Assembly (NCBI RefSeq): GCF_010389155.1
Contig: NC_057766.1
Span: forward strand, 744,001 to 808,000
Direction of reading: 5' to 3'
DNA: 64,000 nucleotides
Origin: Erigeron canadensis
Taxonomy: Eukaryota; Streptophyta; Magnoliopsida; Asterales; Asteraceae
Below the pieces are notes generated by a model, which had not been told where the DNA came from, did no database searches, and saw nothing but the letters and a program-made list of their open reading frames with translations. Numbering within the stretch: the stretch's first letter is position 1; every line of letters begins with the position of its first letter. The position numbers and the translations under genes are program-made. This document shows positions 1-64,000 of this stretch, one piece after another.

Positions 1-266
1 CAAATCACTAGCTTTTTTGTCATCTCTGTGACATTAATTTAACTGATGTATAAAAAGATCCTGAAGACATGTTATAAATTTTATATACTATCGTACACAA
101 TAAATGTTTGAAAATCATTTTAATTTTATATGCTACCAGATACATAAACGTAATGTTTCCCAGAGTAACGCCCGGTAACATATCTCTCGTTTATAGTAAT
201 GCAACAAAAGGTAGAATAGAGAGCAATGCTTGAAAGTTATACGGTGTGTATTAGAAAGGTCCTAGG
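1..266. other. AT-rich flank, nothing recognised
   Basis: No open frame, repeat or RNA signature that I can support is present. The stretch ends with CCTAGG at 261-266, which is repeated at 999-1004 and marks the insertion site of the next element. Confidence 0.5.
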
Positions 267-998
267 TGGGGGTGTTGATGGATCGGGTTATTTGGATTTT
301 GGGTTATTCGGTCCGGGTTATCCGGGCTTTGAAGAAATATAAATTAACCCTTAACCCAAACCGAATAAGATTTGGGTTATATTGGTTTGGGTTGTTCGGG
401 TTCGGGTTTTTTGGGTCTGGTTTGGGTGACTCATATACAATGTGCTTTAATTTACATGCAATTTAAAAGATTTTGTTGGTTACGCAACATTGTAACAATA
501 TAATTTCTATTTCAAAATTTTGAATAATAATGATATTCATGTATCCAAAAGTCTTGAAACACTTTTAATTATGCGTTTTTTGAATTCTTCCATAAAATAA
601 AGATTAGTTATAGACAAAACAAATAAAATTACAAATAATATAAAAATAATGAAAACTACTGATATTAAATACTTGTATAAATTTATGTATTTTTAAACAT
701 TCATTATTATTTAACATTGTACACTTTTAATTTCTATAAATGAAAATTTAGTATTCTAATAATATATAGTTTAAACAAATTTGACGTGTTATATTAGTAT
801 AAAAAATCAGATTACATCTTATTCGGGTTGACCCAAGTTATAAAATTTTCACCTGTAATCCAAACCGATTTAGCTTTGGGTTATTTGGGTCAACCCAAAC
901 AACGACCCGTAAACCGAATAACTCAACCCGTTTAACCCAAACCCATTCGGGTTGGGTCGGGTCGGGTTATTTGGGTTTGGTTATTTTCAACACCCCTA
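267..998. mobile_element. hAT-like MITE, non-autonomous
   Basis: The ends are inverted copies: the left end reads TGGGGGTGTTGA and the right end reads TCAACACCCCTA, 11 of 12 bases complementary. CCTAGG lies immediately outside each end (261-266 and 999-1004); shifting the boundary by one base on each side gives an 8-bp duplication with one mismatch, as hAT elements make. The interior (about 280-440 and 825-985) is packed with GGGTTATTTGGG and AACCCAAACC motifs, the usual subterminal repeats of this type of plant MITE. There is no transposase, so any movement would need one supplied elsewhere. Superfamily assignment is inferred from the TAGGGGTGTTGA-like end. Confidence 0.7.
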
Positions 999-1683
999 CC
1001 TAGGTATGAGAAATTGCGATTGTTAGCAAGTTCAAATAATATTATTCAAACCTCAAAACGTAGAGACTCTATAAAATGAATCGTCAGTCTTTTGCAAAGA
1101 GCCATCGATTGCGAATTGCGAATTTATCCCGCCTGCAAGTGTACCAAAACAGATTTGTTCCACTGTTACCAAAATCCACAAACAGAAACAATATGATGTC
1201 AGTTTGACTACCTTCATATTGACTATATTTGGACGAATAAAACTTAGGCTTTCAGGAGCAAGGCTCCCCTTTGAACACCAAGTGGGCCCAACAAGAATTA
1301 ACGCCATTTTTTGCTCGTCGCTTTTCTAACGCCTCTGCTTGTTTTTGTCCAAAAACGCCCCTCGGGGCACTGTTCCGGGCGTTCCTGGGGCGTTTTGGGG
1401 CGTTCCAAGGGGGGAAAAGTGAAATTGAAGGCGTGTGAAACGTCTTGCTCCGTTCAGTCTTATATATGGAAATTCAGAAAAAACAAGTAAATACGGAAGC
1501 AGAAAAGAGTTTTATACTGTAAATTTCCATAATATATATTCATGAAAGTACAATAGTTGTTAAGAAACAAAGAATTAAGTACAACGGTTCTGAATGAACA
1601 GTTGGACTTTTCATATAGTAAATAACAAGCAGCAGTGATGTAGCTTTCGGATATAAATAAACCAATGCAAATCTCTCCTAACT
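999..1683. other. intergenic, one GC-rich palindromic patch
   Basis: No gene is visible. At about 1345-1410 a GC-rich patch repeats the word GGGGCGTT on both strands and can fold back on itself. It may be the end of an unrecognised small transposon, but I could not find a matching partner end. Confidence 0.3.
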
Positions 1684-2010
1684 TCAAAATTTAAAAGCTG
1701 CTACGGTTTCTGGTTTAAAATTAACCTTCATACCCAAAACTCTCTTAACTTCAGCCGGGGTAAGTCTCCAAGTCACGGGTCCTGAATTTTCACCTAAAAA
1801 TCCAAAATCGACACCTTCTCCAAGTTAAGTATCTCTGCCATTTGGGTTAACAAGGCAAACTTATACCTAACATTCCTATGGGTCATGCCTGAGAAATGGC
1901 TAACCAGAACCCTTACATCTTGGTCTAGCTGCAAGCCTCCAATTTAGTGGTTTATTCGTTTCCTGAACGCCCAATTAAAGATAAGCTTCTGGAAAATAGG
2001 ATTATGTCCA
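1684..2010 (-). pseudogene. COG4: COG4 C-terminal fragment, decayed
   Basis: Read on the minus strand, this stretch translates to the C-terminus of subunit 4 of the conserved oligomeric Golgi complex, the tether used in retrograde vesicle traffic within the Golgi. Recognisable stretches are GGLQLDQDVRVLVSHFSGMT, KFALLTQMAEILNLEKVS and, ending at the stop at 1684-1686, TWRLTPAEVKRVLGMKV. A one-base deletion shifts the frame just before GENSGP (near 1795-1800), a Glu codon is missing after LEKVS, and an in-frame stop precedes GGLQ. No intron interrupts it, which fits either a processed copy or the last exon carried by a transposon. Upstream of about 2010 similarity fades. The family call comes from remembered COG4 sequence, not a search. 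Confidence 0.75.
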
Positions 2011-4288
2011 TTGTTCGTCACCGAATTGCATGGGAAGAACAAGTTGACTATCAGAAGCCACATATTTTACCACCACATCTGAAAAGGAGTAGAACTTCAT
2101 AAGCAACAAGCTACTTTTGCGTTTTCAACATAAGTTATCCCATCACCAGGATTCTCACTCATTTCACAATGAAATCTGTTAACTATTTGGTATGACAGCC
2201 AACTCTTAAGAACTGCTAAAATCTTGAACAATATACATGAAAAACAAAACAAAAAGAAAACATGAACTTGAGCATGTTGGATAATCGGTCAAAGAGTTTG
2301 AGCTGAAATAGATCAACTTTTAATACGGGGTGAATGGGTCAGGTCAGGTATTGCTGACTGTAACCATTTGTGGCCTATTCTCTAAAAATTTAATATGATT
2401 TTCTGAAATTGTCACTGAAATACTCAACAGAACCTGATGATATAACGAGCAATAAACATGAAGAAAAAATGTAGAACTTTGCATATTGTAGTATTTTGGC
2501 AAAGAAGTAAACAATTCTTGACAGATACCTTCCATTTGGCAAATTTTAAAACTACACTACTCTTGCTAAATAGATAATCAATTTGTACTAGCTCATTCTT
2601 TGTATTTACAACTGTCATCTTCAGGCATTCATCAAAAGCAGCATCAAACAAACAAACAACGCCGATTTCTTACATCAGAGACTAAATCTTTCCATACAGA
2701 TTCACAATTAGTCAGGTTTCTTTCGTGTCCCAATATCCATAGACAAAACATACACAAAGTTAGACATTGTTTCTAAATACCCATGCTTGGCACATACATA
2801 CCATGCTAGGTCTGGCCTCCCTTCTAATACCCTAAAACCATATGACTAAAATGTTTCACATGCATCATACCAACAAAAAACATAAAAAAACTAACACTAT
2901 TATAGTTATCTGGTTCACCAAGTTAACTTTTCCTACCTTTGTTCTTTTTACCCTTCGTTTTCTTAAACCAGGAGGGTAAAACTTCTCTATAATTAACCTT
3001 ACGTACAAATCAAGAACGTGTTAGTGTGTTACATGTACATGTGATAGTCCAAGTTACTAATTTCAATAACTTTAAATATTTTAATTATAGATCAGTTTAT
3101 ACAATCTCATCTTTTTTAAAGATAAATAATAAAGATTGGCTCTGGTCATTCCAACTGGTTGAATGTTAAACCCCGCGACACCGGTTTGATGTCCAATCCG
3201 ATTCAGTTTAAACGAGCATAGTGTCTGTGCGTTGCAGCAGCTAAAAGGTGATGAAAATATAAAAGGAAGGCGGTGGTGGAGATCGAGGGAGGCGGTGGAG
3301 AAGGAGGGCGACGGCGGAAGGTGATAAAAGGTCGATGAGAGTGTGTAATGATTAAAGACAATGTGGGAAAGGATGATATATAAGGGTTTTATGTATAAGT
3401 ATGGGTCTTTTGGGAAGAAAAAAAATGCTTAATTTTGAGAAATTCAATACTTTTTATAAGGAAGTAAGGGAGTATAGATATCGCAAAGTACACAAGGTGT
3501 GCCATTTAAAAGTTTAGTTAATTTTAATGGGCCGGCTTAGTGAAATGAACTAATACTTAAAAGTTGTAAACATAACAAACAGGAGACTAGAAATTGTGGG
3601 CCTTTTAAAGGTCATGTGTTGACCATTGCCAGCCTTTTACGAACTATCAAAATATTGATTGTATGTGTTGCAAAATAAAAACGATTTTTGGTTGTTAGCA
3701 GGTAGCAAGAGAGACGTATGACGCATCCTAGTTATTATTGTATATTCTTCAAAATCAATTGCGGGATATATACTAATTTCACCAAGTAATCAAAAAAAAT
3801 TTCACCAAGGATGTGTACTAATAAGGGGTGCAGTATCACACGATGCTTGTGGAGACACCGCCTCCTCTTAGTGGGAGAGGAGAGGATGGAATGCAAGAGT
3901 GCTATCATGTTCTCTCTCGGTCGATTTGTTTCTCTCTATTTTCCTTTTCTTTTTTTGAAAGGGTAGGTGATGGGGAAAGAAAGAAACATGAAACACATTC
4001 CTTGTGCTTGAGGAGAATGAGGAAACATGGAATGTTGGAGGGGAGAAAGAGAGAGAGAGAAAGTGGAAGATGAGGAGATTACAGAATACACTTTCTTATC
4101 CTTAAAAAGAAGTTATACGAATCGTACATGCTTAATTCGAGAACCCTGTTTATTGAAATGGTTACAAGTTACAACTTAGGTATATAATTTATTTTCCCAA
4201 ACATATTAAATAAACCAATGTATTTTGGTGTAATGGAAAATATCTGCGAATAAAAGAGATCAACAATTAATTAATCCGTGGCTTATTA
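2011..4288. other. intergenic, possible worn Helitron at 3210-3477
   Basis: No gene is supported. Short open frames here lack family features. At 3210-3477 a GC-rich left part (CGAGCATAGTG..., then CGGTGG/GGCGGCGG words) and an AT-rich right part ending GAGTATAGAT resemble a minus-strand Helitron, since the reverse complement of the right edge starts TCTATACTCC. The 3' hairpin and CTRR end are too degraded to be sure. The open frame at 3828-4073 is a purine-rich, low-complexity stretch that I do not call a gene. Confidence 0.3.
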
Positions 4289-5506
4289 TCTATAATATAA
4301 CTAAAAGAGGGGGTTAAGGGTACACTTGGCACCCATAATCCCCCTCCTTGAGCCTAATACTTTCTTCTCATTAATCCTCTATTTTTTCTAATATTATTTA
4401 TTTTATTCTATAACCGACCTTTAAAAATAATTCTTATTATTTGTCTACATCTACTATATATATAAACCAAATCTAAAAACTTACGGAACCATAAAAAAAA
4501 TCCCCTACATTCGACTTTCGAAAACTCGCAGAACAAAAAAGTGTCTTGATTCGACTTACAAGCAGGTTAGTTCGACTAAGTTTTCTTTAGTTTGTTAACA
4601 TTGAATTGTTAATTATAAAGTTTTTATCTTTAATTTGTTAAACCATTGCAGAACAAAAAATTCTCTTGATTCGACTTACAAGCAGGTTAGTTCGACTAGG
4701 AAGTTTTCTTTACTTTTTCAACATTGAATTGTTAATTATAAAGTTTTTATCTTTAATTTGTTAAAATTGAATTCATTCGACTTACAAGGTTTTTGTTCGA
4801 CTAGCAACTTTTCTTTAATTTGTTAACATTGAAATCTTAATTATAATGTTTAGCTAATTTTTTTACATTGAATTTTTATGTTATTGTTTTGTAATCCATT
4901 GTAGGTTCATTATGACTTCTCATTCAACAACAAAAAATAAGACCACATTAGTTCATCTTGAAGATCTTAAGCAACACATGTTACCACATCTACGACTCCG
5001 TGTTGTGCATGTATGGACTGTTCCGGATTGGAATAACCCAAAGAAAATCAAAACGTTCGAGATGGTCTTTGTTGATGAATTGGTATGTATTTTTCAAATT
5101 ATATACTTTGCACTTTTAAAATATAACTAAAGTTGAAAAAAAGGGGTAAACTATAATCAATATTTATATGGAGTTATTTTTCATACGTTTCGTTTTTAGT
5201 TTTTGTATTGATTACGTTTAGTTTGATGATACATATTTATATGGAGTTATTTTTAATATGTTTCGTTTTAAATTTTTGTATTGATTAAGTTTAATGTGAT
5301 GATACATATAATGAGTTTGTAATATAACTAAAGTTGAAAAAAAAGGGATAAACTATGAATAGTTCATACTTTGAATAGTTTTATGTTAGATTTTTACGTA
5401 TTCTAATTTTTACATTACCTACTTAATAAAGTTGAGTTCTACTTTTTTTTAGCTTTGATTAATATATTTTGAGACAACCCGTTCAATTGACGGGTTTGAA
5501 CACTAG
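4289..5506 (+). mobile_element. Helitron, non-autonomous, 1218 bp
   Basis: The element starts TCTATAATATAACTAAAAGA directly after an A, and ends in CTAG followed by T, the A|T target expected for Helitrons. Ten bases before the end is a perfect hairpin, stem AACCCGT (5476-5482) with ACGGGTT (5490-5496) around a 7-base loop. There are no inverted termini and no target duplication. It carries an exon-like RPA fragment (4912-5080) and no Rep/helicase. Directly repeated blocks around TCGACTTACAAGCAGGTTAG (about 4550-4800) lie upstream of that exon. The same 5' end family appears on the minus strand at 43890, 44063 and 44359. Confidence 0.85.
4912..5080 (+). pseudogene. RPA-like OB-fold exon captured in Helitron
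   Basis: The ORF starts at the ATG at 4912 and is open to 5130, but after VFVDEL the sequence GTATGT looks like a 5' splice site. The exon encodes LRLRVVHVWTVPDWNNPKKI followed by EMVFVDEL. This is the first OB-fold strand pattern of plant replication protein A-like proteins (DUF223/RPA1 N-terminal group), where the exon likewise ends after a VDE motif. Such proteins bind single-stranded DNA, and plant Helitrons often carry RPA-like genes. Only the first exon is here: the single-stranded DNA binding domains and zinc ribbon are absent, so it cannot make a working RPA. Confidence 0.6.
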
Positions 5507-5748
5507 TATTAATATACAAGTCTAAAATAATAAATGATACTCATTATTATTATATGTTTTTTTCTTCGAACATTTAATCCTCTGAGCCTGTCAAATCCTG
5601 AGCAAATCGAGTTGAGATCGTAAAATATTCAGGAAAAAAACTGACACTTTTGTAACTCTAGAGAATTGAACTTGACATATGAAAACAAACAACGATGTAT
5701 CTTCAAAATCTCTAAATAATTGTCAGTTGATTTGTTCTCCATTAACCA

Positions 5749-5788
<40 letters not shown>

Positions 5789-6051
5789 TCTCCACCTAAG
5801 TTTTAAGTATCTTTCCGCATTAAGGAAAAACAATACATCAAATGTTATTAAATATGCTAAAAAGTAAAAATCAAAATTATTTCGTTTATAACTGACTTTA
5901 CAAAAAAACTTTTAAATCATACAAAAGGCATACTTTGTATACCAACAAAATTAAAGGTACCAAAATGTAACACATAAATATCATATAAATCTAATTATTC
6001 ATAAAAGTAATTTTAAAAAAATACAAATAGTAAAAGGTTTATTTATAATTT
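5507..6051. other. AT-rich intergenic with (TA)n tract
   Basis: A (TA)n microsatellite of about 26 bp lies at 5755-5780, followed by a T-run. Nothing else is supported. The last nine bases, TTATAATTT at 6043-6051, are one copy of the duplication that flanks the next element. Confidence 0.5.
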
Positions 6052-7066
6052 GGGTTAATTACTTGTAAAATCCCTAAATTTGTCACTGAAATTTTTTTTT
6101 GGGCTCAAATAAAAAAAAAGGTTTATTTGAGGGTATAAAAACAACTAAAACTACTTTTGTGGGGTCTCGTGTAAGTAGCCGGTCAAAAATTTTTTTTTAA
6201 GTAATTTCTCTTTTATTTTATTTCATTTATGGATTACATGGAAATTCCAAGTCATATCTTTATACAAAACACCAAAGATCCGGCCACAAAACTCATAAAA
6301 CAATTTGAATAATAGTGATTGTATCTTTGTCCTCATCTAACCATTCTCATGTTCAACTTTATTAAACAACCCAAGTTGAAGATGTGAAGTTTTTACTTAA
6401 CACCACCGTGAAGTCTCCATAGCCGCCAACGTAAACACCGCTACTATTCTGACAACGAACCTTAATACGCAAATCTAACACTTTTAAATTGATCAATCTT
6501 ATTTGTTCTTCACGGGAAATCTAATCAGTTGTGAGGAAGCCAAAATTAGATCTCGAAGCTACCGGTGGTGGCTTTCGGAGAGGCGGAACAAGGGACAATT
6601 GGGATGGCAGAGAAATCGAAGGTGTGTGACGGTAGTTCTCGATAGTTGTGTGTGTTTGTGAAATTGGTAGATGGGGTTTGCGGCTCCAATGATTTGGAAT
6701 GAAACCATTGGTCAGATTTTGGTAACTTCATATCCAATGAAGTTTCTGACGCCGGTAGTGGTGATTTTAAAATGGAAGTGGCTAGATGTTGATATGGTAC
6801 AAGGGAATATAAAAAAATGGCTAAATTGAACTTTTTTTTTGTTGCAGCCTCAAAAAAGGTTTCAGTGACAAGTTGAGGGACTTTTCAAGTAATTAGCCCT
6901 TAAAAATAAGGATAAAACTGGCTAGCTACTGTACACGTCAACAAAAAGTGGTCACAGTCCTACTATAGTAATTTTAGCCGTTTTCATACCCTTAAATATA
7001 ACTTTTTTTGTTTGAGCCCCAGAAAAGGTTTAAGTGACAAATTGAAGGACTTTCAGTAATTAGCCC
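6052..7066. mobile_element. Long-TIR MULE-like element, non-autonomous
   Basis: The outer ends are long inverted repeats: GGGTTAATTACTTG at the left pairs with the right end, which finishes CAGTAATTAGCCC. Similarity continues for about 130 bases through TTTGTCACTGAAA and the ATTTGAGCCC block. A perfect 9-bp direct repeat, TTATAATTT, lies outside (6043-6051 and 7067-7075), the length Mutator-like transposases make. A second right-end copy lies inside at about 6845-6900, so the right terminus is duplicated. The interior (6360-6800) holds sequence of unknown origin, including a 63-aa minus-strand open frame at 6546-6737 that I do not recognise. Confidence 0.75.
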
Positions 7067-7154
7067 TTATAATTTTAGACACTTTACAACAAGTCTAATA
7101 AAGTGTAGTGCTATTGATAGAGTGTTGTAACACGATGTGAAGTATTTTTTAAAA

Positions 7155-8305
7155 GAGATTATGGCACCGGAATGTAACCAACTATGACTCAATGGTTATG
7201 TAATGTAGTGACCTTTCAAATTGGCTATCTAATGTAAGTATCTTTCATTTTTGTTCTTTTAATGTATCCTACCAGGTAACATCCTACTTATAACCGGTAA
7301 TGCCACGTTGGACGTAAAAAGAATAGGGATTAAGGCACCGGAGTGTAACCAACTATGAGTGAATGGTTATGTAATGTAGTAACCTACGAAAGTGTTAAAA
7401 TTGATGTAAGAACCTCTCTATTTTGCTCACTCAATGTATCCTACCGTTTTACTCCGACGACTTTATACTTTGGTCATCTTCTCCGGCTAATTCCGGCACT
7501 ATCTTCGGGAACAAGAATTTTTTCCGGAGAGCAAATGTGAAACTGTAACTAAATGTCTAACTTCAATCCCGAACACAAATCAACACTAGATATAGATAGA
7601 TGCATATATACATTTATTGATTTCAGAACACAATTCAATAATAATCATACTCAAACCCTAATCCACAAATCGGATTGTGTTATGATCACCCCATCATCGT
7701 TAACTATAAAGATCCGACCATCCCATCCCCACCACAAGCAAGATCCAGCAACTTTTGTTTACAATAGGGTAAACGGGGGAGATTTTGACAGAGAATGATG
7801 ACGGTGTTTGTCTGGGTGATGGCTGACATTTGTTTATTTTATTGGTGGCAATCAGCGGTGGCACGTGTCCGGATGTGGAGACGGTGGAGAGATGGCTACA
7901 CCTATTAAATGGAAGAAAAAATGAGACCGAGACCACCCACTACAACCTCGTCAGAGTCTAAGACCATCCACCATCCATTTCGTCAGAGTTTATAACCCAC
8001 AACCGTGACCATGACCGTACAACAGGTCAACCAGTACATGAAAAGTACAAAAATGAGAGGTTCTTACATTAAATAGTCAGTTTTAAAGATAACTACGTAA
8101 CATAACCATTGAGTCATAGTTGGTTACACTCTAGTGCCATAATCCCAAAGTAAAACTAACATTGTTACCGGTTACCGGTACAACAGGTCAACTGATACAT
8201 TAAAAGAACAAAAATGAAAGGTACTTACATCAGATAGCCAATTTGAAAGGTCATTACATTACATAACCATTGAGTCATAGTTGGTTACACTCCAGTGTCA
8301 TAATC
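7155..8305. mobile_element. Long-TIR MULE-like element with doubled ends
   Basis: The left end (GAGATTATGGCACCGGAATG...) and right end (...GTGTCATAATC) are inverted copies over about 115 bases with few differences. An 11-bp direct repeat, ATTTTTTAAAA, flanks it (7144-7154 and 8306-8316). Inside is a second pair of the same ends: GGGATTAAGGCACCGG at 7326 and ...GTGCCATAATCCC ending at 8146. The element is therefore either two nested copies of one family or a copy with doubled termini. The interior between 7440 and 8040 includes a weak open frame (7553-7798) without family features. Its right edge is only about 160 bp upstream of the bromodomain gene start codon. Confidence 0.75.
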
Positions 8306-8468
8306 ATTTTTTAAAACACTATATTTACTAAAAAAATTATTTATTGCGTGTAATACATGAATAGCAAATTACAAACAAAACCCTGATGAAAAGAGAGAGA
8401 AACAAAAAGATAAACAGAAAGAGGACGGAGATAAAGAAAGCGGAAAACGGGTCAGGCAAGCAGGCAAT

Positions 8469-11400
8469 ATGGGCAAGACAGGCGGAGGAGGAGGAATAAA
8501 GAAAAGAAAGAAATTAGGCAGACCTTCTTTATCAGATCTCCAACGTCGCCAACAACAACAACAACGTGACAATTCCGCAATTATTAATAACCCTAATAAT
8601 TCAATTTCAAATTCAAATTCAGATCATTTTGACGACGAAGATGAACGGAAACGGAAAAAAGTCAAATTAGTTGTTAAATTGCCTCAATCCTCTTCTCCTT
8701 CGTCTCCTCCTTCTTCTTCTAATGCCAACCATTTTATTCTTAATTCTGGATCTGCCAATCATCTTCAGGTTTTTCAATTTCTCTCTCTCTCTCTTTTTTT
8801 TTTTTTATAATTTTAGTGTATATATATATATATATATAATGTATGTATATATTTCTTTTTTTCGCGGGTAAGTAAATTGAGCAGATTTTTCTAAATAGAA
8901 GTGGGTGGGTGTACTTGTTTTCACCACCTCATCTCACCTTTTTCTTTCTTTTTCTTTCTTTATATATATATATATATATATATATAGATTTTGTTTTTAG
9001 TAAACACAATCTGTATCTATATCTATATCTATATCTGTATTTTTTATTTTTTATATATATCTGTAAAAAAAGGATAAACCTTTTTAAGCAACATTCTGTT
9101 TCTATTTATTTATTTATTATTGTTTTGTACTTATAATAACAACAACAATAATAATAATGAAATTGATTTCTGACCCCTACTATTATTATTATTATTTATT
9201 TGAATTTATATATATGTATGTATATGTATATATACACAGACAGACTTACTTGAAGGAAAAAGTTCAATTTTTTCTTTTCTTTATAATTAACTATGCTTTT
9301 AATTAAAATTTTAATATGGGTGTATTTTATTGCTTTTAGTATGATTGATGATGGATTTATTATTACGTTTTGTAGGGCGAAAAGGTTTCGAAAGGCATGG
9401 ACATTCTACATGGTACTAATCATCAGCACATTCTTCAATACAACTTGTATGGTCTTTATAATGGTAAATGTTTGATGTATGTGCAGGGTCGCCATTCGAA
9501 TCTGGAGGACCCGTAACACCTTTGCCTGACAAAAAGTTGTTGCTTTTCATTCTTGACAGGCTTCAAAAGTTTGTTTCTTTTCCTTTTGCAATTTTTCTTC
9601 TTTCAGGTGCAAATAAACCCACTGTTTATTGATTTAATAGACCTTATCGAAATGTATATGCAGGAAGGACACTCATGCGGTGTTTTCTGAGCCCGTTGAT
9701 CCTGACGAGGTGCTTTGTTTTGGAACGCTACGACTGTTCTTTGTTATCTTTTTGGTTTTGTTTCTTACTGATATGGAGATGTTTGTTCTGTATGCAGCTC
9801 CCTGATTACCATGAAATTATTAAGCAGCCTATGGATTTTGGTACTGTTAGGAGCAAACTCGATGCGGGACTTTACTCATATTTGGAAGATTTGGAGGTTT
9901 GTATTGGCTGATTATGATTCTGTTGTTTGAAGTTCGTAAATTTATCTCTCCTGTTCAGTATAATGTGGTTTCGAGTTAAATATTGTGATAATGATATTGA
10001 GATGCAACAGGATTATTAGTTGTCCAAGGAAACCAGTATTTATTCTTTCTATGGGCTGACACGTATAGTCATACTGCATACACTTGACTGTCCAATCACC
10101 CACTACAGAAATATTACAGTCTTGTTTAATGAAACTTAATGGATAAGCAGTCCTTCAACTTTTTCTTAGTACCTGTAATAATGTGATACTTGTCAGTCAA
10201 ACAAATTTATCTTATTTGTAGATAGCCATTGTATCTTTTTCAACAACTATCATTGTATCTTTTGGTGTGAGGGAGGGAGAATCTGAACTTTTGAGAGTTG
10301 AAGGATGTTGTACGTGATCTAATTCGCTTAGCAAACTTTATTTCCGCAGCTGAGGAAATGAGGTCTAATCTCACACCTTTTCACCACCTACTAAATAGTT
10401 TTTCGGTCCAACTTGGTCTATTGAACGCAAATCCTAATAAGCTACTTATGTGATGGCACAATGAAATGAGAGCCTTGTTGCTTCCCTTATTTAGAAAGGG
10501 TAAGTGTTGGCAAAGTGGCATCTTCTTTTGGGGCGGGTTAAGTTTTTCTTTATGTTCTTTCTTTGAGAGAAAGTGAGGGGCTTACTTTACTAGCGGCATC
10601 AGTAGTGTTTTAGCAACATGATGGATACACAAACCACACATTCAGCTCTACTGACGTTGCTCATTTTTGTTTTTACATGAACGAACATTTATGAAAATAT
10701 GCAATTATGTGGTTTACTGGTTATCTTAATATTTGTGTGTTTTTCCCTCTTTGAATTGACCAAGCTATCTTATACTGAGTGCATAATATAGAAGTGTGAT
10801 TTTACAAGTGATAAACATGGTTTGATAACTCTAATCTCATTTTTCTGTCTAGTATGAAATATTTGTTAGCTTTTCACATACCATACATTTAACTTTCCCT
10901 GCATATGCCAGGCTAGTACGTCAAATATCCATATTTTGAAAACTTTATCTTGCATATATATGCAGTTTAAAAAGTGTTATTTTGTTTTTCGCAGGCAGAT
11001 GTTTATTTGATCTGCTCCAATGCAATGCAGTACAATTCATCTGATACAATATACTTCCGGCAGGTAAGATTCACCTCTTTTACATGCTAATGCCTAATAA
11101 TATCCTTTACATGTTAAATGTTTTTAGACTTGATTGCTGTTGCCTATTCTCGCAGGCGAGGTCTATACAAGAGTTAGCAAAAAGAGACTTTGATAATCTG
11201 AGGCAAGAGGGTGAAGACGGCGAGTTACAACCGAAAGTGGTGAAAAGAGGCAGACCACCTGGAAAGCAGGCGAAGAAGACACCTGGCAGACCCCCATTGG
11301 ACCGTGCGGCTCCTGAATCTACTTCGGGGGCCACTCTTGCAACTACTGAAGACCACACGACCGAGTCTACTCCTTACAATTTACGAAAAGCACCGCCCGT

Positions 11401-13420
11401 GATGTATAGATTTCAGGCAGATGGTTTACTTGGCTCTCATCGTTCTCGCAATGAACATTATTCAGAATTGTTAGCAGATTGGAATGAAGAGTTTCCAGGT
11501 TTCTTTTAATCGTCAATTTATTCTTTAGCTTGTTGTGTAGTCTTCCTTGTGTAGATAAAATTAGAGGTGGATCTTTCAAGTCATCTACTTATGAGAGGTG
11601 ACCTATTTTCGTATGGATGGGTTACTTATAATCTCAAATGGGTCAGATATCTGATAGTCTGAAATAGAAAGGAAAGAAAAAAAATTAACAAAATAACTTA
11701 GGTAACATGTCAAATGGTCAAAGGGTATCAAAGTAGCCACTAGCCAGAGTGTATCTTTACTTTCTAGTTTCTATTGCGTAAATAAATCGTTGAAGATCTA
11801 GAATATTTTGTAATATTGGCTTACTAATCTGGTCAAATGCATTAATTATCTTTGAGAAATAGAAACAAGTGTTTTGGGTCAACCCACCCCTCCTCCGTGT
11901 ACTAAAAATGTGTGTCTCCTTTTTGACCTAAATCTGTTTTGATTGGTCACCAAATCCATTCCACACATCACTCCTGCTACCCAAGTGCCATATATTCTCT
12001 CTTTCAAATTTTGACTGCTAAAGTAATTTGCTATTTAGCCAAAACCTTAAAACGGTTGCTTGGTAAAATTCTCTATCACGCATAACATCATGTAAAACAC
12101 TGGAAGTAGTCTAGCATGTCTTGAAAATTCTAATGCAAGTTGATTTTATACAATAAGAAATATGTCACACGTACTTGCAATTTGTAATAACTGTAAATGA
12201 TACAGTCTGCTAGTTGGAAAAAGTATATGTTGGCCGTTACAATTATTTCTTCCTATGCTGGCTTCTGTCTTTTTAACGTTTCTCAATATCTTTTATAACG
12301 TTTTTATGATTCTCAATTTCAGTGCGCATTCGGAGAGCTGACATGAAATACGGGAATAAAAATCTTATCATTGATGAGACTAGGCGTGACACCTACAAGC
12401 AATTTCATCCGTCAACTTATGCTTCCGAGTCTTCGCTTTTGTCCAACTTTGGTGGCGAAAGGAAGCAATTGTTGGCGGTATGTTTTCTATTCTCGTATGT
12501 ATATCAGTTTTCAGCTACCTTAGCTGTATCTCGGTAGATATGTAGGAAACATAGTTTCGTTAGAAGGGAGTATCAAGTTTTGTATCAGCTTCATTTGTTT
12601 ACCTCTTCTATAGCTACCATTACATATGATTCTATTTTATTTCTCTCACAACGGACAACATCCTCTTTTTGAAAAATGCAACTATCTTGTTTATGGGAAC
12701 ATCTTAAGTTTATTTTGCCTATCTACCTGTCATCATTATCTAATATAACTGCCATTGATTTGGGTCCTTGATTCTTATTATTTTAATCTAAAAACACAAA
12801 GGGGGATTCAAGTTTCAACCCGAGACCTCAAATATCTTACCACCCACTTGTTTTACATAGGAGTTTTAATAGAACAGGAGTAAACCATCTCAAATATATT
12901 AACAATTTAACTTCTTATTCAGGTTGGTTTACATGCCGAGCATGGTTATGCTAGAAGTCTAGCTCGTTTTGCTGCAAACCTTGGCCCTGTTGTTTGGAAA
13001 ATTGCTTCAAAGAAAATTGAAAAGGCTTTGCCACCTGGAATGAAGTTTGCTCCTGGTGTCGTCGGTGAAAATGACACATCTCCTCCACCATCGTCATTTT
13101 TCCCTTCCGGGAACTTGCGACACATGCCCAGCTTGGTGAACGAGAGTCTTCCAGATAGATCGCAAACTTCAACCTCTTCAGTTCCAAAACCCCCCATTCT
13201 AAACCAACAGAAGGATGAGACTATTGAGCCTGACATTAGAATCGAGTTGTCATCACAGCAAGTTAAAAACGGGTTTGATATGAGTACATCTGCTGAAAAT
13301 GAGAAATTTGGTGAAGTGGATGCTAATTCCATAAAACCGACTTCTTGGCAGCAGGTATCGTTCCCGAACCCTAGACTGTCTATGGTTGCAGTTTCAGTTG
13401 ACATGAATGTAGTATCGTAG
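8469..13420 (+). CDS. Bromodomain/AT-hook protein, SWI/SNF BRD type
   Basis: Nine exons: 8469-8768, 9376-9412, 9487-9568, 9664-9709, 9798-9896, 10995-11063, 11156-11498, 12323-12477, 12923-13420; they close in phase to 542 aa. Residues 1-100 are basic with KKRKKLGRPSL and a poly-Gln tract. A bromodomain spans about 120-225: TPLPDKKLLLFILDRLQKKD, then LPDYHEIIKQPMDFGTVRSK, then NAMQYNSSDTIYF, where the Asn of YN (about 202) is the acetyl-lysine contact. AT-hook-like KRGRPPGKQ and KTPGRPPLD follow. The C-terminal half keeps a conserved block (FGGERKQLLAVGL, YARSLARFAANLGPVVWKIA). Architecture matches plant BRD1/BRD2/BRD13, nuclear subunits of BRM-type SWI/SNF complexes that read acetylated histones. 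The short exon 2 was chosen because ending it at 9412 leaves a 74-base intron; the alternative leaves only 23 bases. Introns hold (TA)n, (CT)n and (TTA)n tracts. Confidence 0.9.
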
Positions 13421-15142
13421 CCTGGTTCTGGACTGAGAATTTGGGCCGATTTAGCATTGCATCTCTAGTTTGGATACTGACCATTATTATTTTTGGCAGT
13501 GTAATGACGGTAGAGGAGACAAAATTTGACTAACAGATTGTCGTACCACAATTGCAGCACAAATTTTACTACGAGTGAAGAGCCGAGCCGAGCTAAAGTA
13601 GCCAGGTAATTCTATAGGGTAGGGATGATTCTGTACAGATCAAATATAGCTATCTTTGTAACACTGGACTCATATTAATCAGATTACGATGATAAACCTG
13701 TCTTAGAATAAGAAGAAAAAGAGGGGGTTGTATCGGGTTTTTGTTTTGGCTTTGTAAATTTATTTTTTTTAGAGAAAACAAACATATTTTGTAGTTGTTT
13801 ATTCACATTTTGGTGTTATTACATGTTATAAGAAGGTTGTATCCTGTTTTATGCGACTGCTTTAAGTCAATAGCACCATTTGGCATTTCTGCTGCTTTTG
13901 TACTAGTATCTCTATCACGTGATTGAAAATTTGAATGATATATGCTAGGGTTTATTATCAATTAAGCTTTTCTATTTATGACTCGTGCCAAAAGGGTTGG
14001 TTAGAGATAGCAACAGGGTGGAGATTAATGGGGATTTCATCTTCCATTTCCATCCCGGATACCGGCTCGCAATCTACAACCCATCACAGGTTGGAGTCAC
14101 ATCTCCATCCCCGTTTGCAACAGTTTACAAGGATCCGCGATCCCCAATGGGAAACAAGAATCCGTCTTTGAATTAGTTTATGGGATTGTTTAGATGTGTC
14201 TTAAAGGCACGCATAAAATGCAATTAATGTATCTAATATCCATCTAGAAAATTGAAAATTTTGCAATGTGTTCTTTAGTAAATTTGTTGTTGGTTTGGCC
14301 CGAGGTGTTTCCCCTTTATCTTGGAGGGCTGGTGGGGAATCTGTTCCCTGGTTGTCCCTCTTTTTCCTAGGTAACTTTTGGAGTTTATTTTAGGAGCTGA
14401 TATTTGTATCACGATAGTATGCAGTGAAGCTTGTACATTATGGTAGATTTATCAATTTATTTTTATTGCTCTTGTAGATAAAAATATTTACTTATTTAAT
14501 GCTTTTGCCTATAATATATCTGTTTAGTCAGCTTTCTATTAGGATAATATTTTAGAAAAGTATTTTAGTTGGTGATTTATTACGGTCCTAATATAACACA
14601 TAGGATAGCAATATCTATAAAAATAAAGATACTAGAAAAAGGAAAATGCAACCTTCATAATGGTAACTTGCTATACTCCTAGCAATTTCAAAAAGTTGGG
14701 GGTCAAATACGCACGTAACATATAAATCCGAACCACCAGATTGAGGATACGAAGTGGAATCAATCAACAGGGAATATGCCCTGGTCCATATGCTATAGCA
14801 GATTTTGTAGACGTGGCAGATATATATATTTTTTTAAAGTAGTAAATCTATTATTCTTCCGATTGAACAGGGATTTCATCTTGGCGAGACCATCTACCAA
14901 ATATAACTAATCTCTCATTGGCCGTCACATGTATGCTACTATGGTTGATATACAAATCTCCTATATCTATTTATATCTTTGATCAATTCACGTAGAATCT
15001 AAATATTACAAGAAAGTATAGACATGTTTAATTCATATAATGACATGTATAACGAAAGGAAAAAAAAAATACAAACATTCTGTTTGATTGAGCCTATATC
15101 CAAATTGATAAATTAAGTATACTCATCATTTATCAAATACTA
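13421..15142. other. 3' UTR then intergenic
   Basis: The first few hundred bases are probably the bromodomain gene's 3' UTR; AATAAG at about 13709 could serve as a weak poly(A) signal. Two overlapping open frames at 13935-14176 come from a GC-richer patch (TTTCCATCCCGGATACCGG) that looks like repeat debris rather than a gene. The rest is AT-rich with nothing supported. Confidence 0.35.
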
Positions 15143-15250
15143 CTAGACGAATACCCGCGCAATGCGCCGGTGTAGGCGGCGACGTGTCGGTGTAGGCGGC
15201 GACGTGTCGGTGGCGACTTGTAGTGCCAAAGCGGCGAGTAATATAGATAA
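15143..15250 (-). mobile_element. Helitron 3' end fragment
   Basis: On the minus strand the sequence reads GGCGCATTGCGCGGGTATTC then GTCTAG|T. It has a short GCGC...GCGC hairpin about a dozen bases before a CTAG terminus (15143-15146), the normal end of plant Helitrons. A 20-base unit containing GGCGGCGACGTGTCGGTG is tandemly doubled just inside (about 15168-15212). I could not find a convincing 5' end to the right, so the element is partial or its other end has decayed. Confidence 0.55.
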
Positions 15251-15775
15251 TTGATGTAAAATAATTAATGTGATTTAAGCTGGTAATTTAGTAGATAAAA
15301 GATGCATGTTATAATTGTTTTAAGAGATTAGATTTCAAAAATAGAATATATTAAGGGGTATTATTTCAATATGAGATTGATATGTATACGCAAGAAGATT
15401 ATTTTATGTCATTAATATATATTTTTATTATTGAATGAGAAACACGTTAGTATTTTAAACTTTTAATATTACAATTGTTATCGTATTATGAATCATTGCT
15501 TTTGTTTTATAGCTTAGACAAAATATTATATTTAATTATTTTTTTGATAATTTGATTTTAAATTAATGTTTTGAAAAATACATGAGATATATAGGTGACC
15601 ATGGGTTATGTTTTGTTAGTTGGATATCATTGTTAGATGACAACGTTGCAAAACAATTTAGAAACCACATGCACGATCATTCATATTAAACTTTTTAAAA
15701 ACGATTGCAACAAAGATAACAACTTTTTCACAGTCAATTCGGTACATGGGATCAAACGGTTCCTATCAATTTATC

Positions 15776-15813
<38 letters not shown>

Positions 15814-15818
15814 CTTTT
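15147..15818. other. AT-rich, ends in (TA)n tract
   Basis: After the Helitron end no gene is visible. A (TA)n tract of about 30 bp at 15781-15810 leads into TTTTCTTTT. This same word lies on the far side of the LINE insertion and is the probable target duplication. Confidence 0.4.
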
Positions 15819-16626
15819 TTTTAGAACGGTAATATTAAAATAAAAGGTCACCAGCAAATACTAGAGAGCCCAAAAATACAAGAGTACAAATAAATTACAA
15901 ATATAAGCCTCAAAGAACACGACAAAACTACGGAACAAAAAGAGGGCAATTAAGCCATTCAACCCAAGAAATTCGTTTCTTTTTGCATCTACACGAATAC
16001 CACATATAAGACTGGGTAAAAATGAGATCAAACAGGAACTCTTTGCGATTCATCCCGTTGTTGAAAACCTCTTCGTTTCTATATTTCCATATCGACCACC
16101 ATACACAATATATTATAGCCTCAATAATATCTTTCTTATCCTTGGATACATGCATGTCATCGATATAAATGATGATATGAGTAGGCCCTTGCAAAGGAAT
16201 AGGCGCAATTTGGAGCCATTTAGTAACTAAACTCCATAATCTTGAAGCAACCGCACATTGTCCAAAAATATGATTGCAAGTTTCTATAGAGTTTCCACAT
16301 AATGGACAAAGAGAAGATGGAATATCCACCCCTTTATTAACCAAATTAATACGGGTGGGAATTCTATTTATGAGGATTCTCCATACAAGAACATTGACCT
16401 TGCGAGGTACCAACTTACTCCATCTAGTCACTCCGTGAATATTAGTCACTAAAGTCTCATCAATCGCATCACAAATGCCTTTCACAGTAAACTCTTTCAT
16501 GCTTTGATTAGAAAATACCCATTTATCTACATCATCATTAAGAACAGTAGTAGATACCAAATATGTAAGCTGAACCAACTCGCTAGCTTCTACCCCACCT
16601 CGAACTTGTCTTCTCCAGTTAGGAAC
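15819..16626 (-). mobile_element. 5'-truncated LINE (non-LTR retrotransposon)
   Basis: The insertion carries only the 3' end of a LINE: a coding tail, about 85 bases of 3' UTR (15843-15927) and a short A-tail, which reads as T-run at 15815-15822 on the + strand. Both sides share (TA)n followed by TTTTCTTTT (ending near 15818 on the left; 16629-16649 on the right). This is a target duplication of about 20 bases, as target-primed reverse transcription leaves. The break on the 5' side at about 16626 is inside the coding region, the usual result of incomplete reverse transcription. Confidence 0.75.
15928..16626 (-). pseudogene. LINE reverse transcriptase C-terminus (zf-RVT)
   Basis: This is the C-terminal piece of a non-LTR retrotransposon polyprotein. 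The open frame has an internal Met at 16578 and extends upstream without a stop to the truncation (NWRRQVRGGVEASELVQL). It holds the reverse-transcriptase zinc-binding domain: KWVFSNQSMKEFTVKG, then WSKLVPRKVNVLVWRILINR, then LCPLCGN...CNHIFGQC with the Cys-Cys-His-Cys set, then VWWSIWKYRNEEVFNN and finally ISWVEWLNCPLFVP before the stop. Endonuclease and polymerase domains are missing, so it cannot move itself. The remaining frame has no stop or shift, which points to a fairly recent insertion. Confidence 0.85.
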
Positions 16627-16649
16627 TATATATATATATATTTTCTTTT

Positions 16650-19140
16650 AAGATCCAAAACCAGCTTTTGGTACACAATACTCCATTATTTTGTTGTTCA
16701 GCCACTATACATGGAATGGAATATATAATTTTTACAATCAACTTTTGTTCGAAAAATCTATGAATTTTTGTTTGATAGAAAAACTTGTTCGGGCTGATCC
16801 TAGTCACCGGTAGTCAACTGTTGGACGACACCGAAATGGCGCCGACATTGGTGATAGACAAATATACATGCATATATTTTATTATTTATCTTTATGACTT
16901 TCCCTTCATTGTTCATTTTTACTAGAATTGATTATATTCGTATATTTAGCTTTATAAATTAATTACATATATGAAATGCATGATAGTAATGAGTAACAAT
17001 GTGATTTTTGAGAAAGAAACTGATGTCCGATATATGCATAAAAGATGTTGTCATATATATTCTATTATTGATGTTGATTATTGATTTAAAATATACTACG
17101 GAGTATATAGCTAGAGTACTATATGCACAATGTTGGGACATGGACATGGACATGTAATAGGTCATCTTATACGCACACAGTGACACACGTGTGTGCCTAG
17201 GTGAGAATTTACTTGGTACACTATTAACCTAATAAACAAATTTAATTGAATTTTGGTAAACTATAGTCATTGCCTTTGAATTTTAATTTTTTTTTTATAT
17301 ATATATGTATTAGTTTGCTCTCTGTTACTTTCATAGGAAAGCATGACTTGTTATCTTGATATATTATTATTATCTTGATATATTATACTACAACTACTTT
17401 AGTCAGAAGTCTATATTGCCACCAATCTCCCTTGCAATCACTCTATTTTTGGTATAGAAATCTTTATAATGTTTTACTGTACTTTATACTTGGTCAAATA
17501 CTTGCCTTTCACGACTACGGAATATATATTTTACATACGATCAGGCATTTAGACCCCATCTCAAGATATTTTAAGATTGATTTTTCTTATAAAATATTTA
17601 TTATGTACGGAGTAAAATAATTGGAGACAAATCAATAGGTTGCAATACAATAGTTTTTGGGTTGATTTATGGTAGCCATCGTATTGAGATTGATTGATTG
17701 TCCTTATCATCTAAATCTTTTGACCGTGATGATGCATGTAGATAATTTATAAATTGGTTAAAAGTTTTTTTTTTATAAGATAATCTAGAGCCCCCATCAT
17801 ATGTATTTGATTTATACTGAAAAATATAGATGAACAAAAAATGAAATCTCAAAAAAATTTGTAAATGTATCATATTCAATTATGATAAATATGATTCTTA
17901 AAATAATTGACCCTAAAAATATGGGCCTTTCCTCTTTACAATGATACGTTAATCTTGTGATTGAGGGTCTTTCCTTATAACCATCCAGTTAATCACATTT
18001 GAATACATTAAATAGTATGATTCAATATACGTTTGGTATCATTTATTGTGATATATTCATTATCTTAAGAAATAATTTTATCACTTGTTAAATTAATATT
18101 CAATATTTATTTACGAGCATAGAATTATATTCTTTAGTACCACGAGTGCTAAATACAGTTTAGATGGCTTATACATGACCGTGTTAGTATAAACTTTGTT
18201 TCGTAAACATATGAAACTTTTACCCCAATTATTGAAAAAGAAAAGAGAATTTGTTGTCAACCTATCAAGCGTCTAGCTAATACTTAGTATTATAAGAGTG
18301 CTTTAAAATAGCCCATATTACCCTATATTTGGGTATTCAATTATTATTTGACGGATTATACTTTAGTATTAAATGAAATTTATCGAGTTTAAAAATATTT
18401 GGAAAAAAATGGTTATCATTTAAAAACCATATTTATAAATAGTATCGAATATTTTCATATTATTTTGCATCTCATGAATAGCAAAAGACTTTATCCTCTG
18501 GGTTATATATTCTATAAAAATCATATCGAATCATACATGGTGCAAAATAAAGAATCTTTGATAAGGATATATTTCATACATAATCTCCTTTACAATTGGT
18601 TTCTGAAAGAGAACTTAATTCATCCCACCTAAAAATTAATGGTTGCGTTGTATATGTATCAATACCATCACTGGTCATACAAAAAATACTGAAATGCATC
18701 ACAAACATTAAATCTTGACCCCAAACTGGTCATATATGAAGTCCTAAACATATTTATAAATTACTAGATGCATTTACATATACAAATAGTGTCAAAAAGT
18801 CACATATACCAGCATCAAATGTACTTGCTCATAATGTGAGAGGCCAATTGATTCCAGATATAAAAAAAAATTCCACGAAAAGAAATGAGCAAAAACATAG
18901 TTGGTAAAATCCAACATTAATGAAACCTCTATAGAGTTATATATTCCAAGGACATACACGATACCAGAGGAAAACATAATTCTTGATGAAATAACGGTTC
19001 TAAAATGAAAATGAGATCTCAATAATTATATACATAATAGTGCACTTTGGAACCTGACTACACATGCACGTTGACAATATATATTTTCATATGCTATAGC
19101 AACAAACGTAATAAATACGTTTATAAAACTCCGGATATAT
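16650..19140. other. AT-rich intergenic, nothing recognised
   Basis: About 2.5 kb with only short, biased open frames on both strands and scattered TATA-rich stretches. I see no gene, RNA or paired transposon ends. Confidence 0.4.
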
Positions 19141-19149
19141 GCATGCACA

Positions 19150-20422
19150 GAGATGATTGGCCCCAAATGGCAAAAAAAGCCATTAAATTCGCTAAAAAGG
19201 TGAAGTATCTTTCGGACCTATAGGTCGCACACCCATAGACGTCGAACCAGTAGGTTATAAATGGGTGATTGAAGTAAAAAAATGAGATTATATAAGGCAC
19301 GATTAGTTGCACAAAGTTTCTCTCAAATCTCGGGCAATGAGGAAACATATTCCCTCGTAATATATGCAATAATAAATAGATTTTAATCGGTCTTACAATC
19401 TTTGAAGGACTTCATATGAAACTAATAAATGTCGTTACTACATATTTATACGGGAATGTGGAAATGACATCTAAATAAAATCACTTTAGGCTTAATATTG
19501 CCTAAAACATTGAATTTAACACCACGAGATATTTGTGCTATAAGACAACAAAGATCATTATATTGTCTTAAATAATAAAGTCAAATATGGTACGATCGAC
19601 TCATTGAATATCTCGTAAATGTTTAGATAGACTTTAGACATATAAACATGCCTTAGAAGTGCATAAGCTCATGCTTTGATTTAGTTCGAACATGTATTCT
19701 TAACTGACAGTAGTATGGCTATTTTGGATTTGAGTTGAAACATGAAAAAGGTCTATGTAGTCAATATTTTGATGATAAATCACATACTAGATACATGTGA
19801 AATTGAATCAATCAAGAAGACCCTGAAGACCAATTATGAAGACAACGCTGCATGCATAACTCAGATCAGAGCTCACTACACCAAAGGTTAGAGACTAAGG
19901 CACATCTTAACAAGATTCTTTTCAACTTATGATCTACAAAGAAATGGGAGTGATGTATAAAAGCCAAGTCAAGTTATAATCTCACTAACCTATCTACAAA
20001 GTCCTTACATGATAGCAGCTTCAAGCAGTTGTCACTACAAGATCAGACTTCAAAGATTGAAAGACGCATGTTGAATTGAGGGGGAGCATCATACACGTTG
20101 CACTCTTTTTCCCTTAACTAAGTTTTATCCCATTGGGTTTCTTAGTAAGGTTTTTAATGAGGCAATATAACATCTGGTGTATAATGTGTAGTAATATATA
20201 TTTGAGGGGAGTGTTATATACAAAAATATATATATATATATATATATATCATGTGTGTTTACTATTATACCCTTGTACTAGTCTATATAAGGGGCTTAAC
20301 CCTAACTCTTATAATACATATACAATATGCAATTCTCTCTGCCTCCATTTTCTTCCTTTTATCTTCTATTATTATTGTTAATTGTTGTTATCATTGTTGA
20401 TCAAAGATCATTATTTCTAACA
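19150..20422 (+). mobile_element. Ty1/copia remnant with 3' LTR
   Basis: A badly decayed copia element. The reverse transcriptase start can be read as FGPIGRTPIDVEPVGYKWVI (about 19211-19275), followed in shifting frames by the pieces expected next, such as RLVAQ-like (TKARLV, LHKVS) and IFEGLHMK. Stops and frameshifts are everywhere and most of the polymerase and RNase H has been lost. From about 19800 the sequence is non-coding, leading to a polypurine tract, GAGGGGAG (20204-20211), then a short LTR. No 5' LTR or gag is visible to the left, so the element is truncated. Confidence 0.65.
20212..20422 (+). repeat. Copia 3' LTR, 211 bp
   Basis: It begins TGTTATATAC directly after the purine tract GAGGGGAG and ends TTTCTAACA, so the termini are TGTTA...TAACA. 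It contains a (TA)n tract (20224-20249) and a TATA-like CTATATAAGGGG (20282-20293), as in short copia LTRs with their own promoter. Confidence 0.65.
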
Positions 20423-22608
20423 ATATTTATTTTTTTATGATATATAATTAATGGAATAGTTATCTCCAATTAGATAGATGATCGACGTTTTTTATATAAT
20501 TATAAGTCAATAAAAGTCAAAATTGAGAATTTAAAGAAATCAAGAGACATGATTGATTAATAAGTTATTAGAGCAACTGTGTTTTAGTATAATAAAATAT
20601 GTTTAGTTAGAGTTTTAAAAATTTCATAATCACATCAAATCGGAACTTGTAAGCATAGTAGATGACGACAAATAGCCTTGTGATTTTAAATCGTAAACTC
20701 AAATTTTTGAAGTCTTCATGTTAATAACTTATTATAAGTAATATAAGTAATAGAAGTTGAATAATTGAGAAAGAAAAAAAGACAATTTGTTAATAAGAAA
20801 ATGATCAATCAAATAAGGTTATAATGTTTTTTGTATTAATAAGCCAAGATTTAGAGTTTAATTATAAGTCTAATAAGAAAATTGAAACTATATATAGTAA
20901 AAAAAGCTAATTTAAAAAAATAAATAAATTAAAAGTATATGTGTCGATCAAGTATTACGCTACATGTCGTTTTAAGAACATCTCAATCCTGGAATGTGAT
21001 ATTATCAGGATACAACTTTTATTTTGTTTTTGATAAATTTAAAGTAATGAACCATCGGCGATTAGTCTAGTGATTGAAAAGTTTTCAAGATACGACTTTT
21101 ATTTTTGTTTCGACAACTTCAAATTATGAATCATCACCGATTAATAGTGTTATATTTTTACTCCCAGACCGGGGTTTAGAATTTGGCACAGTATAACGAA
21201 AATTTTTTTACTAAAAAAAATATATTGTTTTATTGAAAAAGAAAATATTAAGTAAATTCTTGAAGTTAGAAAATAGTCGAAGTTAGGAAACCGACTTAAG
21301 AAATGTAAAAGTCCGTGTTAAATAAGTCAAAAAAGAGAAATAAAATGGTTGGTTGGAATAAGCTATCATACTCTGCGTACTATTATATGAATAGTACTCG
21401 ATATAATATAATATTTCATTTTATCTTCATATTTACCTTTTTGATGCATATGGATATAATAACATATAATTATTATTATACGAAGAAAAAAAGAAAAAAT
21501 AAAACCCCGACCGGTTTCGTCTCATTTTATCTTTTGGGTTTTCTGATGATCTTCTAATTACTATTATTAACCAGAAGAATTACCTCCTTTCGCGGTTAGT
21601 TTCTTCTTCTTCTTCCTCATCTCATTCTCTTTTTCTTCTTTTCTTTTTCAGTATTATTCTAATAGATTTTTACTGTTTCCCTTAGTAATTAATATTATAT
21701 CATTACTAGTTATTTCCCAATTTTTTTGTATTTATTGATTGATGATTTTTATCTTCAAGTTTTTGAATTTTTTAATTATTAATGTATGCATTAAGAAGTA
21801 TGTAATTTGGCTAATACTCTGAGCTTTGAAGTTCATTAATTAACAACCCCTATTGAATGTTTGCATATATAATACTCATATATATATATATATATATATA
21901 TATGAGCTATGAATGAATGCTAGTATATATATCATAATAAGTCAGATTATTGGGAAGAATTGTTGACGGTTAATAGGACGACCGACCGTGCTCCAGCCCA
22001 CCCCATAGACAATAACTAACTAAGATACCCCTTTAGACTTAGTGAACTTGGAAATGCCAAAATGAGCTTAGAAATGCAAACGTTTTGGGTCGAGAACTGT
22101 ATACGACGTTATTTATTCCCCTGCCCGTAACGAACTAGGATACCCTTTAGATATGAGGCAAGTAGTGAATACTAATTGTTTTGTATTTTGCGGGTTTTTT
22201 GGTGCAAGTTCGTCCTGGATTATTGTTGCAATCATTACAAGATGTTTGGTGCATTAGTTTTGTTCCATTAGGTTTTTTGATTTTTGTTTCATGAAGGAGT
22301 GTTTCAGATGTTTTGCTAGGGTTAAAGACTCATGAAACTAGATGTACAGTCAACACGGGCTTTTCTTTCTCTGTATCTTCCTTTTTTTTTTTTTAATAGA
22401 TTGTAGTTTGCTTATCAATTAAAATTTGCATCTTTCTTATCGTTTTTAATTTGCACCTGACAATTGGCAATTATTATGTAAAGTTCTCATTTCTATTATT
22501 CTTGCTATATGTAGATTTTTTGTCACTGGATGATTGCCAGAAAACGTGAATGACTGCAAGCTTTACTATTTCGTAGCAATTTTTGGTGTTGCAACTTCTG
22601 TATCATAA
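20423..22608. other. Intergenic and probable PLA2 promoter/leader
   Basis: Mostly AT-rich. The CT-rich leader TTTCTTCTTCTTCTTCCTC at about 21599-21620, preceded by TATA-like ATATAATATAATA at 21401-21413, suggests that transcription of the phospholipase gene starts near 21550 and that the roughly 1 kb up to the ATG contains a 5' UTR intron. A (TA)n tract lies at 21877-21902. No other gene is supported. Confidence 0.35.
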
Positions 22609-23907
22609 ATGTATTCAAACAAGGTGGATTTGCCAACATCTCTTGAAAAATCAACTCACCAGCCAGATCTTGATATCAAGATTTGGGGATGGTCACTTAT
22701 TTCAGTTTTTCCGTGGGCCATTAACGCCAAGGAGAAAATTAAAATGCCTGCTTTTTTTAACAAAAAACTGAAGAACCACGCACGGCAGTCTCGATTTCGT
22801 AAATTTTCTGAACCTGGTATGAGTTACGCCACAGTTCGTTTCAGGCCTTATGTTTCCAAAGTTCCATGGCATACAGGTCCAAGAGCGTTTCTGTCTCAGT
22901 TCTTTCCAAGATATGGGCATTACTGTGGACCAAACTGGTCAAGTGGGAAAGATGGAGGATCTCCACTTTGGGACAAACGTCCTATTGATTGGCTAGACTA
23001 TTGTTGTTATTGTCATGACATGGGGTATGATACCCATGATCAAGCTGAGCTTCTCAAGGCAGATTTAGCATTTCTCGAGTGCTTGGAGAGGCCTCATATG
23101 GCTACAAAAGGGGATATTCGTGTCGCTAATCTCTACAAGACAATGTGTTTATCAGGTATATGTTGCTTCCTTTGCCACCTGCATGTTTCACTGAGAAGAT
23201 GTCACAGTTTGACTAGCTTTTTCAGGTCAAATCGGCCATTTCATATATAAATAGTTAATACTCTCTTTTTACCTGGAGTAACTGATCTTAGTTGCGGCAT
23301 ATTAGGAAATTTGGTATACTGAAAAGTGCTCAAACAAACGCCACATTTCATCTAGAAAGTTTTTGTCCAAACTTAAATGATACCTCATAAGTAATGATTG
23401 CAAAATGTTACTATGGTAGTATGATTTGCTGCAAAATATTCTTCCATTTTGTCATTACTGCCTAGTTTACGATGCACTTGATTTGGAGTACCATATGTTA
23501 CAGTTAAAATATGGTCCCATGATGATTGTGAAGTTGACTTGTAAATAGTTGAAAATGGTTGACTTGACTATTTATCAAAATATAAGATATCCAACAAGAA
23601 CATCATTGAAACTTTGAAACTACCAAAATAATAATTTCAGCTTGTTTGTGAAAATTATCATGCACAGCCAAGTAATTTAATCTAGAGGCTTTGTGAAGAA
23701 GGAAATGTGTGGACTATTTCGAATTATGTCGTGACTAAAAGTTACATGTTATGAGTAATCTATCATCTCTGAATCTCTGATGCAGGTCTGAGGAGCATAC
23801 TCATACCATACAGGCAGCATTTGGTGAAAATAAACTCAGGTCAGTTATATCTTTCTTTCGGATGGCTTAGCAATATGAAGTGGAAAGGATGGAATGCTCA
23901 GAAGTAG
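22609..23907 (+). CDS. Phospholipase A2-like protein
   Basis: Two exons (22609-23155 and 23786-23907) give 222 aa; a TAA codon directly precedes the ATG in frame and fixes the start. Residues 1-50 are polar with no clear signal peptide. The PLA2 core is present: a calcium-loop-like RYGHYCGPNWSSGKDGG (about 102-118), then DWLDYCCYCHDMGYDTHDQA, where His136 and Asp137 form the His-Asp pair that in secreted PLA2s activates water to cut the sn-2 ester of phospholipids. The domain matches the less-studied plant PLA2 family protein type (I recall Arabidopsis At4g29070), not the small secreted plant PLA2s with twelve Cys. It has few Cys outside the active site, so the usual disulfide net is absent and cytosolic or plastid action is possible. 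Activity is inferred. Confidence 0.8.
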
Positions 23908-26900
23908 AGACTAATTAGAGTCGATCTGGTATTTAAGAATCATTTATAGGATATGTTTGTATAGGTAATATGTATATGATTATAGATTTATAGTGACTGA
24001 ATGTGTACCACATAATCAAGTTCTGGTTTTCTAGTGTAAATTTACAAGTATGGATATTGTAGTCATGAGCGCATGTCTGTTTGTAGACTCGTCCTTGGGT
24101 GAAAAGTTTGTTTTCTGTAATTTCATCATTGTCTGATACTCTCTTTAAAAGTTAATCATTAGATTCGAAATGTTTCGACATGCTCATTCCAACCTAGCGG
24201 TCTCTTACTAGTCTTTTTCGCCAACTCTAGGCAGCAACCAAGCCTCAAAGTACTGGACTCTTGATCAAACCCAGTTGCGGCTCAATCAAATCGGAGGCCT
24301 AAATCAAGTTCTTATCATTGGGGTCTTTTTTAAGTAACAAAACTATTGATATTCTAAATAGAGTTTATTTCAAACACTAATATAAAATAATAAATCACTC
24401 CTAATATATCCGCTGAAACAACTATCACCTAATTGATAAAACTTAAGTTCTCTAATTCCCATTACTACGTGGTCATATGCATAACTAGAGAAATATGAGG
24501 CTTTCGGATACTTGGGGCCTAAAGTTTTTGCTTCCCTTGCTTTACCCTTGAGCCACTACTGATCATAAAGTTATTGATAGGTTGCAATGCAAGACTTGGA
24601 TGTATTCAGATTTTCACTCTTTTTTGGATTGTCTATCTATGTGAGATGCGGTATTATGAACTCCTCACTTTCTATGCATATCAGACAAGATCAAGATGAA
24701 TTGTGTATTGGCATTTGGCAACGGGGCTAATTAACAGGGAATATAATACAATAAATGACAAATTATCCAAAAGTATCACCAAAGTTGATTGTTTTTTTGT
24801 CATCTTTATACGTTATATGTGTATATCTCACAGTTTTAAATTCAACTATGCGTTTCGGTCCTTTTCATTATGTCGTCTCTAAAGTTTGAAGAGAATTAAG
24901 TCTAAATCCAAAGGAATATGCTGCAATAATACATTGCATGTACATTAATTAGAAACGAACTTTGAAATAGAGTATAATGATAGAAGGGTATAGAAGGGTG
25001 ATGATTCTCTCAAGTTGATTCCCCAACTTGAGTCAAGTTGAATAGATTTTGAACTTTGAATGAAAATCAATGGTCAAGATTCACCTTTGAATCTTTGCCT
25101 TTGATTTTCTAACAACGACCAAGATTACCCTAGTCATTTTAAGGTTAACTTAGAAATCCCCTTCTTAAAAACAACCATTTCATCCATATAACCAGCCATG
25201 CCATATTGCTATTTTATACAATAGTTGAGAGTTGATTTATGGTGATGATAATCTTGATAATATCATTTCTAGGAATGATTATATGACCAACATAGGTTTG
25301 TATTTTACGCCTTCAACACTTTAAACTGCGATATTGATTATAAATGGTCCTAATGTGATCATGGAATTGGAAATGTGGACCATTGGTCCTGAACAATGTA
25401 GGGCTCAAACCGCCAAGCATAGGTCTTGTGCAACTCAATCATTAATGCTTTAATGTCTTTCTAACATGTCACCTTCCATTTCCTTAACTATGGTTATTTT
25501 CATTTATTTTTTAACTACGAATGTTAGTAGTGAATTTTCAAATTAGTATTTTACCATAATGTAATACTATGGGAATTGAACTCTAGACATTCTCATAAGG
25601 AAATCTTTAAGAAGATACTTTTTGACATATACAATAGATTTGAATCCTTAGTATAGTTATTACCAAGACCGCAAGAAGTTGAAATAATATATATATTTAA
25701 CCATTTATTTTTAAAAAAATATGGTAACCTTTAAACTATAAATTAATATTCATACGTAAATGATATCTATAAATAAATTCGTTCACATATAAACTGATCA
25801 AGTTATACCTGATAAACATATATGAATAATCTTCACATAGTTACAGAACTCCCCTTTCTAGAATTATAAATTTGTAATCTTAAAATACTCTTCACCTTTA
25901 TTTATAATATTAAAATATCTATTTCATTTATTTAATAATATCCTTAATGAGCTAATTTACAATATCTAGTTCTTAAATTTCTATAATATCTACACTATCA
26001 TGTTTAAATCATTTACCTACACTATTCGTTGTCGTCGTAACTCCCATCATCACACCATCATTACCAATATTGTTGTCGCGAACATTCAATGTGTGTATGT
26101 ATATATATAATGAAGTACTTATAAATTTGACCATTGTTTCCATGTATAAAAACCAATGAAATAGTCTATCAAGTGGAATATCACATGATTGATAGAAATG
26201 GTTACATCTACATGTTAGAAATTTGTAGTACTGTACATCCAAGGTTCTATTCACATGCTATTTGTATTAAGTCAATAAATAATTAATTGAAAAAGAAAAG
26301 ACCTATTTTACATGATAACATCAGATTTTCTTTTTTCATTTTATTTATATCAATTATTAAGATGTGGGATCAATAGTTATGATTGGGACTAACATGTGAC
26401 ATGACTTGTAGATAGGTCTCTTTTTAAAATTTTTTTATTATATATGTATATAGGTATTAGGTAAAATAAAACAAGTATTAAAGTAAAATAAATAAAGCAA
26501 TATGTTTTTCTTTACTAATAATTATCGTGCATCATGAAAACCATCGTATATCAATTGCTTCGTGAATCACCGTGCACCAATTTAACCATCATATAAAGGC
26601 CAAGATCTTTATATTTGTTTTACTTTAATACTTATTTTATAATATCCAACCCCTATGTATATATATTAATATATTTGATTTTAGTTTATTACAAAAGTTA
26701 AAAACAAAAAATCTATAATTAAGTGATATCAATACGAATAAAATCAAAATAATGCCCAATGTATCCAACATATATATGTTGTATAATTATTATTATTTAC
26801 TTGATAGATAGTTTGTAGCTACTAGCTAGTGTTGTGAAGGAATTCGAAATCATTTATTTTCAGGGAGCTCGAAATCGACTTTCGATTTTTACGAGTAAAA

Positions 26901-27347
26901 GAAAGAAAGAAAGAGTGACAGGCTAGAAAGAAAAAGACAACCGGGTCCCACTGTTGAATTGCCGCTAAAACCGGACACACACCTCAATTTAAGAAAATAA
27001 TATAACCAACCAATTTTCCATTTATAATTGCATTATATTATATTATTATTATTAATATAAATATAAATAAATTATATTACTACTCGTATTAGATAGACGT
27101 AGATCTAGTGTTCGATTTGTTTATCTTTTTATATATAGGTTTTCGTCTCTTCTTTTATTTCCATCTGTTATGTTATTAGGGCTAGTTTTGTTTATTTTTT
27201 TCCAGAGTGATGAAAATATATATATATGAATTAGTGTATGTATATATAAATATTTATGTGTTTCTATTGAAAAGCAATTACATTATCATTATTATTCTTT
27301 GTATTTAATTAACATAAATCTTCAAAATTTAAAAGTAAAATATAAAA
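23908..27347. other. 3' UTR and long intergenic stretch
   Basis: The phospholipase 3' UTR probably ends within 24000-24150. The remaining 3.2 kb has no supported gene. At 25890-26100, words such as TTTCTATAATATCTACACTA and TCGTCGTAACTCCCATCATC resemble the 3' part of the Helitron at 54267-54890, but no terminus is intact. AT-rich sequence at 27000-27330 is the likely kinase promoter and leader; a good TATA candidate is TTTTTATATATAGG at 27126-27139. Confidence 0.35.
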
Positions 27348-30300
27348 ATGGGTTGCTTTTCTTGCTTCAATTCCCACTCTCATAATAATGTTGATAATTG
27401 TGGTGATGCTGCTGCTCTGGACTCCAATCACACCCCCTCAGGTTTATTTAAATTTTTTGTTTTTTTTTGAAAAAATAAATAAATGAATTTATTTTTCATG
27501 ATTTTTATGCATTATTGTGTGAATGTAGGTCATGGAAAGAAAAGAAGATACAAGGATGTTACTGGTAAGGTTTATCGAATATTTTCGAGATTGCAAAAAC
27601 TTATTAGAAATAATATTAATTTATAATGTAGTTTTAAAGTAGGAGTCTTTTTTGTATATATGTTTGGTGTGTAGATGGGAAAGGGGTGGATAGTATGAAA
27701 GGAAAAGGGATGGCATTGAGTGGTCAGAGAGCAAATGTGGCACGAAGCTTTACGTTTCGCGAGCTAGCCGCATCCACACAGAATTTCCGCGTTGCGAATT
27801 TGATTGGTGAAGGCGGATTCGGAAGCGTTTACAAGGGCCGCTTGGATTCTGGCAAGGTATTTTGCTTAAAGTTTGTTTTTTTAGCTATAGATGGGAATAA
27901 GTATCTTGAACTGTTGATGTGTGTGATGAAATGTGACTTCAACATTAAAATCAAACTTACTAATTATGTAACGATATGATAGTTAGTTCCGCAATGCTAG
28001 AGATAATTCGCCAATGTAACTTCTACTTCAAGAGTTAATTTCCTATGGTTATTTCTTGTTTGATTCTCCAAATTTGCTAAGATCATAATCCGTTGAGTAA
28101 CACTTAGGATTGGTTCTCAGCTTTAATGCACTCGAGGTTTCTAAATTTACATATATCTTGACATTTGGTTTACTTATACCATCTTCTTAACGGCTTGTCA
28201 CCGTAGATAATCATAAAGCATAATTATAATCACTTTTATCTCAACAAGCGAAATACATACATAGCCTTGTAATGCATAAAGCGAACTTTGCTTTCAACAT
28301 TTACTAAAAAAACAAGACAAATCTATTATCTTGTTAAACGTACATCCAAAAAATCCTTATGCACTTTAGGCGATTAAATATTGAGTGGTGGTTGCGGTGT
28401 CTTATGTTTGTATAAGCATTTGTTTCATATGTTTGTTTCCCTTATATTGTGGCATTGATAATGATAATGTAGTTTTATGAACAGTTAGTGGCTGTAAAAA
28501 AGCTCAACTTGAATGGACTTCAAGGGAACCAAGAATTTATTATGGAGGTTCTTATGTTGAGTCTACTTCGCCATTCAAACCTTGTCACATTGACTGGTTA
28601 CTGCACAGACGGAGACCAGAGGCTCCTGATATACGAGTACATGCCTCGGGGAAGCCTGGAAAGTCATCTTTTTGGTACGTTTTAATTCATTGCATTCTTT
28701 GATCACTTTCTTTAGCGAGGAATGAGTTTTAATGAGAAGACTATATGATGCATGGATATCTAGACACTGGTTGTCTCTGACATCAAGTTTCTAGGCTGTT
28801 GTGTTTTTTTAAAGTTCAAAAGTCTTGTCTTGTGTCCATGTGCATACCTGATGAGCTCATAGGTTTGTTCCATTTTTATGTTAATCTTGTAATATTAATA
28901 GAAGAGATAGAAACCTGAACAAGGAAATATTTTACTTTATTTTAGATGACATGTATTGGATGTATCCTTTTCTAATTTACTATATTTTTGTTTTCATGGT
29001 ATAGATCATTTTTGGGATAGGTAAAAAACTAATAATGTCCTAGGAAGAAAGTGAGAGTATCATCGATGGGCCAACTTGGTTTAATAAATTATATTCACAT
29101 GCACTTCTATACACCGGCTCTGCTTTAAGTTAAGAACAGAATACTAACATCTCTGTGTACGTGATCACCGAAGGTCTTAATTATGGGCTGCAAAACAGGG
29201 GTCGGTAGTAATGACTCAATTATAAGCTAGGTGGCTGTAAGCCTATAAGGACACAATCTTAAACAATGTGACCCACTTCCTGAGTAGCAGTGTTTTAAAT
29301 TTACCGTTTGAATCGCTATAAGTCTGACGCGTTTCCTTGGTGTGAGGTCTCCCATGCCATCGGTCAATTTTCAGACTTACTATTGTCTAGTTAAGAATTT
29401 CTTTACAGTACAATATTTTTGTTTCATTTGGTATCAAGCAAGTCTCATGGTAAACTTAACTGAATGCATACCTGTTTTCAGATCTAACTCCTCATCAGGA
29501 GCCATTGGATTGGCACACCAGACTAAAGATTGCGGTTGGTGCAGCTCGTGGTCTTGAGTATCTTCATTGCAAAGCAAATCCACCAGTAATTTATCGTGAT
29601 TTAAAATCATCGAACATATTGCTAGATAATGAATTCAATCCAAAACTTTCAGACTTTGGGCTTGCTAAATTGGGTCCTGTTGGTGATAACACCCATGTGT
29701 CTACTCGAGTTATGGGTACCTATGGTTACTGTGCACCTGATTATGCAATGAGTGGTAAACTTACAATAAAGTCAGATATATACAGCTTTGGTGTTGTCTT
29801 GCTGGAGCTGATTACTGGGCGCAAAGTAATCGACATGACCAAAAAATCCGGAGAACAAAATTTAGTTTCGTGGGTAAGTTATTGGTTGATTTTCTCTTGT
29901 TTTGGAATGTTTTTATTTCTTTAATTATAATGAGCACATGAGGCAAAATTTGATGGGGACTGATCAATTGGCCAAACCAGACTTAGGTGAATGCTGAACA
30001 CAGTTTAAGTTTTGTTGTTGACTTACTCGTCAGTAGAGGTTGGGCCGTCGGGGTAGGTCAACCCATTATCGTTTTCCTTTTCTTAAATTATTTGAAGTTC
30101 ACAAATATATGGATATATATAATCGGAAATGGGTTAACATGGGTTCCATTATATCTCAAGTAGTTTAAATTAACTGATATAGCTTACACAATGACGTCAA
30201 ACAGGTCACATACTCACATGGGTCAAACTGTGTGGTGATCCAAAGTCTAATTTCTATACATACAATCTCTTAAACTACTTTGTGCTTTGACTGAATATAT

Positions 30301-30809
30301 GGATTATTATTATAAAACACTGTTTTGTAATCATGATGTAGGCATGGTCATTAATAATAAATTGAGCAAGTGTGTGTGGGGTTAACTCCAACCTAATTGT
30401 AAATCGTGTATATAAGCATCTTAATCCACATTGCATGTCTCCTTAATCTATACCCAATGTGTTTGCATCATTTGTAGTAATCCACTTTTCATTCCAAACT
30501 TTTTTGTAGTCCCGGCCATTTTTGAAAGATAGGAAGAAGTTTGTTCAGTTAGCAGATCCTTTGCTACAAGATCGCTTCCCTTCACGTTGTATGCACCATG
30601 CGGTTGCCATTATTGCGATGTGTCTCCAAGAACAAGCAAATTTTCGGCCCTTAATTGGTGATATAGTTGTTGCTCTCGAGTACTTGGCATCTCAAGCTGA
30701 GATATCTGAAAATCCTAAGAGCTCGACATTTAATTCTCGCCCATCACCCTCAAAGAAAGAGAATGAACATGTTGCACATGAGCGAGGTACAAAAATTCCG
30801 ACTTCTTGA
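27348..30809 (+). CDS. RLCK-VII kinase, ASG5/PBL21-like
   Basis: Six exons: 27348-27441, 27529-27564, 27675-27856, 28485-28674, 29482-29873, 30510-30809; 397 aa. The N-terminus MGCFSCF carries Gly2 for myristoylation and Cys3/Cys6 for palmitoylation, so the protein should sit on the plasma membrane. After [10 protein letters not shown] and [15 protein letters not shown] comes a complete Ser/Thr kinase domain: P-loop [11 protein letters not shown] (88-98), Lys109 in [13 protein letters not shown] with catalytic Asp207, DFG Asp225, and activation segment [20 protein letters not shown]. The tail ([34 protein letters not shown]) matches ASG5/PBL21 (At1g20650) and PBL22 (At1g76370) more closely than PBL27. 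Such RLCKs relay signals from surface receptors. The usual APEY is APDY here, a mild change. No break is seen. Confidence 0.92.
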
Positions 30810-33688
30810 AATTGTGGTAAACCGAAGATCCATTACAGAAAATAGGAGCCGTGTTATTCTAAGAGGTTTACTGCAAAAATTAGGAGTCAAAGAAGATGAT
30901 GGGAAGATTACTTTACTTTGAAGCATGAGGTACACAATCTCATTGTCAATTTATTTCTCATGTTAGGGAAACAATATTTATACCATGTTTACTCAACAGT
31001 ACCATTATACATCGTGGGAATTTGACCAACTTAGTTGTGCTCGGTTTTTCCTGCTAGCCAACCCACCCATTATACTTCCTTTCATTTGTAAATTGGCTGG
31101 TTTTGACTATACAAAAATTTACGATAGTTTGTGTGGGAGACTGGGAGTTCATTAAATGTCTATAATTACTAGCAGTAAATGAACAAAAGAATAAATTTTT
31201 GTTGATTCACATTCCTCTTATTGTGAAAAGGATGAAACGGGACCTGCTGTTTCATACTGTATATCTTTATAACTAGTAATGTTATCCCATGAAGTTTTCA
31301 ATATGTTTGTGAAATTATTCTAGAAAATTTATTGAATATTTATGGAGAGTTACAGAGAAAAACGATAGATTTGTTGATACAAACCAATATTATAGTACAT
31401 TCTTAATGATGATGCTAAAAACCTTCTTATAAAGACATCATTTTCATGATGATTCTGCAAGTCAGGGTTTTAAAAGAAGTCTGGACTATAAAATGCTTTG
31501 AATAACTCTTTAATTGATTGAATACAGTATCACTTCTTACTTATTTCTATTCTGTAATGATGGCGTTGAAGAAATCTGTATTTGGAAGTTATTTAACCTG
31601 ATTGAACTGGATGGGTTGAAATTTTGAGCAAAAAGGACTCGATTTTTGGTTCCTTTCGTTAAATTTCAGTGCTTAGTGAGCCCCTCTAAATATTTAAGGT
31701 ATCTTTTTTTTCGAACTGCAAATTTGATCAACTTTCAAGAGCACGAGTAACATATATATAGCTGTAAATTGACAAATCACCAAAAACCTGGATACGTTGC
31801 CAGTTTCATGGGAATCCAAAATGGGAATCGTTGCAATTTTCTTCTAACACAATAAGTTAGTAATTTGTACTTACCAGTATAACCCCAAAAAGAGACATTT
31901 TGAGCAATGGCATTAATCTTTGATAATCCCCAATGTATGATCCCTGCAGGGATGATGCTTATGCTGGGATGTGTTTGAAAGTGAAACTCCGATGTCTCGT
32001 GTATTCTGTAAGTGCATATATGTCTGTTCCATCAACTCAGGTACTAGGGAAACGGAAGAAGCTGTGGATTAGTTTTATTATTTTCACCCTCGACAAGCAT
32101 TAGGTATTGTGAAGTAAAGTGTAGCTAATATTCATCAAATGTGTAATTATAGCACAAGTCTTGATTATAGATTTAATAGATTGAATTTGCATCCAAGCTG
32201 GCACGCCCTTACACTGTGCAGTATTTGATTTTCTTGAGACATGATTTATATAACCGATTCCCAATCCAAAACTTTATACCTTAAATCTCAGTTAACCCAT
32301 ATTAATTGTGTGGTTTTTGGCTTTGATTCTTGGCTTCTTGCTGCAGATTATATGGTTGTGTTGCCAGTGTTATACATTCCTTTCTACTTTATCTGAATGA
32401 TCAATATCTTGCATATGGTTTTGTGCTTCAATTGTGCATTCAGGCTATGTTTTGTTTTTATATATTTATTTTCTATTTTCATCTTACGGGTAAAGTTAAA
32501 CAATTACCCTATCTTAAAATTTGTCAAAGTGTATTACTAGTATTTTTATTACTTATTAGGCCAATCTATGTAAATGCAAGTTATGACTGGTTAAATAGTC
32601 TTTCCTGGGAAATTAGAAGGAATATCGGTGGATACTGGATAGAGCAAGTCTTCTGTTAAACTTCTGATCACAATGGAGCAATTCATGTAGATTATCTGTT
32701 GTCACAAACATGCTATTCGTAAGTATAAACATATGAACCATGTCGAATGCAGGTAACATTGCCATTTGGCCAAGTAGTTCAATCTCAAAACCCCTATGTG
32801 GCGGATTAAGTTGGATGTGGAGCTCCTTTAAACAAGAATACTTGTGGGAAACCTTTGGCGGTTACTAGTAGCTAAGGCCGAGTATTTATCAGCATGACAT
32901 CATAAATCAAAATCCAAACCACATACTTTTGGGTGTCGGAAATATCAAACCAAATGCCTTCGGCTTATAGCTAGCGGTTTGGTTATATTTTTATTTTTTT
33001 TTGTTACAGTTTTTTATAGTTTTAAAGGGGTCAAGCTCGCTTCTAGTTTCTACAATAGCGAGACCGTAACAACAAATTTCCAATATGAAGATAGAAAAAC
33101 TTACACGATATTAATGTCTAGTTAAAAAATAACTCAACGATACAAGCGTAAACAGAAATAGATAGCACGAATCAAAATGTCTATAAGAAATAAAGTATAT
33201 ATTAAATTGGCATTAGAAATTAATGGTTTGGATTGGTTTATCTCGTTGGGTTTTCGTATGCATCCAGAAACCAAACTATTTCGGTTTTCTATAATTAAAA
33301 AACATAAGTAGGTTTTCCACTCAGGGGCGGGGTTTTGGTAGGACTATTAATAAAGTCGGGTTCAAGTTGTTGGGTTCCGGTTATTATGTTGACGGGTTGA
33401 AAATCTTCATCCCTAAACTGGCCCGCTAAAATTTTCAAGTTAATTGAAAAGTCTAACCCAGACCCATGGCCTACTAACCCAAACCTAAAAGTGACCCGGT
33501 TAATACATGGATCAAGAAGGTTGATGGGTTGGTTTAATTTCTGAGTCAAATCTTTTAGGATTCGACATGGTGGAATTAACAAAGCATTAGAGATTCGAAA
33601 CAAGCTAGACTAATTACTAGTTTTGTAAAAACTTAAATGTATTAACTATGGTTATTAATCACAGTTAATGTGAATTCATTTCAAAACT
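30810..33688. other. Kinase 3' UTR and intergenic
   Basis: No gene is supported. The open frame at 32330-32659 has hydrophobic, AT-driven composition and no family features. At 33305-33560, AACCC/GGGTT words recur on both strands (for example GACGGGTTGAAAATCTTC), like worn subterminal repeats of a hAT-type MITE, but I could not define ends. Confidence 0.3.
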
Positions 33689-33939
33689 TTAGACATATAC
33701 GAGCATGGTACCCATGCAATGCGGCGGCGATAGCATTAGTTGCAATATGGTGGCGTCGGCGTTAAGAGGTATTGGTAATTGATACATAGATATTTGATTT
33801 TTATAGATAATGAATATCTTTTAAAAGATTATGGAATGGTTGTGTAAGTTAATTAATTAAGGGTAAAATGGTAATTTCACATGTCCCAAAATTGTAAACT
33901 TTTCAACATAGGGATATAATTTTTATATAGTAGTATAGA
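33689..33939 (-). mobile_element. Small Helitron, 5' end clear, 3' end worn
   Basis: On the minus strand the element starts TCTATACTACTATATAAAAA right after an A (33940 on the + strand is T), a standard plant Helitron start. At the other edge the minus strand reads GCCGCCGCATTGCATGGGTA followed by CTCGTATATGTCTAA. This matches the GC-rich 3' region of plant Helitrons, with the hairpin weakened to CCGCATTGCATGGG and CTAA in place of CTAG. It is about 250 bp and carries no gene. Confidence 0.55.
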
Positions 33940-34271
33940 TATAGATGTAGAGTACAATCAAAGTTGAGATGGTTACTTACATATGAGTCAAGATAGTTTA
34001 TACTTTACGCTGACTGATACTATGGCAATGGCAAATGGATAGCATATGAACATGATCATGCACGTGGTCAAGATATTGACCAGTTAATTGATCATATTCA
34101 TACTTGTTTCTTTGATGGAGTCACATTGCCTTAGAATATATATGTACGTAGTTGTCACTTGATATAAGTAATGGGAACAATATAAATGTGTCATCATACA
34201 TACGTACTACTTCTGTAAGCAACACCACCAATACCTTTGATAAATGATTAGACTATTTAAAAATAGTTCAT
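33940..34271. other. Short spacer before the MULE
   Basis: Nothing is recognised until ATAGTTCAT at 34263-34271, the left copy of the target duplication of the large element. Confidence 0.4.
34263..34271 (+). repeat. Target site duplication, left copy
   Basis: ATAGTTCAT, identical to 42969-42977. Nine bases is the standard Mutator-type duplication length. Confidence 0.8.
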
Positions 34272-34329
34272 CTATAATGTTTTTTTTAAGCGCCTGATGA
34301 CCCGACCAGTTTTTTAGTAAAATGACCAT

Positions 34330-34360
34330 ACTTTTTGCAGCGAGGGTCGCTGCAAAAAGT
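34330..34360. repeat. Perfect 31-bp hairpin, left terminus
   Basis: Arms of 14 bases (ACTTTTTGCAGCGA and its exact complement) around GGG. It lies 58 bases inside the left end. Related copies lie at 42239, 42341, 42795 and 42887 near the other end. Confidence 0.9.
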
Positions 34361-34382
34361 CAGTGTACGAAACCGTACACTG
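34361..34382. repeat. Second hairpin, adjacent
   Basis: CAGTGTACG, AAAC loop, CGTACACTG, directly after the first hairpin. A third, looser one follows (CTGTGG...CCACAG at 34379-34400). All three lie upstream of the transposase TATA box. Confidence 0.75.
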
Positions 34383-34415
34383 TGGACCATCAAGACCACA
34401 GTTTACGGTTAAGTT

Positions 34416-34428
34416 CTATAAATATAAA
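34416..34428 (+). promoter_or_regulatory. TATA box of the transposase gene
   Basis: CTATAAATATAAA lies about 55 bases after the terminal hairpins and about 200 bases before the transposase ATG, so the left terminus probably works as the promoter, as in MuDR. The leader that follows has repeated TCTATCTTTCATT words (34448-34622). Confidence 0.55.
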
Positions 34429-34627
34429 CTTCATTTTCATTGTCTCTTAAAGTGATATCTTTCTTTCTATCTTTCATTGTATAAATATAAATTTTCTTTA
34501 GTTACTACTATCTATCTTAAAGCGTACGCGTTTTGAAGTGTTATTATTATTTCAAAAACTTTAGTATTATTATTACTATCTATCTTAAAGCGTTTCTATC
34601 TATCTTTCATTCTATCTTTCATCCAAG

Positions 34628-37600
34628 ATGGATTTTGAAAGTATATGGGGCGAAATGGGTGCGGAAGGTTTTGAGCTTCACTTAGAAGAACCTGATGAAA
34701 AATTTGACATACCAGAGGCGACCCCTCATTTTGACTACGACGCTAGGGTTTTCCACACCGATCAGGTATCCTTGTTAACTTTAAAAAAAACTAATTTAGG
34801 CAAATATCATTATTAGTTTATATTTTAGTAGTATTTAATTTGTGTTTTTTTGTTAAATTTATTGCATATTTAAAATGTTAGATATTTATTAGTATACAAA
34901 TTAATGATAAATTTTTAAAAAAAAACTAATTTAGGCAAATAACATTAGAATATTTATATTTTAGTACTATTTGATTTGTGTTAGGATGTTAAATTTATTG
35001 CAATGTTAAAATATTAGATATTTATTAGTATACAAACTAATGATAATTTTTATAAAAAAAACTAATCTACGCAAATATCATTAAAATATTCATATTTTAG
35101 TACTATTTCATTTGTGTTAGGATGTTAAATTTATTGCATATTTAAAATGTTAGGTATTTATTAGTATACAAATTAATGATAATTTGTTAAAAAAAACTAA
35201 TTTAGGCAAATATCATAAAAATATTTATATTTTAGTACTATTTAGTTTGTGTTTCGTTGTTATATTTATTGCATATTTTAAAATGTTAGATATTGCATAT
35301 TTAAAATGTTAGATATTTATTAGTATACAAATTAATGATAATTTGTTAAAAAAAAACTAATTTAGGCAAATATCATAAAAATATTTATATTTTAGTACTA
35401 TTTAATTTGTGTTTCGTTGTTATATTTATTACATATTTTAAAATGTTAGATATTGCATATTTAAAATGTTAGATATTGCATATTTAAAATGTTAGATATT
35501 TATTAGTATATAAATTAATGATAATTTGTTAAAAAAAATTAATGATATTGCATATTTAAAATGTTAGATATTGCACAAGGAAAATATTATCAAATGACTT
35601 TAATACCCCTAATCTTATTTTTACTAAACCCACTATTACTTGTAAATTTTTACCGCAATTTTGTATAAATATATTGCTCAAGGACTAATAATACATCTTA
35701 AGGTGTTCGATTCACACGAAGAATTGTTCAACTGGACCAAAAGTACAGGATTGCAGCTTGGTTATGTGTTAATCAAACGACGAACAAATTCCAACTTAGC
35801 TGGTGTAAGAAATAAAGTGACGATAGTCTGTAATCTTTCTAGGAAAATGAATGATAGGATAAGCGGCCTCGTTAAAAAGACACTTAAGTGTCAGTGCCCC
35901 TTTAGATTAATCGGTCGTTTCACTGATGATGGTTGGAGGATAACCGTTGTAGACGACACACATAATCACTATCCAGCAGAGAATCTGGAGGGTTACGCGT
36001 ACGCAAGAAGGTTGACTGAAGAGGAGAGATTATTTCTGGAAGAAGAATATCATCGTGGTAGTACGCCCCGTAGGATGTTAAAGCTATTGAAAGAAAAATT
36101 TCCAGGAAACTTGACCCGCAGTGATGACATTTACAATCTCCAAAAAGCTATGCGGAAGAAGGCGGCCGAAAAACATGGGAACACTCCAATGCAGGTATAT
36201 CATATCAAATTTACATATCTTTTTATTTATTTACTATGATAGAGTATCTGAAACGAAATATGTACGCCATATTGTTCAAACGAAACAGGTTATGTTCAGT
36301 TTGCTTAAAGAGCATAATTACTTGTATTATCATACAACAAACAGTGTATCTGGTCGGTTGGAGAATCTGTTTTTTATACATCCGACAGCATTTAAATTGT
36401 GGCGTGCATTTCCTTATGTTATCCAAATAGACGCCACGTACAAAACGAATATGTACAACATGCCATTGGTCGAGATCGTTGGTGTCACTCCAACAAACAG
36501 GACCTTTAGCATATCATATGCGTTTATCATAAGCGAACAAGAGCATAATTATAGATGAGTGTTGGAGTGTTTGAAGTCGACGTTAGGTGAAGGCTTTGCT
36601 GTGCGTGTCGTACTCACGGACCGGGATCTGGCGCTAATGAAAGCATGCAAAACCGTTATGCCTGAAGCATACCGTTTACTGTGTAGAGTGCACATATGGA
36701 GGAACATAGACAAATTTAGCATGCCATCGTTAAAAGGGGAAGGGAAATGGGGGCCTTTTTACGGATGGTGGAAAAAACTTTACGAGTCCCGCACACTAGA
36801 AGAGTACACCAACAATTTATCATATTTAAAAGAGAAGATGGGTCCCCGTTTAGACAGTAAGTGAAGTGCTTTTGAAGTTTTTTTTTTCCTAATTTTTGGT
36901 AAATCACATATACCCACACAAGCTAATCACATGTTAAATTGACAGAGGTTTACAAGTACCTGCAGAAGGAGTGGCTTTCCCCGTACAAGGAAAAGTTTGT
37001 GTCCTTTTGGGTGGATCAGCACATCAACTACCGTAATTACACTACCAACAAAGTTGAGGCTGAGCATTCACTCCTCAAGTCCGAGTTACAGGGGAGATGT
37101 ACATTTCAACGAATAATTCAGTGTGTTAATGATGTCCTCCTCGGACAAGATACAGAAATCAAGGGCCAACTGGAAGAAAGCAGGATTTATAGAGCTGGTA
37201 AACACAACTACCTATGTTTGAAAGACTTGCTTTGTGTTGTATCTGTGACAGCTCTTGATATAATGGTCGATGAAATAAAACGATTAAAAAATGAGATCGG
37301 AAAAGACTTGAGAAAATGCGGGTGTAAGGTGTGGACTAGTTGTGACCTTCCATGTGCCTGCCGTCTAGCTGCGTACATGCATTGCAGTAAGTTTATTGAA
37401 ATATAAGCAATTGCTTTTTTTTATTTGCTAAATGCACAAATATTGTAATTATTTTTCGTCAAAAATGTAGACAAACGTGTTGAGGTGCATACCATAAATG
37501 ACTTTTGGAGAAAGCTAGACCTGACACTGTCGACATGCCTTCCGGACAACGATCATCGAAAAGACTCTGACGATGACGAAGCTATCGACCAATTAGTAGA

Positions 37601-39293
37601 GGATGTTAAAGTCCAGTTTAAGGATCAACCGAAGTCAAATCGCAAAAACTGGATTTCTAAATTAAAAGACATCGTCTATCCGGGGAGAACGAAAATCAAG
37701 GACCTGTCTGTTATTAAAAATAAACGTGGAAGACCAATCGGGTCAAAGAAAAATATACCTCAAGTATGTCGGATCATAATTCGAACTACATTTAATTAAT
37801 TGAAAATTTTTTTGGAAGTTTTGGTAATTGCCCCCTATTTGTTAGTATACTTGTAAGTGTAATCTGTTATTAAAATTTTTTTTTTTTTGCAGGCGCCCGA
37901 ACAAAACAGACCAGCGACAAACACAGCACCCTCGGGTCTTCAAAAATCCAGGTGGGTTCAATTCTCTGATCAATTTTCGCAGCCGTCATGTGCATTTGGA
38001 GAAGGCCAATATGCGAGACACAGTGAATACGTGAGCACCCAATCACGTTTTTTTGAAGAAAGGGAAAGTCAACCACAATCACTTGAAAGTCGTAGATAGA
38101 GTGATTATGTGGGCACCGGTTCATTTTTCGCGGAAACACCATCACGTTTCTACAATGAAAATGAAAGCCAAGCACAATCACCTGAAAGTCGGAGACAGAG
38201 TGATTATGTGGGCATCAGTTCTGTTTTCGCGGAAACACCATCACGTTTCTTCAATGAAACTGAAAGCCAGCCCGAATGGGGTCAGATTGGGAGACAAAGT
38301 AATTATGTGGGCCTATCAATGAACGTGCCAGACAATGTAGACGAACCATATAACAAAGTATTATGGGGTCAAAGTGGTAGGCAAAGTGGGTATGTGGGTT
38401 ATGAGTTTAACATCCCGGGAAATACAAATTCCTTTGGCGAACCTTATAACAAACTATACTAGGGACAAAGTGGCAGACATAGTTCGTATGTGGGTAGCGA
38501 TTCACGTTTCGCAGACACACAAAGTTATTTCGGAGACCAGAATAACCAAACGCAAGAAGAAACATATAGCTTTGTTGATCAATTATTCTCGACACCCATT
38601 ACACAGAATACACAAAATCCCCAGAACAACCCTGAACCGTTTACACACAACTTTTTCCTGAGTGAGTCAACATCGTTTGACATGAGTCATTACCTAGGCC
38701 AGCTCCCTAAGTTCTTTCAAAGATACGTTGTCAATATAAAAAATGTACAGTCTGATGGTAACTGTGGGTTTCGGGCACTGGCTGTTGCTTTGGGTGAAAA
38801 CGAGCAAAAATTCGAGTGGATTCGCAAACTAATGCTAGAGGAGTATGAGTCCAGGCGCGGATACTATGAGGGTGCATTCGCTGGTGACGCTAAACACATA
38901 CACACTTTGCTATCAATGTCTTATCCGAATGGTCGCCCACATGATTACTGGATGATGAATCCATATTGCGCTATGCTTCTGTCTAATGCGTTGGGGGTAA
39001 TAATTATCTGTTTAAGTTTAGAGGAGAACATCACATGTTTTCCTTTTTGGAAGGGGCCAAGCGAGCTATACGTAGATGACCCGATATGCATTGCCCTGGT
39101 ATCGGGGTCGACACATTTTGTTACAGTTGTTTTAGATAAGGACTGCCCAATGCCTTACACCTCAGCTTGGGGACATGATAAACCTGCATCGCAGGCCTGG
39201 GCAACACATCCGAAGTACAGAGACCGTTTGGCTGAGTACCACAGACACGTTCAAGCTAATAAGGCACCTACGGGATATAAGATCCTTGAATAG
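34628..39293 (+). pseudogene. FAR1/MULE transposase fused to OTU protease, with stops
   Basis: Six exons (34628-34765, 35703-36194, 36289-36856, 36946-37386, 37471-37763, 37893-39293) join in phase into 1110 codons. Residues 47-210 hold a FAR1/GCM1-type zinc finger (LKCQCPFRLIGRF, VVDDTHNHYP). Residues 211-550 are the MULE transposase core: QIDATYKTNMY (Asp258), VLTDRDLALMKA (Asp321), LLCRVHIWRN, then a SWIM-like CGCKVW...LPCACRL and HTINDFWRKLDLT. NKRGRPIGSKK is AT-hook-like. Exon 6 starts with about five GRQSxYVG repeats and ends in an OTU cysteine-protease domain: SDGNCGFRALAVALG (Asp932, Cys935) and STHFVTVVLD (His1052). OTU enzymes remove ubiquitin; here that role is inferred. Only three in-frame stops (36556 TGA, 38097 TAG, 38460 TAG) break the frame; there is no frameshift, so death is recent. 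Confidence 0.85.
34790..35560 (+). repeat. Tandem repeats in transposase intron 1
   Basis: About five copies of an AT-rich unit of roughly 135 bases. It is recognised by GTTAGATATTTATTAGTATA, then AAAAACTAATTTAGGCAAAT, then TATTTTAGTACTATTT. A shorter sub-repeat, GATATTGCATATTTAAAATGTTA, is multiplied near 35290 and 35455-35500. It fills most of the 937-base intron. Confidence 0.8.
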
Positions 39294-39654
39294 TTTATTT
39301 ATATCGTATAATTGTTTGTTTGTAACTCTTTAACGTATGTAATAATAGTTATTATAAGTACTAGATATCGTTGATGTATTTTTTTACTTATATTTGTTAT
39401 AATGATTACTAATAATAGTTGACGTATTCTATAGCTATCTTTGATGTTTTTGTTTTTATAAGTACTAGATATCGTTGACGTATTCTATTACTAATAATAG
39501 TTGACGTATTTATTTATATAGATTAGGCATATTTTTTTTACGTTTTTTTCGTTTGTTATGACCATCATCACCAGCACATCCGAAAAGATAAACACATATT
39601 CACCATAAACATAATTGATACGATAAAAAATATATTGTTTATAACCAAAAAATA
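39294..39654. other. Gap between the convergent MULE genes
   Basis: An AT-rich stretch with the words TAGATATCGTTGACGTATT and ACTAATAATAGTTGACGTAT repeated three or four times (39359-39510). It probably holds both 3' UTRs and poly(A) sites. No coding sequence is seen. Confidence 0.45.
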
Positions 39655-41011
39655 CTAATCATGAGCTTCATCGCTCTCATCATCATCATCATCGTCATCT
39701 AAATTGACATGATGCGATCCGCCTGAGTATTGAGGGGCTGTGGGCAACTGCTGGGACGGCTGAGGAGGAAAAGGAGCCTGTGCATAACTAGAATAGTTAA
39801 ATAATTCATCAAATAAGGAGGACGTCTGGCTAGGCTGAGGTGGGTCATTGTTCAAGTCGAATGATGCACGTGGCTGTCCCTGGGTAAGATGCGTATAGTC
39901 ATACGCCTCGGTACCCATCTGCCTGATGACCCGCCCTATGCCTCGACGATGCCTCGCCCGGGGTCCCCGTACATCCATGACAATGTCAGGATCTGGTGTT
40001 GGAACGAGGTCCTGTTCAGCCTCCTCCTTCTTCTTCTTGAGCTGAGACTGTAAAAAACATTACATTATACATAAGGTTGATTAATTAACATTTAATACTA
40101 AAAAATATAAAATCCTACAGAGAGACACATACATGTATTTCTTCAGCCATCGGGTGTTCCCATTGTTTATCCTTCTTCTTCTTGTGCTTAATCTCGAACA
40201 AATCCACCAAGTCCACGTCCTTGTTTTTTTCAACCTGTAAACACATCAATTTATCATAGACATATACATTCTTTAATTTATACTTTTAAACACAATTATA
40301 TATATTTAATACACATATAATTCATAACTAACCTTCTCCTGGTGGACGTACTGAGAGTAAGACTTACGACCATGGGTCCCCGCAAGAACTTGCTTGCCCC
40401 TGTTCGTGCTGTTTCTCGCCGACTGCTTCACCCGGTCCAACCTCTAGTAATATCCCAACAAAGCTCTCCAGTCCTCCTGTGACATACCCTCTGGAGGAAC
40501 AGCCTGTTCCAACTGGGGAACTACATCCAGGCCCCCCTTTTTGGAAAAGTGGGCTCTCTTGAACTGGCTCTTCCGGAGCCGATACTGATCGGAGCAGTCC
40601 CTATCAACACACAGCCTAAACCCCCGCCTGATAGGATCCTCGGGGTTAGGAATCTGAATAAAGTGGTCCAATTTGAACCGAGTCTGCAATTTATAAAAGT
40701 AAAAGTTAGCGAAATTAAAAATTGATACAAACATCAAAGAAGAAGTTAAAAATGAATAATATTTTACGTTCAGAGTCGGGATGATAAAATCCTTTCTCTC
40801 AGCAGGCACATGGTCCCAGGAGTCGTATGTCTGAGGGATGTGGCGGACCAAGGTGCCAATGAGGCTCTTATACATAGAAGAATTTGGGCCGATCGCCTAC
40901 CACGTTTTTAAGTTGCTTGTGTCGAAGTCGATGGACATGCGGCCCTTTTTCGCGAACTCGGCCTCCAGATTTAAATTTTGACATGGCCCCCTCCCCTTTC
41001 CCTTTCGTGGG
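39655..41011 (-). pseudogene. Transposase_24 (Ptta/En/Spm) type accessory protein
   Basis: On the minus strand four exons fit in phase: 41011-40768, 40683-40333, 40234-40133 and 40047-39655, about 360 codons. The translation matches the plant Transposase_24 family (PF03004): RGPCQNLNLEAEFAKKGRMS, IGPNSSMYKSLIGTLVRHIP, DSWDHVPAERKD, EGMSQEDWRALLGYY, RVKQSARNSTNRGKQVLAGT, HGRKSYSQYVH, and a Lys-rich tail before a low-complexity DLNNDPPQPSQ...DDDDDDDESDEAHD end. TAG codons at 40897-40899 (after LKTW) and 40444-40446 (after LLGYY) break it. An upstream exon is likely at about 41238-41151 (MATYHGGDGGNEDPHRP), but its frame does not join cleanly. The family's biochemical role is unknown to me; its position recalls mudrB. 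Confidence 0.75.
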
Positions 41012-41239
41012 CTAGCAAAAATTAAAAAAACAAGTTAGTAAAAAAAATATTAAATTAAAATATGAATAATAAAGAACCAAATTCTAAAAAGACAATTTAG
41101 TAAAAAATATTAAATTAAAATATGAATTATAAAAAAACCAAATTCCTTACCGCCGCTGCCTTTGCAGCCTCATGTAATCTTCCACCATGGTCGATGTGGG
41201 TCTTCATTGCCGCCATCACCGCCATGGTAAGTCGCCATC

Positions 41240-42218
41240 TATACTGCAAAATACAAATCATATTATACGTTTTTTGCAAAATACAAATCATATAACAAAA
41301 TTATCACAAATTTAATTACTTTTATATATATCTTTTTTACTTGATAATAATTTTTAGAACTCCGTTTATAGAATATAAATTTACTTTTATACTTTTAAAT
41401 TTAACTTTATAGTAATTTTTAATACGTCTAAGGTAGTTTATTTAATCAAAATTTTTAATTCAAATTTTTAAATAATTTTGTATATTTAGTTCAATACATA
41501 TATTTTTAACATAATCTTGGCTATTTATTTTAATCAATTTTTTAACAAATTTTAATCTACGTCATTATTATTTTGTCAATATTCTAACCAAAAAGTAAAA
41601 CACCTAACACTAATGACTAAAATATTCTAACAAATCAATATATTAACTTTTTAACTTAATTGTTTATACTTTTGAACTTAATTTTTATAATTAATTTTTA
41701 TGTATATTTTTCTTGAACTAAATTTTATTACGTCTTAAGTAGTTTATTTAATCAAAATTTTTACATAATCTTGCCTATTTATTTTAATCAATTTTTTAAC
41801 AAATTCTAATCTTCTTAATTTTGCATTTAAAGATATATATTCTAACAAATCACTAACAAAACAAATTCGTGGCTCCTAACAAATCACTAAATTATCAATA
41901 AATCAAAACTAACTATACTAACAAACCTATTAAAATCCTATAAAAAACTAATAATCCTAACAAAACTAACAAAACTAATAAATATACAAAAACTATACTA
42001 ACATACCAATATTCTAACAAAACTAACAAAACTAATAAATATACAAAAACTATACTAACATACCAATATTCTAACAAAACTAACTAATTAACAAAACTAA
42101 CAAAACTAATAATAACATACCAATATACTAACAAACCTATTAAAATCCTATAAACAACTAATAATTCTAACAAATTAATAAAACTGATATATGTACAAAA
42201 ACTATACTAACATACCAT
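41240..42218. other. AT-rich MULE interior, tandem words
   Basis: No coding sequence is visible. From 41840 to 42200 the words CTAACAAAACTAACAAAACT and ATATACAAAAACTATACTAA recur many times. It is probably the upstream region and leader of the minus-strand gene. Confidence 0.5.
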
Positions 42219-42425
42219 GGAGGCCCGAATTTTTTCACTTTTTGCAGCGAGGGTCGCTGCAAAAATTAGTAATGGTGTAGATGCTAAAAATAATGGTTTG
42301 GATATTGAGAAAAACATAAAATAGGCCTGAATTTTTTCACTTTTTGCAGCGAGGGTTGCTGCAAAAATTAGTAATGGTCTAGATACTAAAAAATAATGGT
42401 TTGGATATTGGGAAAAGCATAAAAT
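42219..42425. repeat. Tandem pair, each with a GCAGCGA hairpin
   Basis: Two copies of a unit of about 103 bases, each with TTTTTTCACTTTTTGCAGCG, the hairpin (42239-42265; 42341-42367, where one stem base is changed) and AAAAATTAGTAATGG. The open frame read through it on the minus strand (42207-42683) repeats LLIFAATLAAKSEKI as a result and is not convincing as a protein. Confidence 0.8.
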
Positions 42426-42469
42426 ACATACCACAATTTGAAATGGCTTGAAAATTTGGGGGAAGACGA

Positions 42470-42700
42470 CCGACCGGAATTTGGGGGAGGATAATCCCGA
42501 CACTGGCGGTACTGCGGTGGCGATGGACGGCGGCAGCGGCTGGCGGTAGTGCACGGTGGTGGCTGGCGGTGGACGGTGGTGGCTGGCGGCGGTAATGCAA
42601 TAGATGGTGGAGGAAGAGAAGGCTGGCGGTACTGCACGGTGGTGGCTGGCGGTCGACGGTGGTGGCTGGCGGCGGTACTGCAATAGATGGGTGGAGGAAG
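42470..42700. repeat. GGTGGTGGCTGGCGG low-complexity block
   Basis: A GC-rich block of imperfect 12-15-base units. It gives Pro-rich open frames in all minus-strand frames, which is why I do not call a gene. It lies inside the right end of the MULE. Confidence 0.6.
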
Positions 42701-42794
42701 AAAAAGTGTTATATTTTGAAGGGTGGAGGAAGTGTAATCTGAAAATGATGGAATAGATGATGGGTGGATCGGTTTTTAAAAAGGCGTCGGGTTA

Positions 42795-42825
42795 ACTTAT
42801 TGCAGCGACCCTCGCTGCAATAAGT
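42795..42825. repeat. Perfect 31-bp hairpin, right terminus
   Basis: Arms of 14 bases (ACTTATTGCAGCGA and its complement) around CCC. Compared with the left-end copy, T became A in one arm and A became T in the other, so the stem stays perfect. The CCC loop is the complement of GGG, as expected for an inverted end. Confidence 0.9.
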
Positions 42826-42886
42826 GGAGTAACGGTCGGGTCAAACATTTAAAGCGGTGAGTGAAAAGCTGACGTGGCGAGGGTTA

Positions 42887-42907
42887 TTGCAGCGACCCTC
42901 GCTGCAA
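42887..42907. repeat. Outermost hairpin of the right terminus
   Basis: TTGCAGCGA, CCC, TCGCTGCAA, 61 bases inside the right end. This is nearly the same distance as the left copy's 58. Confidence 0.9.
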
Positions 42908-42968
42908 AATGTGCCTGGTCAAATTACTAAAAATGGTGGTCGAGATACGGGGCGCGTTTTTTTAATCT

Positions 42969-42977
42969 ATAGTTCAT
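42969..42977 (+). repeat. Target site duplication, right copy
   Basis: ATAGTTCAT, identical to 34263-34271. Confidence 0.8.
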
Positions 42978-43098
42978 TTTTATATAGTTTAACTTGTTTT
43001 TATTTATGTGAAAAATTATATATATGTGAGTTGATATACGGGACGCTTTTATGCTTAGGTAACTTGCTCTTTTAATACGTTTAGGTTTTTGCTAGCGA

Positions 43099-43890
43099 CT
43101 AGCGTATAGTAAACACGTTTACATAAATAATGAAAGAAACATGCTACAAATTGATATATTATTATGAAAACAAATGTATTGAAAATTAAAGAAAATGAAA
43201 ATGGATGGACAGTTGGACACATAAAGACAGCATCCACACGTACCACACGTTTCAAACCTTTCCACACTCTTTTGAACCAGTTCGGGTTTTGTCCTTGATG
43301 GAGAATTCGGCATTAAATCTTTCCGTCATTTTGCAACTTAGTTTGTTCGTGTCAATTCCAGTTTACCCTTTTTTTTTTCAATTTTACTTATATAAAAAAA
43401 GAAACAAAAAGTGTATCACCAATACCACAACTTAATCAATACGAAAGCTAAAGAAAAACATATAAAAATTAATAATAAAAAGAGAAACAAAAAGTGTAGA
43501 GTATATAGTTTGAAAAATACATACCAATTCATCAACAAATACCATCTCGAATGTGTTGATTTTTTTCGGGTTATTCTACTCCAAAACAGTCCATGAAAAA
43601 AGTATATAAATTAAAAAACTTTTTGGTAGTCGATCATACCTTTTTTTTCGCTGGAGGTTTTTATTAGGGTTGAGAATATGTGAGTATTTTTTCTAGGTGG
43701 TATATATATAGATAATAATTATAAAGAATTTTTATAAGATTTTTTTTATTAAAGATTGGTCATTTTTTATTAAATAAATATTAAAAAAATAGAAGATTAA
43801 TAAGGTGGGAGTATTAGGCTAAAGGAGGGAGATTAGGGGTGCAAAGTGTACCCCAACCTCCTTTTATAGTTATATTAGTATATATATAGA
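43099..43890 (-). mobile_element. Helitron, 792 bp
   Basis: On the minus strand it starts TCTATATATATACTAATATA after an A (43891) and then runs through GGGGTACACTTTGCACCCCT, the same 5' end family as the element at 4289. Its end is CTAG|T (43099-43102), six bases after a perfect palindrome GTAAACGTGTTTAC (43109-43122). The hairpin differs from the CCCG-type of its 4289 relative, so the 3' end is from another subfamily or was replaced. No recognisable gene is inside. Confidence 0.7.
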
Positions 43891-44063
43891 TAATACTAAT
43901 AAAAATTTTTAATAAGATTTTTTTATTAAAGCAAGATTGGTCAATTCTTATTAATTAAATATAAAAAAAATAGAAAATTAATAAGATGGGAGTATTAGGC
44001 TAAAGGACGGGAATTAGGGGTGCCAAGTGTACTCTCAACTTTCTCTTTTAGTTATATTATAGA
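43891..44063 (-). mobile_element. Extra Helitron 5' end, tandem
   Basis: A second copy of the same 5' terminal segment (about 173 bases) directly upstream of the first: minus strand starts TCTATAATATAACTAAAAGA after an A, then GTACACTTGGCACCCCTAAT. It runs straight into the 43890 start with no 3' end between. Confidence 0.7.
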
Positions 44064-44359
44064 TAGATGAGTTAATCCCTCTCCGAAAAAACTATATGAG
44101 ATGAAAACTTTGCCGCATAAATATTAAATAAGATTTGAAAGATTTGTTTATATATTTTTAAAGATTTTGTTTTGATAAAAAAAAAGATTTATGATAAAAG
44201 TTTAAATATAATTATCTATTTAATAAGTAAATAAAAAATTAAAAATTTTAGAAAAAATGAGAGAGCTCTAGAGTAATTAGGAAAGAGTTTTAGACCTAAA
44301 AATGGCTTTAAAAGATGTCAAGTGTACCCCTAACCTACTCTTTTAGTTATAAGTATAGA
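44064..44359 (-). mobile_element. Third Helitron 5' end, tandem
   Basis: The minus strand starts TCTATACTTATAACTAAAAG and then GGGGTACACTTGACATC, a more diverged member of the family. No terminus of its own lies before 44063. Confidence 0.6.
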
Positions 44360-46759
44360 TATTAATCATCTATATTATAATAAACCTAAGTTATATCATT
44401 TACATTTTAACTCTCTCTACATGAAAAAAGCCATTTAGAGACATCTATAGCGACTTAATTGGCGACATATTTCAAGCTAGCAACTTGCATAGCAATATCA
44501 AGTAAGAAGTCTCTAGAAAAAAGTCGCAAATTTTTGCGTCATTAGTATGTAAGATGCTAAAATTAGCGATAGTAATAGAGTCATTTACATCGTGTCGCTA
44601 ACTTTTTTTAGCGACATCACTACTGTGACGGTAATGTTGACGTTAATCTCAAACAAGTCGCTAAACACGACGCAATATGTGACACTAATTATAGCAAAAT
44701 TTTCCTGGTCCGTTTCATTTGTCGTTATATATGCCATTGGTTATATTAAAACCAACATTTTTTGAGCTAAATAGATAATAACTATACAAATAAATAATCT
44801 GATATTCGAATTGAAACATACATTACATTAACTAGATATTCCATTTAACATATATCCAAAGTAACTTCTACAACAAACTAAACATCAAAAAGTATTTAAG
44901 TTTAAACTAAAGATATTGGCTTCTTGAACATGACCTTTCCGGCTTTCATTAGCAAGTGCAATATGTGTATTCTGAAAAAAATAAGAAAATAACACTTTGT
45001 TAATATGGAATCTTGTAGAGAAACCTTGCATCTATTTAAAAAACCATAGACTTTTTAAAGAAAACTGAACATGATCCTTCCCTGGGATAGTAATTGTTTT
45101 CCTATCCTTCTTAATTCATGATTTCAATAAGTCAAATTCTTGTATAAATGATATAAAGAGTGATGCATGACAAGCACAGCCACCAATACTAGACAGTCTT
45201 AAATTAAGATAGGTGATGATCTTATACAAACCCGTGAATAAAAGAGCAACAAACCTGAATCTCTTGTCCGTTTTTGCCTTTAATCAAATGATCACTTTAG
45301 ATCCTTCAGTTGCTTCTTTCCAGTTTATGCAGGTACATTCTCTCCAGAAAGCTCCTCGTCTCCTCTCCCATTAGCTATTGTTGCCTAATGCCTACATACA
45401 TGGTACTCGACTTCAAATTTCAGAATTATATTATAAATTAATAAGATGAGAGCAAGAAGAGCAGTAGGTTTACCTGCAATAATCTGAACTTTAAAGAAAA
45501 ATCCTTTGCATTAAAGTACTTTATAAACAAGCAGATGCTACCAAGAGATTCGGTATTCTGAACTTTAACATATCGGATACTTGGCATGTAACTGCAAAAT
45601 ATATTTAAAAAACATAGCCGTTTAGCAACATTGGCTACTATTCATTTAGACATTGTGCCAAATACTTGATTCATTTAGCATAAGTACCTAATTTTCGAAA
45701 TAACACCTAGTAAATCAAAACAAATGAGGATGAAAACTACTCACTGAAAACCAACACTCTTAAAAAGGCGCGCGCACAGCTTTCAAGATGTTAGACAGGT
45801 TAACACTCGATGCCTGATGACAATGCCTTATCAACCATTGTGACGTTGTCAAAAAAGCAAATGTTGACGACGTCGATCTCAAAGCTTTTTAAATACTTGT
45901 ATGAAATAAAAACCTATGAATAAATTGAAAAATTATACTCACCGCAATGACCTCAAGTCTTCCTTGGGGCTTTTTGGGAGCCATATCTCGAGATACGGAA
46001 ACAATGTAATGTCCTTGCAGTATATCATCTGTATCCTATAAAAGATCAATATTAAACTATTAATTGGGAGTCACTAAATTTGTCTCTAAATGGTTGTTTT
46101 ATTGTACTAGATTTTAAATAACTACATTACTTCCTTTGCATTAATTATTTTTACATTAATAACCACTCCACAACCGCCACCATCGCCGCCGTCACTCGTC
46201 ACCGTCACTGCCACCACTGCAGTCGCGCCACTAAATTAAAAGTGATTAGATCGTCACGTTAGTTTCCAAATCGACATAACTAAAAGGTTGATTGCATTAT
46301 ATAGCTACTATAATGGAGACAACCAAAACTTATATAAAAAATTTTCGGTAAGGATCCTAATAACAAACAACTTACGATAAGAAAAAAAAAAAGATACATG
46401 ACCCATAAAAGTCAGGAAAGCTTAATGCCTTAATCTTCTTGTTTCTATTTGCTAGCCAAAGAAAATAGCATGAAAAACCTAGTTGAGGACTCCGCCGAAT
46501 TCTTGAAATTACGTGATTCCTGAATTTCCAAAGAGACCCAACACCAAACGACACATTTTATCGCCTCATTCACCTCATTTTATCGTATCATGAATCACAA
46601 TGTCTAAAATTTCTGTTGTACAATGACAAAGTACATTTTATCATAACTCATAGAGAAATTCTATAACTAACTATTGACATCGATCAAGTTGCTATTTTTG
46701 GAAAGACATAAATTAAGGCTAGCTACGTCTTTTCAACGACGAATCTACTACTCGTATAA
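44360..46759. other. Intergenic debris with two gene-like scraps
   Basis: At 44440-44700, GCGAC/GTCGC words recur as in subterminal repeats of CACTA-type elements, but no paired ends were found. On the minus strand, 46037-45953 could be an exon: it reads LQGHYIVSVSRDMAPKKPQG then RLEVIA and ends at GTGAGT; I do not recognise the protein. At 46554-46372 a minus-strand frame, SLWKFRNHVI...LANRNKKIKALSFPDF, resembles the extreme C-terminus of a LINE polymerase. At 46150-46230 a CCGCCACC-rich patch resembles the 3' part of the 54267 Helitron. Confidence 0.3.
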
Positions 46760-47908
46760 TCTTAATCTTAATCTTAATATATACTATAAGAGAGTTGAAC
46801 TAGTAACTTATTAACCAATCAAATCATTCAAATAAAAATTTCTAATAATGATTATCCAAATATATTATTATATTAGTATTTATATTATATTGTAGAAAAA
46901 GTCTCATTAATTTACAATTTTTTGTTTTTCATCAACTTACACTTTTTAGCCCTGAATACTTAATTTATATTTATTTTTAACTATTAACTTGTGAATTTTT
47001 TTAAAATTTATAATCATTTAATTAGTTAAAAAAAATTTCAATATATTAAATATTGTCTACAAAAAATTATTTCAATAGCTAATGACTTATTAACAAACAT
47101 TATATTAGATTTTTATGAATTATAAATATTAATATTTAGTTTAATATTTAATATAAACACAACTTGAACTCTAAATACATATCGATCCAAAACATAATAA
47201 CAAATGATGATATACAACATCCTTATCCTAAACACAATAGGAATCACAAAACATAAGACGGTCACAGAACAAAACACGATTTACAACACAGACTTACTTG
47301 AATACTAAATCGAAGTCAATATGAACTCTATTCAAGATTCATTATATCTCTCAAATCAAAAAGGTAAATAAGTTTCCTTTTTTTTTGTATATTAGGTTTG
47401 CGTATTAATGTTTAAAGTTACAATTGTCACTCAAATCAAGAAACCTAATTGTTATCAAAGAGTATGAAAACAATCTTAATTGTTATCTAATTATCACAGG
47501 ACAGGTGATTGAAAATAAACTTATGCGTGTTATGGGTCCGCATCATGATCACGTACATATACTTGAATGTCGAATACATGATCAAAAGTATGTTTATATC
47601 TTAATTATTAATTATCTTTCATAATAATATCACATTATGAGTACAACTGGTTTCAAAAAGTTATATAATAGAGAAATTATTATAACATGTGCATTGTGCA
47701 ATGAATACGACAAACAATTTCATCAATATGTCTGAGCTAATAATGACAGTGACGAACATATAATTATTGTACTACAACTTGCAAAGTGTAACACTTAAAA
47801 CCATATATCTTCAAAATTATAAGCTTTTATGACTTAAATGTATAATAATCTAATATTGATAATATCGTAAACCCCGTATCCAATGTTGAACACGAGTCTA
47901 AAATCTAG
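46760..47908 (+). mobile_element. Helitron family B, copy 1 (1149 bp)
   Basis: Starts after an A with TCTTAATCTTAATCTTAATA then TACTATAAGAG, and ends AAAATCTAG|T. The 3' hairpin is worn (CGTATCCAATGTTGAACACG). The start and end match copy 2 at 52008-52831, including the TTATATAATAGAGAAATTAT block. The bases outside the two copies differ, which fixes the ends. Confidence 0.75.
47424..47802 (+). pseudogene. RPA-like OB-fold fragments in Helitron copy 1
   Basis: Two pieces of a replication protein A-like gene. The first (47466-47590) encodes NLNCYLIITGQVIEN and HVHILECRIHDQK, like the DVIGEVVE...LRD strand pattern of the RPA DNA-binding OB-fold. The second (47655-47802) encodes FKKLYNREIIITCAL and NEYDKQFHQYV, a TGA stop, then HIIIVLQLAKCNT. 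In intact plant relatives the corresponding run is TLWxDYxxxF followed by VVIxLQxAKxxT. The TGA and missing linking exons show it is not functional. Confidence 0.6.
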
Positions 47909-48401
47909 TTATAAACGATACGGAATAGTTCTAAATTAACTCATGCTAATAATTGAATTTTTTACTTCGCCCCAAAAGGCAATAGACTCCATCAAATCAG
48001 CTAATTCTAAATTGGCAAAATTATGGGTATGTTTGGTTGGTGCCTTGGTGGTGTTTGGATCGAGGAAATGAGTTTCATAGTTTGTTTGATGATTTTAAAC
48101 CAAGAAGAGGAATGAAACCTTTAAATCATAACGGAAAATTTTGAATAAGTGATGTCATTTTGTTGATTAATATAAAAAGTAGACACTAATTACTTACTTT
48201 AGCTATTTGAGTTTTTAGCTTATCCGAGAAAAAGTTTTCAAAATGTTTTTTTCGCCATGTACTCTTCTCCCTTTCCACCCTTTTTAACCACATGATCGAG
48301 TCACTTTTTCAACGCTTTCTCACAACATGCATTTGGCATATATGTTTTTTCTAAAATATATGTGTGGTTAATAATCCGTAATACATACAACTTAAATTTT
48401 G
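47909..48401. other. Intergenic, nothing recognised
   Basis: No gene. It ends with TAAATTTTG at 48393-48401, one side of the next element's target duplication. Confidence 0.4.
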
Positions 48402-48718
48402 GAACAAATTGCATTTTTGGTCCCTGTGTTATCACACGAATTGCAAGTTTCATACAAACTTTTGCAAAGTGGCGTTTGTCGTCTTTATGGTATCATACCA
48501 GTTGCATTCTTGGCCCAAAACTGACGGATCGTTTATTTTTCTCCGTTAGTATGGCCATGTGCCACACATGTGACTATGTGAGGGTAATTATGTCATTTTC
48601 ATTCAAATAATATTATCTAGATCATCAAATCCAAATTTGTAGTAGAACAACCTAGATCTATCATCTCTCTCACTTCTCAATTTAACAAATTTATTTCCCA
48701 TACATAAATCGAAAACAT

Positions 48719-49099
48719 AAACTCTTGTATCTATATAAATCTATTATCATAAAAAAAATAAAAAATAAAAAGCCAAACAAACTTACTTTTGTTATACAGA
48801 TCTTAACAAAAACATGTCATCATCCAACACCTTCCAAATATTATACTCTAATTTTGTAGATCTAGAACTCAATATTCCTCACCCCTTTATCTCTCTCTAT
48901 ACACACACACACACAAAAATAATAATAATAAACTCTTCTATCTATATAAATCTATTATCATAAAAAAAATATAAAAAAAAAGAAAGAACCCAAACAAACT
49001 TACTTTTGTTATACAGATCTTAACAAAAACATGTCATCATCCAACACCTTCCAAATATTATACTCTGATTTTGTAGATCTAGAACTCAATATTCCTCAC
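48719..49099 (+). repeat. Direct duplication of about 165 bp
   Basis: 48719-48882 and 48930-49099 are nearly identical, from ACTCTT..TATCTATATAAAT through TTATACAGATCTTAACAAAA to AGAACTCAATATTCCTCAC. They are separated by a CA/CT/AAT microsatellite. Pure (CT)n and (TA)n tracts follow at 49100-49144. Confidence 0.85.
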
Positions 49100-49144
<45 letters not shown>

Positions 49145-49145
<1 letters not shown>

Positions 49146-49930
49146 CTAACATATATAATAAAAGAGCATTCTAAATTCTAACATGAAAAAGCAAGAACCC
49201 TTAGATTAGTTCAATGTTGATCTAACCATTGATTTTTTTTGATGATGTCATTGCCCAAATATAGTTAAATTATGTTAAACCCTTTAGTTAAATCACACAT
49301 TAAAAAAAATAATGCTATTATGTATGACTTTTTCAAATTTTGAATTGGTCCTATAAATCATCTAGGCAAATTAATTACAAATTGACTACTTTGATTTTTT
49401 TTTAAAAACATTCAAATAGAATATATTATCAAATTATTTTCTGCAAGTTAAATATATTAAGTTTAATTTTAAACAAGACATGTTAAGATTTAATGATATT
49501 GTTTTAACAATGTTTTATATCAAAATTTATTATCTACCAATAAATTTGTACAATATCGTAATGTAACAAACATAGATTAGAATTTGAAGAATGATCATAT
49601 TTTAATTATACTATTAAAGTAACTATTTTTTATAATTATAAATTGTAAGAATTATTTTCCATATATAATAATGATCATATTTTAATTTATTAAGTTAAAG
49701 TTAAACATAAAATTTTCTTAAAAAAATATATGACAATATCATTTTCATCTAATGACTATAATTAAAATTTGAATTTTATGAAAAGGTTCAGACTTTTCCA
49801 ATTGTGAATTAAGGTTTATCCTTTATTAAAGATTTATAAACATATATAAATGTCAATGTCAAGCTATATAATATTAATATTTTGTTAGTTATATATGTTC
49901 ATCCGCGTAATACGCGGGAAAGTAATCTAG
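49145..49930 (+). mobile_element. Helitron nested in the long-TIR element
   Basis: It starts TCTAACATATATAATAAAAG after an A at the end of a (TA)n tract and ends AAGTAATCTAG|T. The 3' hairpin is CCGCGT-AAT-ACGCGG (49902-49916), with 10 bases between it and the CTAG. It is 786 bp with no recognised gene. Because it lies within the long-TIR element, it arrived later. Confidence 0.8.
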
Positions 49931-51086
49931 TATATATATACACACACAAAAAAAATAAATTAAAAAATATATATATATACACACATATATATGCATACAT
50001 AACAGATAGTGATAGTTCTGGGTGGTGATAGCGTATAGGCAACGGTGGCGGGTGGTATACACAAGATCTGGAAATCCCTTACTTCACAGTCGTCGGAGCA
50101 CCACAACCACCGGACTTCATAGCTGCCACCACCTTTTCTTCACAAATCTGAAGAAAACAAAAGGAGCCAAGAGATGCAATAGGAGACTAGGGTTCTTGGA
50201 AGGCTCGAATCAATGGAAAACAAAAACAACAAATTTTTTATTTTCGAGCTGAATTTTCAGGGGTTTTGATACCCGAACTCCAGACCTTTAAGGAAGAAAA
50301 CTATCGTTGGATCTGAGTGTATACGTGTCATGAGACTTCAGTTAAAATTTCATTACGATCCGAGGGTTCATTCTCCGAAAAATTGCCAATCTTTGCAACT
50401 GATTTCAACAAGCATGATTTTTCACCCATTTTCCTTTTTTTTTTTTTTTTTCTCTTTTGGAAATTCTCCAGTTTTATTAAAATGATTATAATGGTCTTTG
50501 CTATGGTAAGTTTGATTTGAATAGATATAGAAAAGATTGGATGTATATGTTATATATATGTAAATGGATTAAAGATTGCAACTAGGGATATGACATAACT
50601 TAAAGTAGATGTTGGTTATTTTTTGTTTGGTTGAAGTAAAAGAAGTAAGGAATGGGTTGACATTATTACCCCTCACATATATGGCACATGGTAACACTAA
50701 AGGAGAGAAATAAACAGTCCGTCGGTTTTGGGCCAAGAATGCAACTGATGTGATACCACAGGGACGACGAACGCCACTTGCACTGTATTGTTAAGTTTTT
50801 TTAAGAAGGGGGAGGAAAGGACTTAGAAGGAAAAAAATAATAAAGGCATTGTTAAGCTTTAAAATGATATGGAAAGGAAATGAAAGGAGAGGTGAAGTGG
50901 GGGAAATAGTAGTTATTTTTGCTTTAAAAGTTTTCTTTTCATATTGAGGTGATTAAGAAGGAAAACTTCTTTTCACTCTTCTTTCCTTTTCATTCTTTAG
51001 TTAACTAAAGAATACAGTGTTGGCACAAGTTTGTATGAAACTTGCAATTGGTGTGATAATACAGGGATCAAAAATGCAATTCGTTC

Positions 51087-52007
51087 AAAATTTTGCTTCA
51101 ATAGAAGTATATATGAGTACAAAAATTGAATACTAAAAAGTTAAATGTTCAAAAAAGAAAAAGACTACAAGTTTCACGGCATATTATTGTCTTATAATAA
51201 TTGATCTGCTTTCCAAAGTACGTCTTTGATATTCTGTTCGCTTTTTCGGATCTCCTTCAGTAATCCTTTGCACGAGCGCTATACTTTCTTTTTGACATTG
51301 GTTCGTTCTCTCCACACCTTGAAAGTTTTTAGTCTTTTTAGATCATCCCAAACTTAATTTCAATTTACATTCGTTAGTCCTAAAATGGTGCTTAAGGATT
51401 TAATGAGTTAAATTTATAATAATTATTGTTGATGACGTACGTGTATAAGAAGTTTCACAAGTTTATAAATTCAAATCGTATCATCATTAATCTATATATA
51501 GAAGCAATCACCTGACATCAAAGAAAAAATATGATTCAAGAAACATCAAGCGTTGTTGAAAGGGAACTAACGTTGGTGTTTACTAATACTCGTTGATCGA
51601 TGATGAAGATATATACAAATAATTTGAAGTGTTACGATTTCGAAATCTTGATTGTTGACGATCAACATATATCATCTAAAGAAGTTGTGTTTGTATGCAA
51701 GTATCTTGGCATATATATATAATTATTTAATACATCTACCAATATACTAAAACAGGATTGAAAATTTTATTGATCGACACTTCGTTTATTATTTACATGA
51801 CATGTGTCCTTTTTTAAATTTCTAATTTTAAGTTACCTTATTACTATCAAATATTAATAGGTAATTATTAATATTTAATATAATTTCATATCTCTATATA
51901 TATCTTTAAGTATTTTAATAATACTCATAACGAATTGACATAGTAATTCGAAAATTCGGAGGTATACTTTCCAACTTTCATGCATGTTTTTATTTTTATA
52001 TTCTCAA
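51087..52007. other. Intergenic, nothing recognised
   Basis: AT-rich stretch with no supported gene or transposon end. Confidence 0.4.
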
Positions 52008-52831
52008 TCTTAATCTTAATCTTAATATATACTATAAGACAATTGAACTAATGACTTATTAACCAATTAAATCGCTCAATTTCATCAAATTGACTCTCGT
52101 TTATGTCATCTTTTAGATTAACTATAAATTAAAAATCCTAATAATCATTATCTAAATACATTATTATATTAGTATTTATATTCATCTGTAAAAAAATTCT
52201 CATTAATTTACACTTTTTTGTATTTCATCCATAATATACATTTTTTTAACCCTAACTACTTAGTTTATATTTATATTTAGCCATCAACTTGAGGGAATTT
52301 TTTAAAAACATTTCAAAAAAGTATTTATATTTAATTTTTTAAAGTTACAATTGTCACTCAATCAAGAATCCTAATTGTTATAAAAAAATATGAAAACAAT
52401 GCTAATTGTTATCTAATTATCATAGGACGGTGATTGAAAATAAACATATTCATGTTATGTGCCGCATCATGATCAAACAAATATACTTGAATGTCAAGTA
52501 TAAGATCACAATTATGTTTATAATTTAATTCTTAATTATCTTTTATAACAATATCACATTATGAATATAATTGGTTTCAAAAAGTTATATAATAGAGAAA
52601 TTATTGTAGCATGTGCCTTGTGGAATGACTACGACAAACAATTTCATCAATATATATCAGCTAATAATGAGAGTGACGAACTTGTGGTTATTGTACTACA
52701 ACTTGCAAAGTATAACACCTAGAACCATATATCTTCAAAATTATAAGCTTTTATGAATTATATGTATAAAAATCTAATATTGATAATATCGTAAACCCGT
52801 GTCCAGTGTGGGACACGGGTCTAAAAACTAG
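52008..52831 (+). mobile_element. Helitron family B, copy 2 (824 bp)
   Basis: Starts after an A with TCTTAATCTTAATCTTAATA and ends AAAAACTAG|T. The 3' hairpin is strong: ACCCGTGTCC, AGTGT loop, GGGACACGGGT, 7 bases before CTAG. It shares its start, end and RPA block with copy 1 (46760-47908) but lacks about 325 bases of that copy's interior. Confidence 0.85.
52570..52722 (+). pseudogene. RPA-like OB-fold exon in Helitron copy 2
   Basis: An uninterrupted frame, FKKLYNREIIVACALWNDYD then KQFHQYISANNESDE and LVVIVLQLAKYNT before TAG. The Trp-Asn-Asp-Tyr core followed by a Val/Ile-rich strand is the pattern of RPA-like single-stranded DNA binding OB-folds. Unlike copy 1, no stop interrupts this exon. 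The rest of the gene is missing. Confidence 0.6.
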
Positions 52832-54266
52832 TAGTTAACTATAAGACAAAAAGATGTTATTAATTTTTTGTAGTTATGTATGTTTCTATTTTATTAATTA
52901 TGTACTTATGTACATCTTGTTATATTTTATATATTCTCAGTGAATTATAAGACAAACAGGTGTCATTAACTTTTTATAATATAAGTAAATACAAATAAGC
53001 CTATAATTAATCAAAAGTGTAACAATTAAAAGAGTTGTTACCATTTACTAAAAAGAAATATCAGTTAATCTAACAAAAAAAAAAAGATTACAAAACTTAA
53101 AAACAAATGCACCCATATATGTTTTAGTATCATGATTTTAAGGTCATAAAATTCATTATTAACAAAATAATTAACATCATATTACTATTAACACTTTTAT
53201 GATCCATGTATTGTATATTAGTTTTCATCAAGAAAATATGCATTAAATAAATTATGTTTAAAGTTAAACTTTTTAAAAATATCCATATAGTATATAAATT
53301 AATAAATCCGTATATTGTATGAGTATTAGTACTAGTAAGGGCTATGTAATGTAACAATAAAAAAATTATCAGTTGATTAACTCTATTTATTGTTTAGAAC
53401 AAACTATATCATTCTAAAAAGAACAATACTGATCAATACACTTCAAAGTTGTTCCGCTAACAGACTTTTGTACGAAATGCGTAATTGTGTCGAGACATAC
53501 AACTATGGCACATGTATTTTGTTATCAAAATTAACAAAAACTAAAATATTTATTGTCAATTGACGAAACCACCCTCGCCTTACAAACAAAACATGGAAAA
53601 TATATATCCAAGGCCATAAAGGTAAATCCATACAAACTTAACGCGAATCCCAAGAAGCATAGATATGATTTGGGGGCAAATTAACAAAAGACTCGTACGT
53701 TAACGAAACAAACGACACAGCGAAGGTTTGAAATTTTTTCATTTGGCTCGAACCCACCCCCACGTCTGACAGCACGTCTCTTAACCGACACGGCCATACC
53801 AACTGTTGTCACTGAACTGTGCCTAGCTCGTACCGACGCTACACGTTGGGAAAAAGCATTTGTGCCAATATCGTTACTGTATTTGTACCAATCTAAATTC
53901 CCAAATTTCTGAATAAACAATTAAAAGAGTTGATAAGAACCTCTGTTGCATGCCAGCTACCAATTAATATAAATATTAAAATATATTCGTGTAAGTCTAA
54001 TATGTCATCAAGTATTTGGCCTTGTCAACCATATACTTATAAATTCGATTGAGTATTATGTATGTGGATGTCACAATTGAGTACGTATAAATACCTTTAA
54101 CTATCATTTATCTACGTTCTTTTATACCAACACTACTCCAGAGTAGATGTTCACGATTTTTTTTTTTTTCTTGATGGTAAACGATAAATTGTGGAGAGTA
54201 CTAACTCCATTTAAAGTTTTTAACATATAAAGATGGGGCCACTATCGAGTTAACAAGATTGTCTTA
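52832..54266. other. Intergenic with SINE-like sequence
   Basis: AT-rich, with no gene supported. The minus-strand frame at 53681-53920 is an accident of the tRNA-like sequence annotated separately. Confidence 0.4.
53680..53804 (-). mobile_element. tRNA-derived SINE head (or tRNA pseudogene)
   Basis: On the minus strand GTTGGTATGGCCGTGTCGGT resembles a tRNA 5' part, with an A-box-like TGGCCGTGTCGG (53785-53796) and a B-box GGTTCGAGCC (53745-53754) about 30 bases later, the spacing of RNA polymerase III promoters. The acceptor stem does not close, so it is not a working tRNA. Body and tail downstream (towards 53540) are not certain. Confidence 0.4.
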
Positions 54267-54890
54267 TCTATATTATATTATAAAAGAAAATGTTAAAAGA
54301 AGCCCTTAGAACTTTACTTAACATACATAAAAAAAGTTGTACGTTTCCATATTAAAAGTCTACCCTCTTATTTTTATGGTAAGTGTACAACTACTTAATG
54401 CAGCTTAACGAAAGCCCTTAGGGCTTCGTTTAGCAAAACCCTATAAAAAAAAGGGAAATGTTAAATGCAGCCTTAAGGGTTGTATTTAATGTGCATAAAA
54501 AACTTGTACTTTCCATATTAAAAGTCCAATCCTTAAATTTTATGCTAAATGTACAAATAATTTATGCACCTTAAAAAGTTGTATTTAGCAAACCCTAACT
54601 AAAAAGAATAACTCCTTATTTATGTAAATGTTAAAATTTGTGTAATATTTATACATAGTAGCTAATAGTACCCCTTAAAATGTTTTTATCTGCATAATCC
54701 ATTAAACATTAATAATTAAATTACAATATCAATCATTTATCTCTTAAAATATCTACATTAGTTCTTTACATCAATTATTTTTACATCAATAACTTATACC
54801 ACTCGACACTTCCTCCGCCATTAACAATCGTACCCACCACCATACCATCGCCGCAACAACTACCACCGCATTGCATAGGTAATGTGCTAG
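54267..54890 (+). mobile_element. Helitron, 624 bp
   Basis: Starts TCTATATTATATTATAAAAG after an A, the commonest plant Helitron start, and ends GTAATGTGCTAG|T. The 3' part has the CCACC/CCGCC-rich run typical of this group and a weakened hairpin ACCGCATTGCATAGGT. A block of about 170 bases (54290-54430 and 54465-54600, with TTTCCATATTAAAAGTC in each) is imperfectly doubled. No gene is carried. Confidence 0.75.
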
Positions 54891-55852
54891 TCTACCACAA
54901 AAAAATATTTACTGAGTTACCAGTTTAAGCAGTACTCAAAAAGTATGCATTGCATTGTGATTTGTGATTGTGATATGATTCGGAGATCTGATGTGAGGTT
55001 GAATAAGTCATGCGAGGCTACCAAATTTACTTGCGGTTGACTACGCAAATACGCAATATAAATAAATATTGAAGGCCATTAAATTGACTTCCATTTTTAA
55101 CTTCTACTTAATTATTGAAAAAAGGTGTTGGTATTTAATTGGATGATATGACGATTTCATTCTTGTGATGACTCGTTCGTTATGATTAATTTTCATAAAC
55201 ACATAAAATAAAATAATAATTATATATTTGTACGTATTTATGTATATAAGTTTGTGATACAATTTTGTTATAAATATATCAAAATTAAACACCAATGATA
55301 TAATTTTGATTCGTTTAAATGTATTGATAATTGGATATCACATAATAACAATATCTTTTTTAAACACCAATAATATAATTGTCTGTGTATTCGTATAGAA
55401 CTAAAAACAAGTATCACATACGATTCAAATACTCATTGCACATTAACGTCACATAATTATTATTTTTTTTCACATAATTTGCCCTTATAATACCGCCATT
55501 ATCTCTAAATGCTAAACATATCACTACTGTTAAATTATCGCCACATATTTTTATTTATTTAAACACAATATTAAATCAAATAACATTACATTAATTTAAA
55601 ATATCTATTAAAACTAAATAATACATATTACGTCAATATTAGAAACATAAAAATTAAACTAAACCTAAATCAAAAACATTAAAACTAAATTAAAAGTTTA
55701 GTATTTTTCAAGCTATTCAAATTAAAAATAAAAAATAAATTAACAAGATTCCAAATACATCCTTTAGTAACAGTATTCATGTATTCCAATGACGTCACAA
55801 CATCGTAAATTTGTAACAAATTTTATCGGTCGTCCTACATTCGTCTTTAAAT
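54891..55852. other. AT-rich intergenic, nothing recognised
   Basis: No gene or paired ends seen. Confidence 0.4.
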
Positions 55853-56075
55853 ATAAATTTGAACTATTGCATTTTTGGTCCCTGTGTTATCACACTTTTT
55901 GCAGGTTTGGTCCAAACTTTTCATTTGTTGCATTTTTGGTCCCAAAAGTATGCATTTTTCGCAAGAATGGTCCAATTTAACGATTCCGTTAGTTATCAAC
56001 CGTTAATTTGATCATGTGCACCTCATGTGAAGGGCAATATCAACTTTCTTGTTTCTATTTAATGTATATATATAT
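55853..56075 (+). mobile_element. Lone end of the 48402-type long-TIR element
   Basis: GAACTATTGCATTTTTGGTC followed by CCTGTGTTATCACAC matches the left end at 48402, with an internal direct repeat of TTGCATTTTTGGTCCC. The opposite end is not found before the copia LTR, so it is truncated or the copia element landed inside it. The CCACCACC-rich frame at 56176-56415 may be its interior. Confidence 0.55.
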
Positions 56076-56778
56076 ATATGAGAAAATGGAGTATGTGGTT
56101 GTTAGACATCCAAGCTTGAGTGTAGAACTCCTCACATACTAATTTTTTAATATATCTATAAATGTTTGGCCCCCCATGCTTACCACCGATAGTCCTCCCT
56201 TACACCACCAAGAGCACATAACCACCACCACTTGGAACCCTAGCCGCCACCATATCGGACTATTGGATTTCTGGCAAGAGAAAGAAGAAGAAGAGTCAAA
56301 TTGTTGGGTTTATAGCAAGAGGAAAAACCACCCACCACCACCACCTTTTCTGAATTTATCTGTACAACAACCTTGGAAACATTCACTTCCATCCGGTCCA
56401 TCTTTTCTTTTATAAAATATGTATAATAGATGAAGATCTAAAAAATAAGAAAAAAATATGGAAATTTGTGTGTGTCTGTGTTTATAGATCTGTGGGTGTG
56501 TGTGTTTGTGGATCCGTGTATATATGGAAATTTGATGTGAGTCGAAGGTGTGAGTCCCTCGATAGCTACAAATCGCTCTCGAGATCGTCTATTATTATGT
56601 CGTGAGTGCGGAATCCTCACGAGATAACTAGTTTGATTAGTTAACGTGTATATCGCTAATTATCAAGTAAACAATCAGCCGTATGATGCTATATTCGTTT
56701 CTATAAGCTATAGAACGAACTTAGTGGTCTGGTGTACGTGTATGTCGAATGTGATGATCCATTTTAGGGTATTCATTC

Positions 56779-56790
56779 GTATATATATGT
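56779..56790 (-). promoter_or_regulatory. LTR TATA box
   Basis: On the minus strand ACATATATATAC lies directly downstream of the 168-bp repeats, where a U3 promoter should be. Confidence 0.45.
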
Positions 56791-57124
56791 TTCAGATCGA
56801 ACTGGGCTTGCTGGGCTTTGTTCTTACGAACTTAGCTGCCCAGCCCATGTAACGAAGTTAATCTTCGTTTGTACCAAACGAAGTTTATCTTCGTTTGCCT
56901 CTAACGAAGATATTCCTTATCTTCGTTAGATGTAATACTTGGTTATATTCCTAAGTGTTTCAGATCGAACTGGGCTTGCTGGGCTTTGTTCTTACGAACT
57001 TAGCTGCCCAGCCCATGTAACGAAGTTAATCTTCGTTTGTACCAAACGAAGTTTATCTTCGTTTGCCTCTAACGAAGATATTCCTTATCTTCGTTAGATG
57101 TAATACTTGGTTATATTCCTAAGT
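56789..57124 (-). repeat. Two identical 168-bp repeats in U3
   Basis: 56789-56956 and 56957-57124 show no difference that I can see. Each holds three inverted pairs in a row: AACGAAG..CTTCGTT, AAACGAAG..CTTCGTTT and TAACGAAGATA..TATCTTCGTTA, plus the mirrored GGGCTTGCTGGGC and GCCCAGCCC. Confidence 0.95.
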
Positions 57125-57356
57125 GTTTCATCTTAAAGAATCTTAACACATATTATGTTTGTATTTGTATAACACACAACAAACATCATACATAACATAT
57201 ATATAAAACCAAAACATGTAATCGATCATTACCAAAACATAAAGTCCATAATTTATCAATTACATATATATAGATACGACATAAAATAACATAATGTCTT
57301 AATCTAAAAGACGGATCAAATCTAAGTTGCTGTTGTCACATCAACGTGCATCAACA

Positions 57357-57367
57357 AACTCCCCCTT
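57357..57367 (-). other. Polypurine tract
   Basis: Minus strand AAGGGGGAGTT just before the LTR start, where plus-strand DNA synthesis is primed in LTR retrotransposons. Confidence 0.65.
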
Positions 57368-57407
57368 GACAGCAGCACCTTCGATTTCTTCAGTCTTCAA
57401 AATCTGA

Positions 57408-60400
57408 TCATGCATCAAACAACAATCTTTTGCTATTTGCATGAATATCTTCATGTAAGCAGAGTTGAAGTATCTTACGATATCGACTTTCTTCATGCTT
57501 CCAAAATGGCAAGAACGAACACTCTGTATCGTATAACTTCCTCAGATCATTTCTTGAGAAGTTCACCAACTGCATCGGATCATATACTCTTCTCAACAAA
57601 ATCTTCTTCTTTGAGTCTGCATACATCTTTGCTTCACCAAAATTTCGATCAATTTCCTAATTATCCATCTTGTCCAAGACATCTTGTGCCCATTTCTTGG
57701 CAGGGACTTTGATCATACACTTAATATCATGTTGAACATACTCAACTGTTTTATCTGGCTTGACCACTCTTTTCTTTGATCTTGGTTCAATCTTAAACTG
57801 TGGTTTATCTGAATCTTTCATGTTCTTTCTCAACCAGAAATCATTTCGAAGATTCTTACCAACAATATCAGCTAAACCATCATCACTTGGATTGATAATC
57901 CAATTATTTCCAAGTTCATGTAAATCTTCTTCACACAAACTCCTGAAATGTCTCTCACACCAGGCTAAGTACTGACAACCTTCTAGTCTTTTAAGAACAA
58001 ACAACTTCAGTTCATCATCATAAAACCAACTCCAGATGATTGTCTTGTACTTTGCAGCATCTTTGTCTGAGATATGAGTCCAATACAAATTTGGTTTCCA
58101 CGTTTCCCTATGTACTATCCATTCATTAACTCCTCTCTCGGGAACATGTCGATCAACCATATGTAATGAATCATCATCTCTGAGAGGAACTGGAAAATCA
58201 TTTGGATTGAATGGTCTTGTCACGTTAATCTCATAATCAGACGGAATCAATGCATCACCATTCTTAGCATACACAACAAAATGTAAGACTTGAGTTTGGC
58301 TACTGAATGGAACTTGGAAGCATTCTTTCCCGAACATCTGATCTCTTCTGATCCAACACTCTACTCTCTTCAATCGATGGATCTTCAGGAATTGAGTCCC
58401 ATACTTCATCAAACCCATAAGGCTTCTTGAATATGTTTAGATTTGGTTCAGGAACAAATTCACCTTCCTCGAGCTCATCACCATCAAAGAATAAATCTGT
58501 ATAATCTGGATCATCTATTCAAAATTTACATAAAATGAACACCAGAATACAAAGAATAATCATGATAATTACAATAAAGATAAAATGTAATTGTATTGAA
58601 ATAAGATAGATTACATTTACATGTCATAACTTATTACATACAATCGAATATACATTCTATCTACAAATTTTTATCATAATCAAAATCAGAAACATCAGAA
58701 ACCTGAATCACGAGGAGCACCAGAAGGACCAGCACCAACATCAGAAGTATCACCTCCTGTCTCCCCCTCGATCTCTGCACCCTTTCCTTTATCTTCAACT
58801 GGGCGAGAATCATTCCTATCACCAGCATCACCTCTTGTCTCCCCCTCGATCTCTGCACCCTTTCCTTTATCTTCAACTGGGCGAGAATCATTCCTATCAC
58901 CAACATTATCAACATCATCATCATCATTCTGACGTCTTGGTTGAACCGCTGACAATCTGCAAACCTCTTCAGGAACTTCTCCCCCTTGATTCTTGACCCA
59001 GTTGATCAAAAAAGTCAAGGCGGCTCGAGTATCGGTGAGATCAGACTCCAAAGTACGAACTCTAGTCTCCAGAAGATCAACACGACGAACAATCGAAGAA
59101 TCTGAAGGAAGTCGGTAAGATAAGGAGGGAGCTACCAGAGGACGTAAGACTTGTGCTTGTGAAACAACAGGAACAACAGCAGCAGTTGGTCTTGGAGGAT
59201 CAGGAAATGCTACAGAAGAAGCTTCAACAACACGTCTACGCTTATTTCTGGTATACTGAAGTTCAACATCCCCTTTCCGTTTCACCGGACTAACCGAACT
59301 GGCTCTGTTCACCGGATCTTCCATATCTTCAAAAATCCCACGCAGTTCAGAATCATGCTGAGCAGCAACATCAGGATCAATCTGAGCAGCATCACGAATG
59401 GAGTTAGCTGAATCTGAAACAGCTGGAACAGCATGACAAGCCTTACTTCTACGCTCTCGATGGAACGCAACACCTTCTTGATCAAACGACTGATGCGAAT
59501 GATCACTTTCAGAAGCAGCCGAGATATCATGAATCAACTTAGTTCGACGTTCAGCAGCAGCAGATTCATCGGTGTCTGTCTCATTCGTAGCAGCGAAACC
59601 GTCGGAACTATCAACTTCACCTCCATCATTTCCATCATCCGAACCATCAGACTCATCCCTTGAATCATCACCAGAACCATCAACAGAACTTTCTGAATCA
59701 TCAGAAGCAGAATCTTCATCATCATCATCTACAAACATATCATTCTCAAGACGAGATCGATAGTTTGGATTAATCAAGTGACCAAAAAGTGGTGGATCAT
59801 GAAGACCAGCCACATTACTTGTATTGGCTTCAAGATCAGCAAAAAGACGCGAAGGCCAAGCATGAAAAACGTAGTGAGGACCTTGGTCATATACTAAGTT
59901 AGGACAAAAGTGTCTAACTGTGGCCATAACAAACCGAGGATACAAAAGAAATCTCTTTCTCCCCCTAGCATTAAGCTGATCAATAAACTCCTGATAAAAG
60001 TATCTTGAGAAAGGATAAGGTCGATTATATACCAATGCAACCATCTGTGACGCAATCTGAGCAGACAGTTGATCAAAACCAGCCTTGCGATTTCTCAAGC
60101 ATACGAGCAATGCATACGCCAGATATCTCCATCTTCCCTGAAAACCACTCTTGTCAAAAGGAAGTTTGACCTGACCGAAAAATCCCATTCTCTGAAAACA
60201 TCGAAGAAGTTCAAACTCATAAGTCATCTCTACGTCTTCTTCTTCTGCTACTTCCGGTTCTGCTCCTAGATGCAAAATAGTACGAAGCGATTCAGCGTTG
60301 AAATCAAATGTGATTCCTTCAACAGTAGCACGTACAAAACTCTGTCCATCAACCATGACTTCATGAGCAGTTGACCAAAAAGAATCGATATACTGCCTGA

Positions 60401-60551
60401 CAAGTCTAGGCGAATCACAAAAAGCAAAAAATAATCTCGAGCGAGCAATGTAGTTAAACATTTCATGAAAATGGTCGCTATTATGCTGATCTGGATCAAG
60501 ATTCAGTGCAAGACTATGTTTCTTCACAAACTGACGAGGAGCTAGAGCCAT
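57408..60551 (-). pseudogene. Copia extra ORF (env position), spliced, broken
   Basis: Two exons. The first runs 60551-58703 (start chosen as MALAPRQFVKK because the Met further upstream lies beyond a TTTTGCAG splice site); the second runs 58514-57408, joined across a 188-base GT-AG intron so that RDS continues DDPDYTDLFFDG. The N-terminal 260 residues (LVRQYIDSFWSTAHEVMVDG, GRWRYLAYALLVCLRN, RKRFLLYPRFVMATVRHFC) match the extra ORF found behind RNase H in many Asteraceae copia elements; function unknown. An acidic Asp/Ser stretch and a tandem pair of 26-aa repeats (NDSRPVEDKGKGAEIEGET) follow. Exon 2 has WSWFYDDELKLFVLKRLEG and FWKHEESRYRK. A frameshift near 58375 and a TAG at 57657-57659 break it. 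Confidence 0.65.
58750..58910 (-). repeat. Two 78-bp coding repeats
   Basis: In-frame tandem copies encoding GDRNDSRPVEDKGKGAEIEG. They are nearly identical at the DNA level, so the copy arose recently. Confidence 0.85.
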
Positions 60552-60562
60552 TTCTGCAAAAC

Positions 60563-61562
60563 AAAGCAACCTGTTCATGCCGTTAAGGTGAATTCATAAA
60601 GTATAAACTGTACGAAAATACTCTTTAAATTCGTTAAGTATACAGGGACGAAAATAGAATCTAAATTCGTAAGCTATAACGGAACGAAGATAAATCCTAA
60701 ATTCGTAAGAACTAATCTGAAATTTTCACCTAACGAAGTCTAAATTCGTAAGGTCTAAACTGGACATACAAGTTCGTAAGTTATAACTTATATTCTAAGT
60801 TCGTAACTTATAAACGAAGTCTAAGTTCGTTTGAACACAAACTAAGTTCGTAAGATAAGTTCGTTCCTTATCAACTAAATTATAAGTTCGTAAGGCATAA
60901 GTGAAAGTTAACTTCGTTTCCACCCAATTAACTTCGTTCGAACTAAAAGCTAAGTTCATGGTCACAAATCTAAATTCGTTTGAACTAATCTCTAAGTTCG
61001 TTTGCACAAGTCTAACTTCGTTTGGATAAACCAGTTAATGATTTCAAGAATATATATATATATATAATCAAAACGAATCAAATCGAAGAGACATAGAAAA
61101 CCTAGATCATTTTCGTGAATGAAAAGAAGATCAAACACTTACTTAGATGACAATTTGCAAAACGAATCAAGAAAACGAAGTAGATAGAGAGAAAAGAAAA
61201 GAGTTTGGGTTTTAGGGTTTTGCTCGAAAATAAGAATAATTTTCGTTTTGTGAAGAAGAAACGAAGAAAAACCCCTTTATATAGTGAAGTAAAAATGGGA
61301 TAACTATGGGTCGGGCTAAACTTTACAAACGAAGTTATCCAAACGAAGATAGCCTTCGTTTGGACAGAATAATTTCGAACTATCAAAACGAAGATAACAG
61401 TTATCTTCGTAAGAACAAATCAAAGTCAGAAAATATTCCAGATTTCAGCTAAGTTTTTGAAAATTATTCCAGATTTTCATCAAAGCGATCTTCCAAGACA
61501 CGACCCTTCAGCGCAATTTGTACATAGCAAAAACTCGTTAGAAAGCAACCTGTTCATGCCGT
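60563..61562 (-). promoter_or_regulatory. Internal promoter, leader and ACGAA array
   Basis: On the minus strand: AACGAAG/CTTCGTT inverted pairs (61318-61410), a TATA box CTATATAAAG (61275-61284), then a leader and about 20 copies of TTCGT/ACGAA-containing words such as AAATTCGTAAG (60610-61025), ending at a splice-acceptor-like TTTTGCAG before the ORF. A 21-base direct repeat containing AAGCAACCTGTTCATGCCG marks both edges (60563-60583 and 61542-61562). Together these suggest a separate promoter and a 5' UTR intron for the extra ORF. Confidence 0.5.
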
Positions 61563-63013
61563 GTACTAAAAAGTGCTTATCACCCAAATTCATAATCATA
61601 ATGTAAGTATATAACCAAACATTATAATCTTGAATGAAAACCCATGGTTTAAACACTAACCATCAACAAACCTCAAAATAATCAATTTATATATGAACCT
61701 CATTACCAATGACGAGTATGACACCAAGAACTTCCTTTGATCATGGATATGCGTGACGGCAAATCATCTTGAAACACTTAAGTCCCATACTAGATGTCGT
61801 CTACAAAACTAACCAACAATGAACTATCCAACAAAAATTCACTGAAGAACTTAGTAAAGTTTTCAAAAGGATGTCATGAATCACAGCATGAAATTCAAAG
61901 AAAACAAAGATCAAATTTGATTATTTTCATTAAATACATGAATCATAAAATAAATAACTATTCCAAAAACAAGTTCATGTATTCATCCTTCACATGCTCA
62001 AATCTGCATCACAAATATTATCACTACACACCAAGGATCTTATCGTCATGATATCATCCGTGTAAATAACAATGTAGTAACAGAAATCAGCACTCCAACT
62101 TTATCTTCTTAACCTGAACACTGCACAATTACTACAGAACTCATTAACGCATTGAGAACAAAACAGTATAATGCAGAAAATTCAAGCTACAAACACACTC
62201 AATCAGGGTTAACAAATATGAAATAACTAAAAATCTAACAAAAGATCAAGGGAGGTCATTTCTTATCAAACCCTAAAATATCACCAAGTTATTAATCAAA
62301 TTCTTAACTTGTTACAAATTAAAATTGTGAGATTTCAAATAACTTTGACATTTCACATAACACTTGAAAGATCATTTTCTAAACTTAAACAAATTAATGT
62401 CCATATTAGAAAATCTTCTTTGTAAACAAACCACACAACCTCATTAAAAATTCACATGAAGGAATTCAGCAAAACCACACAATCTTCTTTGCATTCATTT
62501 GATTTGCATAACAATATCACATTTACGTTCATGCTCATGATTGGTAGAGGTTCTTGCCTATACATTGAACAAATCTTATAGTAATGCTAGATCTTTCACA
62601 AAATTTAAGGACTACATCAATTCATTACTGAAAAGCAAGCAATCTCAGCCATATATCTGAATATGTTTCCCACAAGAACATTGTATAATTTAAGTTCAGA
62701 TTGAAGGAAACCTTGGTACTTTATGTCTACCGATATATCCCAAATTGTAATCACTGAACTAATCAGTTATATTACGATTAAGCAGGCTTAAAAGCTAAAG
62801 TATCGTCACTTCTATTCATTTAGCACAGTAACCTTACTTTATTCATATTTTTTTTGGATTTTTGATTTTTTTTTTTAATGTTTTTGTATTTTTCTGACAC
62901 TAGATATATACAAACTTATACTAAGACAACTCTTTTTGTATTTTTATGACTCTATCTATGTACGACTTACACTACAAAGACACAAAAAATAAATTTAAGT
63001 TCTTTGAGAGAAA
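61563..63013. other. Copia spacer between RNase H and extra ORF
   Basis: AT-rich, with no gene. A T-rich stretch on the + strand at 62848-62900 is A-rich on the element's coding strand. Open frames here are short and without family features. Confidence 0.45.
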
Positions 63014-64000
63014 CTACTCGGCATTCTTCATACCATTGAGTTGATATAACAACTCAAGAAGAGGTCCATCAAAAGCTTTAGTGTATAGATCAGCAAGATT
63101 ATCATCAGTGATAACCTTTTCTAAATGAATAAGCTTTTTCTCAAAACAGTCACGTATGAAATGATACTTTATATCTATGTGCTTGGTGACTTTAAAGTTT
63201 TTCGGATTCTTGGTAATATATATGACAGACTTATTATCAATACAAATAGGAGTATTTGAGATATTCATACCATAATCGCGCAATTGTTGTTGTATCCAAA
63301 GCACCTGAGAACAGCAATATCCAGCAGCAATGTACTCTGCTTCACAGGAAGACTGTGCAACCGATGTCTGCTTTTTGCACTGCCATGATATAATTCTCCC
63401 CCCTAAAAGCTGACATCCACCTGACGTTGATTTCCTATCCGAATTGTCACCACCATAATCCGAATCAGTGTAAGCTACGAAGTCAAAAGAACCATACATG
63501 GGATACCAAAGACCTAGACGAGGCTTGGCTTTCACATAACGAAAAATCCTTTTCGCAGCTTTCAAGTGAGACTCTTTCGGATTAGCCTGATATCTAGCAC
63601 ACATAGAAACAACAAAGGTAATATCTGGACGTGAGGCTGTCAGATACATCAAGGATCCAATGATAGCTCGATATTGAGTGGCATCGACGTATGGATCATT
63701 AGGCTTATCAGGACACAACCCATGATTAGTCTTAATGGGAGTAACAGCATCCTTAGCATCAGACATTCGAAACCTAGTAAGAAGATCTTTGACATACTTG
63801 GTCTGATGTATAAAGAACCCATCCTTCAGTCGATCCACCTGTAGTCCAAGGAAGAAGGTTAATTCCCCCATAGCACTCATCTCAAACTTAGCCTTCATGC
63901 TCTGTTCAAATTCCTTGCACATTTTATCATCAGATGAACCAAAAATGATGTCATCGACGTAAACCTTTACAAACAAGTAGTCCTTCCCTTTCCATTTAAT
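63014..64000 (-). CDS. Copia reverse transcriptase/RNase H, partial
   Basis: The frame is open past the right edge of the window (IKWKGKDYLFVKVYVDDIIF) and stops at 63014. It contains the end of the reverse transcriptase with the catalytic YVDD, FEMSAMGELTFFLGLQV, and GSLMYLTASRPDITF, then RNase H: YTDSDYGGDNSDRKSTSGGC, SSCEAEYIAAGYC, and CIDNKSVIYITKNP...TKHIDIKYHFIRD. These residues copy the RNA genome and remove RNA during replication of a Ty1/copia element. No stop or shift is present in the visible 329 codons. Gag, protease and integrase should lie to the right. With the extra ORF, polypurine tract and LTR to the left it makes the 3' half of one element, of a SIRE/Maximus-like layout (inferred). 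Confidence 0.9.
   Translation of the reverse strand: MKWKGKDYLFVKVYVDDIIFGSSDDKMCKEFEQSMKAKFEMSAMGELTFFLGLQVDRLKDGFFIHQTKYVKDLLTRFRMSDAKDAVTPIKTNHGLCPDKPNDPYVDATQYRAIIGSLMYLTASRPDITFVVSMCARYQANPKESHLKAAKRIFRYVKAKPRLGLWYPMYGSFDFVAYTDSDYGGDNSDRKSTSGGCQLLGGRIISWQCKKQTSVAQSSCEAEYIAAGYCCSQVLWIQQQLRDYGMNISNTPICIDNKSVIYITKNPKNFKVTKHIDIKYHFIRDCFEKKLIHLEKVITDDNLADLYTKAFDGPLLELLYQLNGMKNAE

Follow-up and report, generated by a model that had tools for sequence, protein, structure and literature searches.

Proteases that belong to the ubiquitin or SUMO system turn up repeatedly in transposons of unrelated kinds, namely Ulp1 in MULEs and CACTA elements, OTU domains in Ginger1 and Helitrons, and VTD domains in Helitrons (PMC2836005, PMC2528002, PMC9741609). 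In Ginger1 transposases the OTU domain is C-terminal (PMC2836005), likewise its position in the gene analyzed here. However, Ginger1 transposases are of the Gypsy-integrase type, occur in animals and in some cases carry Ulp1 instead, whereas this gene encodes a MULE transposase, and no integrase core was found among the Pfam matches of the fused gene (MULE and Transposase_mut were matched instead). Helentrons and Helitrons with OTU or VTD domains also place a deubiquitinase-type domain in a DNA transposon, but they are rolling-circle elements with RepHel rather than elements with a DDE transposase (PMC9741609, PMC6431247). Transposon OTU domains are described in PMC9741609 as not tested for catalysis. 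Within MULEs, the hydra element MuDR-6_HM (group 14 of Dupeyron 2019) has one ORF and is listed with 'Ovarian Tumour Gene' under other motifs (PMC6446971 Table 1). By that table row it is a MULE with an OTU motif, as here, but its host is a cnidarian.

In plants, Kaonashi/KIU, VANDAL and other Ulp1-carrying MULEs resemble the element described below in bringing a protease of the ubiquitin/SUMO system into a MULE. The Kaonashi protease is Ulp1 and lies in reverse orientation to mudrA (PMC2528002), whereas here the protease-like domain is OTU, fused to the transposase and on the same strand; no Ulp1 family was among the Pfam matches of either the fused gene or the reading of the second gene. We looked up 'OTU' and 'ovarian' in the main texts of PMC6446971, PMC8599713, PMC13359780, PMC2528002, PMC13317346, PMC8647823, PMC11943222, PMC5148889 and PMC2613891. 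The main text of a survey of 18,744 FAR1 genes contains neither 'OTU' nor 'protease' (PMC8599713), and Table 3 of PMC2613891 contains soybean BAC gene models labeled 'Ovarian tumor otubain'. Among the matches listed from the open-licence PMC literature, no title or abstract opening named a plant MULE-OTU fusion. The suggestion in the original prediction that such an element might be undescribed is not supported, given the OTU domains of Ginger1 and Helitrons (PMC2836005) and the MULE MuDR-6_HM (PMC6446971), and we regard the plant MULE-OTU fusion as a little-described version of an already known transposon-protease idea, not wholly new.

The locus lies in the window, a 64,000-nucleotide stretch of Erigeron canadensis DNA with a base composition of 33% G+C. 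We found it to be a decayed copy of an 8.67-kb MULE DNA transposon that spans 34290-42955 (8,666 bases) and in which neither of two genes makes a whole protein now. Its features are as follows.

34290-34358, plus strand: left terminal inverted repeat, beginning GCGCC
34335-34355, strand not given: left copy of the hairpin motif TTGCAGCGA(GGG/CCC)T(C/T)GCTGCAA
34628-34765, plus strand: exon 1 of the transposase-OTU gene
34783-35575, plus strand: tandem repeats of intron 1, with 136-bp and shorter units
35703-36194, plus strand: exon 2, with the N-terminal C..CxC..HxH finger (FAR1/AFT type) and a linker
36289-36856, plus strand: exon 3, with the MULE core (PF10551, aa 254-349) and a premature stop inside it at 36556-36558
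36946-37386, plus strand: exon 4, the remaining transposase core, with NKVEAEH and the SWIM-like CxC..CxC motif
37471-37763, plus strand: exon 5, with the basic KRGRPIGSKK stretch
37893-39293, plus strand: exon 6, a repeat-rich linker with two premature stops, then the OTU domain
38064-38312: linker repeat in exon 6 (99-bp unit, 2.1-2.5 copies)
38676-39290, plus strand: OTU-fold cysteine protease-like domain (Asp932, Cys935, His1052), from a profile against PDB OTU chains, an AlphaFold model, Foldseek, VIA-align 2 and invariant residues
39658-40896, minus strand: convergent second gene, PF03004 (Transposase_24, Ptta/En/Spm), with exons assembled by eye
42884-42955, minus strand: right terminal inverted repeat, finishing GGCGC

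The original prediction had joined six exons into a single protein. The join itself held up, as GT donors and AG acceptors are present at all six exons and the in-phase product is 3333 nt long (1110 codons and a stop), and the gene lies where it had been placed; the element, however, is larger than the gene coordinates alone. What failed is the wholeness of the protein. We observed three premature stops in the joined frame, a TGA at codon 300 (36556-36558) and TAGs at codons 713 (38097-38099) and 834 (38460-38462), so the fused protein cannot come from this copy. Shuffling the coding letters 500 times gave a mean of 71 stops and a minimum of 47, and the nearly open frame is therefore far beyond chance. 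Past the last premature stop, the OTU-containing segment 38463-39290 is an uninterrupted frame of 276 codons.

The transposase part of the fused reading matched the MULE family PF10551 (E 2.3e-20, 73.3 bits against a cut-off of 27.6), with further matches to PF21056 (E 1.2e-11) and Transposase_mut PF00872 (E 2.3e-7). The window reading has IDATYK (aa 257), TDRD (aa 319) and NKVE (aa 434) as candidate DDE motifs, and we take the DDE residues to be those in IDATYK(T), (L)TDRD(LA) and NKVE(AEH). Among seven aligned relatives, the first motif is absent from P0001, which is a truncated model, and from P0006, and the third from P0008. Downstream of the core are a CGC..CAC motif (CxC..CxC), presumably SWIM-like, and then the basic KRGRPIGSKK stretch, which we assume to be AT-hook-like. 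The FAR1-type finger that had been predicted ahead of the MULE core was seen as a pattern and not as a Pfam family: the window protein had no match to PF03101 or to PF08731, and its N-terminal C..CxC..HxH residues could be aligned to those of P0002, P0005 and P0006 and in part to those of P0003 (P0001, P0004 and P0008 are incomplete in this region). In the relatives, PF08731 was above cut-off in P0002, P0003 and P0005, and PF03101 only in P0002 (29.3 bits against 28.1), with P0003 and P0005 below it. Babu and others, writing in Nucleic Acids Research in 2006, are said to have described WRKY-GCM1 fingers in transposons.

At the C-terminus, Asp932 and Cys935 lie in VQSDGNCG and His1052 in GSTHFVTV, just as predicted. 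The OTU family PF02338, which the same prediction would have led one to expect, had no match in any protein scanned, either the window reading or its relatives, and the otubain family Peptidase_C65 (PF10275) gave matches below cut-off only (E 0.013 to 0.037, the window protein having E 0.037). When the family profile was compared with the PDB, OTU chains were on top and unrelated chains were listed below them (for example PfEMP1 at 0.042 and a rhoptry protein at 0.29). The AlphaFold model of the domain had a pLDDT of 83.2 and a pTM of 0.82, and its closest structural match by Foldseek and VIA-align 2 was a chain of VCPIP1, from a structure determined by cryo-EM together with p97. The Cys and His residues are invariant across nine OTU sequences in alignment A3. 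Alignments A1, A2 and A3 all omit P0002, which is divergent and without the His motif, and P0007, which ends before it; P0006 was included in A1 and A2 and omitted from A3, and P0014 to P0017 are in no alignment. The third triad residue is uncertain, in that Asp932 is part of the DGNC motif and the position directly after His1052 is not acidic. Together, the family profile, the fold and the relatives support OTU identity for the C-terminal domain. Because these three lines concur, we ruled out a chance motif as its explanation.

A protein search with the whole reading returned ten proteins, eight of which (P0001-P0008) have DGNCG downstream of a MULE part and so share the two-part architecture of the window gene. 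These predicted proteins come from Erigeron canadensis, Glycine soja, Glycine max, Centaurea solstitialis, Gossypium darwinii and Bienertia sinuspersici. Some are named FAR1-RELATED SEQUENCE 5 or 10 in databases, and OTU is not mentioned in the names or precomputed Pfam entries shown for the relatives. The other two, P0009 (no name) and P0010 (from the fungus Purpureocillium), are without the OTU motif. P0001, from Erigeron canadensis, is the closest (49% identity in the MULE part, 43% in the OTU part), has a model that begins inside the MULE domain, and was the sole match when the window OTU region was searched alone. At 24.8 bits, the MULE match of P0007 falls short of the Pfam threshold of 27.6. 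The His motif is present in six of the eight plant fusions.

A search with the C-terminal alignment returned eight proteins, seven of them new (P0011-P0017). P0011 (411 aa) combines a transposase tail with an OTU domain. P0012 (Erigeron, 204 aa) and P0013 (216 aa, from a 1,178-base contig) are OTU-only, the former with an altered Cys motif and a start that is an internal Met of the window reading; they may be fragments. P0014 (Erigeron) is a transposase fragment without the OTU motif, and P0015 and P0016 (Tanacetum) have the Cys motif. The fungal protein P0017 (Racocetra fulgida) was found with a search E of 2.7e-4, has a MULE match of E 8.5e-20 and contains DGNCGFRALA just before the record ends; as a possible member of the fusion it is a lead only. 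The His motif is missing in P0002, P0007, P0015, P0016 and P0017, the last being cut by the record end. Its absence from two of the eight plant fusions (P0002 and P0007), the lack of PF02338 and PF03101 matches, and the unrelated chains listed below the OTU chains in the PDB comparison count against the reading that we prefer below.

In eight sequences, identity in the MULE part correlated with identity in the OTU part (r 0.87; p 0.0002 in a Mantel test with 9,999 permutations), a set that includes soybean near-duplicates, takes P0002 by its second half and omits P0007. Among six non-redundant sequences r was 0.67, reached by 1 of 720 permutations. Because the two identities correlate, the comparison fits joint descent of the MULE and OTU parts. 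An OTU domain encoded as a separate gene in relatives, which would have spoken against the fusion, appears disfavored from these sequences, with P0012 and P0013 the OTU-only records found. Sequence, fold and relatives thus support a MULE transposase with a C-terminal OTU fusion.

A repeat search requiring at least 25 bases detected no inverted repeats, and we located the ends of the element by running blastn on the flanking sequence and by searching for patterns. Compared with the reverse-complemented right end, the left end is identical at 56 of 69 ungapped columns, and of the 127,896 placements that the window offers, the outer 40 bases of the end matched only their own site and the right end. 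MULEs typically produce target-site duplications of 8-11 bp. A candidate of 10-11 bp is present here (GTTTTTTTTAA in the left flank, GTTTTTTTAA in the right), and it is weak because the flanks are low-complexity and one T apart. The hairpin motif TTGCAGCGA-(GGG/CCC)-TCGCTGCAA has one copy close to the left end and four close to the right (42242, 42344, 42800 and 42887), with a single change in one of the five copies. A plus-strand scan of the window found these five copies, all within the element, and allowing up to three mismatches on both strands gave seven matches, all at these five sites, whereas 100 shuffles gave none. We infer that this motif is a candidate transposase-binding site.

The second gene is located after the OTU exon and before the right end. 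Its ORFs taken singly gave Pfam matches below cut-off only, whereas the assembled exons, with splice sites judged by eye and the stop written as X, matched PF03004 (E 1.2e-13); there is one in-frame stop (40444-40446). Because the terminal inverted repeats enclose both genes, we infer that they are parts of one element. The mudrA and mudrB genes of MuDR converge, and the two genes of this element are likewise convergent. CACTA elements have ends that start CACTA; membership in this superfamily, suggested by PF03004, was rejected, as the ends begin GCGCC and the transposase is a MULE. Erigeron canadensis P0012 is 92% identical to the window reading over the OTU domain and P0014 is 96% identical over 15% of the query, and from these identities both look like candidate copies.

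For this decayed MULE, our leading proposal, to which we give about an even chance, is that the fused OTU domain of intact relatives acts as a deubiquitinase in cis and protects the transposase from the proteasome. In intact relatives the OTU domain would cleave ubiquitin, and its presence on the same chain would place it on the transposase and its complex. There it would trim ubiquitin off the transposase, and perhaps also off its partners, such that the transposase would be spared proteasomal removal long enough for cutting and insertion. We rank transposase protection first because the fusion sets the enzyme on the transposase and because VTD deubiquitinases of Helitrons have been suggested to shield transposition proteins from the proteasome (PMC9741609).

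The strongest rival, though we think it unlikely, is that the OTU domain acts on chromatin or against silencing. Held by the transposase at element ends or insertion sites, it would remove histone ubiquitin there and thereby relieve silencing or make sites accessible, a role similar to that of VANC of VANDAL elements. The FAR1-type and SWIM-like motifs and the basic stretch fused to the OTU domain could recruit it to DNA, and, according to a review, VANC and the Ulp1-carrying KIU genes of Arabidopsis MULEs induce hypomethylation of related elements (PMC13317346). However, VANC and KIU are separate genes, whereas the OTU domain sits on the transposase itself, and the convergent PF03004 gene is a better candidate for a separate helper. 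Less probable still is an aid to repair or strand transfer, in which the domain would deubiquitinate repair factors at the cut site. Such a role has been proposed for both kinds of Ginger1 protease domain, OTU and Ulp1 (PMC2836005), and the best structural match is VCPIP1, seen with p97 by cryo-EM; this argument is by analogy, and a structural match does not reveal the substrate.

We consider it improbable that the OTU domain is a passenger, a captured fragment of a host gene that is useless to the element. MULEs are prone to acquiring host gene fragments (PMC6446971), and loss of the His motif from a quarter of the plant fusions would agree with a useless domain. On the other hand, proteins of Asteraceae, soybean, cotton and Bienertia all have the fusion, the nine aligned sequences keep Cys and His without exception, and divergence of the OTU part tracks that of the MULE part, a pattern that recent capture would not produce. 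The names FAR1-RELATED SEQUENCE 5 and 10 of its relatives might suggest that the gene belongs to the host, as a domesticated member of that family, rather than to a transposon; this is highly improbable given the inverted ends, the candidate target-site duplication, the convergent second gene, the stops and the close, defective-looking Erigeron canadensis records P0012 and P0014.

A plant MULE transposase with a built-in deubiquitinase-like domain offers, through relatives that could be expressed, a direct test of the role of a transposon protease. As PF02338 misses this OTU domain in the proteins scanned, fusions of this type may be present in FAR1/FRS gene lists. More tentatively, the element might belong to an old and widespread MULE lineage, represented in several families of flowering plants and perhaps also in an arbuscular mycorrhizal fungus (P0017). 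With a transposase-borne deubiquitinase and a convergent PF03004 helper, this lineage would resist being removed or silenced by its host through ubiquitin. If this is true, some FAR1-RELATED SEQUENCE 5 genes would be unrecognized transposase-deubiquitinases.

Between the inverted ends of the element, a decayed MULE transposon, lies a second gene that is convergent with the six-exon transposase-OTU gene and is interrupted by one in-frame stop. This gene, the tandem repeats of the transposase-OTU gene and other features of the window are as follows.

Features in the window (window positions)
15931-16647, minus strand: zf-RVT fragment (PF13966, 1.6e-15)
29460-29921, plus strand: protein kinase exon (PF00069, 9.3e-25)
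34783-35575: tandem repeats of 136-bp and shorter units, making up most of intron 1 of the transposase-OTU gene
38064-38312: in-frame 99-bp tandem repeat in the linker between the transposase part and the OTU domain
39658-40896, minus strand: PF03004 (Transposase_24) gene
58698-60593, minus strand: open frame of 632 codons, its sole match weak (Transposase_32, E 0.25)
63017-64000, minus strand: Copia-type reverse transcriptase (RVT_2, 9.5e-17), reaching the window end

The pairing of PF03004 with a MULE may be an unusual combination; PMC2613891 gives the CACTA element En-1 as a source of this domain.

Upstream of the element, the kinase exon is likely a piece of a host gene, and the frame at 27638-27976, which had no match in Pfam, may be part of the same gene. 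The zf-RVT fragment is of the kind found in LINE-like reverse transcriptase genes. The tail of the 632-codon frame is acidic and contains repeats.

In P0017, a MULE protein of Racocetra fulgida, we observed SDGNCGFRALAIAI directly ahead of the cut end of the record. P0017 is possibly a MULE-OTU fusion from an arbuscular mycorrhizal fungus.
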